DNA from: an uncultured Rhizobiaceae bacterium
GTDB lineage: Bacteria > Pseudomonadota > Alphaproteobacteria > Rhizobiales > Rhizobiaceae
Direction: 5' to 3'
DNA: 64,000 nt
Assembly: GCA_951813045.1 (NCBI GenBank)
Contig: CATOTF010000002.1
Coordinates: forward strand, 4,278,001 to 4,342,000
In this document: positions 1 to 64,000 of the stretch, in pieces
How positions within the stretch are numbered: position 1 is the first letter of the stretch
Layout of the letters: every line of letters starts with the position of its first letter
Notes under the pieces: generated by a model
Seen by the model: the letters and a program-made list of their open reading frames with translations, nothing else
The model's database searches: none
What the model was told of the DNA's origin: nothing
Made by a program: the position numbers and the translations under genes

Positions 1-1401
1 GTGACAAGGCTTGACGATGATCGATCAGTCATCGCCATGCACGACGTCAGCAACCATATGATGGCGCTTCAACAGCGCGAACGTGCTGAAAACCAAGCCG
101 CATATTTAGCGAAACATTGTCACCTGACTGGCTTGCCGAACAGGCTCGCGTTGATGGAAGCGATTGATGAAAGAATTGCTGCCAATGAGCCGTTTTATTT
201 GGTCAATCTAGACATGAACAAATTCAAGGATGTAAATGACGTCCACGGCCACGAGATTGGTGACTGCCTGTTGATCGCGGTCTCTGATCGCTTGAATTCC
301 TGTTGCGGTGATACCGACTTTTTGGCCAGAATTGGCGGCGATGAATTCGTCGCAATTTCTTCCGCAGGAGATAACAATTCGGCAGAATACCCACTTGCAG
401 AATGCTTTCAGGAAGCCATGAATAGTGAGTTTTTCCTTTCAGGAAGAACGCTTTCAATGAGCATTAGTGTTGGATTGGCAACTTATCCGGGCACGGGAAA
501 TACGCCGCAACAATTGATGTCCAATGCGGATGTCGCCATGTATCGGGCAAAACGTAATCCTCTCAATAGGGTACAGGTTTTTGATTCTGAATTAGACACT
601 GCAATCAGGCAGCAAAAAGTTTTGGTTACCGATCTGGCGGAAGCTATTCGAAATCGCGAACTTGATGTCGCCTTCCAGCCAATTTGCAACGTGCAATCTC
701 GAGAAATTGTGGCGTTCGAGGCACTGGCGCGGTGGGCACATAAATCGCAAGGGCAAATTCCACCCGACACTTTTATCTCAATCGCTGAAGAAGCGGGCCT
801 GATTGGTGATCTGGGTGAACTAATTTTATCAAAAGCCTGTGATTTCGCAGCAGCATGGCCTCAACCAATAAATGTAGCCGTCAATGTTTCCGGGTTCCAG
901 ATAAGATATTGCGATATGGTCTCGACGATCCACAAAGTGTTGTTTGATACCGGGTTACCGGCCAGCCGCCTGGAAATTGAAATCACTGAATCCGTATTGC
1001 TGGACGATTTTGATCAGGCACTGCACGTGTTGCGCGGGATTAAGAACCTCGGTGTCTCATTGGCCATGGACGACTTCGGTACCGGGTATTCCTCACTCTC
1101 TTCTTTGGTTTCATTTCCGTTCGACAAATTGAAAATCGATCGATCCTTTATTGAAGGGTTGGAAAATCGGGAGCAGCAGGCGAATATAGCCAAAACCTGT
1201 ATTGGTTTGGGGAAAAATATGAACCTGCGAATCGTGGCAGAAGGTGTTGAAACGCCGGAACAGGTTGAGTTCCTGATTGAACATGATTGTACCGAGATGC
1301 AGGGTTATCTCCTTGGGAAACCGATGGAGAATAACGCTGCAATTGAATTTATGAACGCTTCGGGTCTTCCCGAAAAGCAAAAGCTTCGGTGGGTCGGGTA
1401 A
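1..1401 (+). CDS. GGDEF-EAL cyclic-di-GMP turnover protein (5' end possibly outside window)
   Basis: Cytoplasmic c-di-GMP enzyme with a GGDEF domain (IGGDEF at residues 111-116) followed by an EAL domain. The EAL domain keeps the residues expected of an active phosphodiesterase: FEALAR near residue 239, NVSGFQ, the EITES glutamate, the DDFGTGYSSL loop near 357, KIDRSFI, AEGVET and QGYLLGKP. The inhibitory RxxD site before GGDEF is not present (GDTD instead). The reading frame is open from the first base, with GTG as the first codon. The short N-terminal stretch before the GGDEF domain (MHDVSNHMMALQQRERAE) looks like the end of a PAS or linker region, so the gene probably starts upstream of this window. 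Net activity (cyclase or phosphodiesterase) cannot be decided from sequence. It is convergent with the ycnI-like gene. Confidence 0.93.
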   Translation: MTRLDDDRSVIAMHDVSNHMMALQQRERAENQAAYLAKHCHLTGLPNRLALMEAIDERIAANEPFYLVNLDMNKFKDVNDVHGHEIGDCLLIAVSDRLNSCCGDTDFLARIGGDEFVAISSAGDNNSAEYPLAECFQEAMNSEFFLSGRTLSMSISVGLATYPGTGNTPQQLMSNADVAMYRAKRNPLNRVQVFDSELDTAIRQQKVLVTDLAEAIRNRELDVAFQPICNVQSREIVAFEALARWAHKSQGQIPPDTFISIAEEAGLIGDLGELILSKACDFAAAWPQPINVAVNVSGFQIRYCDMVSTIHKVLFDTGLPASRLEIEITESVLLDDFDQALHVLRGIKNLGVSLAMDDFGTGYSSLSSLVSFPFDKLKIDRSFIEGLENREQQANIAKTCIGLGKNMNLRIVAEGVETPEQVEFLIEHDCTEMQGYLLGKPMENNAAIEFMNASGLPEKQKLRWVG

Positions 1402-1501
1402 GACATAGCGGTCTGCCAATAGTTGCTATGCTTATTCCATCAAACGAATGGGTTATGCAAACCGGTGTATAGCGAAAATTCAAGTGCATTTAAAAATGTG
1501 A

Positions 1502-1525
1502 CGAACGGTCCTTAAGTACCGTTCG
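1502..1525. terminator. Stem-loop between convergent genes
   Basis: Perfect 8-bp inverted repeat CGAACGGT / ACCGTTCG with an 8-nt loop, in the gap between the convergent GGDEF-EAL and ycnI-like genes. A T-rich stretch follows about 12 nt later on the plus strand. It probably helps end transcription, but the U-tract is not directly adjacent, so this is a moderate call. Confidence 0.4.
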
Positions 1526-1560
1526 CCAATTGTGACGTTTTTAAGAAACAGCGACGTGCA

Positions 1561-2124
1561 TTAATGGCTGTGGCTGTGTTTTGGGGCTTCAATTGTCACA
1601 AATGGAGCCGGTGATTTTACATCGTGCGGGTCTTGCCCTTCTTTAACAATCTGGTCCCAACGTGCTTCGCCGTTGGCGCATGTCTGCACAATGGGAAATG
1701 AAATTCGCGCACCAGCTTCAAAGTCAGTGATACGGCCACGCAGTACGAACTCATCATAATGGTTGTTGTCCAGTGAGCCGCCGGTCCAGCGAATTTGGGT
1801 AACACCATGGTCCGATTTCTTGCCGTGTAATTCGTAGGATTTGGCGAATTTAGCTTTGACAGTTTCAACTTTCCAGCCGGTCTTCGGCATCGGTTTAGCG
1901 CTGATAAACCCTTCGGGCATGGTCACCGTCACCGTATTTGTCGGTTCATGTTCACATCCATGCCCGATGCGGATTGTCGCTTTATAATAGGAATTTGCAG
2001 GCGCTTTTGTGACTTCCAAAGTAGCATGCGCAAAAGAAGGAGTAGCGAATGAGGCGGCAAGGAGCACGGACATGGACGCGTGCAGACAGGCAGTACGCGC
2101 ATTAAGGCGGGGGAAAGTGAGCAT
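1561..2124 (-). CDS. YcnI-like (DUF1775) exported copper-binding protein
   Basis: Exported protein of 187 aa with a YcnI/DUF1775 domain. The frame extends upstream to 2232, but the start at 2124 is preferred because it gives a clean signal peptide (hydrophobic core, then SFA-HATLEV) with a GGA motif upstream. Cleavage after SFA would leave histidine as the first mature residue; Bacillus YcnI binds Cu(II) through its N-terminal His and a conserved Trp. A matching tryptophan lies in EARWDQI near the C-terminus, and a GCEHEP segment supplies an acidic residue. The tail is His-rich (KHSHSH). Role inferred: periplasmic copper handling. A paired AraC-type site lies about 110 bp upstream. No CopC/CopD or PCuAC partner is adjacent. 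Confidence 0.85.
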   Translation of the reverse strand: MLTFPRLNARTACLHASMSVLLAASFATPSFAHATLEVTKAPANSYYKATIRIGHGCEHEPTNTVTVTMPEGFISAKPMPKTGWKVETVKAKFAKSYELHGKKSDHGVTQIRWTGGSLDNNHYDEFVLRGRITDFEAGARISFPIVQTCANGEARWDQIVKEGQDPHDVKSPAPFVTIEAPKHSHSH

Positions 2125-2236
2125 TGTGAATTCCAGTATTTTAGAAATGACAGGTTGATTGTGTTCGTAAAAGGTAAGCCGGGTTGATGGCTGACATGAT
2201 TCACAATTGCCCCATTCTGGGGGATATTCCATGATA

Positions 2237-2266
2237 ATTCGTACCAGTTAATTGATTGACAGTCCG
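2237..2266 (-). promoter_or_regulatory. Putative AraC-type paired site upstream of ycnI-like gene
   Basis: On the minus strand CGGACTGTC (from 2266) and GGTACGAAT (from 2245) start exactly 21 bp apart. They resemble the paired CGGACGA sites at 3495/3516 and 4982/5003. TATCAT, a possible -10 element, follows at 2236-2231. The second half-site is the weaker match, so this is a lower-confidence member of the proposed regulon. Confidence 0.4.
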
Positions 2267-2420
2267 AACATCTCTCTGGAATTACATATTTGCACTAGGG
2301 TACCTTACCTTGGAAATTTAGCATGTGTCTGCACCTGCCTATTCCCCGTGAAAAAAATTCCAGTATGGATTGCTAATTGCGGAATAATCCCGGTAAGGGC
2401 GCAGAATTATACAGCTGCCT

Positions 2421-2464
2421 AAAAATCCACGGCCAAAAATCTTGAAAAGAAGCGGTGGATTTTT
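2421..2464. terminator. Inverted repeat at 3' end of araC-family gene
   Basis: Arms AAAAATCCACGGC and GCGGTGGATTTTT (13 bp, one mismatch) around an 18-nt loop, just after the stop of the AraC gene. The A-rich and T-rich outer ends give a possible terminator in either direction. Confidence 0.5.
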
Positions 2465-2473
2465 GGGGTGTGT

Positions 2474-3430
2474 CTAATGCACGGTGGTTGCCGATTTCGC
2501 CTCCCGGCGGAATATGCCGGGTGTGACATTGAACTGGTTTTTGAACGCCCGTGTAAATGCGGCTTCGGAACCATAGCCGACGGCTTCGGCAATCACGATG
2601 ATGGAATCCGAGCTTTTAGCCAACCGTTGGTGAGCGATCTGCATACGCCAATGGGTTACATAATTGTGTGGCGTCATGCCGATGAATTCGTTGAAACGCT
2701 CTGCAAAAACCGTCCGCGACATGCCGGCAACTTCTGCCATGGACTGAACAGTCCATTTTCCTTCCGGGTTCGTATGAACAGCATTTAAACTGCGGCTGAT
2801 CTGAGGATCCAGAATGCCAGCGAGGCTACCCGCTTCATCACCAACGGAATCAACAAATGCGCGTACTGTCTGAATGAAGATTATTTCAGTCAATCGATGC
2901 ACTATGGCATCTGCTCCAGCCTTTTCCCCCATCACTTCAGCGGAGACAAACCGGATGACAGAATCCAGCCATTCCGCATTCATTGTCTGGGTGTTTGGGA
3001 GATGGATGACTTGAGGTAATCCGGCGAGAAGGGGATGGGTAGCCCCTTCTTCAAACTCGAAGTGACCGCAGAATAATTTGCAGGCGCCAAATTGATCCTG
3101 ACCACCATACACAAGCGCTCCCATCCCATTGTATCCGGATTCAGACAAGACAAAATCCAGTTCATCTGCCTCGCGGTCGGGGATATCTGAAAGGACATGA
3201 GCAACACCATGGGGTATCACCACGAGGTCTCCCGTGGAGAGGTGCAGAGGGTCATCAACACCTTCAATAGTGACGACACAGTTACCGCGCATAACCATAT
3301 GGAATCGTGCTACATTACTGTACTCTGGAACCCCAACACCCCATGGAGATGTAAAGTCGGTGTGAAAATAAATCGCACCGCGCATCTGTAAAACATCTAG
3401 AATTTGACTAAGTGCATCATCGCGCATCAT
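2474..3430 (-). CDS. AraC family transcriptional regulator (cupin-type N-terminus), paralog 1
   Basis: DNA-binding regulator with an N-terminal cupin-like sensing domain (SPWGVGV, RFHMVMRGNCVV, VVIPHGVAHVL) and a C-terminal AraC double helix-turn-helix (WTVQSMAEVAGMSRTVFAERF, then VGYGSEAAFTRAFKNQF). The frame is open to 3475, but the ATG at 3430 has AGGAG 8 nt upstream and matches the start of the paralog at 60501, so it is preferred (318 aa). It is divergent from the DUF4142 gene; paired 21-bp-spaced repeats at 3495-3524 lie between them, fitting control of its neighbour and of itself. The inducer is unknown. Confidence 0.9.
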   Translation of the reverse strand: MMRDDALSQILDVLQMRGAIYFHTDFTSPWGVGVPEYSNVARFHMVMRGNCVVTIEGVDDPLHLSTGDLVVIPHGVAHVLSDIPDREADELDFVLSESGYNGMGALVYGGQDQFGACKLFCGHFEFEEGATHPLLAGLPQVIHLPNTQTMNAEWLDSVIRFVSAEVMGEKAGADAIVHRLTEIIFIQTVRAFVDSVGDEAGSLAGILDPQISRSLNAVHTNPEGKWTVQSMAEVAGMSRTVFAERFNEFIGMTPHNYVTHWRMQIAHQRLAKSSDSIIVIAEAVGYGSEAAFTRAFKNQFNVTPGIFRREAKSATTVH

Positions 3431-3494
3431 TGGCATGACTCCTGGGTGGGTATTTTCTGCAAAATACACGTTCATTCGCTATGAACAAGGCATC

Positions 3495-3554
3495 CGGACG
3501 ATTGATCAAGAATTGCGGACGAATGCGCATGGAAATGGAGGTCGTGAGTATAAT
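3495..3554 (+). promoter_or_regulatory. Direct-repeat operator and -10 box for DUF4142 gene
   Basis: CGGACGATTG starts at 3495 and CGGACGAATG at 3516: near-identical direct repeats 21 bp apart (two helical turns), the usual layout of an AraC operator. TATAAT at 3549-3554 is a consensus -10 without a good -35, as expected for an activator-dependent promoter. It lies between the divergent araC and DUF4142 genes. The first half-site and following bases (CGGACGAT-N-GATCAAGAAT) recur at 4982-5000. Confidence 0.65.
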
Positions 3555-3643
3555 ACCTGTTAGGGCAAGGAACACTTCCTTAACGTCTAACTACCTACCG
3601 GGTGACTGGATTGTTCAGCGCCGATAATTTGGAGACATGTACT

Positions 3644-4186
3644 ATGAAATCAACACTCAGAAAATTCGCAACTGCAACAATGATTGCTGCTTCCGCATCA
3701 ATGCTCGCTGTAAGCGCATTCGCTAAAGGCCCAGCTGAACTTAACGATCTGGAAATTGCACACGTTGCTTACACTGCTGGTAACATCGACATTCGTTATG
3801 CTCACCTTGCACTTGCAAAATCACAAAACGAAGAAGTTCGTAAATTTGCTGCTCTGATGCTGCAGGACCACAAAGCTGTTAACGACCAGGCTGTGGCACT
3901 CATCACCAAACTCGGTATCACACCAATGGACAACGACGTCAGCAAAACTTTGGTGAAAAACTCCGAAGCTCTGATCAAGGAAATGTCAGCACTTGAAGGT
4001 AAAGCTTTCGACCTGCGTTATGCTGGTAACGAAGACGACTACCACAAGTTTGTGAACGGCGCTCTTGAAGGCGTATTCATTCCTAACGCTAAAAATGCAG
4101 ACCTTAAAAACCTGCTTAAAGCTGGTCTGAAAGTATTTAAAGTACACGAAGGCCACGCTGGCCACATGGTTTCAGCAATTAAATAA
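3644..4186 (+). CDS. DUF4142 exported protein
   Basis: Exported protein of 180 aa with a DUF4142 (ferritin-like four-helix) domain of unknown biochemical role. A signal peptide (residues 1-23, ending VSAFA) follows the chosen ATG at 3644, which has GGAG upstream; the frame extends to 3602 without a good ribosome-binding site. The mature part is mostly helical, with DIRYAHLALAKSQNEEVRKFAALMLQDH and a second DH-type segment, ending in a His-rich tail (VHEGHAGH). First gene rightwards of the divergent AraC regulator, behind the paired operator at 3495, and followed by a strong terminator, so it can be expressed alone and abundantly. The gene's codon use looks more biased than that of neighbours (recurrent GCT, AAC, CTG), suggesting high expression. 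Confidence 0.88.
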   Translation: MKSTLRKFATATMIAASASMLAVSAFAKGPAELNDLEIAHVAYTAGNIDIRYAHLALAKSQNEEVRKFAALMLQDHKAVNDQAVALITKLGITPMDNDVSKTLVKNSEALIKEMSALEGKAFDLRYAGNEDDYHKFVNGALEGVFIPNAKNADLKNLLKAGLKVFKVHEGHAGHMVSAIK

Positions 4187-4208
4187 ATTGCTTTAAATAC
4201 CATTTCAG

Positions 4209-4249
4209 CTGGCCCGACATTAGAATCCTAATGCCGGGCCAGTTTTTTT
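4209..4249 (+). terminator. Rho-independent terminator after DUF4142 gene
   Basis: 15-bp stem (4209-4223 with 4228-4242) with a single A-C mismatch, 4-nt loop AATC, followed by seven T residues (4243-4249). Textbook intrinsic terminator. It separates the DUF4142 gene from the cupredoxin gene 22 bp further on. Confidence 0.93.
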
Positions 4250-4271
4250 ATTATTTCCCAGGAGTTCAACA

Positions 4272-4610
4272 ATGGTAACACGCCGATCCATACTTAAAGC
4301 AGGCCTTTCAATACCAGTTCTAACAATGGCGGCGGGCGTTACGACAGCACACTCCGAAGCTAAAACCCATGAAGTTGTAATCGAGAATTTTGAGTTCAGC
4401 CCCGACTCGCTGGACGTTAAACCGGGCGACAAGGTAGTTTTCATCAATAATGACGTCGTGCCTCACACAGCAACCGAAAAAGATGGAGCATGGGATTCTG
4501 GTGATCTCAGTTCCGGAGATAAATGGGAGTACACCGTCGAAGGGACGGGCACAATTAATTACTACTGCGTCCATCACCCGGTCATGTTGGGTAGCTTAAC
4601 CTCCAAATAG
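4272..4610 (+). CDS. Cupredoxin (plastocyanin/amicyanin-like blue copper protein), Tat-exported
   Basis: Small periplasmic type 1 copper electron carrier, 112 aa. The N-terminus TRRSILKAG is a twin-arginine signal ending near TTAHSEA. Copper ligands are visible: His in VVPHTAT, and the C-terminal loop YYCVHHPVMLG supplying Cys, His and Met. An AGGAG motif precedes the ATG at 4272. Directly behind the DUF4142 terminator, it is either served by read-through or by its own weak promoter. Its position among cytochrome c, YHS and SPW genes suggests an electron-transfer or copper-linked stress role; the partner is not identified. Confidence 0.92.
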   Translation: MVTRRSILKAGLSIPVLTMAAGVTTAHSEAKTHEVVIENFEFSPDSLDVKPGDKVVFINNDVVPHTATEKDGAWDSGDLSSGDKWEYTVEGTGTINYYCVHHPVMLGSLTSK

Positions 4611-4981
4611 CTGTTCCCTCAACAACCGGCTATTTGGGCCTCATCTCGGGTCAATTGAGCCAGGGGGCAATCTGGTAACTATGTCTCTTGATCCGACATT
4701 CGACGCCGCGTTCTTCAACAGTAAGGACGCGGCGAAGATGTTTATCAGGTTGGTTAAACGTTGTGTTGGGCATTGTTAATCCATCACCCGAAATTATCAG
4801 TATATCTGTACACACCTTACTTTTCCATGCGTATCACACCCGCGTCGCCTGGCTAAATATTCCTTTCGCGATTGTGGACGGCTTTAGCGCGTAACTGGCC
4901 CGCGACAGAGTCTTTGCCCCGCAAAAGCGATTCGGCAATCACAATTGGAAAAACGATTTTTTGATTGTTAGATTGACAGTT
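4611..4981. other. Intergenic gap with strong stem-loop at 4704-4734
   Basis: No convincing gene. It holds an inverted repeat CGCCGCGTTCTT (4704-4715) / AAGGACGCGGCG (4723-4734), 12 bp with one G-U wobble and a 7-nt loop. No T-run follows on either strand, so it does not look like an ordinary terminator; it could be an RNA structure or a small repeat element. Confidence 0.4.
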
Positions 4982-5025
4982 CGGACGATAGATCAAGAAT
5001 ACGGGACAAATCGTCATGGTATACT
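4982..5025 (+). promoter_or_regulatory. Direct-repeat operator and -10 box for SPW-repeat gene
   Basis: CGGACGATAG at 4982 and GGGACAAATC at 5003 start 21 bp apart and closely match the site upstream of the DUF4142 gene; the linking bases GATCAAGAAT are identical in both. TATACT at 5020-5025 is a likely -10. A leader of about 65 nt follows to the ATG at 5099, which has CAGGAG upstream. Confidence 0.6.
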
Positions 5026-5098
5026 CCACAATCTTCCTTAATTTAAGGTCAAGTCGAACAAACGGCTTGCCCCTATTTATATCACAGGAGTTACCACC

Positions 5099-5467
5099 AT
5101 GGGTATTAAGTTCATCACTAAAGAAATTCACGCCTATCTCGACTATCCAGTTGCGATTGGTCTAATGGCGGCACCATCTATATTGGGCCTTGGCAGTTCT
5201 AACGAGCTCGCGTTTTGGTTATCGGTTGTAGTTGGTGTCGCGGCGTTCATATTGACTCTTTTAACGGATCACCATCTTGGTGTGATCCGCGTATTGCCTT
5301 ACTCCTTCCATCTTTTGGTTGATGGTGCGGTTGGCGTTGTATTCCTGATCGCGCCATTTGCGCTCGGCTTCAGCGGGTTGGACGCCTGGTATTATTGGGT
5401 TCTTGCGGCAACCGTATTAAGCGTTGTCAGCTTGCATAAGCCCGATGACGCAATGGTTCAGGCATAA
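5099..5467 (+). CDS. SPW-repeat integral membrane protein
   Basis: Inner-membrane protein of 122 aa with two SPW-type repeats, each made of two transmembrane helices: IGLMAAPSILGLGSSNELAFWLSVVVG near the N-terminus and GVVFLIAPFALGFSGLDAWYYWVLA near the C-terminus. The family has no settled function. The start ATG has a good CAGGAG ribosome-binding site. Paired AraC-type sites and a -10 box lie upstream (4982-5025), tying it to the same control as the DUF4142 gene. A stem-loop follows the stop. Confidence 0.85.
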   Translation: MGIKFITKEIHAYLDYPVAIGLMAAPSILGLGSSNELAFWLSVVVGVAAFILTLLTDHHLGVIRVLPYSFHLLVDGAVGVVFLIAPFALGFSGLDAWYYWVLAATVLSVVSLHKPDDAMVQA

Positions 5468-5484
5468 CCCGAACGACAAACTAA

Positions 5485-5518
5485 CGTCAGCCGTTGGACT
5501 AAGTTCGTACGGCTGACG
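5485..5518 (+). terminator. Stem-loop after SPW-repeat gene
   Basis: Perfect 10-bp inverted repeat CGTCAGCCGT / ACGGCTGACG with a 14-nt loop, 15 nt after the stop codon. No U-tract follows (CTCCCTCCC), so it may stabilise the 3' end rather than terminate. Confidence 0.4.
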
Positions 5519-5612
5519 CTCCCTCCCAAACTGATGATTCGCATGCCCGTATTGTGCGTGCCGTTCATGATTAATCTCTCACCAACATTCTCGTTACTAA
5601 AAGGAAATTACC

Positions 5613-5978
5613 ATGCCTGATTCACAAGCTGCTCTTAACGGCTATTGCCCAGTTGCCTATTTTGTTGCTGACGGCCCCCTAATGGGTAGCGCAGAATTTG
5701 CATCAACGCATAATGGCAATACGTATCATCTTGTCAGTGCAGACGCTAAAGGCATGTTCGATGCAAATCCCGACAAATATGTACCTGCATACGACGGCGC
5801 CTGTGCATTCGGCATGTCCATTGGTGAGAATTTTCCAATTGATCCCACAAACTATAAAGTGGTGAACGACAGGTTGTTCCTGTTCCTGAAAAACGACGAA
5901 ACTGATGCTCTTGAATTATGGAACAAAGAGAATGAAGCTGACACTATAGCCAAGGCGGACGGAAATTTCTCCAGCTAA
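5613..5978 (+). CDS. YHS-domain protein, cytoplasmic
   Basis: 121-aa YHS-type protein without signal peptide. The diagnostic segment is GYCPVAYF near residue 10, followed by FASTHNGNTYHLVSADAKGMFDANPDKYVPAYDGACAFGMSIG. YHS domains are treble-clef-like and often bind metal or occur with copper/iron handling proteins; the function of this subfamily is not established. AAAGGAA precedes the ATG. A second, exported YHS protein is encoded at 50965. Its position between the SPW and cytochrome c genes suggests shared physiology, but it has its own flanking stem-loops, so it may be a separate transcript. Confidence 0.82.
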   Translation: MPDSQAALNGYCPVAYFVADGPLMGSAEFASTHNGNTYHLVSADAKGMFDANPDKYVPAYDGACAFGMSIGENFPIDPTNYKVVNDRLFLFLKNDETDALELWNKENEADTIAKADGNFSS

Positions 5979-5985
5979 AAGCCAT

Positions 5986-6024
5986 ATATCAGCCGGGTGT
6001 CAATTTTTGATATCCGGCTGATAT
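5986..6024 (+). terminator. Long stem-loop after YHS gene
   Basis: ATATCAGCCGG (5986-5996) pairs with CCGGCTGATAT (6014-6024). The stem continues inward through two G-U wobbles to a 5-nt loop (ATTTT), giving about 17 bp in total. The U-tract is short, so termination is likely but not certain. Confidence 0.55.
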
Positions 6025-6162
6025 TCCATGACTCTCAAACATCTCGTACTTCTAATTTACACGTAGTTCTTACTTCCAGAACTTGCCAAATGAGCTTCCT
6101 GGTTGACGGGTGAGAGTTCTCCCTTTCAATATAGAACAAGTATATTAGCCAAGGATAATTCA

Positions 6163-6591
6163 ATGACATTCAACGGCAAAAAAACTCAGTTCGGACTGAC
6201 AATCGCCGGAGTATTATTTGCAGCAGTTCCCTTCCATCTCGCAAATGCTGCTGACGGTGACCCGGAGGCGGGTAAAAAGGTTTTCAAAGCCTGTTCCGCT
6301 TGCCACTCCGTTGGTGAAAAGGCCAAAAACAGGAATGGCCCGGTTTTAAACGGTGTTATCGGCAGACCGGCGGGCAGTTTTGAAGGCTATAAATATGGCA
6401 CCGGTCTAAAAGCGGCTAACGCCAAAGACCTGGTTTGGTCGAAGGAAGATATCTTTATCTGGCTCAATAGCCCCAAAGACTTTGTGCGCGCTTATCTCGA
6501 TGATCCAAAAGCCAAAGCCAAAATGAGTTTTCGACTTAAGGACGAACAGAAGCGCCGGGATGTAATCGCTTATCTTGAATCTCAAAAGTAA
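6163..6591 (+). CDS. Class I c-type cytochrome, periplasmic
   Basis: Soluble monohaem cytochrome c of 142 aa. The signal peptide ends near LANA-ADGDPEAG. The haem site CSACH is at residues 44-48, and the distal methionine is in AKMSFRL (Met 121). Size and layout match cytochrome c2/c550-type carriers. The frame is open from a TTG at 6103, but the ATG at 6163 has AAGGA eight bases upstream and starts a proper signal peptide. Likely an electron carrier between periplasmic dehydrogenases or copper proteins and terminal oxidase. Last gene of the small redox-protein run, followed by a strong stem-loop. Confidence 0.93.
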   Translation: MTFNGKKTQFGLTIAGVLFAAVPFHLANAADGDPEAGKKVFKACSACHSVGEKAKNRNGPVLNGVIGRPAGSFEGYKYGTGLKAANAKDLVWSKEDIFIWLNSPKDFVRAYLDDPKAKAKMSFRLKDEQKRRDVIAYLESQK

Positions 6592-6628
6592 TCACAGTTC
6601 CAGACTTGTCGTACATTAACATGATAAC

Positions 6629-6663
6629 ACGCGCCCCGTTTAACCGACTTAACCGGGGCGCGT
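6629..6663 (+). terminator. Stem-loop terminator after cytochrome c gene
   Basis: 15-bp GC-rich stem (6629-6643 with 6649-6663) with one mismatch and a 5-nt loop, followed by a modest T-containing stretch. Marks the end of the redox-protein run. Confidence 0.6.
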
Positions 6664-6972
6664 TAGTTAAATCATTCCCCGCGCCCAACCGTAGCGTAGG
6701 CAATCACCTTCATTCTTCTTTGAAACGTTTGGGCTGATTTATAAATATCCATTGCGACCGAAACGAGAGCGGACGACAGCCAATTTAAATTGACATTGCT
6801 CACTGTCCTAATTGAGCCGTGCAGGGCCTATTCGCAGTATTGATTTAGCCATAGTTTGAACGTGTGAAGCGCTCAATTGGTCCCGCCATGAGTGAAGTAA
6901 ATCTGATGCGTGCACTGCAGAAATATTGGATCTCAAGCGAGTTTCAATGAATCTGAATTGGAGTAACAAGCT
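6664..6972. other. Intergenic gap, nothing recognised
   Basis: About 310 bp between the cytochrome c terminator and the 3' end of the dioxygenase gene. I see no coding frame, RNA gene or clear repeat. Confidence 0.5.
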
Positions 6973-7527
6973 TTAAAGATTGACCCACCCCTGCGGAGGT
7001 TCTTTACCCGGATGGACTGCCTTGCAATTAGGGCAAGTGCGGTTCTCTGTGCTTTCGTAAAATGCTGCAAACAACGGCGGCAGGTCTTTTACAATATCGG
7101 TTAGTTTCACCTCGACCCGATGAACAAGCTCACCACATTCAAAGCAAAACCATTCAAATCCGTCATAGTCATCAGGTCCACGAGTACCCTCGACAACAAG
7201 GCCAACTGAACCGGGCACCGGGCGCTGGGGTGAATGGCGTGCGTGGGGTGGGAGAATAAAAACGTCCCCTTCCTTGATCGTTACGTCATATATCCTGCCC
7301 TCTTCGGCGATCTTGAGCACCATGTTGCCCTGCAACTGATAGAAAAACTCCTCCACCGGGTCGTCGTGAAAATCAACGCGAACATTGGGACCGCCCACGA
7401 TCATTACCACCATGCCGGTATCTTCATCGAACAATTGTTTGTTGGAAACTGGCGGTTTGAGCTGATCTTTGTTGCGCTCTATCCATTCGTTGAAATTGAA
7501 CGGTTTGAACTTCGGGTGAGCGGTCAT
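6973..7527 (-). CDS. nbaC: 3-hydroxyanthranilate 3,4-dioxygenase
   Basis: Cupin ring-cleavage enzyme converting 3-hydroxyanthranilate to 2-amino-3-carboxymuconate semialdehyde. All known functional residues of the Cupriavidus enzyme appear with a constant offset of three: iron ligands His54, Glu60 and His98, and substrate-contacting Arg50, Arg102 and Glu113. The C-terminal rubredoxin-like metal site is complete (CFEC at 128-131 and CPNC). Length (184 aa) is typical of bacterial enzymes. It is divergent from a LysR regulator gene. No other kynurenine-pathway genes (kynureninase, decarboxylase) are nearby, so the product may go to quinolinate or be handled by enzymes encoded elsewhere; the aldehyde dehydrogenase at 10790 is a possible partner. 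Confidence 0.95.
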   Translation of the reverse strand: MTAHPKFKPFNFNEWIERNKDQLKPPVSNKQLFDEDTGMVVMIVGGPNVRVDFHDDPVEEFFYQLQGNMVLKIAEEGRIYDVTIKEGDVFILPPHARHSPQRPVPGSVGLVVEGTRGPDDYDGFEWFCFECGELVHRVEVKLTDIVKDLPPLFAAFYESTENRTCPNCKAVHPGKEPPQGWVNL

Positions 7528-7703
7528 TTAGAACTCCAAAAATAAGGCGATATTTTAAGGTTTTGCCTGCATCGATAAACCGGTGAATTGCCAGACATGA
7601 ATGGCTTCTATGATTCCAGAACCAACGACGTTGGTACCATCGCTTCATGATCAGCAGAATCAATCGGCCTCCAATCGATGCTCAAAATAGAGACTGCATT
7701 GTT

Positions 7704-7722
7704 ATTACGATCAAATAGTAAT
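7704..7722. promoter_or_regulatory. Putative LysR-type operator
   Basis: ATTAC-N9-GTAAT dyad in the divergent region between nbaC and the LysR gene, with the T-N11-A form typical of LysR sites, 38 bp before the LysR start. Inferred from position and symmetry only. Confidence 0.45.
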
Positions 7723-7759
7723 TGTTGAGACCGCTATATAAAAAACGTATATCTGGTCT

Positions 7760-8725
7760 ATGCCCACCGCTGATAATCATGTCAAAATTACAGAGCGCGT
7801 TTCAACGCGATTGAAACTCAACCAACTACGTCTGCTGGTTGCTATCGATCACCACCGCTCGATCCTTCATGCGGCTGCTGAACTCAACATGTCTCAACCA
7901 GCGGCAACCAAATTGTTGAAAGACCTGGAAATTGATTTCGATGTCCGGTTGTTTGACAGGACGAATAGGGGTGTTGTCCCAACCGGGTTTGGCGAAGCGC
8001 TTGTTCGACATAGCAAATTGATACTGGCGCAGATTTCGCACGCGGCGCAGGAGTTGGATGACCTGGTAGATGGGCTGGGTGGCCGCGTCGTTGTTGGTAC
8101 GTTGTTGACCGCTTCCGCTGTTCTTTTGCCACGGACGATCAATCAACTGCATAGCTCCCGCCCCAACGTCAGCATCGCTGTGCGGGATGGAACAAATGAT
8201 TTCCTAATGCCCAAACTGAATTCAGGTGAGTTGGATATGGTTGTCGGGCGTCTGGCTGAATACCGCCACCGCGAAGACTTCAAGCAGGAAATCCTTTATC
8301 GCGAAAATGTTGTCATCGCATGCCGTACCGGGCATCCGATTCTGAATCATAAAGAAATTTCCTTCGATCATATAACGGAGCAAAACTGGATATTTCCACC
8401 CATAGAAACAACACTTCGTCGACAGATTGAAAAGGAGTTTTTTGACCGGGGTTACCCATCCCCATCAAATGCTATTGAGTGCGTTTCCTATCTGACCTGC
8501 CGATCGTTAATACTGGAATCAGATTTACTGTGCATTCTTCCCTATCAGGTTATTGAGCGGGAAATTGATCAGGGCGAAATTAAAACGGTGCCCTTCAAAC
8601 TCAATATCTCTAGCGGTCCTGTTGGTGTTTCCTACCGAGGTGTTGAATCCCTGTCTCCCGCCGCATCGGAGTTTTTGCTGGAACTCAGAAAACAGGCAAT
8701 CACCATAGACGACCGGCATCGATAG
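7760..8725 (+). CDS. LysR family transcriptional regulator
   Basis: 321-aa LysR regulator. Residues about 18-75 form the winged helix-turn-helix (LNQLRLLVAIDHHRSILHAAAELNMSQ, PAATKLLKDLE, DVRLFDRTNRG), followed by the periplasmic-binding-protein-like effector domain. The N-terminal region resembles the PcaQ/GbpR branch, which controls aromatic or sugar catabolism. Divergent from the 3-hydroxyanthranilate dioxygenase gene, which is therefore the likely target, with its ring-cleavage substrate or a related aromatic acid as a plausible effector (inference). Confidence 0.9.
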   Translation: MPTADNHVKITERVSTRLKLNQLRLLVAIDHHRSILHAAAELNMSQPAATKLLKDLEIDFDVRLFDRTNRGVVPTGFGEALVRHSKLILAQISHAAQELDDLVDGLGGRVVVGTLLTASAVLLPRTINQLHSSRPNVSIAVRDGTNDFLMPKLNSGELDMVVGRLAEYRHREDFKQEILYRENVVIACRTGHPILNHKEISFDHITEQNWIFPPIETTLRRQIEKEFFDRGYPSPSNAIECVSYLTCRSLILESDLLCILPYQVIEREIDQGEIKTVPFKLNISSGPVGVSYRGVESLSPAASEFLLELRKQAITIDDRHR

Positions 8726-8735
8726 ATTGGCATAC

Positions 8736-9542
8736 CTAAAATTGTATATAGTGAGTTCTTCGCCTGATTTCGCGCACCATACTCATGGCCGCCAGCGCGG
8801 ATGATTTTGGATTTGAAGGCAGCGGGTGCCCTTCGATTTTTAACGTCATATCCCCAAAGCTGCCCGACGCAACAACTTCATGACTGTTCTTGGTCGCAAA
8901 TGGGTCCGCAATAAGCTCCACCTGTGTATGATCCAGACCCAGTCCGGCTAGTGCGATAGTTGCTGCAACATTTGCATTCTTTGGATATCGAAGGGCCGCT
9001 TCTCTTGCTGTTCCCTTAAAATGCGTGACTGCCCCCGTCAGGCTATTCAGATCGTATGCCTCCTCGGCTGGCGACCCTGCCCAACTCAAGGCGGGCTTAC
9101 GGCCCACATATGTAACCGATGTCAGTTCCCCCACGTCTCCCGCTCCGATGACATCAATACCGCCAATCGCACCGGCCAACAGTTTTAGTTTGGAGCCCCC
9201 ACACTTTGCAGCTTCCTCTAATCGTAAGGCTAGTTGTGAATCGGCCAACGCACCCGTAGAAATTGAGATCACGTCAATACCCGCTTCGAGCGCGAGAGGC
9301 CCGTGCTCAATTAAGCCTGAATGTCCTGCGCAGTCAGCAATAAGTTGGACACACTCGGGGAGCGCATCAACGCTCTCAACGACGACATTACCGTCTGCGC
9401 AAAGCTTTCCAGCCCTTTCGTTCGACGGCCCTCGGCTGATAATTGCGGCGATATGAATACTATCATCCCTAGCTAATTGACTGGCTACAAATTCTGCAAC
9501 GGCGCCGCAGCCAATTATTGCGAGGGATAATCTTTGTGGCAT
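8736..9542 (-). CDS. nadX: L-aspartate dehydrogenase
   Basis: NAD(P)-dependent enzyme oxidising L-aspartate to iminoaspartate (or catalysing the reverse amination), 268 aa. The N-terminal Rossmann motif is LAIIGCGAVAEFVA. The family-typical GAIGGIDVI segment follows, and the C-terminal half carries NVAATIALAGLGLD and the NPKSSALAA motif of aspartate dehydrogenases. Iminoaspartate feeds quinolinate/NAD synthesis via NadA, but copies beside aldehyde dehydrogenases, as here, often serve amino acid catabolism. It is convergent with the LysR gene, with about 10 bp between stops, and divergent from the DapA-like gene. Confidence 0.9.
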   Translation of the reverse strand: MPQRLSLAIIGCGAVAEFVASQLARDDSIHIAAIISRGPSNERAGKLCADGNVVVESVDALPECVQLIADCAGHSGLIEHGPLALEAGIDVISISTGALADSQLALRLEEAAKCGGSKLKLLAGAIGGIDVIGAGDVGELTSVTYVGRKPALSWAGSPAEEAYDLNSLTGAVTHFKGTAREAALRYPKNANVAATIALAGLGLDHTQVELIADPFATKNSHEVVASGSFGDMTLKIEGHPLPSNPKSSALAAMSMVREIRRRTHYIQF

Positions 9543-9822
9543 TGGGTTCAGGATCGCTTAATCTTGCTGGTTCCGCTTCTTGACCCCAATAAATCACATA
9601 GCAAATCCAATTGATATCATATTGAGTGATACCAGATTTCCATTTAGAAATTTTAGATTGGTGCCCGCCCCAACTATAAAATTACAATTATCAGTAGCAT
9701 TCCGGTATTGAGTTATCACGCATCCGCCCTTGTACATTTGACCATGGATTATGGGGGGTGTTCGTGGATACAAGAATGATGCCCTGCACCTAGCCAATTT
9801 CTCAGTTTGAAGGCCTGACACG

Positions 9823-10776
9823 ATGAAGTACAAACGTAATGAGGCAAAGGAATATAGCCGGGAAAACATGACCGGCATCTGGGCCGCAGCCCTGAATCCG
9901 TTCAACGAAGACGGGTCGTTCAATGAACCTGGATTACGCAGCAATATTCGTCATTGGGTAGATGATCTGGATATTCAAGGCCTGTTTATCGCGGGCAAGC
10001 AAGGCGAATTCTTTTCCATGTCCCTAGCGGAGAGAAAACGCAATTTTGAGATTGCAGTGGAAGAATGCGATGGAAAAGCCGGAACTATTATGTCCGCCTC
10101 GGATCAAAATTTTGAAACGGTTGTTGAACTTGCCAAACATGCCCAGAATTGTGGGGCAGATTATATCGTTGTCCACGCCCCGGTTCTGCATTTTGTTACA
10201 GATCAGGACGATACCGTCTTTAACTACTACAAAGCTTTGTGTGATCAGGTGGACATCGGCATTGCCATGTGGAGCCATCCGGACAGCGGCTATTTGATGA
10301 GCCCCGAATTATGCGCGCGGGTGGCAGAACTACCCAACATCGTCGCGATAAAATATTCCGTACCGCGCGAAATGTATGTTCGTTTAACGCACTTGGTGGG
10401 CGACAAGATCCACGTTTCAACGGCCTCGGAAGCAGAATGGTTGAGCAATATCGAAGAGTTGAACTGGAAACTCTATCTTTGCTCATCGCCTCCTTACCAG
10501 CTCCAGAGCAAGAATGATCAGAGGATGAACGAATATACCCGTCTGGCGTTTGAGGGTAAATTTGACGACGCCCGCCGGGTACGTGACAGTCTTGAACCTG
10601 TGCGTGAGGCCATCAAATCGAGCAAACCGGGGGGCAAACCACAAGCCCACGGAAAATACTGGCAGGAGTTATTGGGGCAGGTTGGCGGCTCGGTACGCTC
10701 GCCATTGTTGCAATTGAACGAAAGCGAAAAAGCAATCACCCGCGTGGCGTTCGAGAACTGCGGGTTGAAACTCTAA
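9823..10776 (+). CDS. Dihydrodipicolinate synthase/N-acetylneuraminate lyase family protein
   Basis: Class I aldolase-fold enzyme (317 aa) that forms a Schiff base on lysine in NIVAIKYSVP. It opens with MTGIWAAALNPF, the normal start of the fold, so translation may begin at the ATG at 9868 instead of 9823; both have partial ribosome-binding sites. The usual DapA tyrosine motif (YNxP) is replaced by MWSHPDSG, so lysine biosynthesis is unlikely. An aldolase, lyase or dehydratase acting on a 2-oxo acid is more likely. Neighbours are aspartate dehydrogenase (divergent) and an aldehyde dehydrogenase (convergent, 14 bp away), which suggests a catabolic module of unknown substrate. Confidence 0.85.
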   Translation: MKYKRNEAKEYSRENMTGIWAAALNPFNEDGSFNEPGLRSNIRHWVDDLDIQGLFIAGKQGEFFSMSLAERKRNFEIAVEECDGKAGTIMSASDQNFETVVELAKHAQNCGADYIVVHAPVLHFVTDQDDTVFNYYKALCDQVDIGIAMWSHPDSGYLMSPELCARVAELPNIVAIKYSVPREMYVRLTHLVGDKIHVSTASEAEWLSNIEELNWKLYLCSSPPYQLQSKNDQRMNEYTRLAFEGKFDDARRVRDSLEPVREAIKSSKPGGKPQAHGKYWQELLGQVGGSVRSPLLQLNESEKAITRVAFENCGLKL

Positions 10777-10789
10777 CGATTTCCAGCTC

Positions 10790-12226
10790 CTAAATCACAT
10801 TCACACTGTGCGAGATATTTTTGACAACCGTGTAGTGGTGCAGGCCTTCGTCCCCGCCTTCACGGCCGTAACCGCTTGATTTTACGCCACCAAAAGGTGT
10901 TTCGGGCAAAGATGCTTCCAGCGTGTTTATGGAAAGATTGCCCGCTTCCACACCGTCGATCATTTGATTCACATTGGCTACTGAGTGAGTAAAGCCGTAA
11001 GCAGCCAAGCCGTATTCAACGGAGTTCGCTTTTTCTATCCCCTCTTGTAAATTAGCAATCGGATTGATGACGGCGATGGGGCCAAAGGGCTCTTCCCGAA
11101 GGATTAATGCGTCATCAGGCACCTCGCTCAACACAGTTGGTTCAAAGAAGAATCCCCGGCCGCCTTTGCGAGAGCCGCCGGTCAAAAGCCTAGCACCGCG
11201 TTGCACGGCGTCATCGACGAATTTTTGCAAGGCGTCCAATCGCCCTTCATGGGCTACTGGCCCCATTTCAGTTTCAATATCCAATGGGTTCCCCACCTTT
11301 GTCGCTTTTGCACGGGCCGTGAAGCTTTCGGTAAAAGGTTGGTAGAGGTTTTTATGAACAAAAAACCGAGTGGGTGACGTGCATACCTGACCGGCATTCC
11401 GCATTTTGCGAACAGCAGAAGTTGCCGCCGTTTTGTGAGGGTCAACATCGTCACAAACAATCACCGGTGCATGGCCCCCAAGTTCCATCAACACCGGGGT
11501 CATGTGCTGCGCCGCCAATGTGGTCAGGTGTCGGCCAACCGCCGTTGACCCTGTGAACGCAACAAGCCTGGTCTGATTTTTCGCAATCAGATATGAAGAA
11601 ATCTCGGTCGGTCTTCCGAAGACAAGGTTCAATACTCCAGGTGGTAAGCCTGCATCTTCAAACGCTTTAACAATGTGAAATGCGCCGGCTGGCGTTTCCT
11701 CAGCCGGTTTGAGAATAATAGAACAACCCGACGCAAGTGCTCCGGCTATCTTACGTGCGGGTTGGCTCATGGGGAAATTCCAGGGTGAAAATGCAGCAAC
11801 AGTTCCAATTGGTTGGCGGATAACCATATATCGCACGCCCGGCGCGCTCGGTATAACCCGACCATAAAGCCGCTGGCCTTCACCCGCGTCCCACTCAAAA
11901 AATTCGCAACCGCGTATGACTTCCAGTCTGGCCTGGCCGATGGGTTTACCCAGCTCCATCGCGATTGATTGAGCAATCTGCTCTTGCCGATCACGTAGAA
12001 GCTGGGCTGCCCGCAACATTATCCGACTGCGTTCTACGGGGGCCGTTTGTCGCCATACTTCAAAGCCTTGTTGTGCCGCCGTCAAAGCATCATCCAGATC
12101 ACCCTGATCTGCAACCGGTAGCAAGCCAATCTGCGCCCCATCAGCCGGATTGAGGATCGGCAAATGCTCTTTTGGCACCCGCCAATGACCACCAATATAC
12201 AATTGTATTTTTTGGTACTCGTTCAT
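10790..12226 (-). CDS. NAD(P)-dependent aldehyde dehydrogenase (succinate-semialdehyde type)
   Basis: 478-aa aldehyde dehydrogenase. Visible motifs are the SPWNFPMSQPARK nucleotide-binding segment, FTGSTAVGR, the general-base glutamate in LMELGGHAP, the nucleophile Cys in GQVCTSPTRF, and EEPFGPIAVINP near the C-terminus. Closest in pattern to succinate/glutarate-semialdehyde dehydrogenases. With a ring-cleavage dioxygenase nearby it could also oxidise 2-aminomuconate semialdehyde, but no sequence feature proves this. It reads from its own promoter, convergent with the DapA-like gene. Confidence 0.92.
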   Translation of the reverse strand: MNEYQKIQLYIGGHWRVPKEHLPILNPADGAQIGLLPVADQGDLDDALTAAQQGFEVWRQTAPVERSRIMLRAAQLLRDRQEQIAQSIAMELGKPIGQARLEVIRGCEFFEWDAGEGQRLYGRVIPSAPGVRYMVIRQPIGTVAAFSPWNFPMSQPARKIAGALASGCSIILKPAEETPAGAFHIVKAFEDAGLPPGVLNLVFGRPTEISSYLIAKNQTRLVAFTGSTAVGRHLTTLAAQHMTPVLMELGGHAPVIVCDDVDPHKTAATSAVRKMRNAGQVCTSPTRFFVHKNLYQPFTESFTARAKATKVGNPLDIETEMGPVAHEGRLDALQKFVDDAVQRGARLLTGGSRKGGRGFFFEPTVLSEVPDDALILREEPFGPIAVINPIANLQEGIEKANSVEYGLAAYGFTHSVANVNQMIDGVEAGNLSINTLEASLPETPFGGVKSSGYGREGGDEGLHHYTVVKNISHSVNVI

Positions 12227-12412
12227 TTTTGGTTCTCAAATTTGATCCGCGTCATGCACAATGCCGGCATGAAACCAGAGAGTACCTGCACCCTACTTAA
12301 TTGCCGATATGACGTTCAAATAAATTGAATGAAGGTTGATATATAGAAATGATATACCTGGATCGGAGGCTCGATGCTCATTCGTTTGAGTTTTTTTGGG
12401 AATGATTGTGAC

Positions 12413-12706
12413 TTAATGTGGGCTGCGTTCGTGGCAACCGACCAACGTTTTCAGGTCGTTGATGTGTACAGAACTGTTGTCGAAGATTGTTAACCGGCAA
12501 GGCGATTGCCCCGGTTCTTCAAAGGCCATCCGGGTATCGTTGGCAACAGCGTTTGGGATAATTACGAAACTGCTGCGCCCAGTCCCGCGGATAATGCCGA
12601 TAACATCGCCCCCAATCCAGCTTTGCGAACCATGTAGAAACACCGGTAATGCGGATATTCTAAGGACAAATGGAATTTGATGGGCTTGTATATCAAGCAT
12701 AAGCAC
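12413..12706 (-). CDS. Small hypothetical protein at island boundary
   Basis: 97-aa open frame just outside the left attachment repeat, on the old chromosome side. I recognise no family. It has a hydrophobic middle (WIGGDVIGIIRGTGRSSFVIIP) and a hydrophilic C-terminus with two cysteines. No strong ribosome-binding site is visible. Before island insertion this sequence would have lain directly downstream of tRNA-Arg. The rest of the 12227-12715 gap shows nothing else. Confidence 0.3.
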   Translation of the reverse strand: MLMLDIQAHQIPFVLRISALPVFLHGSQSWIGGDVIGIIRGTGRSSFVIIPNAVANDTRMAFEEPGQSPCRLTIFDNSSVHINDLKTLVGCHERSPH

Positions 12707-12715
12707 TTGATTTTA

Positions 12716-12766
12716 TTGGTGCACCCGGTGCGATTCGAACGCACGACCTCTGCCTTCGGAGGGCAG
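12716..12766 (-). repeat. Attachment site (displaced tRNA-Arg 3' end)
   Basis: 51-bp copy of the tRNA-Arg(CCG) 3' half from the anticodon loop through CCA, without a 5' half. It matches 29953-30003 except at two positions, which form a compensatory pair in the T-stem. Not a functional tRNA gene. It should represent the original chromosomal 3' end displaced by integration. Confidence 0.85.
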
Positions 12767-12876
12767 GTGACAAAGAGTTTTCCACATTCCATTTGTTTCC
12801 TCTTGATTCAATAATATGTTGTTTTAATGGAATTTAATTAGAAGAAAGCTGATTAGCATTCCTTGACGTTCCGGCG

Positions 12877-12900
12877 TTGGTGGTTACTATGTGGTTACTT
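12877..12900 (+). repeat. Integrase arm-type repeat, left copy
   Basis: 24-bp sequence identical to 29884-29907; internally it contains two GTGGTTACT units. It lies 110 bp inside the left attachment core, directly upstream of the integrase gene, and another GTTACC-like unit follows at 12911. The arrangement fits an arm-type integrase binding site. Confidence 0.6.
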
Positions 12901-12933
12901 TTTCACAAGAGTAACCACCTACTCGGAGGACCC

Positions 12934-14199
12934 ATGGGAGGCAAACTCACCAAGTCAAAGATAGACGCCGCTCCACCGAAAGAGGCCGACTATTTCCTTT
13001 GGGATGGAGACCTCAAGGGCTTCGGAATCAAGATCGCCAAGGGAGGCCGTAAGTCCTATGTTTGTAAGTATCGCCTTGGAAATGGCAGGGCAGCACTGAC
13101 GCGGCGAATGACCATTGGCGCACATGGTTCGCCCTGGACTACCGATCAGGCCCGCAGTGAAGCGCGAAAATTGCTAGGCAGAGCTGCCAATGGCGAAGAC
13201 CCTGCAAAGGAAAAGCAGGAAAAGAAGAATCAGGTTACGGTCGCGCAACTTTGCGATCACTATCTCGAAAACGGTGTAGGCACTAAGAAGGCCAGCACAA
13301 TTGCAACAGATCGTGGGCGCATTGAGCGGCACATCAAACCCATGCTCGGCACAAAGAAGGTGCCGGACGTCACACGCGCGGACGTCAAACGTTTCCTTCA
13401 GGATGTTGCCCACGGCAAGACCTCACTCGACCAGAAAACCGGCCCACGTGGCCGGTCTATCGTGAAAGGTGGAAAAGGCACCGCGACGCGTACCGTCGGC
13501 TTGCTTGGCGGCATTTTCAGTTATGCTTTTGATTGCGGGCTTATTGAAACAAATCCCGTTCGTGGCGTGAAGCGTTTTGCCGACCAAAAGGGCCATCGCT
13601 ATCTCAGCCAGCAAGAACTTGTGGCACTTGGCCAAGCGCTAATAAATGGCGAAGAGCGCGGGTTGAACCCGCAGGCACTTAACATTCTCAAGTTGCTAAT
13701 TTTCACTGGTGCGCGAAATGGCGAGATTGAAACATTGCGTTGGGACGCGATTGATTTCAATGGAGGCTATCTTTGCCTTGCCGATTCCAAGACCGGTCAG
13801 AAGACAATTCCGCTCAAGGCTGGTGCTTTGGAAATTCTGAGCAAGCTGTCAAGACTTGGCGGCTCGCCCTTTGTGTTTCCTGCGCATCGCAGTGACGGGC
13901 ATTACCAGGGCACGCAGAAAGTCTGGCGCATCATTCGAAATATGGCGGATCTGGATGATGTCCGGCTGCACGATCTGCGCCACAGCTTCGCGAGTATTGC
14001 GGTTTCAGGCGGCGCCAGTCTGCCAATCATCGGCGCACTTCTCGGCCATACCGACAGCGCTACAACTCAGCGCTACGCACACTTGCACGATGATCCGTTG
14101 AAAGCGGCGAGTGAAGCGGTGGGCGGAAAAATTGCGGCGGCGATTGGCGGTCTACGAGAGAGTTCGACTGCTTCATCAGTTCGCGAATTGAGACGTTAG
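12934..14199 (+). CDS. Tyrosine-type integrase (tRNA-targeting, P4/DUF4102 family)
   Basis: Site-specific recombinase of 421 aa that would move the island. The N-terminal DUF4102-type domain (KLTKSKIDAAPPKEADYFLWD...LKGFGIKI) is followed by a core-binding domain and a C-terminal catalytic domain with Arg in TGARNGEIETL, HDLRHSFAS, and the tyrosine in LLGHTDSATTQRYAHL. The start at ATG 12934 has GGAGG 7 nt upstream; the frame extends to 12877 across the arm repeats. It faces inward from the left attachment site. All catalytic residues are present, so it may still be active. Confidence 0.93.
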   Translation: MGGKLTKSKIDAAPPKEADYFLWDGDLKGFGIKIAKGGRKSYVCKYRLGNGRAALTRRMTIGAHGSPWTTDQARSEARKLLGRAANGEDPAKEKQEKKNQVTVAQLCDHYLENGVGTKKASTIATDRGRIERHIKPMLGTKKVPDVTRADVKRFLQDVAHGKTSLDQKTGPRGRSIVKGGKGTATRTVGLLGGIFSYAFDCGLIETNPVRGVKRFADQKGHRYLSQQELVALGQALINGEERGLNPQALNILKLLIFTGARNGEIETLRWDAIDFNGGYLCLADSKTGQKTIPLKAGALEILSKLSRLGGSPFVFPAHRSDGHYQGTQKVWRIIRNMADLDDVRLHDLRHSFASIAVSGGASLPIIGALLGHTDSATTQRYAHLHDDPLKAASEAVGGKIAAAIGGLRESSTASSVRELRR

Positions 14200-14264
14200 A
14201 TGTCAGCAATGCGGTCTTTTTAGACCTTCCGATGGTGTCGCAAAACCGATAGATTTGCATCTGC

Positions 14265-14672
14265 TTATTGCTTTACCATCATTGTTGAAAATAATTCTAT
14301 TTGATCTCGCCATTTTGCAGCACTGTTTATAACTGTAGCTAAAATTTGAGGATCTGATACTAGCTTGTTGTATCGATCCTGAAGCAGTTTTGCACAAAGT
14401 AATTGATCGTTCGCTGACACGTCGCCTAACGCTAGCCGTTGGGAGAGAACCTCACAAACCACCACAAAATACTTCATTTTCTTGGGCCCAGCTATAATAT
14501 CTTGATTGGGAAAAAACTCCGCTAGGATGAGGTTCTTGCTGGCATCTGTCTGGCACACACGGTTAACAAAATCTTGGTCGGGATGCTGCGCTTTCAACTC
14601 TGCTTGAACGCCACTGAAGAAAACCATTCGTTTGAAATAACTGAGAAACATATCGCACTTTTTCTTTTTCAA
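14265..14672 (-). CDS. Hypothetical protein in island
   Basis: 135-aa open frame, lysine-rich at the N-terminus, helical in appearance (QDFVNRVCQTDASKNLILAEFF, ANDQLLCAKLLQDRYNKLVSD). No known family recognised and no signal or membrane segment. It is more AT-rich than the chromosomal flanks, as expected for island cargo. No convincing ribosome-binding site before the first ATG, so the start is uncertain. Confidence 0.5.
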   Translation of the reverse strand: MKKKKCDMFLSYFKRMVFFSGVQAELKAQHPDQDFVNRVCQTDASKNLILAEFFPNQDIIAGPKKMKYFVVVCEVLSQRLALGDVSANDQLLCAKLLQDRYNKLVSDPQILATVINSAAKWRDQIELFSTMMVKQ

Positions 14673-14803
14673 CTTCGATGGGCTGATTATCCATAAACAA
14701 CTAAAACGGTAGCTTACGAAAAACCATTTTGGAACTATTCAATTTGCAACCCAAACTAACCTGTCGCTATGAAGACAATAGGCTTACGAATAGGATGGAA
14801 AAT

Positions 14804-16333
14804 GGGCTGATTTTGATGAAAAAGGCTTTGTTTTAGTCGGCTTTGGAGTTTGATCGAGCGTCTCCCGATCCGGTTTCACACCGGTTGCGGGATCAACTTG
14901 GCTAGTTTTCTGAGGTTTTGTGCTGTTGCTGCGAGAAGGAATTCATCTTTGGCTCCGTTTGGTCCCCGCAGGCGCAGTCGGTCGAGTTTCATGATGCGTT
15001 TGAGGTGGGCAAACAGCATTTCGACCTTTTTTCGCCGTCGTTGTGAATCGACATAAGCGTCGGTCAGCGAGAGCTCGCGGGCCAAATCACGAGCACCTTC
15101 ATAAATGTGGCGGCCGACATTGCGGACGGGTTGGTTGGGGCAGCAATATTTCTTCAGCAGGCATTCCTGGCAATCATATTTGCTGGCGCGGTAACGGATC
15201 GTATTGTCCGCCGCTACAGGAGATTTTCGATTCCGGTAAGCCCGTTGGGTTGGACGCAGCGGTAATCCGATCGGACAAATATAAGCGTCCTTTTCGTGGT
15301 CGTAGACAAACTCGCTTTTCTCAAAAGTGCCGTCCTTGCGTCGCGACTTATCGATGATTGGAATATGCGGCAGGATACCTTCTTTGTTGACCAACCAGTT
15401 GAGGTTTTCTGCGGAACCATAAGCTGTGTCGGCGACCAGTATCTCGGGGTAGAGGTCAAACGTTTCCCGCGTTCGTACGATCATGGTGCGTGTAGAACCA
15501 ACCTCGGCCTGTCTAATTGAACGGCTGGCTTCCACATCCACGATAATCGCGTGATCTGTGTCGATCAGGTAATTGTCTGAGTAAGCGAAGAAAGCTGGGC
15601 CCTTGAGCGCACCGGTCCATTGGGAAGCAGGGTCAGAACGTGAAGTGAACTTAGGTTCGACCTCACTGGCGGCACCGAATGCTGCGTCATCCAGCACCTC
15701 TAGATATTCCTTCACAGCCCGAGGCACAGTTGCTGGATCGAGTGATGATGCGTCCCATTCCTCCTTTGGTGTCGATTTCTGCTTGTTGGCATCTGCCCGA
15801 ATAATGCTGGCATCAGTCGCAAACACCTCTCCACCAACTAAACCTTCAGCAATGCAACGAGTAACAACGCTCTCAAACAATTGCCGGAACAGATCGCTCT
15901 CTCGAAACCGGCCATGGCGGTTCTTGGAAAAGGTCGATTGATCAGGCACGGGGTCGCCTAGATCAAGACGGCAGAACCATCTGTAGGCAAGATTCACATG
16001 GACCTCATCGCACAACCGTCGCTCAGATCGGATGCCCATGATGTATCCGACCAGCAACATGCGGATCATCAGTTCAGGATCAACCGAAGGGCGGCCAATG
16101 TCGCTGTAAAATGGGCGCAGGTGCGACCGCATATCGCCAAGATCAACAAACCGGTCAATTGACCGCAATAGATGATCATCAGGCACGTGGTCTTCGAGAT
16201 TGAACTCGTAAAACAAAGCCGATTGAAATTCCTGGCGTGGTCCCAGCATCGCATCAATCTCCCAAATCAATGGGCAAACTGAATCAGCCAATGGTGATTA
16301 CTTTAAGGCCGACTTTTTCATCAAAATCGGCTC
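14804..16333. mobile_element. IS1182-family insertion sequence
   Basis: About 1.53 kb. Terminal inverted repeats GGGCTGATTTTGATGAAAAAG at the left (from 14804) and GAGCCGATTTTGATGAAAAAG read inward from 16333 differ at two positions. It encodes a single transposase on the minus strand. No flanking target duplication is evident. Confidence 0.85.
14876..16249 (-). CDS. IS1182-family transposase
   Basis: 457-aa DDE transposase with the IS1182 hallmark N-terminus (FYEFNLEDHVPDDHLLRSIDRFVDL, RPSVDPELMIRMLLVGYIMGIRSERRL), a catalytic FATDASII aspartate, VADTAYGSAENL, and a Zn-type cluster (YDCQECLLKKYCC), ending with a helical domain (RRRKKVEMLFAHLKRIM). The ATG at 16249 has GGGAG upstream; the frame extends to 16291. 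No internal stops; appears intact. Confidence 0.92.
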   Translation of the reverse strand: MLGPRQEFQSALFYEFNLEDHVPDDHLLRSIDRFVDLGDMRSHLRPFYSDIGRPSVDPELMIRMLLVGYIMGIRSERRLCDEVHVNLAYRWFCRLDLGDPVPDQSTFSKNRHGRFRESDLFRQLFESVVTRCIAEGLVGGEVFATDASIIRADANKQKSTPKEEWDASSLDPATVPRAVKEYLEVLDDAAFGAASEVEPKFTSRSDPASQWTGALKGPAFFAYSDNYLIDTDHAIIVDVEASRSIRQAEVGSTRTMIVRTRETFDLYPEILVADTAYGSAENLNWLVNKEGILPHIPIIDKSRRKDGTFEKSEFVYDHEKDAYICPIGLPLRPTQRAYRNRKSPVAADNTIRYRASKYDCQECLLKKYCCPNQPVRNVGRHIYEGARDLARELSLTDAYVDSQRRRKKVEMLFAHLKRIMKLDRLRLRGPNGAKDEFLLAATAQNLRKLAKLIPQPV

Positions 16334-16827
16334 GCTGCTGACGTTGCCGGTGATTTCACCAGCACGTGTGACCCAAGATATTTGGGTGCTTCGGTGAATG
16401 GCTGCTCTCTGAAAAATGAAACACTATTGGTCATACTGTTTCGCGGTCTTGATAGCAGCCGTTCAAACCCAACCCCAAAACGGGAAAAATTGGCCCGCAA
16501 TCACTCTTCGCAGGAAATTGCTCAATGGCCGAGATGCGGACCTTTCACCGTTTCCAGTTTTCTAGATTGGCCAAACTACGACACGCGCCTCTATGTTATT
16601 TTGTGCCAAAACCAGCCATTAATGATTTTGAGTCAATTTACACCACGAACCACAATTTCGATATTTGGTGGTGTCGCAATTTGAGCAGGATGGGCATCTA
16701 CTTTGCTGCTTTTGATCAACTGATACAAAAGTTAGAGAGATGATTGCGATATGTGAAGTTGGCATACGTAAAATCGGGCCACCAACTGGGTACGAATTAG
16801 GTTGAGCTTTCGATGTTCATATCCGCC
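16334..16827. other. Gap between IS1182 and SDR gene
   Basis: About 490 bp without a recognisable gene. Short open frames on the plus strand have no family resemblance, no ribosome-binding site and odd composition. Possibly debris from deletion during IS1182 insertion. Confidence 0.4.
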
Positions 16828-17616
16828 CTACCAACAACAAAACCCTCCATCAACCAGGAGGTCAATGCCAGTACAATATGACGCTGCGTCGCTGGCCAAA
16901 AATACGGCAGGACCGACCATCTCGTCCACCGTTGCCATGCGACCCATGGGAGTTTGACTTTCGAACTCTTTGGTCTGGTGAATCATTTCAGGTCGGGTGT
17001 TCATTGGCGTTGCAGTATAACCGGGACTGATCGTGTTTACCCGAACACCACGGCTCACCCATTCCATTGCCATGCTCTTGGATATATGGATCACGCCCGC
17101 TTTTGATGCATTATAGTGAGCCTGTTCCAATCCACGGTTGACGATTACACCTGACATCGACGCTATATTGATGATTGTGCCCTTACCCTGTTTGAGCATT
17201 GCATTGGCTTCCGCCTGACAAGACAGAAATATGCCCTTCAGATTGATGTCCATCAGGGTTTGAAATTGATCTTCTGGCATTATCTCAGCCGGATTGGCAT
17301 TAGCGATGCCCGCTGCATTGACGGCAATGCCTAAAGGTCCGAATTCGGCCTCGGTTTGGGCGACAGCATCGTCCAGTGCATCCCGGATCGTGACATCTGC
17401 AACCAGTGCTAGTGATCTGCCGCCACCTCCTTCGATCATATTAACAGTGTCTGCCAAGCCACCGTCTTCGCGCCTATCCAGACAAGCAACACTGGCTCCG
17501 CATTGTGACAATCCAAGCGCAATACGTTGCCCAATGCCACTTCCGGCACCAGTAACGATTGCAACGCGGCCACCCAAATCGAATAATCTGGGAGCGTTCA
17601 AAGTCAGATCGGTCAT
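16828..17616 (-). CDS. SDR family oxidoreductase (sugar/polyol dehydrogenase type)
   Basis: 262-aa classical short-chain dehydrogenase: NAD(P) motif VTGAGSGIGQ near residue 21, NAAGI, catalytic Ser in IINIASMSG, and YNASK. It is the last gene of a minus-strand operon with a ribose-type ABC transporter (36 bp after the ATPase), so it probably oxidises the imported sugar or polyol. Similar SDRs beside such transporters act on tetritols, pentitols or rare sugars; the substrate here is not known. Confidence 0.9.
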   Translation of the reverse strand: MTDLTLNAPRLFDLGGRVAIVTGAGSGIGQRIALGLSQCGASVACLDRREDGGLADTVNMIEGGGGRSLALVADVTIRDALDDAVAQTEAEFGPLGIAVNAAGIANANPAEIMPEDQFQTLMDINLKGIFLSCQAEANAMLKQGKGTIINIASMSGVIVNRGLEQAHYNASKAGVIHISKSMAMEWVSRGVRVNTISPGYTATPMNTRPEMIHQTKEFESQTPMGRMATVDEMVGPAVFLASDAASYCTGIDLLVDGGFCCW

Positions 17617-17652
17617 ATTGTAAGTCCATATGCTAATGACGGCGGCGTTGGA

Positions 17653-19146
17653 TCAGCTCGTTGCCAATTCCATCACCGAGACATCGTTGGCTTCAGTGTG
17701 ATCAAGAATTCCGGCTTGCCGGCCCGCGGCCATAACAAGAATGCGGTTTGAAACCCCCAGAATTTCTTCAAGATCAGAACTCACCACAATCACCGCCACA
17801 CCCTGTGCAGCGAGAGCGTGGATGATCTCATAAATCGAGGAACGAGCGCCCACGTCGATTCCACGGGTTGGCTCATCAAGCAAGACCACACGTGGATTGC
17901 GTGCAAGCCATTTGGCAATCACAACTTTCTGTTGATTGCCTCCCGACATCTGATTGGCACTTTGAGAACCTTTTCCCTTAACGCCAAACCTCTCGATATT
18001 CGTACTCGCGAAGTTTCTGACAAGACGCCCCATTACCCATCCGGATTTTGTGACCGAATCCATATTGCAATAGGCAATATTTTCCTGAATCGAATGCTTC
18101 AACACAAGCCCATGTTGTTTTCTATCCTCAGGCACAAGCACAATTCCATTGTTGATTGCATCCTTTGGTGATTTTGGTGTTGCACCGTCACCGGCAAGAA
18201 GGATTTGTCCAGTTTTAATGGGGTCAGCACCGGCAATGGCTCGAACCAATTCAGTGCGCCCTGCTCCCACAAGGCCTGCTATGCCAAATATCTCGCCCTC
18301 CCGAACCTGGAAACTCACGTCATTGAAGCTAGCATCTGGAGCGGAAAGCCCATCGACCTCGAACACGACTTCATCATTTGGAATAGCTAGTTTCGGGAAC
18401 ATTTGTTCAAGTGGACGTCCAACCATGGATTCCACGATCATTCGGACAGGAAGATCAGCGGTATCAAATTCCTGGACCTTCGATCCGTCGCGCATGACAA
18501 TGATGCGGTCAGCAATCCGTTTAATTTCTTCCAAACGATGGGAAATATAGATGATTCCTACGCCCTCAGAGCGCAAACGATCAATCTGTTCAAAGAGGAG
18601 GCTTGTTTCGTCGCCGCCGAGCGCTGCGGTGGGCTCATCGAAGATCAGCAGTTTGGCGTTTAAGGTCAGTGCTTTGGCGATTTCAATCAGCTGTTGGTTA
18701 GCGGTGGATAACCCCTCAACCTTACGTCGGGGCGATATGTCGAGTCCTAACCGTTCCAAGCCTGCTTGAGCACGCTCTTCCATTTGTTTGCGATCAACAA
18801 CGGCACCCTTCATGGGGTAGCGGCCGACAAATATATTCTCCGCTATTGAAAGGTGTGGTAAAAGCAGCAGTTCCTGATGGATCATAGCCACGCCTGCATC
18901 AATTGCTGCGCGGGGGGTGGCGGGCGCAAATGTCGCGCCCTGCCATGTCATCTTTCCAGAACTTGGGAGAATAGTGCCGGAAATGATGTTCGAAACTGTT
19001 GATTTGCCAGCACCATTTTCACCGAGCAATGCCACGACCTCACCTGCATGAATGTCCAGATCGATCCCATGCAAAACTTCCGTCGGTCCAAAGGACTTAC
19101 AGACATCCCGAAGGGTCAGAATTGGTGCTTCACTTCTTAAGGTCAA
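17653..19146 (-). CDS. Sugar ABC transporter ATP-binding protein (RbsA/XylG-like, double NBD)
   Basis: 497-aa ATPase of the CUT2 sugar importer class, with two tandem nucleotide-binding domains. The first has a canonical Walker A (GENGAGKST) and DEPTAALGGDE; the second has a degenerate Walker A (GLVGAGRTE), the signature MSGGNQQKVVIAKW and LLDEPTRGIDVGARS. It energises uptake of a monosaccharide delivered by the SBP encoded just upstream (19186). Intact itself, but its permease gene is interrupted, so the transporter is probably non-functional unless another permease substitutes. Confidence 0.93.
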   Translation of the reverse strand: MTLRSEAPILTLRDVCKSFGPTEVLHGIDLDIHAGEVVALLGENGAGKSTVSNIISGTILPSSGKMTWQGATFAPATPRAAIDAGVAMIHQELLLLPHLSIAENIFVGRYPMKGAVVDRKQMEERAQAGLERLGLDISPRRKVEGLSTANQQLIEIAKALTLNAKLLIFDEPTAALGGDETSLLFEQIDRLRSEGVGIIYISHRLEEIKRIADRIIVMRDGSKVQEFDTADLPVRMIVESMVGRPLEQMFPKLAIPNDEVVFEVDGLSAPDASFNDVSFQVREGEIFGIAGLVGAGRTELVRAIAGADPIKTGQILLAGDGATPKSPKDAINNGIVLVPEDRKQHGLVLKHSIQENIAYCNMDSVTKSGWVMGRLVRNFASTNIERFGVKGKGSQSANQMSGGNQQKVVIAKWLARNPRVVLLDEPTRGIDVGARSSIYEIIHALAAQGVAVIVVSSDLEEILGVSNRILVMAAGRQAGILDHTEANDVSVMELATS

Positions 19147-19185
19147 GTTACTGCCTATTGAATAGCGACACTGGCGATCATGGGA

Positions 19186-20127
19186 TTAAGGGTGTTTTTC
19201 AACAAACTTAGCAGCGTCGGCACAAGTCGTCAGAACCGCATTCGGGATTTGACGAGCCGGTACTGATGCACCATGACCAACAGCGATTGCCGAGTTGACG
19301 GCAAGAACGCCCATAGCCTGTGTGCTTTGAGTAGCCGTTACAATGAATGGAGTATCGCAAGCAACCAGAGATTTTAGGGCAGCTCCGTCGCCATCATAGC
19401 CACCAACAATAACCTGTTTTTCTAATCCGGCACCCTGAACCGCTTTCGCTGCGCCCATTGCAAGACCATCTGCCTGACCGAAGATAATGCTGACGTCAGG
19501 GTTCGCTTGCAACATGTTCTGCGCAATCTGGAAACCTTCATCGGGTGACCACTGCTGGCTCCATTGCTGCGCGACCAGCTCAACGCCCGGGTTCTCGTCG
19601 ATTGCTCTTTTGCAGCCTTCGAAGCGCTGAACCTCAGGTGTTGTTCCTTTTTGGCCGTGAATGATGACCATTTTGCCTTTGCCGCCAGCTTTCTTGATGA
19701 TGTGGTCACAGACCTGATATGCCGACACAATATTTTCACCATAGATCACGGTGTCACCGGGTTCGCCTGCTGGCTCACGGTCAACGTTAATGACTGGAAT
19801 ACCGGCTGCGCGTGCAAGACGGGTTGGAACGGCTGCGGCTGCCGCACCTGCCGGGATATAGATGAATGCATCAATGCCCTGCGTCATCAGATCCTGCACT
19901 TGACTGACCTGCGTTGCCGTATCGTTTTTAGCATCGACAACGATAACCTCGATGCCAAGTTTGGCAGCATAACCTTCAACACCCAGTTTGATTTGATTGA
20001 AGAAATCTGCTTGCAAATTAGGAACAGCCAGTCCGATTTTTTTGACTTCAGCAGCTGACGCTCCGGTCGACACGGATAACGCGCAAAGCGCCGCCGTGGC
20101 CAATAAGGCTTTTTTGATGGTATTCAT
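19186..20127 (-). CDS. Sugar ABC transporter substrate-binding protein (RbsB-like)
   Basis: 313-aa periplasmic binding protein. The signal peptide ends SVSTGASA-AEVKK; the mature part has the type I PBP fold (IGLAVPNLQADFFNQIKLGVEGYAAKLGIEVIVVDAKND, GIDAFIYIPAG, PVINVDREPAG, IVGGYDGDGAALK). AGGAGG precedes the ATG. Ligand inferred to be a pentose or related sugar. It is preceded by a truncated permease gene and followed by the ATPase and SDR genes. Confidence 0.92.
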   Translation of the reverse strand: MNTIKKALLATAALCALSVSTGASAAEVKKIGLAVPNLQADFFNQIKLGVEGYAAKLGIEVIVVDAKNDTATQVSQVQDLMTQGIDAFIYIPAGAAAAAVPTRLARAAGIPVINVDREPAGEPGDTVIYGENIVSAYQVCDHIIKKAGGKGKMVIIHGQKGTTPEVQRFEGCKRAIDENPGVELVAQQWSQQWSPDEGFQIAQNMLQANPDVSIIFGQADGLAMGAAKAVQGAGLEKQVIVGGYDGDGAALKSLVACDTPFIVTATQSTQAMGVLAVNSAIAVGHGASVPARQIPNAVLTTCADAAKFVEKHP

Positions 20128-20302
20128 AGTTTTCTCCTCCTTGAAGAATGGGTCGGTGATTGTGGTTGGACCCGATGAACCCGATACAGTCGGGCTATTG
20201 CTTAAACATCAAAGGCATGTTGCCCTTTGATAAACTCTTGTTCCGTGCAAACTCTGCTTCGTCGTGAGCTGCATTGCATTAAAAACGCGCATTCATAGCA
20301 GA

Positions 20303-20489
20303 TCACTTGCCTCTTTCCTTGATGGTCTCCGCCGCTACTGCGAGCACGATAACCAGGCCAATCACAACGGCCTGCACAAATGGCGAGACGCTGAGCAAAT
20401 TCAGGCCGTTACGAAGAACTCCGATGATTAAAACACCGATTAGCGTACCGCCAACGCCACCGGTGCCTCTGTGAATCCCGGAGACAAAA
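20303..20489 (-). pseudogene. Sugar ABC permease (RbsC-like), 3' fragment
   Basis: Only about 60 C-terminal codons remain: GGVGGTLIGVLIIGVLRNGLNLLSVSPFVQAVVIGLVIVLAVAAETIKERGK, the final two membrane segments of a CUT2 permease. The rest is cut away at 20489/20490 by the IS21 element, and the missing 5' part is nowhere else in the window. The apparent longer frame running to 20839 is IS21 sequence read antisense. Confidence 0.85.
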
Positions 20490-20578
20490 TGACCACAGAA
20501 ATGGTTGGGTAATCTGACCGTCGCGGAGTAAAATTCCGCACTCTGACACCTTGTGCTTGTGAGTATTAGGTGGGGAAG

Positions 20579-22078
20579 ATGTATTCTGTGGATTTGTATA
20601 GTCGGGTGCGTCGAGCGTGCCATGTGGATGGGAAGAACAATAGCGAGGTGGCCCGTTTGTTCGGGATTGATCGCAAAACCGTGGCGAAGATCCTGAAGCA
20701 CTCGGTTCCGCCCGGTTATCAAAGAACGACCGCGCCTGTTCGCCCGAAGTTGGATCCGTTTGTTGGGATAATTGATCAGATCCTGAAAGACGACAAAAAG
20801 GTCATCAAAAAGCAACGGCACACAGCCAAGCGTATTCATGCGCGGTTACGGGATGAGCACGGGTTCACTGGCGGGATCACCATTGTCACTGATTATGTGC
20901 GTGAGAAGCAAAGACGAACCCAGGAGGTGTTTGTTCCTCTGGTTCACGCGCCCGGCCATGCTCAGGTCGATTTTGGTGAGACGTTCGGCGTGATCGACGG
21001 TGTCGAACGCAAGCTGCATTACATCGCTATATCGTTGCCGCATTCGGATGCGTTCTTCATGAAGGCGTATCCGGCGGAAACAACAGAAGCCTTCTGTGAC
21101 GGTCACAATGCTGCGTTTGCTTTCTTCGGCGGTGTGCCGTTGTCGATGCTCTACGACAACACCGTGATTGCAGTTGCAAAGATCCTGGGCGGTGGCAAAC
21201 GGATACGCACGAGAACTTTCTCAGAGCTACAATCGCACTATCTGTTTGAGGATAAGTTTGGTCGCCCTGGCAAAGGCAATGATAAAGGGAATGTCGAAGG
21301 CGTCATTGGTTACGGTCGCAGGAACTTTCTCATCCCAGCCCCACGGTTCGACAGCTTTGATGCCTTGAACGCCTGGTTGGAAGAATGCTGCCTGAAGCGT
21401 CAGGATGATGTTGTTCGCGGACATGGTGAGAGTATTGGTGAACGATTGCTGAGAGACCTGGACGCGCTGATGGCATTGCCCCCAACGCCATACGACGCGT
21501 GTGAAAAGTTTAGCACGCGGGCAACGTCAATCTCGATGATCCGCTACCGCAATAATGATTACTCCGTTCCTGTCGCCTTTGCCCATCATGAGGTTCAGGT
21601 TCGCGGTTACATCCATGAGGTTGTGATTGGCAGTGGAACCGAGATTATTGCCCGCCATCGTCGGTCTTATGAGAAGGCAGACATGATCTTCGACCCGCTT
21701 CACTATCTGCCCTTGCTGGAACAAAAGGTAGGTGCTCTCGATCAGGCGGCACCATTGCAAGGCTGGGGTTTACCCGATGCATTTGCGATCCTTCATCGTT
21801 TATTAGAAGCCCGCATGGGTAAGGCGGGAAAACGCGAGTATGTTCAGATCCTGCGTCTGCTGGAAACTTTTGAGCTGGAGCACGTTCACGCCGCAATCCA
21901 ACAAGCTTTGGATCTGGGTGCCATTGGCTATGATGCGATCAAGCACCTTATTCTGTGCCGGATCGAGCGGCGACCGCCCAGGCTTGATCTCGACATCTAC
22001 CCCTATTTGCCCAAAGCGGTGGTCGAGACGACAAAACCTGCCAGCTATGCCGTGCTGTTGTCGGAGGCGGCAGCATGA
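20579..22078 (+). CDS. istA: IS21 transposase IstA
   Basis: 499-aa IS21 transposase: N-terminal HTH (NNSEVARLFGIDRKTVAKIL), DDE catalytic core (HAQVDFGETFGVIDG, MLYDNTVIAV, and the acidic residue in NDKGNVEGVIGYGRRNF) and a C-terminal region. ATG at 20579 has AGG 8 nt upstream; the frame also allows GTG at 20570. No internal stops. Confidence 0.93.
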   Translation: MYSVDLYSRVRRACHVDGKNNSEVARLFGIDRKTVAKILKHSVPPGYQRTTAPVRPKLDPFVGIIDQILKDDKKVIKKQRHTAKRIHARLRDEHGFTGGITIVTDYVREKQRRTQEVFVPLVHAPGHAQVDFGETFGVIDGVERKLHYIAISLPHSDAFFMKAYPAETTEAFCDGHNAAFAFFGGVPLSMLYDNTVIAVAKILGGGKRIRTRTFSELQSHYLFEDKFGRPGKGNDKGNVEGVIGYGRRNFLIPAPRFDSFDALNAWLEECCLKRQDDVVRGHGESIGERLLRDLDALMALPPTPYDACEKFSTRATSISMIRYRNNDYSVPVAFAHHEVQVRGYIHEVVIGSGTEIIARHRRSYEKADMIFDPLHYLPLLEQKVGALDQAAPLQGWGLPDAFAILHRLLEARMGKAGKREYVQILRLLETFELEHVHAAIQQALDLGAIGYDAIKHLILCRIERRPPRLDLDIYPYLPKAVVETTKPASYAVLLSEAAA

Positions 22079-22851
22079 ACGACACTGTTACCGATACACC
22101 GCAAGTTCTACTCAAACATCATCTGACCAAACTTCGGCTGCCAACCTTCCAGAGTGAATATACCAAACAGGCCCAACAATGTGCCGCTGAGAATAAGGAT
22201 CATGTCCAATATCTCCTGCGGTTATGTGAGTTGGAGCTGATTGAACGTGAGCGCCGAATGGTGGAGCGACGCATCAAAGCTGCGAAGTTCCCGGCAACCA
22301 AGAGCCTCGACAGCTTTGACTTCAAAACGATCCCGTCAGTGAACAAGGTGCTCGTGATGGAACTGGCCCGTTGCGAGTACGCTGCGAAACGCCAAAACAT
22401 CATCGCGTTAGGACCAAGTGGAACCGGCAAAACCCATGTTGCCCTCGGCCTTGGACTGGCTGCCTGCCAAAAGGGGATGAAAGTCCGCTTCACCACGGCT
22501 GCTGCACTGGTTCATGAGATGATCGAGGCCGTTGATGAACGTCGCTTGCAACGGCATCAAAAACAACTGGCAGCTCAAGACCTGCTGATCATTGACGAAC
22601 TGGGCTTCGTCCCTCTCTCCAAAACCGGGGCGGAGTTGCTGTTCGAAGTAATCAGCCAACGGTATGAACGCGGTTCCATCATCATCACATCCAATCTACC
22701 ATTCGACGAATGGACAGAGGTCTTCGGATCAGAACGCCTAACGGGCGCAATACTCGACCGGCTGACACACCACGTCCACATCCTGGAGATGAATGGTGAA
22801 AGCTACAGGTTGCACCAGAGCCGAAAACAAAAATCTGTTCAAATCAACTGA
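22075..22851 (+). CDS. istB: IS21 helper ATPase IstB
   Basis: 258-aa AAA+ ATPase needed for IS21 transposition target selection. Walker A is GPSGTGKTH and Walker B LLIIDELG; SQRYERGSIIITSNLPFDEW is the usual sensor region. It starts four bases before the istA stop (ATGA overlap), so it is translationally coupled. Confidence 0.95.
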   Translation: MNDTVTDTPQVLLKHHLTKLRLPTFQSEYTKQAQQCAAENKDHVQYLLRLCELELIERERRMVERRIKAAKFPATKSLDSFDFKTIPSVNKVLVMELARCEYAAKRQNIIALGPSGTGKTHVALGLGLAACQKGMKVRFTTAAALVHEMIEAVDERRLQRHQKQLAAQDLLIIDELGFVPLSKTGAELLFEVISQRYERGSIIITSNLPFDEWTEVFGSERLTGAILDRLTHHVHILEMNGESYRLHQSRKQKSVQIN

Positions 22852-22937
22852 CACTAAACCAGATCAAAAACACAAACGTCCCAAAATCTGGCCAATTTTA
22901 CTCCGGGATCAAGACCCATTTTAGGCTGGGATTGACA

Positions 22938-23105
22938 TACCCTGTCAGACAATCCAAACCCCACAATGCCGCCCAAATCCCCATAGAACCCGCTGAACCA
23001 TCTCAGCTAAACCTCATGCGATTCCGTGCTTGAGCGCTTCTCCGACGCCAGACAATCACTACCCGCGACTCAAAATTCGAGCGTGGCGTCCGAGAAACCT
23101 GCATC
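22938..23105 (+). repeat. IS91-type terminus, solo copy (168 bp)
   Basis: 168 bp identical, as read, to 26621-26788, the downstream end of the IS91-type element. It is fused directly to the right end of IS21. It probably marks the former end of another IS91-type copy, or a one-ended transposition product. Confidence 0.8.
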
Positions 23106-23261
23106 CATGCGGACCTAAAGTCTGATTGGGCTGGCATCCGGAATGTGAAATATCGTCAATACCAGCGGAATAGAATACGCGCCAATTCGGCACTTGGGCA
23201 ACACCAAATTGGCGACATCGTATACCTCAACGCTTAGTTCCAATCACATAATGAACCGGCT
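23106..23261. other. Short non-coding stretch downstream of azoR
   Basis: About 155 bp between the solo IS91-type terminus and the azoreductase stop codon. No gene recognised. Confidence 0.4.
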
Positions 23262-23873
23262 TCACACGGCAATTCGTTCTGCTTCGGCCTGTCCGGCTGC
23301 AAGCCCTTCTTCAGCAGCTTCCGGGCTCATGGCAAGACCTTCTGCCCGTAAAATTGTGACATCGGTCAGTCCAATTATAGCCAGAATGTCCCTCAGATAG
23401 TTCCCGCAGTGCTCGAATCCCTGCATAAATCCTTCAGAATAGATACCGCCGCTGCCGACTGCGATGACAGCTTTCTTGCCGGAAAGTAAACCAACGGGTC
23501 CATTTTCCGTATAGTTGAATGTTTTGCCAGCACGCAAGATGTTGTCTATCCAAGATTTCATCGTTGATGCGATGCCGAAATTATGCATCGGCGTTCCCAA
23601 AACTAATACGTCAGCATCCATTAGCTGAGCGATATAAGCATCTGACACTGCCAACGCAGCCTCGCTCTCTGGCCCGTGTTCCTCGGGTGGAGAGAAAAAT
23701 GCCTGTAAATGATGTGGACCGATATGAGAGGGAGGGCTGCTCACCAGATCAAGATCGACAACTTCCGTGTTTGGACGGGATGCAACATATTTGTCTATGT
23801 AGCTTTTGGATACTGCTCGCGATGCAGACGAAATCATATTTGGGCTCGACTGGATACTCAATATTGTTGGCAT
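23262..23873 (-). CDS. azoR: FMN-dependent NADH-azoreductase / quinone reductase
   Basis: 203-aa flavodoxin-like reductase. Motifs: the FMN phosphate-binding start ILSIQSSPNMISSASRAVSK, the PMHNFGIASTMKSWIDNILRAGKTFNYT segment diagnostic of AzoR, and GSGGIYSEG. It reduces quinones (and azo dyes) by two-electron transfer, a detoxification role. AAGGA lies upstream of the ATG. Cargo of the island, placed between two copies of the IS91-type terminus, so it may have been carried in by that element. Confidence 0.93.
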   Translation of the reverse strand: MPTILSIQSSPNMISSASRAVSKSYIDKYVASRPNTEVVDLDLVSSPPSHIGPHHLQAFFSPPEEHGPESEAALAVSDAYIAQLMDADVLVLGTPMHNFGIASTMKSWIDNILRAGKTFNYTENGPVGLLSGKKAVIAVGSGGIYSEGFMQGFEHCGNYLRDILAIIGLTDVTILRAEGLAMSPEAAEEGLAAGQAEAERIAV

Positions 23874-24208
23874 TGATCATTCCTTGTTTGTTGTATCTGG
23901 GGCCATGTTTAATGCAGGCCAAATGTCACCGGCGTCCAACCTATTTCTGAGACCGTATCAATGTCCAGCTGCAATATCGATCTGTTGACACTAGGATAGC
24001 TCATCATCGGTGCCAATTGGTCCAGCAAGCCGTTCTTGTGTCGACATCGCAGCAAGGTCTTAAGTGGGCTCCAGCACTAAATCGCTTCGCGATAGTTGGG
24101 GCGCGTTGTTTGGTTTTGTATTGACTATGTCAGATTTGCTGTTGGGGAGTTGATCGCGGTTCCTTTGTCTCGAGGTGCTTTTGCCTCGATTGACGGAGGA
24201 TTTTTCCC
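23874..24208. other. Gap upstream of IS91-type element genes
   Basis: About 335 bp that should contain the 5' terminus of the IS91-type element and its promoter. I cannot fix the boundary because no second copy of this end exists in the window. Confidence 0.4.
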
Positions 24209-25135
24209 ATGACCATTCAGACATTGCCCCGGACGCCGACTTCCACAACGCCGCTTCGTGCCCGCATGATTTCGGATATGAAAGGGCGCAATCTGGGTAA
24301 GGCATCGCAGACCAGTCACCTGCGCGCCTGCAAGCGTTTTGCAGCCTGGCTCAATCGTTCTCCCGACACGGCAACACCCGATGATGTGAAGCACTTTCAG
24401 GAATATCTGATCGAGAGTGGCGCGAGCATTTGCACGCGCAACCAGACCATGACCGGCGTAAAGTTTCTGTTCCGGGTGACGCTGCGGCGACACGATTTGG
24501 TGGCGGAGATATTCAGCCTCAAGGAGCCAGTAAAGGTGCCGCTGGTTCTCAGTAAGGAGGAAGTGAAGCGTATTCTGGCCATGGCACCGAGCCTGAAGGC
24601 GAAGGTGATGTTATCACTGGCTTACGGTTGCGGGCTACGTGCAGGCGAAGTTGTTCGACTTAAAGTCGGCGATATAGACAGCGCCCAAAACATCATCCGC
24701 ATTGTGCAGGCTAAGGGGCGCAAGGATCGCAACGTTATGTTGCCTTCCGATATTCTGGGCCTGCTGCGCGACTGGTGGAAAGAACGCCCAACCGGTCAGG
24801 ATAAGAGTATCGCACGTGAAGACCGTTTGATATTTCCAGGATATAACGGAAAGCACCTTTCTTCCCGCCAGATCTCGCGATTGTTCAAGCAAGCAGCGCG
24901 GGCCGCCGGGATCACCAAGCCCGTTACATTGCACACGTTGCGGCATTCGTTTGCAACGCATTTGCTGGAGAGTGGTGTGGACATCCGGGTCATTCAGGCA
25001 CTGCTGGGTCATACCAAGCTCACAACAACGGCGCGTTATGCAAGCGTTGCCACTGGAATGATTGCAGCTGTGGAAAGCCCATTGGATAATCTGAATGGGG
25101 TCAAACGCAAAAGGACCAAACGCAAGTCCTCATAA
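24209..25135 (+). CDS. Tyrosine recombinase of IS91-type element
   Basis: 308-aa phage-integrase-family recombinase. SAM-like N-terminal domain (KGRNLGKASQTSHLRACKRFAAWLNRSP), then catalytic Arg in YGCGLRAGEVVRL, HTLRHSFATHLLESG, LLGHT and the tyrosine in TTTARYASV. Intact. Seven bases separate it from the transposase frame, so the two are co-transcribed. Its exact role in IS91-type transposition is not established. Confidence 0.92.
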   Translation: MTIQTLPRTPTSTTPLRARMISDMKGRNLGKASQTSHLRACKRFAAWLNRSPDTATPDDVKHFQEYLIESGASICTRNQTMTGVKFLFRVTLRRHDLVAEIFSLKEPVKVPLVLSKEEVKRILAMAPSLKAKVMLSLAYGCGLRAGEVVRLKVGDIDSAQNIIRIVQAKGRKDRNVMLPSDILGLLRDWWKERPTGQDKSIAREDRLIFPGYNGKHLSSRQISRLFKQAARAAGITKPVTLHTLRHSFATHLLESGVDIRVIQALLGHTKLTTTARYASVATGMIAAVESPLDNLNGVKRKRTKRKSS

Positions 25136-25141
25136 TCTGCC

Positions 25142-26416
25142 TTGCCCCGTCCATCTTTTGGTCGCGGTCCTCGCATTCATCATCGCCGGGGCTCGTCCAA
25201 CGCCTCTTGTCTGGAGGTTGCGGATATCTTCCGCGACCATGGTGCTGCGTGGCGCGCGGCTAATGCCGGGCGCATCAGCCTGAACCAATTGAAAGTGATG
25301 TCAGCGATTGAACGCTGCCGCACGGCCGCGCTCGGCGGTCATGTTACGCGTTGCGAAGACTGCGCCCACGAGCACATCGCCTACAACTCATGCCGGAACA
25401 GACACTGTCCAAAATGCCAGGCGAGTGCTGCAAAGGCATGGCTGGTCGCACGAGAGGCCGAACTGTTGCCTGTGAGGTATTTCCATCTCGTCTTCACGTT
25501 GCCAAAGCCAATCGCTGACATCGCGCGCCAAAACAAACCGGAGATCTACAATCTGCTGATGCGGATCAGTGCAGACACGGTGATCAAAATCGCCTCCGAT
25601 CCAAAACATCTCGGTGCGCAAGTTGGCATCACCTCGGTACTGCACACATGGGGATCGGCGATGACGCACCACCCGCACGTCCACATGATCGTACCGGGCG
25701 GCGGACTATCACCGGATCGGAGCGCATGGATAGCGAGCCGGAAGAACTTCTTCCTGTCCGTGCGTGTTCTGTCTCGCTTGTACCGGCGTCTCATTTTGGA
25801 AGAACTGGTCAGGTTGCACAACGCCGGGAAGATGCGTTTCTTTGGCGATCACGCCCACCTTGTCAATAAGCCCGCCTTTGATGCTTTCCTCAAACCTTTG
25901 CGCAAAATCGAATGGGTCGTTTATGCCAAGGAGCCATTTGCCGGACCTAAAGCGGTGCTGGCATATCTGTCGCGCTATACCCACCGGGTTGCGATCTCAA
26001 ATAGTCGCCTGATCCGTTTCGACGCAAATCATGTCACTTTCCGCGTCAAGGATTACCGCGTCGATGGTCCCCCGAACGCAAGGTGCAGACACAAAACCAT
26101 GACCCTCAAGACCGATGAGTTCATTCGGCGGTTCCTGATCCATGTCCTGCCAAAAGGCCAGCATCGCATCCGCCATTACGGCTTCTTGGGAAACGGCAAT
26201 CGAGCCAACAATATCACCCTGATCAGGAACCTGCTCAAAGCCAAAGCGCCAGACACGGATCATGATAATGGCGATCCCGTCGAAGGTGCCGATGAACAAC
26301 CCCGTGTTCTTGCATTGCCCTGCCCATGCTGCGGCGGACGATTGATCATCGGCAAGGCTTTCGCGCCTAAACAGCAACCAAGAGCACCACCAAAATCAAA
26401 GAAGACCGCCGCATGA
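25142..26416 (+). CDS. IS91-family transposase (HUH, Y1-type)
   Basis: 424-aa rolling-circle transposase. N-terminal zinc ribbon (RCEDCAHEHIAYNSCRNRHCPKC), HUH motif in THHPHVHMIVPGGG, catalytic tyrosine region VLAYLSRYTHRVAIS, and a late CPCCGG. The open frame begins with TTG at 25142; alternative starts lie a little downstream. No internal stops, so it looks active. Confidence 0.93.
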   Translation: MPRPSFGRGPRIHHRRGSSNASCLEVADIFRDHGAAWRAANAGRISLNQLKVMSAIERCRTAALGGHVTRCEDCAHEHIAYNSCRNRHCPKCQASAAKAWLVAREAELLPVRYFHLVFTLPKPIADIARQNKPEIYNLLMRISADTVIKIASDPKHLGAQVGITSVLHTWGSAMTHHPHVHMIVPGGGLSPDRSAWIASRKNFFLSVRVLSRLYRRLILEELVRLHNAGKMRFFGDHAHLVNKPAFDAFLKPLRKIEWVVYAKEPFAGPKAVLAYLSRYTHRVAISNSRLIRFDANHVTFRVKDYRVDGPPNARCRHKTMTLKTDEFIRRFLIHVLPKGQHRIRHYGFLGNGNRANNITLIRNLLKAKAPDTDHDNGDPVEGADEQPRVLALPCPCCGGRLIIGKAFAPKQQPRAPPKSKKTAA

Positions 26417-26620
26417 CAATCCAAATCATGGCCCAGAACACGGCGCGCACATATCAGCAGACCTGCCTAACCGTCCGCCGAATGGCAGACGACACTGCCG
26501 ATATGTGCAAAACAAACGGCAGAACCAAAACGCTATGCCCCGATCTGCCTAAACGGAAGAAACCGAGGCGAAATCGTGCCCAAATGGCCTCCAAAACCGG
26601 CATCAGTTCGGTGGTAACTC
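26417..26620. other. 3' non-coding part of IS91-type element
   Basis: Non-coding stretch between the transposase stop and the repeated terminus. A plus-strand frame here (26413-26679) has no recognisable family and runs into the terminal repeat. Confidence 0.4.
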
Positions 26621-26788
26621 TACCCTGTCAGACAATCCAAACCCCACAATGCCGCCCAAATCCCCATAGAACCCGCTGAACCATCTCAGCTAAACCTCAT
26701 GCGATTCCGTGCTTGAGCGCTTCTCCGACGCCAGACAATCACTACCCGCGACTCAAAATTCGAGCGTGGCGTCCGAGAAACCTGCATC
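26621..26788 (+). repeat. IS91-type terminus attached to element (168 bp)
   Basis: Same 168 bp as 22938-23105. Sequence identity ends abruptly at 26788/23105, marking the element's outer end. Confidence 0.8.
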
Positions 26789-27079
26789 ATTGCAGTCTTC
26801 CGAGCCTTTTCGTCCTACCGGATCGAACGGGGTGTTCGCCCAAGGTCGGCTCAGCGGACCTAGATGCCGTTAGACTTTGCGTTGTCAATGTCCGCTTCAC
26901 CTTTCAAGGGCATTTGCGGGCGATGCCGAGCACACCCAATTTAGTATGCGGCGTTGTTCGGCTTGATCTCATGAACGACGTAGCTAAGTTCGCTCGACTG
27001 CAGGGAGGATGAGTGGAAGACTCTGGCGCCATTCAGTGCATCGTTGTAGGGTTATAGAAACGGGATTGAGTGACTGCGA
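26789..27079. other. Gap before PIN gene
   Basis: About 290 bp without a supported gene; nothing recognised. Confidence 0.4.
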
Positions 27080-27643
27080 ATGCCGAAAATCAAACCTCAG
27101 ATTTTTCTTGACGCCAATATAGTCATTCGAGGGGGTAAGCCACCTGGTGGACCAGAAATCGAGCGCGTTAGAGATTTGGTTGATGCTGGAATAGTTCGTA
27201 TTTTGACGACGGATTTGACTATTGCCGAAGTTTCAAAAAAGCACTCGGCCAATGACTTTGATGTCATAAAGGAAATAGGTAGACCACATTTTCGTCGAAT
27301 AGTTGAAGATGCGCTAGGCGCTAAACTGCCCACTGTGACCAAGTTGGAAATCAAGGATGTGCTTGATAAGCAATATTTTGATTCAACATCGAAATTGTTC
27401 AAGTCGTTGAAAGCGAAGGTGCTTCGAATCGACGACGTTAAGCCAAGTGCTGTTTTCGCAAGTTATACAATGGGGAGCGGTTTTTTCTCAGGAGACGGAA
27501 AGAAAGATCAGTTTCCGGATGCTTTCATATTTGAGTGCTTGAAGGCTGCAGCCACGGACGATTCGCCCATCATAGTGATTTCGGACGATGGGGACTTCAA
27601 CGCACCTGCGGACCAGGAAGACAATATCACGGTGTGTTCGTAG
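27080..27643 (+). CDS. PIN-like domain protein, probably 3'-truncated
   Basis: 187-aa protein with PIN-type nuclease features: N-terminal FLDANIVIRGG aspartate, a central acidic residue, DQFPDAFIFECL and the IVISDDGDF segment. The pattern resembles DUF4935-like PIN proteins, which are usually much longer and carry a C-terminal half absent here. The frame ends shortly after the PIN core, right where an IS3-family remnant begins, so the stop is probably created by the insertion. PIN proteins of this kind occur in RNA-cleaving defence or toxin systems; no antitoxin gene is adjacent. Confidence 0.65.
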   Translation: MPKIKPQIFLDANIVIRGGKPPGGPEIERVRDLVDAGIVRILTTDLTIAEVSKKHSANDFDVIKEIGRPHFRRIVEDALGAKLPTVTKLEIKDVLDKQYFDSTSKLFKSLKAKVLRIDDVKPSAVFASYTMGSGFFSGDGKKDQFPDAFIFECLKAAATDDSPIIVISDDGDFNAPADQEDNITVCS

Positions 27644-27707
27644 TCAGGGTATTTGAGACAGATGGTGGTCTGATTTAAGAGAGACTCTAGCTCATCTGTT
27701 GTTTGTA

Positions 27708-28350
27708 TTATGCGGCTTGTTTGCGGTGTTGCAAGCGCCGCGTTTCGATGGTTTTTTGTTTGATCCTTTCTCTTCGCTTCAATATCTCATTTTTGCGCCC
27801 GAAGTAGACGTCCGCAGGCGTGAGATTACTCAGGCTCTCGTGGTATCTGTGATGATTATAATGTTCGATGAAAGCTTCGATCTGCCGGTTTAAGTCACTT
27901 GGTATGAAGTAGTGTTCCAGCAAGATGCGGTTCTTCAGGGTTTGATGCCAGCGTTCAATCTTGCCTTGGGTTTGCGGGTGATAAGGCGCACCGCGAACAT
28001 GACCCATGCCTTTGCCATCCAACCACTCTGCCAGATCACTGGATATGTAGCAGGGGCCATTATCAGATAGTAGCCGGGGTTTATGCGCAACGTTGGCCCT
28101 GTCGCAGCCTGAGGCCTGAAGCGCCATTTCCAATGTATCGGTCACATCCGATGTGTTCATGGTGGTACACAGCTTCCAGGCAATGATGTATCGCGAATAA
28201 TCATCAAGGATCGTACTGAGATAGAACCAACCCCAGCCAATGACCTTCAGATAGGTGAAGTCTGTTTGCCACAGCTGGTTGATGGCTGTGGTCTTGTCGC
28301 GGAACTCACTGGCAGCTTTCATGACGATAAATGCCGGGCTGGTGATCAGG
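27708..28350 (-). pseudogene. IS3-family transposase OrfB fragment
   Basis: C-terminal two thirds of an IS3-type integrase-core transposase: QTDFTYLKVIGWGWFYLSTILDDYSRYIIAWKL, LLSDNGPCYIS, PYHPQTQGKIERWHQTLKNRILLEHY and HYNHHRYHESLSNLTPADVYFG. All three DDE residues remain, but the N-terminal part is missing because another IS3 element begins at 28351, in frame with LITSPAFIVMKAASEF. The missing half is not on the other side of that element. Confidence 0.85.
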
Positions 28351-28413
28351 TGGACTTGTCACGGTTTAGTTCCGTGTCCTTGAATTGGATTAATCCCATC
28401 AAGGAGAACTATT

Positions 28414-28689
28414 ATGGCACGAGGCCACACAGACGAATTCAAGCGTGAAGCGGTGCGTATTGCGCTGACCAGCGGACTTACCCGGAAACAAGTGGCATCA
28501 GATTTGGGGGTCGGCTTTTCGACGTTATCGAAATGGATACAACAATCCCGGCCTGATGACCTTCCACCATCGGTTGATATTGATCTGGCCAAAGAGAATG
28601 AGCGGCTTCGCAGAGAGGTTCGTCTCCTCACGGAGGAGAGGGAGATATTAAAGAAGGCAACAGTGTTCTTCGCGGGTCAAAGCAAGTGA
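28414..28689 (+). CDS. IS3 OrfA (DNA-binding subunit)
   Basis: 91-aa protein with a helix-turn-helix (FKREAVRIALTSGLTRKQVASDLGVGFSTLSKWIQQS) followed by a leucine-zipper-like helix (ENERLRREVRLLTEEREILKKATVFFAGQSK), as in IS3-family OrfA. AAGGAG lies upstream. The A-rich run near 28650 (TTAAAGAAGG) is a possible place for -1 slippage into orfB. Confidence 0.93.
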   Translation: MARGHTDEFKREAVRIALTSGLTRKQVASDLGVGFSTLSKWIQQSRPDDLPPSVDIDLAKENERLRREVRLLTEEREILKKATVFFAGQSK

Positions 28690-29543
28690 GATTTGCGTTT
28701 GTCGAAGAACACAGGAAACACGTTCCGGTGGATCGGCTTTGCCATATTCTGAATGTTACATCGCGTGGTTATCGTGCCTGGCACAACCGCCCTGTTAGTC
28801 AACGGCAGCGCGATGACATGGTGGTTCTGGCGCACATCCGTGAACAGCATCACTTGAGCCTTGGCAGTTATGGTCGCCCGAGAATGACGCAGGAGTTGAA
28901 GGAAGCCGGCCTTGCTATTGGTCACCGCCGTGTTGGCCGCCTGATGCGCGACAACGGCATTCGAGTGGTCAGAACACGCAAATACAAAGCTACGACCGAT
29001 AGCAATCACCGCTTCAACATTGCGCCTAACTTGCTGGGGCGGAACTTCCAAGCGGATAAACCCAACCAGAAATGGGCAGGTGACATCAGCTACATCTGGA
29101 CCCGTGAGGGCTGGCTGTATCTGGCAGTGATGATCGATCTACATTCACGCCGTGTGGTGGGTTGGGCTGTCAGCAACCGGTTGAAGAAAGACTTGGCATT
29201 GCAGGCTCTCAACCGGGCTTTGGCCCTTCGAAACCCACCGCCGGGCTGCATTCATCATACGGACCGTGGCAGTCAATACTGCTCTCATGATTATCAAAAA
29301 CGAATGCGTGAACTGAAGTTTAAAGTGTCCATGAGCCGAAAAGGCAATTGCTGGGACAACGCCGTGGTCGAGACGTTCTTCAAAACACTCAAAGCCGAAC
29401 TCATCTGGCGCGGCACATGGCAAACACGACAGCAAGCAACCGACGCCCTGTTCCAATACATCAACGGCTTTTACAACAGCCGCAGAAGACACTCAGCAAT
29501 AGGAGGAATGTCGCCCATCAAATTTGAACGAAAAACGAGTTAA
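28686..29543 (+). CDS. IS3 OrfB transposase
   Basis: 285-aa integrase-core transposase: HTH_21-like N-terminus (HHLSLGSYGRPRMTQELKEAG), then DDE residues in WAGDISYIWT, HHTDRGSQY and DNAVVETFFKTLKAEL, ending with YNSRRRHSAIGGMSPIKFE. It starts at GTG overlapping the orfA stop and lies in the -1 frame relative to orfA, so an OrfAB fusion by frameshifting is likely. Confidence 0.94.
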   Translation: MRFAFVEEHRKHVPVDRLCHILNVTSRGYRAWHNRPVSQRQRDDMVVLAHIREQHHLSLGSYGRPRMTQELKEAGLAIGHRRVGRLMRDNGIRVVRTRKYKATTDSNHRFNIAPNLLGRNFQADKPNQKWAGDISYIWTREGWLYLAVMIDLHSRRVVGWAVSNRLKKDLALQALNRALALRNPPPGCIHHTDRGSQYCSHDYQKRMRELKFKVSMSRKGNCWDNAVVETFFKTLKAELIWRGTWQTRQQATDALFQYINGFYNSRRRHSAIGGMSPIKFERKTS

Positions 29544-29581
29544 ACGAGAACAGGATGCGGAATTAATACGGGACAAGTCCA

Positions 29582-29872
29582 GTTCATCTCGACCGCAACG
29601 AAAAGGTTCGCTACTGGATACGAAATGTCGAAGGCAAGAAGTCATCTTTTTGGCTTCAACTCCCCAATGCCAAATTCTACCCAGACTTTGTTGCGATGCT
29701 TCTCGATGGACGCATTCTTGTTGTCGAGTACAAAGGGCAGCATCTCTACGATGGGGAAGCGGTTAAACGCCATATTGGTGCAATATGGGCTGACGCCAGT
29801 GATGGCAAATGTCTCTTTTGTATGCCTACCAATGGTGATTTCAGTCTCATTGACCGGACGATTTCGACTTAA
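29582..29872 (+). pseudogene. 3' fragment of restriction/helicase endonuclease subunit
   Basis: The frame from 29582 reads VHLDRNEKVRYWIRN, then SSFWLQLPNAKFYPDFVAML, GRILVVEYKGQHLYDG and ends FSLIDRTIST. FYPDF followed by LVVEYKG fits the PD-(D/E)XK nuclease core at the C-terminus of type III restriction Res subunits or related DEAD-box helicases. Only 96 codons remain; the upstream part ends at the right end of the IS3 element. Probably the last trace of a defence gene in the island. Confidence 0.75.
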
Positions 29873-29883
29873 AATAGCTGCGC

Positions 29884-29907
29884 TTGGTGGTTACTATGTG
29901 GTTACTT
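29884..29907 (+). repeat. Integrase arm-type repeat, right copy
   Basis: 24 bp identical to 12877-12900 and in the same orientation, 46 bp inside the right attachment core. In the circular form the two copies would flank the core, the layout of arm sites in a lambda-like attP. Confidence 0.6.
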
Positions 29908-29952
29908 CTTGAATGTAGCCAATATCAAAATCCATATAACCTATTGAAATTG

Positions 29953-30003
29953 TTGGTGCACCCGGCGCGATTCGAACGCGCGACCTCTGCCTTCGGAGGG
30001 CAG
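29953..30003 (-). repeat. Attachment site (3' part of intact tRNA-Arg)
   Basis: Right copy of the 51-bp attachment repeat, contained in the tRNA-Arg gene from the anticodon loop to CCA plus one base. Confidence 0.85.
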
Positions 30004-30030
30004 CACTCTATCCAGCTGAGCTACGGGTGC
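29954..30030 (-). tRNA. tRNA-Arg (anticodon CCG)
   Basis: 77 nt including encoded CCA. Acceptor arms GCACCCG / CGGGTGC, D-arm AGCTCAGCTGGATAGAGT, anticodon arm CTGCC-CTCCGAA-GGCAG giving anticodon CCG, T-arm GCGCG-TTCGAAT-CGCGC. All stems pair. It is the integration target of the island, which lies on its 3' side; its 3' half is therefore probably element-derived. Confidence 0.97.
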
Positions 30031-30237
30031 ATCAGGTAGGCTTTATTGACATACAAGGGTGGGCGTTGGGCGGCAAGCTTGAATTATCTTCAAGATCGAA
30101 TTGACTATCATTTTTTGGAATTCCCAGGCACTGATCCTGTTCGTCCATATTGGAAAGCCCAAGGCATGAGTAGATACCAGTTTCATGAACGGAGATCCGG
30201 CAATCGTGATAAACTGAACTAATTTCACAGGGCTCAT

Positions 30238-31149
30238 TCACCGGGCTAAAACACGCCTTGGATGGAATTCGCCTTTTTCCAGGTCTCCAATGGCAACCAA
30301 TGTGCTCTTCCTGATGGCGCAGACATCAGTTTCATCCAAAGGCGCATCACGGCCGCGAATGATGATGGAATTACCAAGTCGAACGCGGCGCTCTTCGTCT
30401 TCACTCAACCGCAATTCCGGAAACCCGCCCATTGCCTGTAACGGTGTAATCAGTTTTTGGTCGAGCGCATCCAGGTCCCCTTCCAGTTCAAGAAGGTCAG
30501 CCAGCGAAACGGCATCAGCTTCCTCAAACGGCTCAACATAGGTGCGGCGCAGAGCGGTAATGTGCCCCTTGCAACCCAGTATATTTCCCAAGTCACGGGC
30601 GAATGCACGGACGTAGGTACCTTTGCCGCAGGTAACCTCGAAGGTGGCGTGATCATTATCTGGAATATCGACGAGCTCAAAACTTTGAACGAACACCGGG
30701 CGCGGTTGAAGCTGCACTTCTTTTCCTGCCCGCGCTTCCGCATAAGCGCGTTTCCCATCAATCTTTATGGCCGAGAATTGGGGAGGTATCTGACTGATTT
30801 CGCCAGTGAATTCGGGTAAGAGAACTTCGATGGCTTCGCGGGTTGGACGCAGATCAGATTCCGCAACTGTCTCCCCCTCAATATCATCTGTATTGGTTTG
30901 AACGCCCCAGCGCACGATAAACCGGTAGGCTTTTTCGCCATCGGTCACGTAGGGAACGGTCTTGGTAGCTTCACCGAACGCAATTGGAAGAACACCTGTT
31001 GCGAGGGGATCCAGCGTGCCGGCGTGGCCCGCCTTTTTTGCATCAAACAGCCAGCGCAGCTTGCCAACCGCCTGCGTCGAGCCCATTTCATAAGGTTTAT
31101 CCAGCACAAGCCAACCGGATATAGCGCGCCCCTTTTTGCGTCTGCCCAT
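30238..31149 (-). CDS. truB: tRNA pseudouridine(55) synthase
   Basis: 303-aa TruB, which isomerises U55 in the T-loop of tRNAs. Motifs: GWLVLDKPYEMGST, the catalytic aspartate in KKAGHAGTLDPLATGVLPI, the ETDTDD-like block RWGVQTNTDDIEGE, and PPQFSAIKIDGKRAYAEARAG. Last gene of the rimP-nusA-infB block. In many relatives rpsO follows; here the tRNA-Arg gene and the island follow instead. Confidence 0.97.
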   Translation of the reverse strand: MGRRKKGRAISGWLVLDKPYEMGSTQAVGKLRWLFDAKKAGHAGTLDPLATGVLPIAFGEATKTVPYVTDGEKAYRFIVRWGVQTNTDDIEGETVAESDLRPTREAIEVLLPEFTGEISQIPPQFSAIKIDGKRAYAEARAGKEVQLQPRPVFVQSFELVDIPDNDHATFEVTCGKGTYVRAFARDLGNILGCKGHITALRRTYVEPFEEADAVSLADLLELEGDLDALDQKLITPLQAMGGFPELRLSEDEERRVRLGNSIIIRGRDAPLDETDVCAIRKSTLVAIGDLEKGEFHPRRVLAR

Positions 31150-31157
31150 GATATTGC

Positions 31158-31598
31158 CTATTTAAGTCGCCGTTTAAGCGCACCGTAGCTTGGGTTGAAA
31201 GCTCTAGATGCGCTCATTTTTCTGCCCGGCCGTAACCCAAGGGGGTTACCTTTCCAATCGGTGAGAAATGATCGGAATCGGCGAGCACTATAGCACTTTG
31301 TAACCGGCCTTCCTTTGAAAAATCCTGCAGTAATACAGATTCCAGTCTTCTTGTCGTTCTCAACTAACTTCCATGAACCGGTATCCACACTGGTACCACT
31401 GGTGGCGTCAACGTAATACAATGCTCCGGATGGCGCGAGATATGCCACCATTTGAAGATGGCCCCGCAGCCCGAACTTGTAGGTCCTGTCGCCTAATGAC
31501 ATTTGATACTTTTTTAATTTGGAAGCATGGGATTGGGTAGCACAGAAAATTAGACTTACTATAATTATGCCGAAGACCCTCAATGTTATGTTCGCCAT
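31158..31598 (-). CDS. Secreted hypothetical protein within rbfA-truB
   Basis: 146-aa protein with a signal peptide (IIIVSLIFCATQSHASKL) and a basic C-terminus rich in Lys/Arg. No family recognised; the mature part has paired cysteines (GICITAGFF, TKCYSARRF), perhaps a disulfide. It starts on the base next to the rbfA stop and ends 8 bp before truB, so it is embedded and translationally coupled in a highly conserved translation operon. That makes it a real but lineage-specific gene. Confidence 0.75.
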   Translation of the reverse strand: MANITLRVFGIIIVSLIFCATQSHASKLKKYQMSLGDRTYKFGLRGHLQMVAYLAPSGALYYVDATSGTSVDTGSWKLVENDKKTGICITAGFFKGRPVTKCYSARRFRSFLTDWKGNPLGLRPGRKMSASRAFNPSYGALKRRLK

Positions 31599-32018
31599 TT
31601 AATTACCCTCATTTTCGCTCAAATCCTGTTGCACAGCATCACTGCGCAACAGGGCGTCGATCTTGGCGAAATTATCGAAACTTGTGTCTTCGAGAAACCG
31701 GAAACTCGGCATGTATTTCATTTGGTTTAGGTGTGGTGTTGCCCGAGATCGAATAAATTTCGCGTTTTTGGCCAATGCCTTGCAGATAGCCTGAGCGTCT
31801 GCATTGCCCTTCCCGTTTTGCTTACGCCCCCCAAGAGGCGAAATAAAACAGGTGGCGATCTTCAAATCTGGCGACATGCGAACTTCGGATACGGAAATCA
31901 ACTGACCGTCCAGAAGCGGATCGTTCATTGTCTCGCGCGTCAGCACCTCGGTGAGTGCATGGCGCACGAGTTCACCAACCCGAAGCTGCCGTTGCGATGG
32001 AGCCTTTGACTTGCTCAT
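31599..32018 (-). CDS. rbfA: 30S ribosome-binding factor A
   Basis: 139-aa RbfA, a KH-like cold-shock ribosome maturation factor acting on the 16S 5' helix. Recognisable by [36 protein letters not shown] and the C-terminal [18 protein letters not shown]. 38 bp after infB, in the standard operon order. Confidence 0.97.
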
Positions 32019-32056
32019 CTAACTGAACCTCAATATCGAATCCGATCGCACTAACC

Positions 32057-34591
32057 TTAAAGGCTGCGATCAATCATCTCTACGGTGAAGCACTCAATGC
32101 GGTCGCCTTTGCGCATGTCCTGGTATTTCTTAAACGCCATGCCGCATTCAGTGCCCGAATCTACTCGCGCTACTTCGTCTTTGAAGCGTTTCAGGGTCGC
32201 CAGTTCGCCTTCATGTACCACCACATCGTCACGGATCAGACGAACACCCATGGCGCGCTCAACGTGACCTTCAGTTACCAGACAACCGGCCACTTTACCC
32301 ACTTTGGAGTGGGTGAAGAGTTCAAGAATATCAGCGTAACCGATGAACGTCTCGCGACGCTCAGGCGCCAACATGCCGGAAAGCGTATCTTTGATATCGT
32401 CGATCAGATTGTAGATAATCGAATAATAACGAATTTCGATACCTTCACGCTTGGCCAGATCCTGCGCCTGTTTATTCGCCCGAACGTTGAAGGCGATAAT
32501 CGGTGTCTTTGACGCGATGGCGAGGGTCACATCAGCTTCGGTGATACCACCGACGCCCGATGATACGACGCGGGCTTGCACTTCGTCAGTACCAAGACCG
32601 TTCAGCGAGGCAATAATTGCCTCGACAGAGCCCTGCGTGTCCGCCTTGATAACCAGCGGGGCCATGTCGGCGCCTTTGGTTTGCAGGTTCGTCATCATCT
32701 GTTCCAGCGAACCCCGTTGTCCGGCCTGTGCTGCGACGGCTTTTTCACGCGCTTTGCGCTGACGATAATCTGAAATCTCGCGGGCGCGTGCCTCGCCTTC
32801 TACCACAACGACACGATCACCCGCAGATGGTGCGCCGGAAAGGCCCAGAACCTCGATCGGCGTCGATGGACCGGCCGTCTTCATCTGCTTTCCGTAATCG
32901 TCCAGCATGGCACGGACACGACCCCACTCACTGCCGGCAACAATGATATCGCCGACATTAAGTGTTCCCCGCTGTACAATGGCTGTAGCAACCGATCCGC
33001 GACCTTTTTCGAGGCGGGATTCAATCACGATGGCTTCCCCATCACGATTTGGGTTGGCCTTCAGTTCCATCAATTCCGCTTGCAGATTGATGGCATCCAG
33101 CAAATTATCGATACCATCGCCGGTTTTAGCGGAAACTTCGACATCCAGAATTTCACCACCCATGCCCTCAACAAAGACTTCATGTTGAAGAAGTTCGGTC
33201 CGTACCTTATTGGCGTCGGCACCTTCAACATCCATCTTGTTGATGGCCACAATCATGGGAACCTCAGCAGCCTTGGCATGTTTAATGCTCTCAATTGTTT
33301 GAGGCATCACGCTGTCGTCGGCTGCGACAACAAGAATAGCGATGTCGGTGGCTTGTGCACCACGGGCACGCATGGCTGTAAAGGCTTCGTGGCCCGGCGT
33401 ATCCAGGAATGATATCTTCTTGCCATCCCGCTCTATCTGATAGGCGGCAATGTGTTGGGTAATGCCTCCGGCTTCTCCGGCTGCGACTCGTGCGGAACGG
33501 ATTTTATCGAGCAATGATGTTTTACCGTGATCAACATGCCCCATAATGGTGACAACAGGCGGGCGCGGGAGGAGGTCGTCTTCCTTGTCTTCAACCTCTT
33601 TGATTGTCTCCACATCAGCCTCGGAAACACGGACAACCGTGTGCCCCATTTCTTCTGTGATCAATTGTGCCAGATCGGAATCAATGATGTCGCCGGGGGT
33701 CATCATCTGCCCCTGTTCCATAAGGAATTTTACGACATCAACTGCCCGCTCCGTCATACGGTTGGCGAGTTCCTGAATTGTAATCGTATCTGGAATTGTT
33801 ACTTCACGCATGACTTTTTCGCGTGGGCCGGTCTGTTGGCCACGTTTTTGTTTTTCCCGCTGACGACGCATGGAAGCCAGGGAACGGGAACGTTCGGTAT
33901 TGGCGTTAAGTGCATTGCCGAGTGTTAATTTCGTGCGACGACGATCATCTCCACCCTTTGGCCGCGACGGTTTGGGCGCTTCTTTTGGCCGTTCTACCGG
34001 ACGTAGCGCTGAGGTTGAGGTTGTCTTCTTAATCGCATCAGGGTCAGCAGCCGCCACAGCCGCGGACGCGTCTGCCGCAGCCAACATTGCGGCTTCCGCT
34101 TCTTCAGCCGCTTGTTTTTCAGCCGCTTCTGCATCTTTTTTGGCCTGTTCAGCAGCTTCCGCTTCCCTCGCTTCGCGGTTTTTACGGGTTTCCTCATCTT
34201 CCAATGCGCGTTTGGCGGCTAGCTCAGCTTCTTTCTTGCGGTCTTCGACTTCACGAAGACGCGCCTCTTCCAGGGCGCGAGACCGTGCATCCATCTCACC
34301 CGCTGAAAGGTTACCTTTTTCAGCAAGCGGGGTTGTCGCTACTGGCGCCGACGCAGGTTGGGATTGCTCCTTGGGTGGCGGCGGCGTTACAGATTCCGTC
34401 TTTGGTGCAAATACAGCCTTTTCTTCACCGGGTTTTACAATCCGGCGTTTTTTGGTCTCAACCACAACCGAGTTTGAACGGCCATGGGAGAAGCTTTGCT
34501 TAACAGTACCCGGTCCACGCGGTTTCAAAGACAGTTTGCCACGGGAGGGTCCACCGTTGTTATTTTCGTTGCCCGAATTCGAATCGCTCAT
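32057..34591 (-). CDS. infB: Translation initiation factor IF-2
   Basis: 844-aa IF-2. The N-terminal 250 residues are low-complexity and charged, with long Ala/Glu/Lys helices, as in alphaproteobacteria. Then an IF2_N domain ([20 protein letters not shown]), the G domain ([27 protein letters not shown]), and the C-terminal domains. It delivers fMet-tRNA to the 30S subunit. The start [13 protein letters not shown] follows AAGAACG with a weak ribosome-binding site. Confidence 0.98.
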
Positions 34592-34672
34592 CTACGTTCT
34601 TTACCTTTTTGACCCCCTTTGGTTATCCGGGGCCGTTTTCATTGTTGTGCCAACATTATCTTGGCAATTCCA

Positions 34673-35359
34673 TTATCGCGTCGGGGTCCATTTTAATGGC
34701 TCCATTTCACGGTATTTCGACAGTTGAGTGACCCGACGCAAACAATTTCGCGCCGCTCCACCCTCGGTTAAGGCAGCGTGTATCACATTTGTTGCCCCTA
34801 ATGCCATGTTCAATTGCACACTAGAGAACACACGCCAAATTTTTATTTCCGGACCGCCTTCCTGTTCAACTGCAAACACGGCCTGGGACAGTTTTCTAAA
34901 GCCATCTTCGGCTCCGTCCTCCGCATGGAGTACGGCAATGGCTTTGCCAGAACGGATTGCACTATCCGTTTTTCCGGATCCGGTCAGGCATTCACCCGCT
35001 TTACGGGCGAATCCCAGCGCACCCAGAGCTGATTCCAGTAAAAGGCTTTCAACCAGGTCTGGAAGATCTGGTGCAACCTTCACTTTTGCTTTCAAACCTC
35101 TGGCAAAAGCGGACTTTGCCACGGCTTGAGTAACAAGAGATTTGGTGGATGTCACCCACACACCACGGCCCGGCAGATTGCCCTTTATATCCGGAACAAC
35201 CTGACCGTCAGGGCCCGCTACGAAGCGTATCAGGTCTTTGGGCCGCATAATTTGGCGGGTAACGCTACACATTCTTTCCGCCAAATCAGCCAACCTTCCT
35301 GTTCCAGACGAACTGCCGAAAAGCCGGTTAAAGCGTAACGGTCGTATCCTCAATAACAT
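34673..35359 (-). CDS. YlxR (DUF448)-L7Ae-like RNA-binding protein
   Basis: 228-aa protein combining YlxR (MCSVTRQIMRPKDLIRFVAGPDGQVVPDIKGNLPGRGVWV) with a C-terminal L7Ae/L30e-like domain (LLESALGALGFARKAGECLTGSGKTDSAIRSGKAIAVLHAEDGAEDGFRKL), the alphaproteobacterial form. Sits between nusA and infB; the frame overlaps the end of nusA by 32 bp, so the true start may be slightly further in. Role: RNA binding, probably in transcription/translation coupling; not defined in detail. Confidence 0.9.
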   Translation of the reverse strand: MLLRIRPLRFNRLFGSSSGTGRLADLAERMCSVTRQIMRPKDLIRFVAGPDGQVVPDIKGNLPGRGVWVTSTKSLVTQAVAKSAFARGLKAKVKVAPDLPDLVESLLLESALGALGFARKAGECLTGSGKTDSAIRSGKAIAVLHAEDGAEDGFRKLSQAVFAVEQEGGPEIKIWRVFSSVQLNMALGATNVIHAALTEGGAARNCLRRVTQLSKYREMEPLKWTPTR

Positions 35360-36983
35360 TGATCACCGCAGCGCGAGTATCTTCTTCTTCTACTTCCACA
35401 TCCGGCTCCGGTTCGGGCTCCTTAAGATCGTCCTCGGTCACCCATCCTGCGGCAAGGCGCGCGGCCATGATCATTTCATCCGCCTGTACTCGTGATAATT
35501 CGAAACTGTCGAGAATGCCCGGATGACGAATGACTTCGCCGTCCTTACGCTCATTCCAGCCGATTAGGTCATCTGCGATACATCCGGCAAAATCTTCCAG
35601 GGTTTTAATCTCGTCTTCAGATTTTCCAAGTGTCACCATCATCGACGGGGTTATGCCCGGCACTTCACGCATATCGTCTGCTACACCGAGCTCCTTGCGT
35701 TGGTTATCCAACTGCTGTTCCTGTTTCTCCAGGTACTCGCGGGCACGGGCCTGTAGTTCACCGGCAGTCTCGTCGTCGAAACCTTCAATCATGGCGATTT
35801 CGTCTGAATCCACATAAGCGACTTCTTCGAGATCAGAGAAACCTTCCGATGCCAGAAGTTGGGCCACCATCTCGTCGACATTAAGGGCTTCGACGAATGT
35901 CTGGGTATTGGAATTAAACTCGGCCTGACGACGGCCAGACTCTTCTTCTTCCGTCAGAATATCGATATCCCAACCGGTTAATTGTGAAGCCAGGCGAACG
36001 TTTTGGCCGCGACGGCCAATAGCCAGTGACAATTGTTCGTCTGGAACAACAACTTCGATGCGCTCTTTGTCTTCATCCAAAACAACCTTTGCCACTTCGG
36101 CAGGTTGCAGGGCATTCACGATGAAACCGGCAGGTTCCTGATTCCACGGGATGATGTCAATTTTCTCACCCTGCAGTTCACCAACCACAGCCTGAACGCG
36201 CGAACCGCGCATACCAACGCAGGCGCCTACAGGATCAATGGAACTGTCATTGGAAATGACAGCAATTTTTGCGCGGGAGCCAGGATCGCGGGCGACCGAA
36301 CGAATTTCGATTACACCATCATAGATTTCAGGTACTTCCATCTGGAAGAGTTTTGCCATGAATTGCGGGTGGGTACGGGACATGAAAATCTGCGGGCCGC
36401 GTTGTTCGCGGCGAACATCGTAGATATAGCCGCGTACACGGTCACCGTATTTATAGGTCTCGCGGGGGATCAGTTCATCACGGCGGATAATCGCCTCACC
36501 CCGGCCCAGATCAACAATGACATTGCCGTATTCAACCCGTTTGACGGTGCCGTTGATGATCTCCCCGACGCGGTCCTTGAATTCTTCAAACTGACGGTCA
36601 CGCTCGGCATCGCGTACTTTTTGCACAATGACCTGTTTAGCCGATTGCGCGGCAATACGTCCAAAATCCATCGGTGGCAGGAGTTCACCAATATGGTCGC
36701 CAATTTTTGCTGCTTCGTTCTTTTTCTTGGCACCGGGCAGATCGATTTGTGTGTCATAATCCTCAACGGTTTCGACAACTTCCAACAGGCGTTGGAGTTT
36801 GATTTCACCGGTTTTTTCGTTGATGTCAGCACGAATATTGGTTTCCAGTCCATAGCGGGATTTTGCCGCTTTTTCGATCGAATCGGCCATCGCGTCGATA
36901 ACGATCTGTTTGTCGATGGATTTTTCACGTGCCACCGCATCGGCGATCTGCATGAGTTCAAGTCTATTGGCACTTACAGCCAT
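35328..36983 (-). CDS. nusA: Transcription termination/antitermination protein NusA
   Basis: 551-aa NusA: N-terminal RNA polymerase-binding domain ([37 protein letters not shown]), S1 domain, two KH domains ([54 protein letters not shown]) and helix-hairpin-helix C-terminal repeats, ending in a very acidic tail. ATG at 36983 with GGAG upstream is chosen over the longer frame to 37025. Confidence 0.98.
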
Positions 36984-37034
36984 GGGTCTTCTCCATAAGA
37001 TGAGTGCCGGTCCATTATCGGACACGGCATTCGA

Positions 37035-37652
37035 TTAACTGTCGTTTTCGTTCGTTCCGTCTTCTTGTCTATTATCATTCGCCTGTCGCAATGCTTTGTC
37101 ACGGCGCAGAGCTTCGCGAACCAGATCATCGGTCAAAACCAGACTGGCGCTGGCAATTGCATCAAAAGGAATGGCCGCTTCTTTTTCTTCGCCCTTGGCG
37201 GCGTTGTCGCGACGCATCAAAACCGAATCACCTTCAACAGACACAAGGTGCCCGCGAAACCTTTTGCGGCCATCCAAAAGATAGGCAGTTTCAATCTTGG
37301 CGATATGTCCGGCCCAGGTCTCGAAATCGCTGCGACGGACAAGCGGGCGGTCGATACCAGGGGACGATAATTCCAGATTGTAGGCCTGGGGAACCGGGTC
37401 TTCCACATCGAGAACGGGGGACAGGGCCTTTGAGATTGCCTCGCATTCACCAACGGACATGGTGCCATCAGGTCGTTCCGCCATGATCTGCATGGTCAAT
37501 CCGTTATGGTCGATCATACGGGCACGGACGAGGCGAAAGCCCATATCTTCGATCACCGGAGCAACAACCTCAGCAACACGGGCATCCAGCCCTTCTTCCT
37601 GCACCAGGCGGGAAGAGGCTGAAAAATCATCGATGTTTTGTGCGTCGTTCAT
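37035..37652 (-). CDS. rimP: Ribosome maturation factor RimP
   Basis: 205-aa RimP for 30S assembly: [80 protein letters not shown] is the diagnostic block. First gene of the nusA operon. A strong intrinsic terminator hairpin lies 38 bp upstream in its leader. Confidence 0.97.
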
Positions 37653-37689
37653 TCATGTATCCGGTTAAAGGCATAAGGGCTTAAGACAT

Positions 37690-37721
37690 AAAAAAGAGCG
37701 GGTTCCCGGAGGACCCACTCT
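37690..37721 (-). terminator. Leader terminator upstream of rimP
   Basis: Read on the minus strand: AGAGTGGGT ... ACCCGCTCT (9-bp stem with one wobble, loop about 9 nt) followed by a run of T residues, ending about 38 nt before the rimP start. As nothing is encoded upstream on that strand for more than 8 kb, it must lie in the rimP leader and looks like a transcription attenuator. Confidence 0.75.
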
Positions 37722-37858
37722 GACAACTGCCTGAGATTTTCTATCCATATATGGGTAATTGCATTATTTGGCAAGATAGAAGTTTATTTGGCGGTATTCG
37801 TTTTGATATGGCAGCATAATTGTCAATTCACCAATTTATCACCCGGGCGGCGCACAAT

Positions 37859-39511
37859 ATGAACCTCGATTATCTGCGACGCAATCCATTCAATTTGGAC
37901 TCTGATGCGATTTCATGGGTTGAAATGTGTTTCAATTCATTGACGCAGGATGAAAAAATAAGACAATTATTTACGCTGCAATGCCCCGGTAATGATGTGG
38001 AGATGATCAACCGTATCAAAGATTTCCGGCCTGGTGGAATAACGCGGATGATGGCGGGTAATGCAGCATCCGAGCGGGAACTCATCGCAAAATTGAATGA
38101 CGCATGTCCAACCCCGCTGCTGGTTTCCGCAGATCTTGAAGGGTCGCGGATGAGCCTGCCAAGTGGCGCTGAATGGCCCAACCCTCTCGGCCTTGCTGCT
38201 ATCGACGACATTGCGGTGACCGAAAAAGTCAGTCTGGTGATGGTGCAGGAAGCGCGGGCTGCCGGGATCAACTGGAGTTTTACGCCGGTTCTGGACATCA
38301 ACCACGCTTTTCGCAGCGCCATTGTCGCAACGCGGGGATTTGGATCGGACATTGATATCATCGAGAAACACGCCATTTGCCAGATGGAAGTGTTTCAAAA
38401 GCACGGTATCGCAGCGGCGGTCAAACATTGGCCAGGGGAAGGGTATGACGACCGTGACCAACATCTGGTGACGACAGTTATCCCCTTGTCAGTGAACGAA
38501 TGGCGTAAAACTTTTGGCAGGCTATATGAAAAGGCAATCAGCGGTGGAGCGCTGTCCGTCATGTCCGCGCATATCGCCTTTCCAGCATATATAAAAACGA
38601 ATGACAAAGACGCCGGAATAAATGCCTTTAAACCGGCGTCAATCAGCCATGAACTCACGACACAATTGTTGCGCGAGGACCTTGGTTTCAACGGTCTTAT
38701 TGTATCGGACGCAACGCCAATGGCTGGGCTCGGTTCGTGGTCGAAGCGTCAAGATTACCTGCCTGAACTGGTCAAAGCCGGTTGCGATGTCATCCTGTTT
38801 TCCGATGACCCGAATGAGGACCTGAATTATCTCAATGCCGCGTTGGAAAAAGGGCGCCTGACTTGGGACAGGGTGGATGACGCTGTGATACGTCAACTGG
38901 CCATGAAAGCGGCACTTGGATTGCATGTGCCCTCACCGGCTGTTCCCGAAGTTGATCAACAGTCCAACGCCGGATATTCAAATGTTGTCGCTCGCCGTGC
39001 GCCCACATTGGTCAAAGACGTGCAGAATAATCTACCACTGGATGCCTCTAAACACCGGCGCATACTTATCTTTTCAACGGGCGTTGTTTTCCCGTTCTTT
39101 CCCCAGCCGTTACCGTTTATATTGCCGGACCTGCTAAAAGACAGCGGGTTTGATGTCACAATTTACGAAGCCGGAATGGACGTAACGGCGACTGACTTCG
39201 ATTTCGTGCTTTATCTATTTGGGCAGGAAACCCTTTTGACCCTTGGTCGCATCAATCTGGACTGGCTGGGGCTCACCGGTGATTTCGGTGCTGCGATGAA
39301 GCGGCACTGGCATGACATTCCAACCGCGATGATATCCTTCGGATATCCCTATATGCTTTATGACGCACCACGTGCACCCACTTACATCAACGCTTATTCG
39401 ACGACTGAAACAACCCAGAGGGCAGTCCATGACCTTTTGCTTGGAAAGTGCATCTGGAACGAGATAAACCCCATCGACCCGTTTGTGGGGCTTGAAGATG
39501 CAAGATATTAG
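37859..39511 (+). CDS. Glycoside hydrolase family 3 protein (NagZ-like)
   Basis: Cytoplasmic GH3 enzyme, 550 aa. The N-terminal TIM barrel carries LLVSADLEGSRM, the GH3 loop KHWPGEGYDDRDQH (the NagZ-type Asp/His catalytic dyad) and the nucleophile Asp in GLIVSDATPM. A C-terminal domain of about 180 aa follows, as in two-domain beta-N-acetylhexosaminidases. It probably removes N-acetylglucosamine-like residues. The frame extends to a TTG at 37820; the ATG at 37859 is preferred. No signal peptide. Followed by a dehydrogenase and a Tct transporter, possibly one catabolic unit. Confidence 0.88.
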   Translation: MNLDYLRRNPFNLDSDAISWVEMCFNSLTQDEKIRQLFTLQCPGNDVEMINRIKDFRPGGITRMMAGNAASERELIAKLNDACPTPLLVSADLEGSRMSLPSGAEWPNPLGLAAIDDIAVTEKVSLVMVQEARAAGINWSFTPVLDINHAFRSAIVATRGFGSDIDIIEKHAICQMEVFQKHGIAAAVKHWPGEGYDDRDQHLVTTVIPLSVNEWRKTFGRLYEKAISGGALSVMSAHIAFPAYIKTNDKDAGINAFKPASISHELTTQLLREDLGFNGLIVSDATPMAGLGSWSKRQDYLPELVKAGCDVILFSDDPNEDLNYLNAALEKGRLTWDRVDDAVIRQLAMKAALGLHVPSPAVPEVDQQSNAGYSNVVARRAPTLVKDVQNNLPLDASKHRRILIFSTGVVFPFFPQPLPFILPDLLKDSGFDVTIYEAGMDVTATDFDFVLYLFGQETLLTLGRINLDWLGLTGDFGAAMKRHWHDIPTAMISFGYPYMLYDAPRAPTYINAYSTTETTQRAVHDLLLGKCIWNEINPIDPFVGLEDARY

Positions 39512-39552
39512 ATTATCACGATGATCCAGCGACAAAGAATCGGAAGAATTAC

Positions 39553-40467
39553 ATGAAAACTGTTGGCATAGTGGGTATGGGAGACATGGGGTCAGGGTTG
39601 GCGAAAAACCTGATCAAGGCCGGGTTCACCGTGCGCGGGTTTGATCTCAAACCGGACCGCATGAAAGATTTTGTCGAGATGGGGGGCGTCGCCTGCGCAT
39701 CTTCGGCGGATGTTGGTCAAGGGGCGGAAGCCGCCTTCATCATGGTAATGAACGGTGGTGAAGTGAACGAGGTTATCTTTGGTCAGGATGGCCCACCACT
39801 CAACTCAACTGGTGGTCTGACATCGACTATGGACAAAGGTACCGCCATTATCCTCAGCGCCACCATCAAACCAACCGAAGCGCGGCAATTGGGGGCAGAC
39901 CTTTTCAATTCGGGGTTGCATCTGATCGACACGCCGGTCAGCGGTGGCCGCCCCGGTGCCCATGGCGGCACACTAACACTCATGGCCGCCGGCACCGATG
40001 ACGCCATGGCCTATGCAAATGACGCCCTTGAAGCCGTCAGCGGCACAATCCACCGGGTGGGCACCGAAATCGGCATGGGGCAAACCGTGAAAGCCTGTCT
40101 GCAATCCCTGATTGGTTCGATCTTTACCGGTGCCTATGAAGCAACCGCCTTGGCGGCCAAGGCTGGTGTTCCCGGTCAGGTTCTCCACGATGTTTTTTCG
40201 ACGTCCGCTGCCGGATGCGGCATTACAAATGCGTCGGTATCCACCGTGATGAACAGGACATTTGAAAAGACCGGCAGCCACATCAACACGATGCATAAAG
40301 ACCTGACCATCGCGCTGGACATGGCAATGGAACTGGGTGTGCCCTTGTTTACCGCCTCAACAGCCATGCAATTATTTCAGGCCGGGCGGACGCGCCACCC
40401 CGATGGGGACAATCAGGCCGTTGCCAAAATAACAGAAGAGATTGTCGGGGCCGAGCTGCACAAATAA
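39553..40467 (+). CDS. Beta-hydroxyacid dehydrogenase (3-hydroxyisobutyrate/tartronate semialdehyde reductase family)
   Basis: 304-aa NAD(P)-dependent enzyme. Rossmann motif VGIVGMGDMGSGLAKNLIKAG, substrate motif IDTPVSGGRPGAHGGTLTLMAAG and catalytic lysine in GQTVKACLQSLIG. Acts on a 3-hydroxyacid such as glycerate, threonate or hydroxyisobutyrate; the exact substrate is not readable. GGAAG precedes the ATG. It lies 41 bp after the GH3 gene. Confidence 0.9.
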   Translation: MKTVGIVGMGDMGSGLAKNLIKAGFTVRGFDLKPDRMKDFVEMGGVACASSADVGQGAEAAFIMVMNGGEVNEVIFGQDGPPLNSTGGLTSTMDKGTAIILSATIKPTEARQLGADLFNSGLHLIDTPVSGGRPGAHGGTLTLMAAGTDDAMAYANDALEAVSGTIHRVGTEIGMGQTVKACLQSLIGSIFTGAYEATALAAKAGVPGQVLHDVFSTSAAGCGITNASVSTVMNRTFEKTGSHINTMHKDLTIALDMAMELGVPLFTASTAMQLFQAGRTRHPDGDNQAVAKITEEIVGAELHK

Positions 40468-40811
40468 CCGGATTAAAGCATCACCCGTCGGGCCAGCTTT
40501 ATCTTCCTAAACTTGAGAATGTCGAAGCAGTATTTCTGTCTTTTGGGTGGTGGCTCACCTTGAAACAACTCGTAAAACCCATGGCATAACTTCCCTTAAT
40601 TCGCACCAAAACGGTAAGCGGTGTCAGCTTCTCAACATGGGGATGTGGAACTCCGGAAATAGCTCGGTGCTTTTGCTATGACTAACCCGTGCGAAATACA
40701 CTGGCATGTCTTGATGTGCGTGGAATAGAAGTTGATTGACAGAAATTATTTAACATGACAAGTTTTAAGAAAAAGACTGTGTGACTTATGAACGGATAAA
40801 GGGAGAAAATA
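40468..40811. other. Promoter-containing gap before tctC
   Basis: 344 bp. TTGACA (near 40736) upstream of an AT-rich stretch is a plausible -35 element for the tct genes; the -10 is not clear. Nothing else recognised. Confidence 0.35.
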
Positions 40812-41756
40812 ATGTCCATTCTTACGAAATCACTATTAGCCGCCGGGCTTACAGTATCTGCAATGACCGGTGTGGCTTATGCCGAATACCCGGAAAAACC
40901 GGTTCAGTTTATCGTGCCATGGCCTCCAGGTGATCTGGAAGACGTGCTGACGCGGATGATCGCGGAAGATTTCCAAAAGGAATACGGCGTTGCAGCAGCG
41001 GTCGTGAATAAGCCAGGTGGCGGTGGTGGCCCGTTCCCGGGTGCGATCGAGGTCGCCAAGGCGCCTGCGGATGGTTACACCATCGGTTCCTTCATTATCG
41101 CCATTCCGGTTGTTGGCCCAAATATTGGTATACCGGAATTGAACCCGGATCCATTCGTGCCGCTCGGCAATTTCCTGACCTATCCGTTCGTCATCGCGAC
41201 CGGCAAAGACGCGCCTTATAGCGATATGGCTGGTCTCGCCAAACACGCAAAAAGCAATGATGTCGTGCTCGGCCATTTTGGTGCGCCACTGGTACCGACC
41301 AAAGTGACATTGGGTCTTGCAAAAGAAATGGGTTTCTCATTCGCATCGGACGCAGCGTTCGACGTTCTGGATTGTAACTCGCTGGCTTCCGGCGACGTGG
41401 ATGTCATCAATACAACTGTCCAGTTGATCCTGCCATGTTTGAAAGACGTTAAGGTGCTGGCGTCTGTTGGTTCTGAACGTATTTCACTGACACCTGACGT
41501 ACCAACAGTTGCAGAACTGGCACCTGATCTGAACGTGGCCTTGTGGAACGGCCTTTTTGTCCACAAGGACACACCGCAGGATGTGCGAAATAAGATCATC
41601 GCCGTAGCCAAAAAGACTGTTGCTTCCGAGCGGGCTCAAAAGCTTGCCAAAGATACCGGCGCTTCGGTTTATTGGCAAAATGCCAAGGATGTTGAAGCAC
41701 TGATCAAGTCTGATATCTCCACACTGGCCCATATTGGTAAAGTGCTGGAAAAATAG
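40812..41756 (+). CDS. tctC: Tripartite tricarboxylate transporter substrate-binding protein
   Basis: 314-aa periplasmic binding protein of the TctC/Bug family: signal peptide ending GVAYA-EYPEKPVQFIVPWPPG, family motifs VVNKPGGGG and ADGYTIGSF, and TPDVPTVAEL. It captures a carboxylate and delivers it to TctAB. AGGGAG lies just before the ATG. The ligand cannot be assigned; Bug proteins bind many mono-, di- and tricarboxylates. Confidence 0.93.
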   Translation: MSILTKSLLAAGLTVSAMTGVAYAEYPEKPVQFIVPWPPGDLEDVLTRMIAEDFQKEYGVAAAVVNKPGGGGGPFPGAIEVAKAPADGYTIGSFIIAIPVVGPNIGIPELNPDPFVPLGNFLTYPFVIATGKDAPYSDMAGLAKHAKSNDVVLGHFGAPLVPTKVTLGLAKEMGFSFASDAAFDVLDCNSLASGDVDVINTTVQLILPCLKDVKVLASVGSERISLTPDVPTVAELAPDLNVALWNGLFVHKDTPQDVRNKIIAVAKKTVASERAQKLAKDTGASVYWQNAKDVEALIKSDISTLAHIGKVLEK

Positions 41757-41834
41757 ACTGAAACTGGATTTAAATTCAGCGGCCCGTGCGCATAGTTTAG
41801 TCGCTGTGCGCGCGGGTTCATTCATGAGAACCGG

Positions 41835-42374
41835 ATGTCACGCGCGAAAACACTTCAATCCCTGTTCAAACGTTATCGTCGCCCCGGTGACTTGGTGTTC
41901 GCGTGGTTTATCCTAGCCCTGTCGGTCTTTCTGCTGACGCAAATATTTCAACAAACTGATTTTAAGAACAGCGGAAAACTTGTCGCACAACCGCGCTTCT
42001 GGCCGGCGGTTTCCCTGATCGGCATGACTGGATTTGCAGCGCTTCACCTATTCGGATCGGCTCTGTCTGAACGCATCGAGGGGCGCTGGAAAGAGGTTCT
42101 CTTATGGGGTTCCGCTTTTGAGTATGCCGGTTGGTTCATCGCCTATGCGATGAGCGTTCCCATTATCGGATATTTACCGGCAACACTGATAGTCGCTGTG
42201 GCGTTAACATTACGGGCAGGTTTTAGAAGCCGTACCGCTTTCATATCTGCAGCGTCTGCAGCCTTATTTATCGTTCTTCTTTTTAAAACATTCCTGCAGG
42301 TGAAACTGCCTTCCGGTCAAATCTATGAAGCATTGCCGGATGGGTTACGGCAAATCATGCTGAACTATTTTTGA
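41835..42374 (+). CDS. tctB: Tripartite tricarboxylate transporter small membrane subunit
   Basis: 179-aa membrane protein with about four hydrophobic helices (LVFAWFILALSVFLLTQIFQQ, FWPAVSLIGMTGFAALHLF, IAYAMSVPIIGYLPATLIVAVALTL, FISAASAALFIVLLFKTFL), the TctB pattern. Lies between tctC and tctA, as required for the transporter. Confidence 0.9.
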   Translation: MSRAKTLQSLFKRYRRPGDLVFAWFILALSVFLLTQIFQQTDFKNSGKLVAQPRFWPAVSLIGMTGFAALHLFGSALSERIEGRWKEVLLWGSAFEYAGWFIAYAMSVPIIGYLPATLIVAVALTLRAGFRSRTAFISAASAALFIVLLFKTFLQVKLPSGQIYEALPDGLRQIMLNYF

Positions 42375-42386
42375 TCGGAGCTGGTG

Positions 42387-43904
42387 ATGGAAAATCTGAT
42401 CGCCGGTGCAGTAATGTTGGCCCGATGGGATGTGTTGGTTGCACTGCTTGTTGGCTCCATCGGCGGTGTCATTATCGGCGCGATCCCCGGTGTCGGCGCA
42501 GCGGTTGCAATTGCAATTCTTCTCCCGGCGACATTCTCGCTCGATCCAATTGTTGGCCTGACCATGCTGTTGGGCATCTACGGCTCGTCCATGTATGGCG
42601 GGGCTATTCCGGCGGTCTTGATCAACACTCCGGGAACGGCGGTAAATGCGCTGACGTCCTATGACGGTTATCCGATGACACAGCGAGGCGAGGCAACGCG
42701 CGCCGTCTCGCTGGCCTATAGCGCATCATTTTGGGGTGGGATATTCGGCATCCTTTGCCTCATTCTTTTGTCTCCCGTATTGGCCCTGATCGCTCCCATG
42801 TTCGGCAGTCGGGAAATTTTTCTAGCCGCCGTATTGGGTATCATATTGGTGATCCTGGCCCACAGGGGACAGATATTTGCGGCGGGCATGTTGGCGATGT
42901 TCGGAATATTCCTGCAAACCGTGGGGTTGGACCCGGTTACTTATACCCACCGCTATACCTTTGGCTTTTCTTTCCTCACGTCGGGTATTGACCTGATCGT
43001 TGTTGTGCTGGGTCTCTTCGCTCTCAGCCAATCGTTCTTTTTGTTGACCGCACCCAATTCCAGCCCTGATGCAAAGCCCGTAACGGGCCGTTTGACCGCC
43101 GGTTTCAAAGAGGTGTTTAAACATAAGCGCGTGGCTACAGTAGCTTCCGGCCTCGGAGTGGTTCTGGGCATGATCCCCGGCACCGGGGAATTTACGGCCC
43201 AATTCATGAGCTACACCTATGCGCAAAAAACCTCGAAAAATCCGGACGATTTCGGCAAGGGTTCACCCGAAGGCCTGATCGCCTCGGAAGCGGCCAACAA
43301 CGCGGTTCCACCTGCCGCGATGATCCCCTTGTTGGCGCTTGGCATTCCAGGCGAAGCGCTGACCGCGATGATGTTATCCGTGTTTTATGTCCACAATGTT
43401 ATCCCCGGCCCGCAATTGTTCCAGAACAATATTGATCTGGTCTACGGGCTATATCTGGCGTTGATCCTGCTCAACATTATCGTGGTGGCTTTTCTTCTGG
43501 TTTCCACCAATCTGATGACCAAAGTAATCCGAATTCCCACTCGTTTTCTGGGAGTCATGATTTTGATACTGGCGCTGGTTGGCGTTTATTCGCTGCGCAA
43601 TTCGCTGACCGATTGTATGATTGCATCCGGGTTTGGCGTGTTGGGGCTCGTCTTGAAACGGCTTAACTTACCCATCGTGCCCATCATTCTCGGCATGGTT
43701 TTGGGGGGAATCATGGAAGTGAAATTACGCTCCGCCATGCCGCGCCTGAAAACGCCACTCGATATGATCGACCGGCCCATTTCTTTCATTATCTTTGTCA
43801 TGATTGTCCTCGTTTTGACGCTCCATATCCGCACTTTGATCAAAGAATACAGGGCGCATCAAAAAGACGAAGACCACGATATTCACGAAACACAACAGGG
43901 CTAA
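42387..43904 (+). CDS. tctA: Tripartite tricarboxylate transporter large membrane subunit
   Basis: 505-aa polytopic permease. TctA hallmarks: GSIGGVIIGAIPGVGAAVAIAILLPATF, YGSSMYGGAIPAVLINTPGTAVNALTSYDGYPM, and MIPGTGEFTAQFMSY / ALGIPGEALTAMML in the second half. GGAG six bases before ATG 42387; an in-frame GTG at 42384 is also possible. One base separates its stop from the next gene. Confidence 0.95.
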   Translation: MENLIAGAVMLARWDVLVALLVGSIGGVIIGAIPGVGAAVAIAILLPATFSLDPIVGLTMLLGIYGSSMYGGAIPAVLINTPGTAVNALTSYDGYPMTQRGEATRAVSLAYSASFWGGIFGILCLILLSPVLALIAPMFGSREIFLAAVLGIILVILAHRGQIFAAGMLAMFGIFLQTVGLDPVTYTHRYTFGFSFLTSGIDLIVVVLGLFALSQSFFLLTAPNSSPDAKPVTGRLTAGFKEVFKHKRVATVASGLGVVLGMIPGTGEFTAQFMSYTYAQKTSKNPDDFGKGSPEGLIASEAANNAVPPAAMIPLLALGIPGEALTAMMLSVFYVHNVIPGPQLFQNNIDLVYGLYLALILLNIIVVAFLLVSTNLMTKVIRIPTRFLGVMILILALVGVYSLRNSLTDCMIASGFGVLGLVLKRLNLPIVPIILGMVLGGIMEVKLRSAMPRLKTPLDMIDRPISFIIFVMIVLVLTLHIRTLIKEYRAHQKDEDHDIHETQQG

Positions 43905-43905
43905 C

Positions 43906-45393
43906 ATGATGGATCAGAGCAAAATTGACACGTTGCGCGCGCAAAACGTCACCCCTCGTTCCCACCTGATCGATGGCAAGCCTGTTACCGCATCCAGTGG
44001 TGGGTTGATGGATGTCCTCTCCCCCATCAACGGGCAGATTTTGACCAGCGTGGCGAAAGGAACCGCTGCTGATATGGATACGGCCATCGCATCCGCGCGG
44101 GCGGCATTTGAAGACAGGCGCTGGGCGGGACAGCCACCTGCTGAGCGCAAAAAGGTCATGATGAAATGGGCGGATCTGATCGAGGCCAACGCTTTGGAAC
44201 TGGCCGTACTGGGTGTTCGGGATAATGGCACCGAGATCGGTATGGCGATCAAGGCGGAACCGGGTTCCGCTGCGGGAACCATCCGTTATTACGCCGAGGC
44301 GCTGGACAAGATTTACGGTGAAATCGCTCCAACATCCGATGATGTTCTGGGCATGATTCACAAGGAACCCGTCGGTGTTGTAGGCGCGATCATCCCGTGG
44401 AATTTCCCGCTGATGATCGGTGCGTGGAAACTGGGGCCTGCATTGGCGATGGGCAATTCGGTGGTACTAAAACCGTCCGAAACCGCGTCCTTATCGCTTT
44501 TGCGTATGGCGGAACTGGCGCTAGAGGCGGGCCTGCCACCGGGCGTATTCAATATCGTCTTCGGTGAAGGCGCAGTGGTCGGCGAGGCCATGGGCCTTTC
44601 GATGGATGTCGACACTTTGGTCTTCACCGGTTCCGGCGCAACCGGTCGCCGTTTGATGGAATATTCCGCCCGTTCCAACATGAAACGGGTCTATCTCGAA
44701 CTGGGAGGAAAGTCCCCCAATATCGTATTTGCGGATGCGCCCAATCTGGACGAGGCCGCGAAAGTAGCAGCCGCAGGGATTTTCCGAAATTCGGGACAGG
44801 TCTGCGTCGCGGGTTCGCGCCTGTTGGTCGAAGCATCCATCCACGATAATTTTGTTGCAGCCGTTGCAAAAGCGACCCGAGCAATGCGCGTGGGTGATCC
44901 GCTTGATCTGAACACCCATATCGGTGCGGTGAATTCAGAAACGCAACTGTTGCAAAACCTCGATTTCGTAAAAACCGCACAATCCGAAGGTGGTGAAATT
45001 GTAACGGGGGGCGACCGCATATTGGCGGACACCGGTGGCTATTACATGGAGCCGACAATCGTCACAGGCGTAACGCCGCAGGCCACATTATCTCGAAAGG
45101 AAGTCTTTGGCCCGGTTCTGGGCGTAACACCATTTGAGACTGACGATGAAGCCATCTGCATTGCCAATTCAACAGACTATGGTCTTGCAGGTGCCGTGTG
45201 GACCTCTAATCTATCCCGCGCCCACAAGATGATACGCGCCGTTCGAACCGGCGTCATGCATGTGAACACCTATGGTGGTGCCGACGGCACTGTACCGCTT
45301 GGTGGCGTCGGCCAATCGGGCAACGGCAGCGATAAATCCCTCCACGCAATCGATAAATATATCGATTTGAAAACGGCGTGGATTAAACTTTGA
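43906..45393 (+). CDS. NAD(P)-dependent aldehyde dehydrogenase
   Basis: 495-aa aldehyde dehydrogenase: IIPWNFPLMIGAWKLGPALAMGN, FTGSGATGR, LELGGKSPNIVF (general base Glu) and nucleophile Cys in NSGQVCVAGSR; EVFGPVLGVTPF near the end. Starts directly after tctA (ATGATG), so it is part of the tct operon and probably oxidises an aldehyde arising from the imported carboxylate. Substrate class resembles gamma-glutamyl-gamma-aminobutyraldehyde/betaine-type enzymes; not certain. Confidence 0.92.
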   Translation: MMDQSKIDTLRAQNVTPRSHLIDGKPVTASSGGLMDVLSPINGQILTSVAKGTAADMDTAIASARAAFEDRRWAGQPPAERKKVMMKWADLIEANALELAVLGVRDNGTEIGMAIKAEPGSAAGTIRYYAEALDKIYGEIAPTSDDVLGMIHKEPVGVVGAIIPWNFPLMIGAWKLGPALAMGNSVVLKPSETASLSLLRMAELALEAGLPPGVFNIVFGEGAVVGEAMGLSMDVDTLVFTGSGATGRRLMEYSARSNMKRVYLELGGKSPNIVFADAPNLDEAAKVAAAGIFRNSGQVCVAGSRLLVEASIHDNFVAAVAKATRAMRVGDPLDLNTHIGAVNSETQLLQNLDFVKTAQSEGGEIVTGGDRILADTGGYYMEPTIVTGVTPQATLSRKEVFGPVLGVTPFETDDEAICIANSTDYGLAGAVWTSNLSRAHKMIRAVRTGVMHVNTYGGADGTVPLGGVGQSGNGSDKSLHAIDKYIDLKTAWIKL

Positions 45394-45499
45394 CTATTGC
45401 AGGCTTGGATGCCCAAGATACTCAACCTGTGTTCATGTGACGCGAACTGGTTTTGCTGCTAGGGTTGAAATTGGTACAGAAAACATGTGGTAACAGGCA

Positions 45500-46149
45500 A
45501 TGAAGCTAGAGCTGTGGTTTACATTTGTGGTGACCTACACCGTGATTTCTATCATCCCCGGCCCCAGTGTGTTGATGGTAATCGGGCAAACGTTATCGCG
45601 GGGAAGTCACGCCGCACTGATGTGTATTCTAGGTGAATTGGCGGGGGGATTGTGTTGGTGGCTTTGGCCCTGTTCGGAGTCGGTGCAATATTGGCTGCAT
45701 CGTCGCAACTGTTTCTGATCGTTAAATGGGCCGGCGTCTTCTATATGGCTTATCTTGGTGGCAGCCAGATTATGAGTGCGCGTAAAAATAATAACAACAA
45801 GTCCGATAAGGGTATTTGCGAAAATGAATTGCCACAACCATCGGGAGATATCAGTGGGTTATCGAGCGCAGGTGCAGGGTTCGTAACCGCTGTAATGAAC
45901 CCCAAAGCTATAATATTCTACGTAGCCTTTATCTCGCAATTCCTTGACCCAACCGCAAATATCTACACGCAGTTCGCAATCGTGGTTGCAACATCTACAC
46001 TTATTGTTGGAGCTGTTCTTGGAACTTATGCACTGATGGCTTTACAGGCACGGAAGGCGTTTCAGAGCGCCAGGGCCCGTCGCTGTTTTGAATACACCGG
46101 TGGTGGCTTTTTAGTTGGTGGCAGCGTGTTCATGGCCACCACTCGTTGA
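45500..46149 (+). pseudogene. LysE family exporter, frameshifted at a G-tract
   Basis: Two frames together make one LysE/RhtB-type amino acid exporter: ELWFTFVVTYTVISIIPGPSVLMVIGQTLSRG from the first and ALFGVGAILAASSQLFLIVKWAGVFYMAYLGG through AVMNPKAIIFYVAFISQFLD from the second. They change frame at a run of six G (45643-45648); seven G would restore GELAGGIVLVALALFGVG. Either a sequencing error, a recent one-base deletion, or a contingency tract. The remainder is undamaged, so the gene was functional until very recently. A MarR-regulated amine/amino acid gene set follows. Confidence 0.8.
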
Positions 46150-46257
46150 GATAAAATTCTGGCTTGGCAACATAAAGTCAATTGAATCATGAATGGTGAT
46201 GTTTCAATGCCCCTGACGTTTGTTGATTGAACTCACCATGAAAATTGTTGCAGCACT

Positions 46258-46695
46258 TTAAACTCTACGATTGGGGTCCAGCAATGCGAGGAGGTCGAGC
46301 AATTGTTCGTATTTTTCGTCGCCGAGTTTTTTACGATAGCTTTCGGCAATCTGTGCGGCTTCGTCGATATTATCGTCAATGATCTTTTGACCCGCGGGTG
46401 TAACTTCAACCAACTGCCTACGGCGGTCTTTTTTATCGCGTGTTTGGGTAAGCAAGCCTTTCGTGCGCATAGAGTTTGCGATTCGGGTCAGGCTTGGAAA
46501 CAGTAAGCTGGCCCGGTCTGCCAGCGTGCCAACATCCATCGGCCCATGCTCCGATAGCACCCGCAGGACGCGCCATTGCTGCTCGGTAATTCCTGATTCC
46601 GCGAGCATTTCGCGAATGGGCAGCATCACGCCTTCACGCGCACGAATGAGTGCGATTGGAAGCGAACGGGAGGTCGATGGCAATTTATTGTTCAT
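46258..46695 (-). CDS. MarR family regulator (HpaR-like)
   Basis: 145-aa winged-helix regulator: the HpaR-type N-terminus SLPIALIRAREGVMLPIREMLAESGITEQQWRVLRVL, recognition helix DVGTLADRASLLFPSLTRIANSM and wing KDRRRQLVEVT. HpaR proteins repress homoprotocatechuate genes, but no such genes are adjacent. It is divergent from the class III PLP enzyme gene, with a pair of 14-bp inverted repeats between them (46742-46795), so those genes are the likely targets. Confidence 0.9.
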   Translation of the reverse strand: MNNKLPSTSRSLPIALIRAREGVMLPIREMLAESGITEQQWRVLRVLSEHGPMDVGTLADRASLLFPSLTRIANSMRTKGLLTQTRDKKDRRRQLVEVTPAGQKIIDDNIDEAAQIAESYRKKLGDEKYEQLLDLLALLDPNRRV

Positions 46696-46741
46696 TGGAC
46701 ATTGGTTGTGGTTAGGCGTTTCATAAGTGCTGCCTATTTGA

Positions 46742-46795
46742 ATTTAACAAAGCAAGTTTATTGTGCTTAACTTCGCAACCATTGCTTTGTTAAAT
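46742..46795. promoter_or_regulatory. Putative MarR operator pair
   Basis: ATTTAACAAAGCAA (46742-46755) and its exact reverse complement TTGCTTTGTTAAAT (46782-46795), 26 bp apart, in the divergent region between the MarR and PLP-enzyme genes. Each arm could be one operator, or the two a single looped site. ATAATATC just after the second arm may hold a -10. Confidence 0.6.
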
Positions 46796-46873
46796 AATAT
46801 CATGTTGAGGGTTAATTGAATATGGGGCAGCGCGAAACAGTTTTCTGAGGTTGGTGTGCCAGGAGAAATGGTA

Positions 46874-48163
46874 ATGAAACGAAGCAACGATCAATTGATT
46901 GCCGACCGGGCGAGATTGCTGGGGCCAAATGTTGCGACATTTTACGAAGACCCTGTTCATATTGTGAAGGGCGAGGGTGTCTGGCTCTGGGATGCAGACG
47001 GGCGCAAATATCTCGATTGTTATAATAATGTGCCTCATGTGGGTCATTGCAACCCACGCGTGGTGGAAGCTATTCACAAGCAGGCGAGTACACTCAACAC
47101 TCACACGCGCTATCTGCACGAGGGTATACTCGAGTATATTGATCGACTCACAGGTACGATGGACGCCGAACTGAGCACGGCCATTTTGACCTGCACCGGT
47201 TCGGAAGCCAATGACATTGCCCTGCGTATGGCGGAAGCTGTGACTGGAAAACGGGGCATAATCGCAACCGATGCCACTTACCATGGCAATACAACATTGG
47301 TGAGTCAGCTATCGCGCTCCAACATCCCCTCGGTGGGGTTTGGCCTCGACAAGTATTTTAATTTTATTTCTGCACCGGACAGCTACCGTAACCCGGACCC
47401 CGATGGTTCAAAATTCGCAGCTGCGGTTGGTAAAAAAATCGACGAATTGAAAAAATCTGAAGACGGTTTTGCAGCCCTGGTGATCTGCCCTTATTTCCTG
47501 AATGAAGGGTTCCCCGACCACGCAGACGGGTGGCTTAAACTGGCCGCGGAAATCGTACGCAAAGCAGGCGGCCTTTTGATATGCGATGAAGTTCAATCAG
47601 GCTTTGGCCGAACCGGTACCCATTTTTGGGCGCATGAAAAGATGGGAGTTGTTCCCGATATATTGACGCTCGGAAAACCAATGGCGAATGGCCATCCGGT
47701 TGGCGGAGTGGTGGCATCTGCTGAGATTATGAAAGAGTTCCGGTCTGGCTTTCGTTATTTCAATACTTTTGGCGGCAACCCGGTTTCCTGTGCGGCAGCG
47801 ATGGCGGTACTGGAGGAAATCGATGCAAAACAACTGGTCCAGAACGCCCATCTCGTCGGTAAATACGCCCGAAGCCGACTTGAAACGTTAAAGCAGAAAT
47901 ATGATGCCGTCGGTGATGTTCGCGGTTCAGGACTGGTCTTCGGCGCGGAGATGGTGCTCGACCGCGAAAGCAAATCCCCGGCGGGAGAATTTACCGACCG
48001 GGTTGTCAATGCGATGCGCCACCGGAGTATTATTCTTTCAAAGCTGGGCCGCCATAAAAACACTTTAAAAATTCGCCCGCCAATGCCTTTTTCCAAAGAC
48101 AACGCCAACCTGCTTTTCGATACTCTCGATGATGTCCTTGCCCAAACACCAGTTATTCCATGA
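46874..48163 (+). CDS. Class III PLP-dependent enzyme (phospholyase/aminotransferase)
   Basis: 429-aa fold-type I PLP enzyme of the class III aminotransferase family: LDCYNNVPHVGHCNPRVVEAIHKQ, CTGSEANDIALRMA, LLICDEVQSGFGRTG, and the PLP lysine in ILTLGKPMANG. The N-terminal block (YNNVPHVGHCNP, NTHTRYLHEGILEY) resembles the ethanolamine-phosphate/phosphohydroxylysine phospholyase branch (human AGXT2L1/2). It overlaps by 4 bp an APH-type kinase gene, the partner expected for a phospholyase. ATG 46874 is chosen for AGGAG 8-9 nt upstream. Substrate not proven. Confidence 0.88.
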   Translation: MKRSNDQLIADRARLLGPNVATFYEDPVHIVKGEGVWLWDADGRKYLDCYNNVPHVGHCNPRVVEAIHKQASTLNTHTRYLHEGILEYIDRLTGTMDAELSTAILTCTGSEANDIALRMAEAVTGKRGIIATDATYHGNTTLVSQLSRSNIPSVGFGLDKYFNFISAPDSYRNPDPDGSKFAAAVGKKIDELKKSEDGFAALVICPYFLNEGFPDHADGWLKLAAEIVRKAGGLLICDEVQSGFGRTGTHFWAHEKMGVVPDILTLGKPMANGHPVGGVVASAEIMKEFRSGFRYFNTFGGNPVSCAAAMAVLEEIDAKQLVQNAHLVGKYARSRLETLKQKYDAVGDVRGSGLVFGAEMVLDRESKSPAGEFTDRVVNAMRHRSIILSKLGRHKNTLKIRPPMPFSKDNANLLFDTLDDVLAQTPVIP

Positions 48164-49104
48164 GCACGACAACTCAAAAGGCACTCGAGTTGTGGGGCAT
48201 GGAAGGTGCAACTTGTCGGCTAATCGCGGAGCGGGAAAACCGCGTATTTCGCGTTGATTTTAAGGGCAGGAGTTATGCCCTTCGGCTGCACCGTAAAGGT
48301 TATCGCAGTGACATTGAGCTTTGGTCTGAACTGCAATGGATGACGGCTGTCTCAAAGGGTGGTCTGTTTGTACCGGACCCCATTGCGTCCATCAGCGGTG
48401 ATTTTCTTCGCACCGTTGATGATATCCAGGTTGATATGCTCACTTGGCTGGCAGGTACTCCGCTGGGTGCCGCTCATGAAGAACTTAACTTCGACGATCG
48501 TATAGGGCTGTTTCAAAATATTGGTCGCGAAATGGCACGATTACACGAGGTGAGCGACCGCTGGAATAGGCCCGACGGTTTTTCCCGACCATCGTGGGAC
48601 CGACAGGGTCTGGTGGGGGAACGACCGGCCTGGGGTCGGTTTTGGGATAATCCTACATTATCAAATCAAGACCAGGCATTATTTCAGGAAGTTCGGCGAA
48701 TTACTGACGAGGACTTGTTTAACGTGGAAGATGGCCTCGATTACGGGTTAGTTCACGCTGATCTGGTGCGTGAAAACATATTGGTGGATGGTGACCAGCT
48801 GCAGTTTATCGATTTTGATGACGGTGGGTTTGGTTTCAGGCTCTTCGATCTGGCAACAACTTTGATGCCAAACCTATATGAGAAAGATTTTCCCGAACTG
48901 CGATCCGCTTTGTTAAACGGATATCGAAGCATTCGGGAGATCGATACGGCATCGCTGGACCTGTTTCTCCTGCTGCGCAGCAATACCTATCTGGGCTGGA
49001 TTATCACCCGCATGGATGAAGAAGGTGCGCGCACCCGAAATCGACGGTTTATCACCCGCTCAAAAATGTTGGCGGAAAATTATCTCGACAACCGTGCGCT
49101 CTAA
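48160..49104 (+). CDS. APH-family kinase (hydroxylysine/homoserine kinase-like)
   Basis: 314-aa aminoglycoside phosphotransferase-fold small-molecule kinase: ENRVFRVDFKGRSYALRLHRKGYRS (ATP-binding Lys), catalytic loop LVHADLVRENILVDG and metal-binding IDFDDGGFG. The start overlaps the previous stop (ATGA). The pairing with a class III PLP enzyme mirrors 5-hydroxylysine kinase plus phosphohydroxylysine phospholyase: phosphorylate a hydroxyamine, then eliminate phosphate and ammonia. Homoserine or choline-like substrates remain possible. Confidence 0.88.
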   Translation: MSTTTQKALELWGMEGATCRLIAERENRVFRVDFKGRSYALRLHRKGYRSDIELWSELQWMTAVSKGGLFVPDPIASISGDFLRTVDDIQVDMLTWLAGTPLGAAHEELNFDDRIGLFQNIGREMARLHEVSDRWNRPDGFSRPSWDRQGLVGERPAWGRFWDNPTLSNQDQALFQEVRRITDEDLFNVEDGLDYGLVHADLVRENILVDGDQLQFIDFDDGGFGFRLFDLATTLMPNLYEKDFPELRSALLNGYRSIREIDTASLDLFLLLRSNTYLGWIITRMDEEGARTRNRRFITRSKMLAENYLDNRAL

Positions 49105-49232
49105 AACGTAATGCCGACGGCTTATCAGGCCAATAAAAGATCTAATTCAACCAAACGTCCCGATTTAGGTTTCCATGTTTGGACTGTCTGCGCAATAATG
49201 TGGGCAATTCAACTGGAATGGCTGGAGCCAAA

Positions 49233-50222
49233 ATGAAACTTCGTAAACTTGGGCAAAATGGCCCTGATGTCAGTGTGCTCGGCTATGGTGCCATGTCATT
49301 TGCAGATTTTTACGGCCCCGCAACCGATGAAGGGTCAATGAAAACTCTCGATGCCTGCCTCGATTTCGGTATCACCCACATCGACACAGCCAATGTCTAC
49401 GGCATGGGTCGTTCCGAAACCGTTATCGGGAATTGGTTGAAAAAACGTGGGGGTGAAAACCCTTTCACCATTGCCACAAAAGTCGGCATAACCGGCGATC
49501 CGGACCAACGGTTGAATAACGATCCGACGCATATGAGCGAAGCGCTTGATGCCAGTCTGCAACGTCTCGGTGTTGATGCGATTGATCTCTATTATGTCCA
49601 CAGGCGCGACACGCGATTTGAGATTGAAGAGGTTGCAGAAACCCTGGCTGGCTTCGTCAAAGCGGGGAAGGTGAAAGCCATAGGGTTTTCCGAGATTGCG
49701 CCATCTGCCTTACGCCGGGCTCATGCGGTTTATCCGATCGCAGCTGTTCAGTCGGAATATTCGCTCTCCACCCGCGCCCCGGAGATGGGACTCTTCCAGA
49801 CCTGTGCGGAATTGGGAACATCTATGGTGGCTTTTTCGCCGGTCGGACTTGCGTTGTTAACCGACAGGCCGCACTCCGCATCAACTATTGAATCAATGAG
49901 TTGGATGAATACCAATCCCAGATTTAACGAACCCAACCTCAGCCTTAATCTGGCATACAACAAAAAATTCCGGACGCTGGCAGCGGACATGGGTGTGGCC
50001 GCAGCATCATTGGCCATCGCCTGGCTCATTCACCGGGGTGAGCACATTCTACCGATCCCCGGAACGAGGAATGTCGACCATCTGCGCGAAGCGGTTGTGG
50101 GTGCTAATCTGGCTTTGACCACAGAAGACCTGGCAAGAATTGAAGAAGTGCTTCCCATAGGCTGGGCCCACGGGGACCGCTATTCAGCTGCCCAATGGAT
50201 GGGTCCGGAGCGTTATTGTTAG
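49233..50222 (+). CDS. Aldo/keto reductase
   Basis: 329-aa NADPH-dependent aldo/keto reductase: LGQNGPDVSVLGYGAMSFADFYGP, catalytic Asp/Tyr in HIDTANVYGMGRSE, Lys in IATKVG, His in LYYVHRRD, and C-terminal PIPGTRNVDHLREA cofactor loop. ATG 49233 with GGAG upstream preferred over 49179. It lies 128 bp after the kinase gene; it could reduce the aldehyde released by the phospholyase, or act as a general carbonyl reductase. Confidence 0.9.
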   Translation: MKLRKLGQNGPDVSVLGYGAMSFADFYGPATDEGSMKTLDACLDFGITHIDTANVYGMGRSETVIGNWLKKRGGENPFTIATKVGITGDPDQRLNNDPTHMSEALDASLQRLGVDAIDLYYVHRRDTRFEIEEVAETLAGFVKAGKVKAIGFSEIAPSALRRAHAVYPIAAVQSEYSLSTRAPEMGLFQTCAELGTSMVAFSPVGLALLTDRPHSASTIESMSWMNTNPRFNEPNLSLNLAYNKKFRTLAADMGVAAASLAIAWLIHRGEHILPIPGTRNVDHLREAVVGANLALTTEDLARIEEVLPIGWAHGDRYSAAQWMGPERYC

Positions 50223-50438
50223 GACTAGAAATTTCCTAATGGAGCAGAAAGACCTGTTGATCTATCTTTGTGCTACTGGCTGACGGAAATGACATAATTT
50301 CGCGCCGCCCCATTATTCCTCAGCTGATTTCGATTTGAGCAGTTACAAAGTATTCGGACTCCCAAACACTCAAGAGTGATTAATGGTGTGGGGCACTGAT
50401 ATTGCGCGCGATCAAATTCCACGACACTAAAGACAGTG

Positions 50439-50933
50439 ATGAACATCTATTCGTTAGGGATGGAGCTAAAATTGCCCAAAAACTTCGCCACATATGCCCG
50501 ATTGATGGCCAATCCATTCTTAGCGTTAGCGGTTGTTGTAGGTATATTTCTGAGCACCCCCGACGCTGCATTTGCCGCCGAAAAACCTTATAACGGTCGC
50601 GCAAGTGCACCCAAAGCCTATTCTTTGGCGAAAGAGAATACCGTCGAATTGATTGATATTCGGCGGCCATCGGAATGGCGGACAACGGGCGTTGGAAAAG
50701 GCGCCCACCGGATAAGCATGCATCAATCGGGGTTTATCAACAAAATAGACAGGCTAACGGGCGGCGACCGTTCCAAGCCAATTGCGTTGATCTGCGCGCG
50801 TGGAAATCGTTCAGCACGTATGAAAGCCAAACTAAACTCGCTTGGGTTTACAAATGTTATCAATGTTTCTGAAGGCATGCTGGGTTCAAAGGCAGGTCCG
50901 GGGTGGTTAAAACGCAAACTACCAACCAGATAA
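50439..50933 (+). CDS. Exported rhodanese-domain protein
   Basis: About 164 aa: a signal peptide (PFLALAVVVGIFLSTPDAAFA) followed by one rhodanese domain with VELIDIRRPSEWRTTGV and the active-site loop LICARGNRSARM, in which the sulfur-carrying Cys is present. The start is uncertain: ATG 50439, ATG 50460, or TTG 50472, which has GGAG six bases upstream. Periplasmic sulfur transfer or thiol/cyanide detoxification is inferred. It precedes an exported YHS protein and an exported hydrolase, all with short spacers (about 30 bp), so probably one operon. Confidence 0.85.
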   Translation: MNIYSLGMELKLPKNFATYARLMANPFLALAVVVGIFLSTPDAAFAAEKPYNGRASAPKAYSLAKENTVELIDIRRPSEWRTTGVGKGAHRISMHQSGFINKIDRLTGGDRSKPIALICARGNRSARMKAKLNSLGFTNVINVSEGMLGSKAGPGWLKRKLPTR

Positions 50934-50964
50934 GCAGATAATTTATTATTCGAAGGTTATCATC

Positions 50965-51426
50965 ATGAAGAGTTTCATTACTTTCACAGTTCTCGCATTG
51001 ATTATAGGGCTTATCAGCCCAAACGCCGGTTTAGCGAAATCCCCTGTCCCGCAATTAAACCTGTCGAACTCCGGGCTTGCGCTTCGTGGGTATGATCCTG
51101 TTGCATATTTTACTTTGGGGAAACCAACCAAGGGAAAGCGCGATATCTCGGTCAAAAACAGCGGCGGAACCTACTATTTTGCATCGCAAAATAATAAGGA
51201 CCGGTTTCTGCAAAACCCGACAAAATTTTTACCTCAATACGGTGGTTATTGTGCGTATGGCACTGCGGTCAAAAACAAGGTCGATGGCGACCCTAGGATT
51301 TGGCACATCGTAAATGGCAAACTCTACTTCAATATAACAAGATCTGTTGACCGCACATGGAAGCGCAACACGAACGGTTACATCAAAAAGGCCAATCGTA
51401 ATTGGCCAAAACTCAAAAACCGTTGA
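50965..51426 (+). CDS. Exported YHS-domain protein
   Basis: 153-aa protein with a signal peptide (FTVLALIIGLISPNAGLA) and a YHS domain: ALRGYDPVAYFTLGKPTKG, TYYFASQNNKDRFLQNPTKFLPQYGGYCAYGTAV, the typical DPVAYF ... YGGYCAYG pattern. The C-terminal part is basic. YHS proteins are suspected metal-binding modules; function unknown. Second YHS protein in the window (the first, at 5613, lacks a signal). Middle gene of the rhodanese-YHS-hydrolase group. Confidence 0.88.
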   Translation: MKSFITFTVLALIIGLISPNAGLAKSPVPQLNLSNSGLALRGYDPVAYFTLGKPTKGKRDISVKNSGGTYYFASQNNKDRFLQNPTKFLPQYGGYCAYGTAVKNKVDGDPRIWHIVNGKLYFNITRSVDRTWKRNTNGYIKKANRNWPKLKNR

Positions 51427-51455
51427 TTTAAATTTCGATAACACAAGGAAGCCTC

Positions 51456-52190
51456 ATGCCTCGATTTTTCCTAAATCTTTTCAGAGGTTTTATCTGTTTA
51501 CTTACATTCGTGGGGGCGGTGCATGCCGAAACGGTGCATTTTAATGCAACCGATGGCTTGCAAATTACCGCTGATCTACAAAAACCTGATAAAAAAGCAG
51601 AAGCTGCAATTGTGTTGTTTCATATGGCAGGTGCAAGCCGCGGAGAGTATAAAGAGATCGCCAAAAGGTTGAACCGTATGGGCTATATAACGCTGGCTGT
51701 CGACCAGCGGTCCGGCAGGCAATCCAATGGTATTATTAATGAAACGGCAAAACGTGCAGAACGCAAGCTTGGATATCAGGCTGCGATACCGGACTTGGAA
51801 GCGGCAAGTGCTTGGGCCCGTAAGAACATTGATGTGGACCGTATTGCGGTTATCGGCTCGTCTTACTCAGCAGCACTCGTGCTCGTTTTGGCCGGGCAGG
51901 ACCGCCAATTTGCTGACGCGGTGATGTCGTTTTCACCGGGTGAATATTTTTCTGACCGCAAGTTGGTCCGCAAAAATGCAAAAGATATAAAGGTGCCCGT
52001 TTTCATCACATCCGCACGCAATGAAACACGTCAATGGAAGAATTTTCCAAAGGGCATAAGCAGCCCGGTAGTGGCCTTTATTCCCAAGGGACGAGGCAGG
52101 CATGGTGCCTCCGCGCTGGTATCAAAAGACGCTTCAGAATACTGGAGTGCGCTGGATAGTTTTCTATCAAAGTATTTTCAACCGAGTTGA
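51456..52190 (+). CDS. Exported alpha/beta hydrolase (dienelactone hydrolase-like)
   Basis: 244-aa secreted hydrolase: signal peptide ending GAVHA-ETVHF, then AEAAIVLFHMAGASRGEYKEIAKRL, nucleophile elbow VIGSSYSAAL, acidic residue region PVFITSARNETRQW, and catalytic His in GRGRHGASAL. Substrate unknown. Thirty bases after the YHS gene with AAGGAAG upstream. Confidence 0.87.
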   Translation: MPRFFLNLFRGFICLLTFVGAVHAETVHFNATDGLQITADLQKPDKKAEAAIVLFHMAGASRGEYKEIAKRLNRMGYITLAVDQRSGRQSNGIINETAKRAERKLGYQAAIPDLEAASAWARKNIDVDRIAVIGSSYSAALVLVLAGQDRQFADAVMSFSPGEYFSDRKLVRKNAKDIKVPVFITSARNETRQWKNFPKGISSPVVAFIPKGRGRHGASALVSKDASEYWSALDSFLSKYFQPS

Positions 52191-52402
52191 GCCTCAGTCC
52201 AGACATGATGAGCATATCCTGATTTGTGTATCCCAGATTTAGATGTAACTCGTCTTGTCCGTTGGCCGGAATGATGTAATTCGCCACTCGGTACGGTAAA
52301 CAAAGCCTTTATTGGCACCACTAAATTTACCAATAAAATTAGAATAATTGGAATTATTTTTTGCCATTCTATCCTCTCTTTGGGGAAAGAACTGGCAAAA
52401 CA

Positions 52403-53854
52403 ATGAATGATACGATCAATAGTATAGACGCAGATTTACCGCTTTGCGTGGATCTTGACGGAACGCTTATCCGCACGGATATGCTTTTTGAAGCTCTTTG
52501 TCTTCTCGTGCGTCGGATGCCATTGGTGATATTCCTGCTGCCTTTTTGGCTGTATCGCGGCAAAGCTTATATGAAAGCCAGAATTGCGGAAAAAGTAACA
52601 CCGGATGCCGCCCTTCTTCCCTATAACAAGGATGTTCTGGACTGGCTGCTGCGCGAGAAATTAAACGGCCGCAGCATCATCCTCGCCACCGCCTCGCATC
52701 AATCCTATGCCCAGTCAGTTGCTCAGCACCTTGGGCTGTTTGATGGCGTCGAAGCTTCGGACGATAGTACAAATCTTCGATCCCAGACGAAGGCTGACCG
52801 ACTTACTCACGAGTTCGGAGAATATGGATTCGACTATGTTGGAAATTCACGCGCGGATTATTCCGTTTGGGAAAAAGCGAGGAATGCCTATGTCGTTGGA
52901 GATGAACCAGCTGCCCAAAAGTATCTGACGCGTCTAAATGCTTATCGTATTGAAAAGCCTGCGCCGGTCGTTCCGAGGTGGAAATTGTGGTTCAAGGCGA
53001 TTCGTGTTCACCAATGGCTCAAGAATACACTTTTGTTTGTGCCTTCGATTTTGGCATCCCGTTATTTCGAACTCGATACTTTGGTCAATCTTGGATTGGC
53101 ATTCATAGCGTTTAGTTTTTGCGCGTCGTCAGTCTATTTAACGAATGATCTGGTGGATATTGAAGTAGATCGAAAACACCCAACAAAACGCAATCGACCA
53201 ATCGCGTCAGGTCAACTTTCGGTTCCAGATGCGGTGTTGGGCGCATTGGCACTCCTATGTTGCAGCACATGGATCGCACTGCTTCTCCCCATGCAATTCT
53301 CTTTGATCTTGTTACTTTATTTCGTCATTACGTGCGGTTACTCGCTTATCTTAAAACGTCTTTTATTGATTGACGTTTTGACCCTTGCCGGCCTGTTCAC
53401 AATTCGGGTGCTCGCTGGTGCCGCCGCAGTGGGCGGTGAGCTCTCTACCTGGCTGTTGGCCTTTTGCATGTTCTTCTTCCTGAGCCTTGCACTGGTCAAA
53501 CGTTTTGTTGAACTCGATGGGCGTCAGGATGAGGCAGGGCGCTTACACACCGGTCGAGGGTATCAATCACGGGATCTGGAAACCCTAAGCCAGGGAGGGA
53601 TGGCATCAGGATTTGCAGCCGTGGTTGTATTGGCACTGTTTATCGATTCCCCCCAAATAACTGAAAATTATGCCAGGCCGGAAGTAATCTGGCTGGTTTG
53701 CCCGCTCGTCCTTTATCTGATCTTCCGTATCTGGATCCTTGCGCGACGTAAGGAGATGAATGATGACCCTGTTGTGTTCCTGATGACCGACTGGCGAAGC
53801 CAGATCATGGTGGCGGCTGGCGCCACGACCATGATTATTTCACAAATAATGTAA
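52403..53854 (+). CDS. HAD-UbiA fusion prenyltransferase (DPPR synthase/NoeC-like)
   Basis: 483-aa two-domain protein. Residues about 1-200 are a HAD phosphatase domain (LCVDLDGTLIRTDML, ILATASHQSYAQ, YVGNSRADYSVW); the rest is a polytopic UbiA prenyltransferase with the metal motif NDLVDIEVDRKHPTKRNRPIASG. UbiA members of this type move a phosphorylated pentose or sugar onto polyprenyl phosphate (mycobacterial UbiA/DPPR synthase; NoeC of Azorhizobium Nod-factor arabinosylation). The fused HAD domain would supply the 5-phosphate removal step. First gene of the operon, with the DprE1-like oxidase next. The ATG at 52403 begins the HAD domain; the frame extends to 52361. Confidence 0.88.
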   Translation: MNDTINSIDADLPLCVDLDGTLIRTDMLFEALCLLVRRMPLVIFLLPFWLYRGKAYMKARIAEKVTPDAALLPYNKDVLDWLLREKLNGRSIILATASHQSYAQSVAQHLGLFDGVEASDDSTNLRSQTKADRLTHEFGEYGFDYVGNSRADYSVWEKARNAYVVGDEPAAQKYLTRLNAYRIEKPAPVVPRWKLWFKAIRVHQWLKNTLLFVPSILASRYFELDTLVNLGLAFIAFSFCASSVYLTNDLVDIEVDRKHPTKRNRPIASGQLSVPDAVLGALALLCCSTWIALLLPMQFSLILLLYFVITCGYSLILKRLLLIDVLTLAGLFTIRVLAGAAAVGGELSTWLLAFCMFFFLSLALVKRFVELDGRQDEAGRLHTGRGYQSRDLETLSQGGMASGFAAVVVLALFIDSPQITENYARPEVIWLVCPLVLYLIFRIWILARRKEMNDDPVVFLMTDWRSQIMVAAGATTMIISQIM

Positions 53855-53858
53855 TCCA

Positions 53859-55289
53859 ATGGCGGTTAAAACAGATTCCTGGGGGCGCATCGATCGCCGC
53901 CATCGTATTTCAAAACCTTTCGATCCGAATGAAGTTTTGCGACAAAAATCATGGTTACCTTTTGGTAATGGGCGCTCCTATGGAGATGTTTGTCACAATG
54001 ATTCAGGTGTACTTCTGCAGTCAGGTGGCGATGATTCAATCATAGCATTTAATGAGGATACCGGTCTGTTGCGCGCCCAAAGCGGGTTACTTTTGCGCGC
54101 CCTGCTGATCTATCTGGCGAATAAAAAATGGTTCCCCCCCGTCGTCCCCGGCACTCAATTTGTAACGCTTGGTGGAGCGTTGGCAAATGACATTGACGGA
54201 AAAAACCACGGGAAAATGGGTACATTTGGTCAGCATGTGCGGAGTTTTGTATTGCACCGTTCCGATGGTTCCACGCTAAAATGCTCCCAAAAGGAAAACC
54301 GCAGGCTGTTTGAAGCGACAATCGGCGGTATGGGATTGACCGGATATGTGAGTGAAATTGAATTAGCGCTTATGCCTGTAGCGTCCCATTGGGTGGCATC
54401 GAAGAACATCCCGTTCCGGAATTTGGCTGAATTCTTCAATGAAAATTCCAGACAGGAAACCGCCAACCATTACAATGTAGCCTGGATTGATTCATTGGCG
54501 ACAGGCGACAATCTGGGCCGTGGTGTCATGATGGTGGGAAATCATACGGACCGCGAGAAATCCCCACGATATGCGATGCCGAGACTCTCGGTACCGTTTA
54601 CCCCACCAGTTCCATTGGTGAGTGGAGTTCCGTTGCGCTTATTCAACAACGCTTATCGTTGGTCGAAATCGAGGGTGCGTAATGATACGGTTACTACCCC
54701 CCAGAGCTTTTTCTTCCCCCTTGATGCATTAGGCCATTGGAACCGGCTTTATGGGCCAAGAGGCTTGCATCAGCATCAAAGTGCCATTCCCGAAACTGAT
54801 GCGGAAATGGTGGTCGAAAAGTTAATACGTACCAGTCAACAGGCCGGCGCGGGTTCATTTTTGACAGTGTTAAAACGTTTTGGCGCGGGCAATTCACCCG
54901 GTTTAATGTCATTTCCTCAACCCGGAATTACGCTCACCCTTGATTTCCCAAATCAGGGGGAGCGCACGGTTAATCTGTTGAACCAATTGGATGATATCAC
55001 AATTGCCGCGGGAGGGCGGGTCAATCCTTACAAGGACCAGCGCATGTCTCCCGCCACATTTCAAGCCGGATATCCCCAATGGGAACTGCTTGAGGAATTA
55101 CGCGATCCGCGGGCGAATTCGAACTTTTGGAAGCGTGTTACCAAACGTAGAATTGTGCAACCGCCCGCTATGGAATCAGGCTCCAGCACCCAACGCGTTA
55201 ACCAAGCCCGTAAGCAGGATGTTCAGAAAAACCCGGTAATTAACAAACTTGAGAAGGGTAGAAATGCCTTAAAAAGTGAATCATCATGA
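53859..55289 (+). CDS. DprE1-like FAD-dependent oxidase
   Basis: 476-aa FAD-binding oxidoreductase of the vanillyl-alcohol-oxidase fold: PFGNGRSYGDVCHND in the FAD loop, PVVPGTQFVTLGGALANDIDGKNHGKMGTFGQHVRSF (very close to the DprE1 pattern) and GGRVNPYKDQRM, containing the lysine equivalent to the DprE1 active-site Lys. DprE1 oxidises the 2'-OH of decaprenylphosphoryl-ribose. Four bases after the HAD-UbiA gene and overlapping the next, so clearly in the same operon. The last 45 residues are a hydrophilic extension. Confidence 0.88.
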   Translation: MAVKTDSWGRIDRRHRISKPFDPNEVLRQKSWLPFGNGRSYGDVCHNDSGVLLQSGGDDSIIAFNEDTGLLRAQSGLLLRALLIYLANKKWFPPVVPGTQFVTLGGALANDIDGKNHGKMGTFGQHVRSFVLHRSDGSTLKCSQKENRRLFEATIGGMGLTGYVSEIELALMPVASHWVASKNIPFRNLAEFFNENSRQETANHYNVAWIDSLATGDNLGRGVMMVGNHTDREKSPRYAMPRLSVPFTPPVPLVSGVPLRLFNNAYRWSKSRVRNDTVTTPQSFFFPLDALGHWNRLYGPRGLHQHQSAIPETDAEMVVEKLIRTSQQAGAGSFLTVLKRFGAGNSPGLMSFPQPGITLTLDFPNQGERTVNLLNQLDDITIAAGGRVNPYKDQRMSPATFQAGYPQWELLEELRDPRANSNFWKRVTKRRIVQPPAMESGSSTQRVNQARKQDVQKNPVINKLEKGRNALKSESS

Positions 55290-55744
55290 GTTATTTGCCT
55301 TTCATTCTATTTACTGTGTTTACTAATGCAGCAGCGCAATTGATGCTGAAGCAAGGCATGCTCACACTTGGTCCACTGGCAAATGAAGCGCCAACAAATG
55401 CGGCGTCGGTCATCATCATGGTGTTCCGGATCGTCTTTCATCCTTGGGTGTTTTTCGGCCTTTGCACATTTGTCGTATCGATGGTTTCGCACCTTTACGT
55501 TCTGTCGAAAGTTGAACTGTCTTTCGCTTACCCGTTTCTCAGTCTGGCTTATGTATTTGTCGCCGTGGCTGCCTGGCTGTGGTTTTCAGAAGACCTGAAC
55601 AGCTGGCGCATTTGGGGAATCGGTTTCATCTGCGTCGGTACGATTTTCATCGCCCAGGGCGGGGAAAAATCAACGGCGGTTTCACATAATAATCAATCTG
55701 AAGAAAATTCAGATGTTGCCATTCAAAAGGTATCAAACTCATGA
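55286..55744 (+). CDS. EmrE/ArnE-like small membrane protein (DMT superfamily)
   Basis: 152-aa protein with four membrane helices in the SMR/EamA style: FILFTVFTNAAAQLMLKQGML, WVFFGLCTFVVSMVSHLYVLSKVELSFAYPFLSLAYVFVAVAAWLWFSEDL, WGIGFICVGTIFIAQGG. ArnE/ArnF proteins of this type flip undecaprenyl-phosphate-linked aminoarabinose. In this operon it is the natural candidate for the lipid-linked sugar flippase. ATGA overlaps on both sides show translational coupling. Hydrophilic tail of about 30 residues. Confidence 0.88.
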   Translation: MSYLPFILFTVFTNAAAQLMLKQGMLTLGPLANEAPTNAASVIIMVFRIVFHPWVFFGLCTFVVSMVSHLYVLSKVELSFAYPFLSLAYVFVAVAAWLWFSEDLNSWRIWGIGFICVGTIFIAQGGEKSTAVSHNNQSEENSDVAIQKVSNS

Positions 55745-56751
55745 AGCATATTTTATTCGGGGGCGATGGATTCGTTGGCCGCATTCTTGCGGCTAAACTG
55801 GTCGCAGAAGGTGAGCAGGTCGTAGTCGCTGATATCAATAAAGGCGATTGCCCCCATTACGCAAAATGTGAATGGGCACATGTTGACGTAACGAAAAAGG
55901 AACAATTCGCCCGGGTGAAGATTGAGCCGCAGGACGCAGTTTACAATCTGTCGGCGAAAATGTTGTCTCCGATTGTCACACGGGCAGAACGCCATGATTT
56001 TTTCTGGCCCGTAAACTATCAAGGTACGGTCAATATTCTCAAGGCCATGAAGGCCGCTGGCGCATCGAATCTGGTTCATTTCACCACTGATATGATTTAC
56101 GGACACACGAAAACTGTACCCATGTATGAAGATCATCAGGTCGCGCCATTGGGAGAATATGGTGAAAGCAAACTGGAAACAGAACATCTTGCCAAGAAAT
56201 GGCGAGATGAACATGGGTTCAATATATCGCTTTTCCGGCCACGCCTGATTATCGGTCCCGGCCGTTTGGGAATTTTGGAAAAACTGTTCAAACTGGTGGA
56301 TTATAATCTGCCGGTTCCGATGATCGGTTCCGGGAAGAACCCCTATCAATTTATTTCAGTGTTTGATTGTGCCGATGCTGCCTATCTGGCCTGGAAGTCC
56401 GGTTTTCCCAATGAAGCCTATAACCTCGGTTCAACCAACCCGCCGTCCGTGCGTAAGTTGCTTGGCCGATTGGTCCAAGAGGCTGGTAGTAAATCGCTTC
56501 TTCTGCCAACTCCCGCTTGGGCTGTGAAGATGACACTGAACGCGTTGGATGCGATCAACATGCCCATCATGGACCCTGAGCAATATCTTATTGCAGACGA
56601 GGAATGTCTTCTAGATTGCTCCAAGGCTGAACGGGAATTGGGATGGTCTGCCAAATATTCAGACGACGATATGCTTGTTGCCGCCTACCGCGAGTACCGC
56701 GACGAAAAAGACCAAAAACACGAACTCCATCAAGCCAGAAGTGCCGCTTAA
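55741..56751 (+). CDS. NAD-dependent epimerase/dehydratase (extended SDR)
   Basis: 336-aa extended SDR: dinucleotide motif FGGDGFVGRILAAKL, VDVTKKEQF, LVHFTTDMIYGHTKTVPMYE and YGESK (catalytic Tyr/Lys), LFRPRLIIGPGRLG and YQFISVFDCADAAYLAW. It acts on a nucleotide-sugar or sugar substrate as epimerase, dehydratase or reductase. In the operon it could do the step that DprE2 performs in mycobacteria, or prepare the amino-acceptor sugar; family resemblance alone does not decide. Starts four bases before the previous stop. Confidence 0.88.
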   Translation: MKHILFGGDGFVGRILAAKLVAEGEQVVVADINKGDCPHYAKCEWAHVDVTKKEQFARVKIEPQDAVYNLSAKMLSPIVTRAERHDFFWPVNYQGTVNILKAMKAAGASNLVHFTTDMIYGHTKTVPMYEDHQVAPLGEYGESKLETEHLAKKWRDEHGFNISLFRPRLIIGPGRLGILEKLFKLVDYNLPVPMIGSGKNPYQFISVFDCADAAYLAWKSGFPNEAYNLGSTNPPSVRKLLGRLVQEAGSKSLLLPTPAWAVKMTLNALDAINMPIMDPEQYLIADEECLLDCSKAERELGWSAKYSDDDMLVAAYREYRDEKDQKHELHQARSAA

Positions 56752-56800
56752 CCAGCCACAAAACAAAAATTATTGATGGCTCATACAATTGAAAGACACG

Positions 56801-58285
56801 ATGATGTTTGGATTGAAAAAATTAAAAAAACCGACCCGCGTAAAGCATGTGAAGTCATCCGTGGAAGCACCTTCAATTGCGCCCGAACTCACCCATCCGA
56901 CCTTGCTATCGGTTGAAGAAAGTAAAAATCTGCCGATCGATCAGATCGCAGAGCTTTTTAAACGACATCTCAATCCTGGCCAGTATCATTTCATGAAACT
57001 GCTGGGGTTTCACAAGATCAAAATCGATAGCGCCGAGGGCGTTTGGTACAAAGACCAAAATGGCCGCCAAATTCTCGATTTCTTCGGCGGATTTGGTTCC
57101 TTATCCCTTGGCCATAACCACCCAAGAGTCCTGGATGCCCGTAAGAAATTTCAGGACGAAAACCGCCATGAAATTGCGATGGCATTTTTGTCACAATACG
57201 CCGCAGCTCTCGCTCACAACCTGGCAGCAATCGCACCTGGTGATCTCGACATGGTATTTTTGGGTTCGTCCGGATCTGAAGCCATGGAAGCCGCGTTAAA
57301 AGTGGCTGAGCGTGCACAAGGGCCCGGAAGGTCAAAAGTCCTTTATGCAGAAAATTCATTTCACGGTAAAACAAAAGGCGTTTTGTCGATTACGGATTCT
57401 GATCTTTATCAATCCGAATTTGACCTGTTGGACAGGAAGGTGAAAGTTCCATTTGGCGACCTTATCGCCATTCGAAATACTCTGGAATCTGACCCGGAAA
57501 TAGGAATAGTCTGTCTGGAAACTATCCAGGGCGGCGGCGGTATCATTGAAGCGCCCGCCGAATTTTGGATCGGACTTCGCGCCCTGTGTGATGAAAAAAA
57601 TGTCCTTTGGATCGCCGATGAAGTGCAGTCCGGTACTGGCCGATCCGGCAGGTTCTTCGCGTTTGAACACTACGGCGTCGTGCCGGACGTAACCGCGCTG
57701 GCCAAATCTTTAGGCGGCGGCAAAACTGCAATGGCTGCGATGATCGCCCGCCGTGAAATCTATATGAAAGCCTACGGAAAACCCGCTACAGCGCTCATTC
57801 ACGGTCCAGCCACATTCGGCGGGATTGGTGAGGCCTGCATCACCGCAATCGAAACACTCAATGTGATGTACGATGAAAAACTGATGGAGAACGCCCATGA
57901 AGTGGGCGCTTACATGAAGGGGGAGCTTCAAAAACTACAGGTGAAATATCCAAGCCTTATCAAGGATGTGCGCGGACGCGGTTTCATGCTTGGTCTCGAG
58001 TTCCATGATTTTTCCCAAACTATGCCGATGGCCGTCCGTCCGGCGCTTAGCTTGCTGGATGAAAAACTAAAAGGCTCCTTATCGGGATTTATCGGTTCAT
58101 CGCTCCTGCGCGACCATAATGTTCTGGTGGCTTTTACCGAATACAACCGCAATGTTGTGCGTCTCCAACCGCCTCTCATAACGACATGTGAGCATGTTGA
58201 TATTTTCATCGCAGCTCTGGACAAAGTTCTGGCCGGTGGGGTTATCAGGATTGTGACAGATTTTATCAAATCACAGCGGGGGTAG
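56801..58285 (+). CDS. Class III aminotransferase
   Basis: 494-aa PLP enzyme with an extra N-terminal segment of about 70 residues. Motifs: VWYKDQNGRQILDFFGGFGSLSLGHNHPRV, FLGSSGSEAMEAALKVAERA, VLWIADEVQSGTGRSG, and the PLP lysine in ALAKSLGGGKTAM. It probably transfers an amino group to a keto-sugar or lipid-linked intermediate, or makes the amine donor used by this operon. It lies 49 bp after the SDR gene. The frame opens with TTG at 56789; ATG 56801 is preferred. Confidence 0.9.
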   Translation: MMFGLKKLKKPTRVKHVKSSVEAPSIAPELTHPTLLSVEESKNLPIDQIAELFKRHLNPGQYHFMKLLGFHKIKIDSAEGVWYKDQNGRQILDFFGGFGSLSLGHNHPRVLDARKKFQDENRHEIAMAFLSQYAAALAHNLAAIAPGDLDMVFLGSSGSEAMEAALKVAERAQGPGRSKVLYAENSFHGKTKGVLSITDSDLYQSEFDLLDRKVKVPFGDLIAIRNTLESDPEIGIVCLETIQGGGGIIEAPAEFWIGLRALCDEKNVLWIADEVQSGTGRSGRFFAFEHYGVVPDVTALAKSLGGGKTAMAAMIARREIYMKAYGKPATALIHGPATFGGIGEACITAIETLNVMYDEKLMENAHEVGAYMKGELQKLQVKYPSLIKDVRGRGFMLGLEFHDFSQTMPMAVRPALSLLDEKLKGSLSGFIGSSLLRDHNVLVAFTEYNRNVVRLQPPLITTCEHVDIFIAALDKVLAGGVIRIVTDFIKSQRG

Positions 58286-58291
58286 ATCGAC

Positions 58292-59479
58292 ATGCAATCG
58301 CCGTTGCCGGCTGATCGGATCTGGTTTGCAGTTGTTCAATCGGTCGGGATTGAGCGATGCAAACGAGGCCTGGTGTGGCTTTGCGGGATCGGCTTTGCAC
58401 TGTTTGTCGTCGGGTTGACCCTGTTGGCAATAGCAATGCCGGAATACCCATTTGATCTTGTGGCTTATATCAAGTCTGCATTGATACAATCAGGGATTGA
58501 TGTCGACACTGCCCATCAACAGGCTTGGGAAAGTGTAAAGTCGACTGTTTCTGCCGCGGAATTTGAGACCCTGTCACAGGGCGACGCCTACCGTATGAAG
58601 CAGTCAAGTGACCCTTCAGCCTTTGCGACAATCCTCCCCCTTTATCAGGTCAAAATCGGCTATATCGCTTTGTTGAACTTGGCTCAATCCGCTCTGCCCA
58701 TGGTGAAACTTGCGTTTTTGGCAAATTATGTGGCCGGTTTGGCAATTGGTATTCTGACGTTGATCTGGATGATGCGTGGCAAGACACTCATGGTTGCGCC
58801 CGCAATTGCCGCTCTTCTGTTGCTAACACAATATTTCGAACAGATACGGTCACCGTCACCGGATATTCTTGCATCCGCTCTGATTCTCGGTGGCATCATG
58901 CTCTGGATGGTTAAACGGGATTGGGCGGCAAATACTTTGTGGCTTGCTGCTTTCCTGTTCAGACCCGATACATTGCTTCTGCTATTTGCCGTCGTGATCG
59001 CGAATGTTTTGTTTCGACAACGCCGGATTCCTGCATTGCTCGCCTTTGCAACCGCCATAGGCCTGTCAATCGTGATACAGAGCACGATGGATCATCCCGG
59101 CTGGTGGGTCCATTATTGGTTTTCGACGGTTTCGCTGCTACCGACGTTAGAGGGATTTGATCCGGGCTTCTCACTATTTGCCTGGGCAAAGGGTCAGGCG
59201 CGCGGGGTCTATATGGCGTTGTTTGAGTTCAACTGGATCGCGGTGTTTGCTTTATTAGCCAGTTTTACCGCCTGGCTTTCATATCAAGGGAATAAATTCT
59301 CGCCGCGCCAACAGGCCGCGCTGGCTGTGTTTGCCATGACGATCAGTGGGAAGTTTATCCTGTTCCCGCTCCCTGACGATCGGCTTTACAGTATATTCCT
59401 GCTGGCAGCTGCGTTGGTTTTATCGGATGTCTGTCTAAAGCAAAAAATGTATTCGGAAAATAAGCTAAACCCGGTTTAG
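58292..59479 (+). CDS. Polytopic membrane protein, GT-C glycosyltransferase-like
   Basis: 395-aa integral membrane protein with roughly ten hydrophobic segments. After the first (GIGFALFVVGLTLLAIAM) comes a large periplasmic-type loop (about residues 55-110) with acidic residues, the topology of GT-C enzymes that use polyprenyl-phosphate sugars. No exact GT-C family can be named. It lies 6 bp after the aminotransferase gene and ends the operon before a strong terminator, so it may be the final transferase of the pathway. Confidence 0.75.
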   Translation: MQSPLPADRIWFAVVQSVGIERCKRGLVWLCGIGFALFVVGLTLLAIAMPEYPFDLVAYIKSALIQSGIDVDTAHQQAWESVKSTVSAAEFETLSQGDAYRMKQSSDPSAFATILPLYQVKIGYIALLNLAQSALPMVKLAFLANYVAGLAIGILTLIWMMRGKTLMVAPAIAALLLLTQYFEQIRSPSPDILASALILGGIMLWMVKRDWAANTLWLAAFLFRPDTLLLLFAVVIANVLFRQRRIPALLAFATAIGLSIVIQSTMDHPGWWVHYWFSTVSLLPTLEGFDPGFSLFAWAKGQARGVYMALFEFNWIAVFALLASFTAWLSYQGNKFSPRQQAALAVFAMTISGKFILFPLPDDRLYSIFLLAAALVLSDVCLKQKMYSENKLNPV

Positions 59480-59676
59480 TGCTCTAGCTCTATTTTCGCT
59501 CGCGGTAGTTTGGTCACGCCAAACACCTACGAGGATGCGGCGCAATGGCGCCGGGTTGCTCTTCGCAACCAGCGTTTCCACGTAAACGTGAAGCACCCTA
59601 ATACCATGCGTGTGTGTACATTGTGCGACGACGATACCCTGCCAATTTTCAAGACCCAGCCGCATTTTCATAAAAA

Positions 59677-59706
59677 AGCTCCCGGAAGCTCTTGCTGCCG
59701 GGGGCT
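59677..59706. terminator. Bidirectional terminator between convergent operons
   Basis: 13-bp stem AGCTCCCGGAAGC / GCTGCCGGGGGCT with one mismatch and one wobble, loop TCTT. Preceded by six A and followed by CATTTTAGTTTTT, so it can stop transcripts from both the 52.4-59.5 kb operon and the cytochrome P460 gene. The rest of 59480-59733 holds no supported gene. Confidence 0.85.
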
Positions 59707-59733
59707 CATTTTAGTTTTTAAGTAGCGTTTGAA

Positions 59734-60330
59734 CTACTTTGTATTGAGAATTGTATAGAATTTTGTGAAAACCATATCTTTTTGCGCGTTGTCGATATGA
59801 CATTGTGCGCAAGACTCAGTAGGAGCTGCTCCGGCACTCTCTGCATAAGGTGGAGCGTGGTGACCAAAGTTGAAATAGCCCCAATTCTGGCTATCAGCAA
59901 ATTTCTTAGAGTCTTTAACGGAAATATCGATACCGTTAAATGCAGCAGGGAAATAACCACGACCGGAAACTTCTGATCTTGAACCGTCTTCTTCCTGGGC
60001 TTCGTGAGTGAGCTGAAGCTCTTTCAAAAGAATAGTGCCTTCTGGGAACTCACCAGTTTCCTTATAAATTTTGAAAGCCGCAGGGTGCATGTAAACATTG
60101 TGGTATTCTGGGAATCCAGCAGCACCACCGTTCAAACCATTCGGTGTTAGCGGAGAACCGAGGTATACCCACTCACGATATCCTGTGGGTAGAACAAGTT
60201 TCCCGTCATCAGTCCACTTAGGCTTCCAATCCGGGTCGACTTCAGCTTTGGCTACACCACCGAACTGAGTTGATGCTAATGCGACCACAGCTGCAAAAGC
60301 AGATAGTGCAAATGTCGATCTCTTTTTCAC
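59734..60330 (-). CDS. Cytochrome P460 family protein, exported
   Basis: 198-aa periplasmic haem protein. Signal peptide SAFAAVVALASTQFGGVAKA, P460-type core (YREWVYLGSPLTPNGLNGGAAGFPEYHNVYMHPAAFKIYKETGEFPEGTILLKEL) and a C-terminal haem-binding CAQCH. Cytochromes P460 oxidise hydroxylamine or handle NO through a lysine-crosslinked haem. The start is GTG at 60330, with AGGAGG ten bases upstream; the longer frame to 60396 would cross that site. Divergent from AraC paralog 2, with 21-bp-spaced repeats in between. Confidence 0.9.
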   Translation of the reverse strand: MKKRSTFALSAFAAVVALASTQFGGVAKAEVDPDWKPKWTDDGKLVLPTGYREWVYLGSPLTPNGLNGGAAGFPEYHNVYMHPAAFKIYKETGEFPEGTILLKELQLTHEAQEEDGSRSEVSGRGYFPAAFNGIDISVKDSKKFADSQNWGYFNFGHHAPPYAESAGAAPTESCAQCHIDNAQKDMVFTKFYTILNTK

Positions 60331-60411
60331 TTTACCAATTCCTCCTGGTAAGATCATGCCAATCATGACCCTCTTAGAACTCTCCATTTTAATCAAGATA
60401 GGGCAACCGAA

Positions 60412-60446
60412 TAGTGCAGCCCGTATCTATCTTAGTGCAGGCCGTA
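60412..60446. promoter_or_regulatory. Direct-repeat operator between cytochrome P460 and araC paralog 2
   Basis: TAGTGCAGCCCGTA (60412-60425) and TAGTGCAGGCCGTA (60433-60446): 14-bp direct repeats differing at one base and spaced exactly 21 bp, in the divergent region. Read on the minus strand each contains CGGSCTG, similar to CGGACTG upstream of ycnI. Confidence 0.65.
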
Positions 60447-60500
60447 CAAAACTAAATACCCACAATTAGCACCGGGAGAAATCCAAGTTAGAAAAAATAG

Positions 60501-61430
60501 ATGACAAAATTGATCAGTGATTTACTTGACCGTGTCCGTGTTCAGGGGACTGCGTACTTTAGCAGGAATGTTGAACCGCCATGGGGTATGGACGTCGAAC
60601 AGCATGAGGACCTCTGCCGGTTTCACCTTGTGCTGGCGGGCTCCACATGGGTGGGACTTGCTGACGGCAGCCAATGTGAGCAATTGTGGGAAGGCGATTT
60701 TGCGATAGTTCCCCGGGGGCAGGCTCATTATCTTGATGATCAACCTGGTAGAGAGACTAGAACACACCATCATATCCCCGATTTGGATGAGAGTTTCGTC
60801 GGAGGATTCGATAGACTGGAACAGCGCGGCAACAAGACTCACATATTGTGCGGATACTTTCACTTCACTCAGGAATTGCCCCTGGTCATACATTCACGAT
60901 TGCCCGACCTAATGGTGACCCGCAATACCGGATCAGAGCAATCCAAGCAGATTTCGCTGGCGATCAAAATGCTGGAACAGGAACTGTCTCGGGATGCCGA
61001 TACGCCGCAACCGATTTTAAACCGGCTAACGGAAATTATTTTCTATTATTCGCTGAATGGATGGCTATCCCACGCCACACTCCCAGGCGAATCTCTACAT
61101 GCCATTGTCGACCCCAAACTCCAGAGGGTCTTGGATACAATTCACCAAAACCCACTAGAATCGTGGACTGTTGAAAGCCTGGCAGAATTGACCGGCCAGT
61201 CCCGCACGGCATTCGCCAATCATTTTAAAGAAGCTATTGGCATGTCGCCAATCGCATATTTGACCTACTGGAGGTTTGTAACCGCCCGGAAACTCCTGAG
61301 CGAGAGTGGCCTTGGTTTGGACGAGATAGCCACGCGGACTGGTTATTCTGACACAAGCGCATTTCGCCGCGCATTCAAACGTTCTACCGGATTATCGCCC
61401 AGTCAATTTCGCCGCGCATCACAACACTAG
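60501..61430 (+). CDS. AraC family transcriptional regulator (cupin-type N-terminus), paralog 2
   Basis: 309-aa paralog of the regulator at 2474: N-terminal LISDLLDRVRVQGTAYFSRNVEPPWGMDVEQHEDLCRFHLVLAGS, VPRGQAHYL, and the C-terminal double HTH (WTVESLAELTGQSRTAFANHFKEAIGMSPIAYLTYWR, TGYSDTSAFRRAFKRSTGLSPSQFRR). Both proteins share LNRLTEIIF-type interdomain segments. Divergent from the cytochrome P460 gene and 24 bp before the pentapeptide gene, so it may control both sides and itself. Confidence 0.9.
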   Translation: MTKLISDLLDRVRVQGTAYFSRNVEPPWGMDVEQHEDLCRFHLVLAGSTWVGLADGSQCEQLWEGDFAIVPRGQAHYLDDQPGRETRTHHHIPDLDESFVGGFDRLEQRGNKTHILCGYFHFTQELPLVIHSRLPDLMVTRNTGSEQSKQISLAIKMLEQELSRDADTPQPILNRLTEIIFYYSLNGWLSHATLPGESLHAIVDPKLQRVLDTIHQNPLESWTVESLAELTGQSRTAFANHFKEAIGMSPIAYLTYWRFVTARKLLSESGLGLDEIATRTGYSDTSAFRRAFKRSTGLSPSQFRRASQH

Positions 61431-61454
61431 TTCAACTCTCATTGGAGAACCACC

Positions 61455-61883
61455 ATGAAGAGCGCACGAAAATTCTACATGCTCTGCCCGGTTCTGCTTT
61501 TCGCAGCGTCCACAACCTTTGCAGGGAAGCTTGATGATTCGGACCGTTGCTCAAGCGACGCCGCTCCGGGAATAGATTGGAGTGGTTGTGACATGTCCCA
61601 TGACGACCTTGCGGGTGCCAATCTCAAGAATGCAAACTTAAAAGGAGCCAAACTATTGGCAGCGAAAATGCGCGGTGCAAATCTTTCGGGGGCCGACCTT
61701 CGAGGCGCCATCATAAATGGGGCAGACCTGCAGGAAGTCGATTTCTCCAACGCAGATCTTCGCGGCGCCTTTCTGGTTAAAGCGCGACTTGGGAAAAACA
61801 ATTTTAGCGGGACCCGGTTTGATGGCGCATATTACAACAACTTCCACGTTTGCGCACCCGGCTCCGTCGGCGAGTGCAAGTGA
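61455..61883 (+). CDS. Exported pentapeptide-repeat protein
   Basis: 142-aa protein: signal peptide (MLCPVLLFAASTTFA), a Cys-containing N-terminal segment (DRCSSDAAPGIDWSGCDMSHDDL), then about 12 A(D/N)LXX pentapeptides (ANLKNANLKGAKLLAAKMRGANLSGADLRGAII...) forming a short right-handed quadrilateral helix, and a C-terminal CAPGSVGEC. No enzymatic role can be read. Overlaps the metallo-hydrolase gene by four bases. Confidence 0.88.
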   Translation: MKSARKFYMLCPVLLFAASTTFAGKLDDSDRCSSDAAPGIDWSGCDMSHDDLAGANLKNANLKGAKLLAAKMRGANLSGADLRGAIINGADLQEVDFSNADLRGAFLVKARLGKNNFSGTRFDGAYYNNFHVCAPGSVGECK

Positions 61884-62722
61884 CATCAAGATCCATCGAA
61901 GAGGTATCACGCAGGAACTGGATCACGCTGGCGGGGCTGACCGTACTATCTGGACTGGTTTCACCCGCGGTTACTTTCGCGAAAACACAAAAGCAAAACT
62001 ATCTTCGACACGGGTCGGATAAAAAGGGATTTTTTTCAAACTCTTATCTTCTTGAAGGCAGTGATGAATGCCTTTTGATTGATACCCATCTCAACCGCGA
62101 TGAAGCATTGGAACTGTCAGCGCTCGTAGCGGCGACTGGAAAACCCTTATCTACCATCATCATTACACACCCTCATCCGGACCATTATCTGGGATTGGAA
62201 TATATCGCGCCGCTGCATCCAGCTGCGGAGGTATTAAGCTCAAAGAGAGCGTTGGAGGTTGTATCCATTGCATCTTCGGGTTGGCGGGGTTTCCGCAATT
62301 CACTTCGACGATTGGAGAGTGGTCCGGTTACACTGTCAGGTCACCAATTTGAATGCCTATTGCCCCCTGACGCTGAAAGCATTGCCCCAGTGGTTCTTTA
62401 CGAACAAAAAAGCGGGACGCTTATCTCAGGTGATCACGTGTTAAACGGTCAACATTTATGGCTGGTGGAAGGGCGGACCAATGCGTGGAAAAACAACCTT
62501 GAGCAGATTTCAAACAAGTGGGTGATTAATCTTGTTCTACCAGGCCATGGCGAGATTGGGGGATCGAACCTCATCGACCAGACACATCAATATTTGTCGC
62601 GTTTTCAAGCGTTGATCGAAAGAGGGTCAACATCTGACCAAGCCCGACAGTCGATGTTGGAGTTCTACCCGGATCACCTGTTTGTCGAAGCTCTGGACAA
62701 TAGTATTTTGGCCAATTTCTGA
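61880..62722 (+). CDS. Metallo-beta-lactamase-fold hydrolase, exported
   Basis: 280-aa MBL-fold protein: a twin-arginine-like N-terminus (SRRNWITLAGLTVLSGLVSPAVTFA), SNSYLLEGSDECLLIDTHL, the metal motif THPHPDHYLG, GTLISGDHVL and NLVLPGHGEIGG. The likely start is GTG 61880, overlapping the pentapeptide stop (GTGA); the frame extends to 61850. MBL proteins of this type hydrolyse esters, lactones or thioesters; the substrate is unknown. With the pentapeptide protein and AraC paralog it forms a small regulated unit. Confidence 0.87.
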   Translation: MTSRSIEEVSRRNWITLAGLTVLSGLVSPAVTFAKTQKQNYLRHGSDKKGFFSNSYLLEGSDECLLIDTHLNRDEALELSALVAATGKPLSTIIITHPHPDHYLGLEYIAPLHPAAEVLSSKRALEVVSIASSGWRGFRNSLRRLESGPVTLSGHQFECLLPPDAESIAPVVLYEQKSGTLISGDHVLNGQHLWLVEGRTNAWKNNLEQISNKWVINLVLPGHGEIGGSNLIDQTHQYLSRFQALIERGSTSDQARQSMLEFYPDHLFVEALDNSILANF

Positions 62723-62814
62723 TTTTGACCATCGAGGCTGGTTTCATTGATTTCTGCTTAAACACCTGTTCTGTGACGATCAATTCCATTCATTCGTTAG
62801 GCGAATAAGCCTGG

Positions 62815-63741
62815 TCAGGGTCTTAAAGCCCAATCTTCGGTAATTGGGCCTTTGATTTGGTTAAACACCGCATTACAAATATCATTCATCTCAACTGAAA
62901 AGAATTTATGTGCAGCCTTCCTGTTAGGGTGGAACGGATCTTTCACTGCGCCAGATTTTTTAAGGCGAAAAAACCTCTTATTGCCAAGGTTTGCGGCAAT
63001 CGTTTCGGGGGTGAATCCTTCGACAAAACTACAGCGACTGCCGTTTTTCATAAAAGCATATTTGACGTTTTTCTGCGCTTTAAGACGCAGGTCGACAATC
63101 TTTTTTCGATAGGGGGGAGCGGTCGTCATGAAGATGCAGGGAAGGCCGGGGGGAAGTTGCGCCATGGTCCGGTTTACATCACGTAATGCATTGTTTTTAT
63201 CCCTGGCCCACCGGGATGCGGAATTTCCAAGAAATGACATAATCAGGAGTTTGGGCTTATAATATCCATCCTCGAACATGGCCTCGAACGGGGATTTTCC
63301 CTTTTTGCAAAACTGATATTCAGGCCCCTGCCCGATCTGTACGTATTTGTTCTTCGTCTTATTGACGATTCCAAATGTACCGGCATTGACTTTCCATTTC
63401 GGGTCGACATCGCATATTGTTCGTTTCCCGCGCTTGTCGCGCGCAACCCAAGAAATGAGAGACGTGGAACGGACGCCTATAACGCCAACGGACATGTGCC
63501 CCAGTTTTTTGAGCAGTGATACTTTTTCCTCTTCGGGAGCACAGTGAGATTTTATGTCCTGAAAAAAGTCCAGAAATACCGGGCCGGACCCGAAACTCAA
63601 CTGGGAGTCTCCCAAAACCAAAATGTCCGGGGACTGAAATTCTTTTTCTGGCGCCGCAATAACTGGAGATGTCTGCGTCAACAAGAGAGCTGTCGCAACC
63701 GGCCATAGATAGATTTTTCTGACACTCCCACTAAACAACAT
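62815..63741 (-). CDS. Secreted SGNH/GDSL-type hydrolase
   Basis: 308-aa exported protein: signal peptide (VATALLLTQTSPVIAA), SGNH block I ILVLGDSQLSFGSG (catalytic Ser), a central SFLGNSASRW and C-terminal DPFHPNRKAAHKFF supplying catalytic Asp and His. Such enzymes typically add or remove acyl groups on sugars or peptidoglycan, or act as esterases. Upstream lies a second gene with the same C-terminus (63833-64000), a tandem duplication. Confidence 0.85.
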   Translation of the reverse strand: MLFSGSVRKIYLWPVATALLLTQTSPVIAAPEKEFQSPDILVLGDSQLSFGSGPVFLDFFQDIKSHCAPEEEKVSLLKKLGHMSVGVIGVRSTSLISWVARDKRGKRTICDVDPKWKVNAGTFGIVNKTKNKYVQIGQGPEYQFCKKGKSPFEAMFEDGYYKPKLLIMSFLGNSASRWARDKNNALRDVNRTMAQLPPGLPCIFMTTAPPYRKKIVDLRLKAQKNVKYAFMKNGSRCSFVEGFTPETIAANLGNKRFFRLKKSGAVKDPFHPNRKAAHKFFSVEMNDICNAVFNQIKGPITEDWALRP

Positions 63742-63832
63742 ATGTTCCCCTTAAATTTCACAAGCTATGTCGACCATAGAGATTTCTTCAATCACTGTTA
63801 AATCAAACATCGTCATGTCGAACGTTACTTAA

Positions 63833-64000
63833 CTACCGTTTCAACTGCCTAAACACGGCTTTACATAATTCTGGTTTGATGAGGTCAAAAAACTTTTCGG
63901 CCGCTTCGGTGCCCGGATGGAGGGGATCGGTCACCGCACCAGCTTCGTTAGTTCTGAAACGGGACTTATTACCCTGATTAGCACGTCGGGTGGCGGGTGT
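63833..64000 (-). CDS. SGNH-type hydrolase, partial (cut by window edge)
   Basis: The last 55 codons of a gene extending beyond the window. They end FRTNEAGAVTDPLHPG, TEAAEKFFDLIKPELCKAVFRQLKR, clearly homologous to the C-terminus of the neighbouring SGNH protein (GAVKDPFHPNRKAAHKFF...ICNAVFNQIK), with catalytic Asp and His kept. A close paralog in tandem, same strand. Confidence 0.8.
   Translation of the reverse strand, partial: TPATRRANQGNKSRFRTNEAGAVTDPLHPGTEAAEKFFDLIKPELCKAVFRQLKR

Follow-up and report, generated by a model that had tools for sequence, protein, structure and literature searches.

A rhizobial operon predicted to make a lipid-linked amino-pentofuranose, with an aminotransferase seemingly in the place of DprE2

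A six-gene operon in the window (the whole analyzed stretch of 64,000 nucleotides) is proposed, at a probability of roughly 0.58, to make and use a polyprenyl-phosphate-linked amino-pentofuranose through oxidation by a DprE1-like enzyme and then amination, followed by the action of an extended SDR, flipping, and transfer by a GT-C protein. Across two overlapping genome sets, namely a relatives set (n = 101) and an order set (n = 297), a DprE1 homologue was found in 78 genomes, with the aminotransferase in 47 of them, a DprE2-like protein in 29, both in none, and neither in two. Since DprE2 and the aminotransferase are mutually exclusive, the latter seems to stand where DprE2 stands. This partner switch behind DprE1 is the new element, and there is about an even chance that the aminotransferase has replaced DprE2 more than once, giving a lipid-linked 2-amino-2-deoxy-pentofuranose that is attached to a surface glycan in much of the Rhizobiaceae.

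From the computed gene content, families, conservation, either-or pattern, and GT-C fold, we infer each catalytic step, the aminated carbon, the lipid, and the acceptor. The HAD-UbiA fusion would join PRPP and polyprenyl phosphate into polyprenyl-phospho-ribose 5-phosphate and convert this to polyprenyl-phospho-ribose, the 2-hydroxyl of which the DprE1-like enzyme would oxidize to a 2-keto sugar. The class III aminotransferase would then form polyprenyl-phospho-2-amino-2-deoxy-pentofuranose from the same ketone that mycobacteria reduce by DprE2. In most lineages, the GalE-like SDR would invert one more center, most likely C3; the EmrE-like protein would flip the donor across the membrane, and the lineage-variable GT-C protein would transfer the sugar to an extracytoplasmic acceptor. 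The configuration of the product would be ribo, arabino, xylo, or lyxo, as set by stereochemistry and the SDR.

Gene order and predicted functions

All six ORFs are open and in order on the + strand at 52403–59479, and four of the five junctions are 4-base overlaps or 4–6-base gaps, which bears out the sequence-only reading of a six-gene operon with most genes overlapping or at most 6 bp apart. The fifth junction, between the SDR and aminotransferase genes, measures 52 bases to the ATG or 37 to an alternative TTG. The features are as follows; the stop codon is included in each gene.

52312..52339, + strand, candidate sigma-70-type promoter (TTGGCA-16-TAAAAT), 63 bases 5′ of the first ATG
52403..53854, + strand, HAD-UbiA fusion, with its ATG at 52403 (start in the ORF list: TTG at 52361, further upstream)
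53859..55289, + strand, DprE1-like FAD oxidase
55286..55744, + strand, small EmrE/ArnE-like membrane transporter
55741..56751, + strand, extended SDR, GalE-like
56804..58285, + strand, class III PLP aminotransferase (alternative start TTG at 56789)
58292..59479, + strand, membrane protein with a predicted GT-C fold
59687..59706, + strand, T-tailed hairpin, probable terminator, between the operon and a convergent P460 gene

The candidate promoter has 10 of 12 matches and ranks first among the region's 11 sites, a number not above chance (13.4 expected in shuffles). The strong terminator earlier read at the end of the operon stands only in part: the 121 bases 3′ of the operon fold strongly (z = −3.06, equaled by 2 of 200 shuffles), but no good T-run was seen within them, and the hairpin with the better T-tail, at 59687–59706, lies about 200 bases downstream, ahead of the convergent cytochrome P460 gene. 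Another hairpin (59538–59553) is nearer to the operon, but has a poorer T-run. Terminator-like sites are not enriched in the region (13 observed, 12.0 expected from shuffles).

The best curated NCBIfam family for HAD-UbiA is PRK08238 (626.9 bits; cut-off 351), followed by decaprenyl-phosphate phosphoribosyltransferases at 160, 157, and 124 bits, each under its own cut-off. Scores against heme o synthase (46.1 bits; cut-off 210) and the proteobacterial UbiA quinone family (37.8; cut-off 275) fall far below the limits. The best solved structure is the DPPR synthase 8j8j (E = 4e-27, versus 5e-7 for the best other UbiA enzyme), with which the NDxxDxxxDRxHPTKRxRP motif aligns. The protein groups with the mycobacterial phosphoribosyl-lipid synthase and not with the quinone or heme prenyltransferases, in line with what the first reading had supposed. 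The Pfam HAD model alone scores 26.4, slightly below its cut-off of 27. Asp17 and the UbiA residues N248, D249, D252, and D256 are invariant in 26 aligned sequences, and Asp19, Lys130, and Asp152 nearly so (conservation figures for the different proteins come from alignments with differing row sets). HAD-UbiA is thus predicted to be a UbiA-family polyprenyl-phosphate phosphoribosyltransferase with a phosphatase domain.

The likeness of the second protein to DprE1, and with it the Lys of NPYKDQ, was confirmed by alignment to nine distinct DprE1 sequences of solved structure (E = 2e-52 to 2e-47), the Lys and the GKNH motif both being aligned; K392 and D393 are nearly invariant in 35 sequences. 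The protein is predicted from sequence to oxidize the 2′-OH of polyprenyl-phospho-ribose, although this assignment is weakened by a score under the curated DprE1 cut-off (281.6 bits against NF053785; cut-off 500).

The aminotransferase matches PF00202 at 287.5 bits, and its nearest solved structures are 4ppm (an entry named "Aminotransferase," which we take to be PigE) and the putrescine aminotransferase 4uox. K301, which judging from the family probably binds PLP, D272, and H187 are invariant in 29 sequences. Its predicted role is amination of the 2-keto sugar, in place of DprE2. HpnO is another class III aminotransferase, and an analogous role in hopanoid amination was not adopted, since the operon's gene occurs together with UbiA–DprE1.

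The small transporter scores 29.9 bits against EamA, above the cut-off of 28.2, but misses the cut-offs of ArnF (53.3; cut-off 99) and ArnE (37.3; cut-off 92), so that the comparison with ArnE/F, by which it is predicted to be a flippase or half-flippase, is one of analogy. The SDR (PF01370, 118 bits) has an invariant GGDGFVG motif and Y140xxxK144 in 28 sequences, and its model (pLDDT 79) has UDP-galactose 4-epimerases as top Foldseek matches (E = 8e-20), with dTDP-glucose 4,6-dehydratases also among the first 50. Comparable to ORF13 of Citrobacter youngae O2, it is probably an optional C3 epimerase and seems dispensable for amination, since the genome searches did not find it in six aminotransferase genomes.

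The sixth-gene protein had no match in the family searches, yet its proposed GT-C likeness gains support from an AlphaFold2 model (pLDDT 91.8, pTM 0.89). The best Foldseek match is ArnT with undecaprenyl phosphate (5f15; probability 1.00, E = 0.013), and further matches include OST, ALG9 entries, ArnT again, and later EmbB and PimE; the first seven are all GT-C enzyme entries (probability 0.97–1.00, E = 0.013–0.11, with no match at E ≤ 0.001). D55, past the first membrane helix, is invariant in 39 sequences. The model points to a GT-C fold nearest ArnT and a putative periplasmic transferase.

DprE1 and its partners across genomes

In the relatives set, DprE1 was found in 40 genomes at E ≤ 1e-60, the aminotransferase in 35 at E ≤ 1e-120, and a DprE2-like protein in four, both partners always with DprE1 and never with each other; in the order set the corresponding numbers are 44, 14, and 29, again without overlap between the last two. 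The E-value limits for the aminotransferase, SDR, and DprE1 were our choice. DprE1 is present in all 47 aminotransferase genomes, and no match to the DprE2 family NF005489 at E ≤ 1e-40 was found among the 5–24 candidates scored per genome in any of these or in the window's own genome. Similarly, one DprE2-like query reached at best 44.7 bits, against a threshold of 100, in the 135 loci examined in aminotransferase genomes, and the same search was positive for nine of nine control loci, one being the query's own. In 28 of 29 cases, no more than 150 bases separate the DprE2-like gene from DprE1, and the aminotransferase gene is found within 5 kb of DprE1 in 13 of 14. This lack of a DprE2-like match, together with the mutual exclusion, adds genomic support to the earlier proposal that an amine, not part of the mycobacterial pathway, is introduced by the aminotransferase.

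Because only the best first-look candidates were scored (5–8 per genome in the order set, up to 24 in the relatives set), homologues of DprE2 or the aminotransferase could be missed. The genomes include poor ones (G007, 61% complete; G008, 87% complete; G096, 8% contaminated), and many order-set DprE1 matches were flagged with one or two internal stops, the inspected cases being matches that extend beyond the gene's natural stop. A tree of 49 DprE1 sequences, hand-picked for spread from the 78 and including four rows with 10–43 residues past the stop, requires at least four partner exchanges among six changes in all; without three distant unlinked copies it requires three, and without G492 as well, two. 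Related genomes are not independent, and Fisher values on the either-or pattern therefore overstate certainty, the tree requiring only two to four exchanges. The two DprE1s with neither partner have longer branches than their neighbors and an altered Lys-Asp motif: NPAMD, with the Lys lost, and NPYKT, with the Lys kept and the Asp lost.

The gene set is conserved in the Rhizobiaceae and beyond. Among the best 80 of 437 aminotransferase loci, 67 contain UbiA, DprE1, EmrE, SDR, and aminotransferase genes, and 37 of these also have a recognizable sixth-gene homologue; the operon is kept as a unit, as the sequence-only reading had required of relatives. The EmrE gene is present in 78 of the 80 named loci, and the other two (L078 and L152) are cut off by a contig end within the SDR gene. 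Several of the 80 loci, and of the 135 mentioned above, are the same places as loci from other genome records; the ORF caller used for locus neighborhoods is a rough one that assigns wrong frames in GC-rich DNA, and ortholog positions were taken from tblastn. In seven of seven genomes whose EmrE–SDR–aminotransferase locus shows no UbiA–DprE1, DprE1 is retained elsewhere. Confinement of the operon to the window's genus was rejected: genomes across the order have it, and so does one (L158) from beyond the order.

Alternative readings

The extended SDR could itself replace DprE2, giving lipid-linked arabinose, with the aminotransferase acting elsewhere, for example on a C5 aldehyde to form a 5-amino sugar. 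Class III aminotransferases mostly act on terminal aldehydes or amines, an internal ketone (as in BioA) being less usual, and the SDR and aminotransferase are the most conserved members of the same operon (61–85% and 65–84% identity to the window's proteins, versus 47–61% for DprE1 in complete clusters). This assignment is nonetheless judged unlikely: the six genomes without a detected SDR have both DprE1 and the aminotransferase, the SDR model is nearest epimerases, and none of the 78 DprE1 genomes combines the aminotransferase with DprE2. Furthermore, G492 (L186/L187), which has no aminotransferase, retains both the SDR and an unlinked DprE2-like gene, so that the SDR and DprE2 do not simply substitute for each other.

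A slightly lower probability is given to the aminotransferase making a separate substituent, either an amine or an amino acid, with DprE1 and an unrecognized reductase producing ordinary arabinose or ribose. We infer the action of the aminotransferase on a lipid-linked sugar, the substrate not being readable from its nearest solved relatives. In addition, G051 and G056 contain UbiA–EmrE–SDR–aminotransferase with no DprE1 in the cluster; their DprE1 homologues are distant (38% and 42%) and lie elsewhere, in unrelated contexts. The link of these homologues to the pathway is assumed, and if they are unrelated to it, the aminotransferase can do without DprE1. A separate substituent, however, leaves unexplained why DprE1, but never DprE2, accompanies the aminotransferase in 47 of 47 genomes, and why L180 has the minimal form UbiA–DprE1–aminotransferase, side by side. 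Highly improbable is a 3-amino sugar, for which the SDR would oxidize C3 and the aminotransferase aminate it; keto intermediates do occur in extended SDR reactions, but six aminotransferase genomes yielded no SDR of this kind, and DprE1 would be left without a clear role.

Related systems and neighboring genes

Among known systems, the one most similar to the operon is the three-component pentofuranose pathway of Citrobacter youngae O1/O2, consisting of a HAD-UbiA synthase, a small transporter, and a GT-C protein, alongside which an SDR converts ribose to xylose (Kelly et al., 2024; PMC11127046). By sequence and model, all three components have counterparts in the rhizobial operon: a predicted UbiA synthase of polyprenyl-phospho-ribose with a phosphatase domain, an EmrE/ArnE-like gene, and a GT-C fold, with an optional GalE-like SDR also in common. 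For the Citrobacter clusters, in contrast, we found neither a DprE1 nor an aminotransferase described, and the main text does not contain the word aminotransferase (PMC11127046). The mycobacterial decaprenyl-phospho-arabinose pathway (Rv3806c, DprE1, DprE2) shares the UbiA-type phosphoribosyltransferase and a DprE1 homologue with Lys and GKNH. Thus, the DprE1 part of the DprE1/DprE2 2′-epimerase is found (FAD motif and catalytic Lys, with the curated cut-off missed), but the DprE2 part is not, the window's genome having no DprE2-like match, and the aminotransferase and SDR are added; a HAD domain is present in place of the mycobacterial Rv3807c (for its role, see PMC11127046).

In Azorhizobium and Rhizobium sp. 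IRBG74, the genes noeC, noeH, and noeO have relatives among the mycobacterial precursor genes, and the noeCHOP/noeCNHOP arabinosylation of Nod factors yields D-arabinofuranose (PMC2443382; PMC5080398). In our reading, noeH is a DprE1 homologue and noeO a DprE2 homologue. This system is likewise rhizobial, but the window's operon differs in having no DprE2-like gene; no nod gene was found among its four scanned neighbors (three upstream and one downstream). With the Ara4N pathway (ArnABCDEFT), the operon has in common a transporter that is weakly ArnE/F-like and a GT-C model nearest ArnT; in that pathway, however, the amino sugar is assembled on UDP and then transferred, whereas the rhizobial operon would start from PRPP on the lipid. 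In the open-access literature searched, no report of such an operon or sugar was found, the nearest (PMC11127046) being without an aminotransferase. Amino-pentofuranose names gave matches for arabinosamine alone. The arabinosamine in those matches is presumably the 4-amino sugar.

If the proposal is correct, an amino-pentofuranose joins the known lipid-linked sugar donors through the modular exchange of one enzyme. A novel, probably positively charged surface sugar is then predicted for Mesorhizobium, Hoeflea, Phyllobacterium, and their kin, and C2 amination and C3 epimerization may be combinable on polyprenyl-phospho-ribose. The DprE1/DprE2 pathway is a tuberculosis drug target, and the role of Gram-negative DprE1 genes without DprE2 would become directly testable.

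The window's own copy of the operon has other neighbors than those seen in its relatives: in nine same-genus loci and in one from another family (L051), the operon adjoins one gene family, the L035 copy of which is Wzz-like, and a GH10 gene also adjoins it in eight of the nine same-genus loci. Such neighbors would hint at an exopolysaccharide as a possible acceptor.

Operon layout and encoded proteins

All six ORFs of the operon (52403-59479, + strand) are open at the coordinates, on the strand and in the order that the sequence-only reading had assigned to them, the ORF listing giving, on the + strand, HAD-UbiA, DprE1-like, EmrE-like, extended SDR, class III aminotransferase, and membrane protein. 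Four of the five gene junctions are a 4-base overlap or a 4-6-base spacing, and the gap between the SDR and aminotransferase genes is 52 bases to ATG 56804 or 37 to TTG 56789. The strong terminator claimed behind the operon was found to be right in part only. The host contig is a large one, in a genome of 4.84 Mb, and the surroundings include the following:

50436-52190, + strand: tandem rhodanese, YHS-domain, and dienelactone-hydrolase-like genes, directly upstream of the operon
59734-60396, - strand: cytochrome P460 family gene (PF16694, 105 bits), convergent with the operon

In nine same-genus loci (L035-L043) and in L051, from another family, the operon adjoins a gene family that includes a Wzz-like copy in L035; a GH10-family gene lies beside it in eight of the nine and a further unnamed family in seven. 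The window's copy stands without these Wzz-like-family and GH10 neighbors, and the surroundings of locus L176 (genome G003) resemble the L035-L043 pattern by eye.

The best family of the first protein is the curated, full-length PRK08238 (626.9 bits; cut-off, 351), followed by decaprenyl-phosphate phosphoribosyltransferase families at 160, 157, and 124 bits, each under its own cut-off. A grouping of the UbiA domain with quinone or haem enzymes, named at the outset as fatal to the reading, was refuted, with those families far behind the phosphoribosyltransferases in score. The top solved structure for this protein is the mycobacterial phosphoribosyltransferase 8j8j (4e-27), with which its NDxxDxxxDRxHPTKRxRP motif aligns free of gaps. 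Across 26 sequences, the window's among them, the motif residues of both the HAD and the UbiA domain are conserved, and the HAD part is degenerate in the L072 copy. For the second protein, DprE1 entries with solved structures match at an E-value of about 2e-52, and the curated DprE1 cut-off is missed (281.6 vs 500); its GKNH is aligned to GKNH of the solved protein, and the Lys of its NPYKDQ to that of YTAKD, the catalytic Lys418.

The third protein is an EamA-type small transporter with a weak likeness to ArnF, and the fourth is an extended SDR bearing GGDGFVG and YxxxK; UDP-galactose 4-epimerases are the closest structures to its model (pLDDT 79). For the fifth, a class III aminotransferase, the nearest relatives are the PigE family (361 bits, under the cut-off of 850) and putrescine aminotransferases. 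Family searches found no family for the sixth protein; entries of GT-C enzymes occupy places 1-7 among the matches of its model (pLDDT 91.8), at high probability but modest E-values, the first being ArnT with undecaprenyl phosphate (E 0.013), and no structural match reaches E 0.001.

Conservation and natural gene losses

The operon is real and widespread. Judged by the aminotransferase, the named relatives of the genome are Rhizobiaceae and neighbors, including Mesorhizobium, Hoeflea, Rhizobium, Phyllobacterium, and Nitratireductor. Scanning genome contigs gave 437 stretches coding for a relative of the aminotransferase (tblastn E <= 1e-3), of which the best 80 were examined. Conservation as a unit was confirmed, with UbiA, DprE1, EmrE, SDR, and aminotransferase together in 67 of these best 80 of 437 loci, and the sixth gene also present in 37 of the 67. 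Among the same 80, the SDR is absent from three (L080, L112, and L119), a contig end truncates three (L078, L131, and L152), and seven hold EmrE-SDR-aminotransferase without UbiA-DprE1, one of the seven (L114) starting just before EmrE, so that any UbiA-DprE1 pair would lie beyond its end. In the compared loci, identity to the window's proteins is highest for the SDR (61-85%) and aminotransferase (65-84%), with values of 47-61% for DprE1 in complete clusters and 45-70% for UbiA. The most variable member is the last gene, with a recognizable homologue in 39 of the best 80 of 437 loci. Elsewhere, other membrane proteins lie close by: that of L051 matches PMT_2 above its cut-off, those of L180 and L184 give weak glycosyltransferase matches, and others have no match.

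The functions are separable by natural gene losses. Genome G608 holds UbiA-DprE1-aminotransferase without EmrE and SDR on its 15.8-kb contig, and G630 is without SDR; no SDR of this kind (E <= 1e-20) was found in the whole genomes of G008 (87% complete), G033, G608, and G630, or in the genomes of L112 and L119. G492 combines UbiA-DprE1-EmrE-SDR with an unlinked DprE2-like gene and lacks any match to the aminotransferase. In G305, a genome from outside the order, the genes are rearranged to EmrE-SDR-UbiA-DprE1-aminotransferase, the UbiA of 301 residues having no HAD domain. In G291, a 1.6-Mb AT-rich genome of the class, genes for an EmrE-like protein (37%), an SDR-like protein (38%), and a 638-residue protein with no Pfam match lie in a row (L159 6967-10237, - strand); no UbiA or DprE1 match was found in the 3.9-kb locus L157, and none is apparent among the L159 ORFs.

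The aminotransferase in the apparent place of DprE2

Mycobacterial DprE1 acts together with DprE2. As the DprE2 query, NF005489 was used because three DprE2-like neighbors score 254-321 bits there, the curated DprE2 family being passed over since the same three reach only 179-192 bits, under its cut-off of 250. Among 101 relatives, 40 have DprE1 at E <= 1e-60 (a looser limit of E <= 1e-3 brings the total to 79, the added matches all having E > 1e-9), 35 the aminotransferase, 32 the SDR, and four the DprE2-like protein. All 35 aminotransferase genomes also have DprE1, as do the four DprE2-like relatives (G070, G079, G094, and G096), none of which has the aminotransferase and all of which carry the DprE2-like gene directly behind DprE1. 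In an overlapping set of 297 genomes of the order, the counts are 44, 14, and 29 for DprE1, aminotransferase, and DprE2-like protein, both partners always occurring with DprE1 and no genome having the two together; 28 of the 29 DprE2-like genes lie no more than 150 bases from DprE1, and 13 of the 14 aminotransferase genes no more than 5 kb from it. The union of the sets contains 78 DprE1 genomes, 47 with the aminotransferase, 29 with the DprE2-like protein, none with both, and two with neither, all these counts coming from related genomes in which independent exchanges are few. When a single DprE2-like sequence served as query, no match in 135 loci of aminotransferase genomes reached 100 bits (best, 44.7), and all nine control loci, its own included, passed. 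One genus holds both forms (aminotransferase and DprE2-like; G566 and G735 vs G622).

A tree built from 49 DprE1s requires six changes of the partner label, four of them exchanges between aminotransferase and DprE2; the four drop to three when the distant, unlinked DprE1s of G003, G051, and G056 are left out, and to two when G492 is omitted as well. By label, NPYKD occurs in 29 of 31 aminotransferase-linked and four of seven unlinked DprE1s, and Y[A/L/P][A/S]KD in the eight with DprE2 adjacent. However, DprE2-type motif letters are found despite an aminotransferase in L180 (a UbiA-DprE1-aminotransferase locus), L158 (outside the order), and the three distant copies, and G492 has NPYKD despite DprE2; because of these exceptions, the motif tracks descent rather than partner. 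The partnerless DprE1s of G059 and G653 have the catalytic motifs NPAMD (Lys lost) and NPYKT (Asp after Lys lost), on branches of 0.64 and 1.16, compared with about 0.2-0.4 for adjacent relatives. No PRK08238 match was found in G653, and that of G059 sits elsewhere than its DprE1.

Where EmrE-SDR-aminotransferase loci are free of UbiA-DprE1, DprE1 is found elsewhere in seven of seven named genomes (in G486 partial, at a contig end), and likewise in G060 and G721. In G003, G051, and G056, only a distant homologue is present (39, 38, and 42% identity), the clusters of G051 and G056 being UbiA-EmrE-SDR-aminotransferase with no DprE1 inside. If the distant DprE1 of G051 and G056 is unrelated, DprE1 would not be essential. 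Since only five of 66 relatives without the aminotransferase have DprE1, three chance finds are unlikely (roughly 4e-4). The UbiA-DprE1 pair of G003, a member of the window's genus, is distant (34 and 39% identity; L069 9008-11736, - strand) and sits apart from the EmrE-SDR-aminotransferase-GT-C genes; it is likely a foreign replacement.

Proposed route and comparison systems

The proposal of a lipid-linked aminated pentose-type sugar stands in sharper form. HAD-UbiA would convert PRPP into polyprenyl-phospho-ribose, the DprE1-like protein would oxidize this to the 2-ketone, and the aminotransferase would form the 2-amine; the SDR, which is optional, may give the C3 epimer, and the EmrE-like protein and GT-C would export and transfer the sugar. 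We infer every chemical step from gene family and exchange pattern. The amine is most likely on C2, since the position that DprE2 holds in other systems is here taken by the aminotransferase, and we give this mechanism a somewhat better than even probability, about 0.58.

In a study of Citrobacter youngae O1/O2, phosphoribose transfer to a lipid analogue by the UbiA part of a HAD-UbiA fusion and the transfer step by a GT-C are assigned biochemically, the ribose-to-xylose change is assigned to a GalE-like SDR by mutant and complementation, the small transporter is a proposed flippase, and DprE1/E2 homologues are named for arabinose systems (PMC11127046). The optional SDR of the proposed route resembles the difference between O1 and O2 as described there. 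The operon is a new variety among lipid-linked pentofuranose systems. The noe arabinosylation genes, also of rhizobia (PMC2443382, PMC5080398), provide a contrast inside the same bacterial group. In G059, a stretch at L197 4899-15252 encodes another HAD-UbiA (38%) along with a small multidrug-resistance-type transporter, a pair of extended SDRs, and a protein of 684 residues with no family match, and resembles a plain three-component pentofuranose system.
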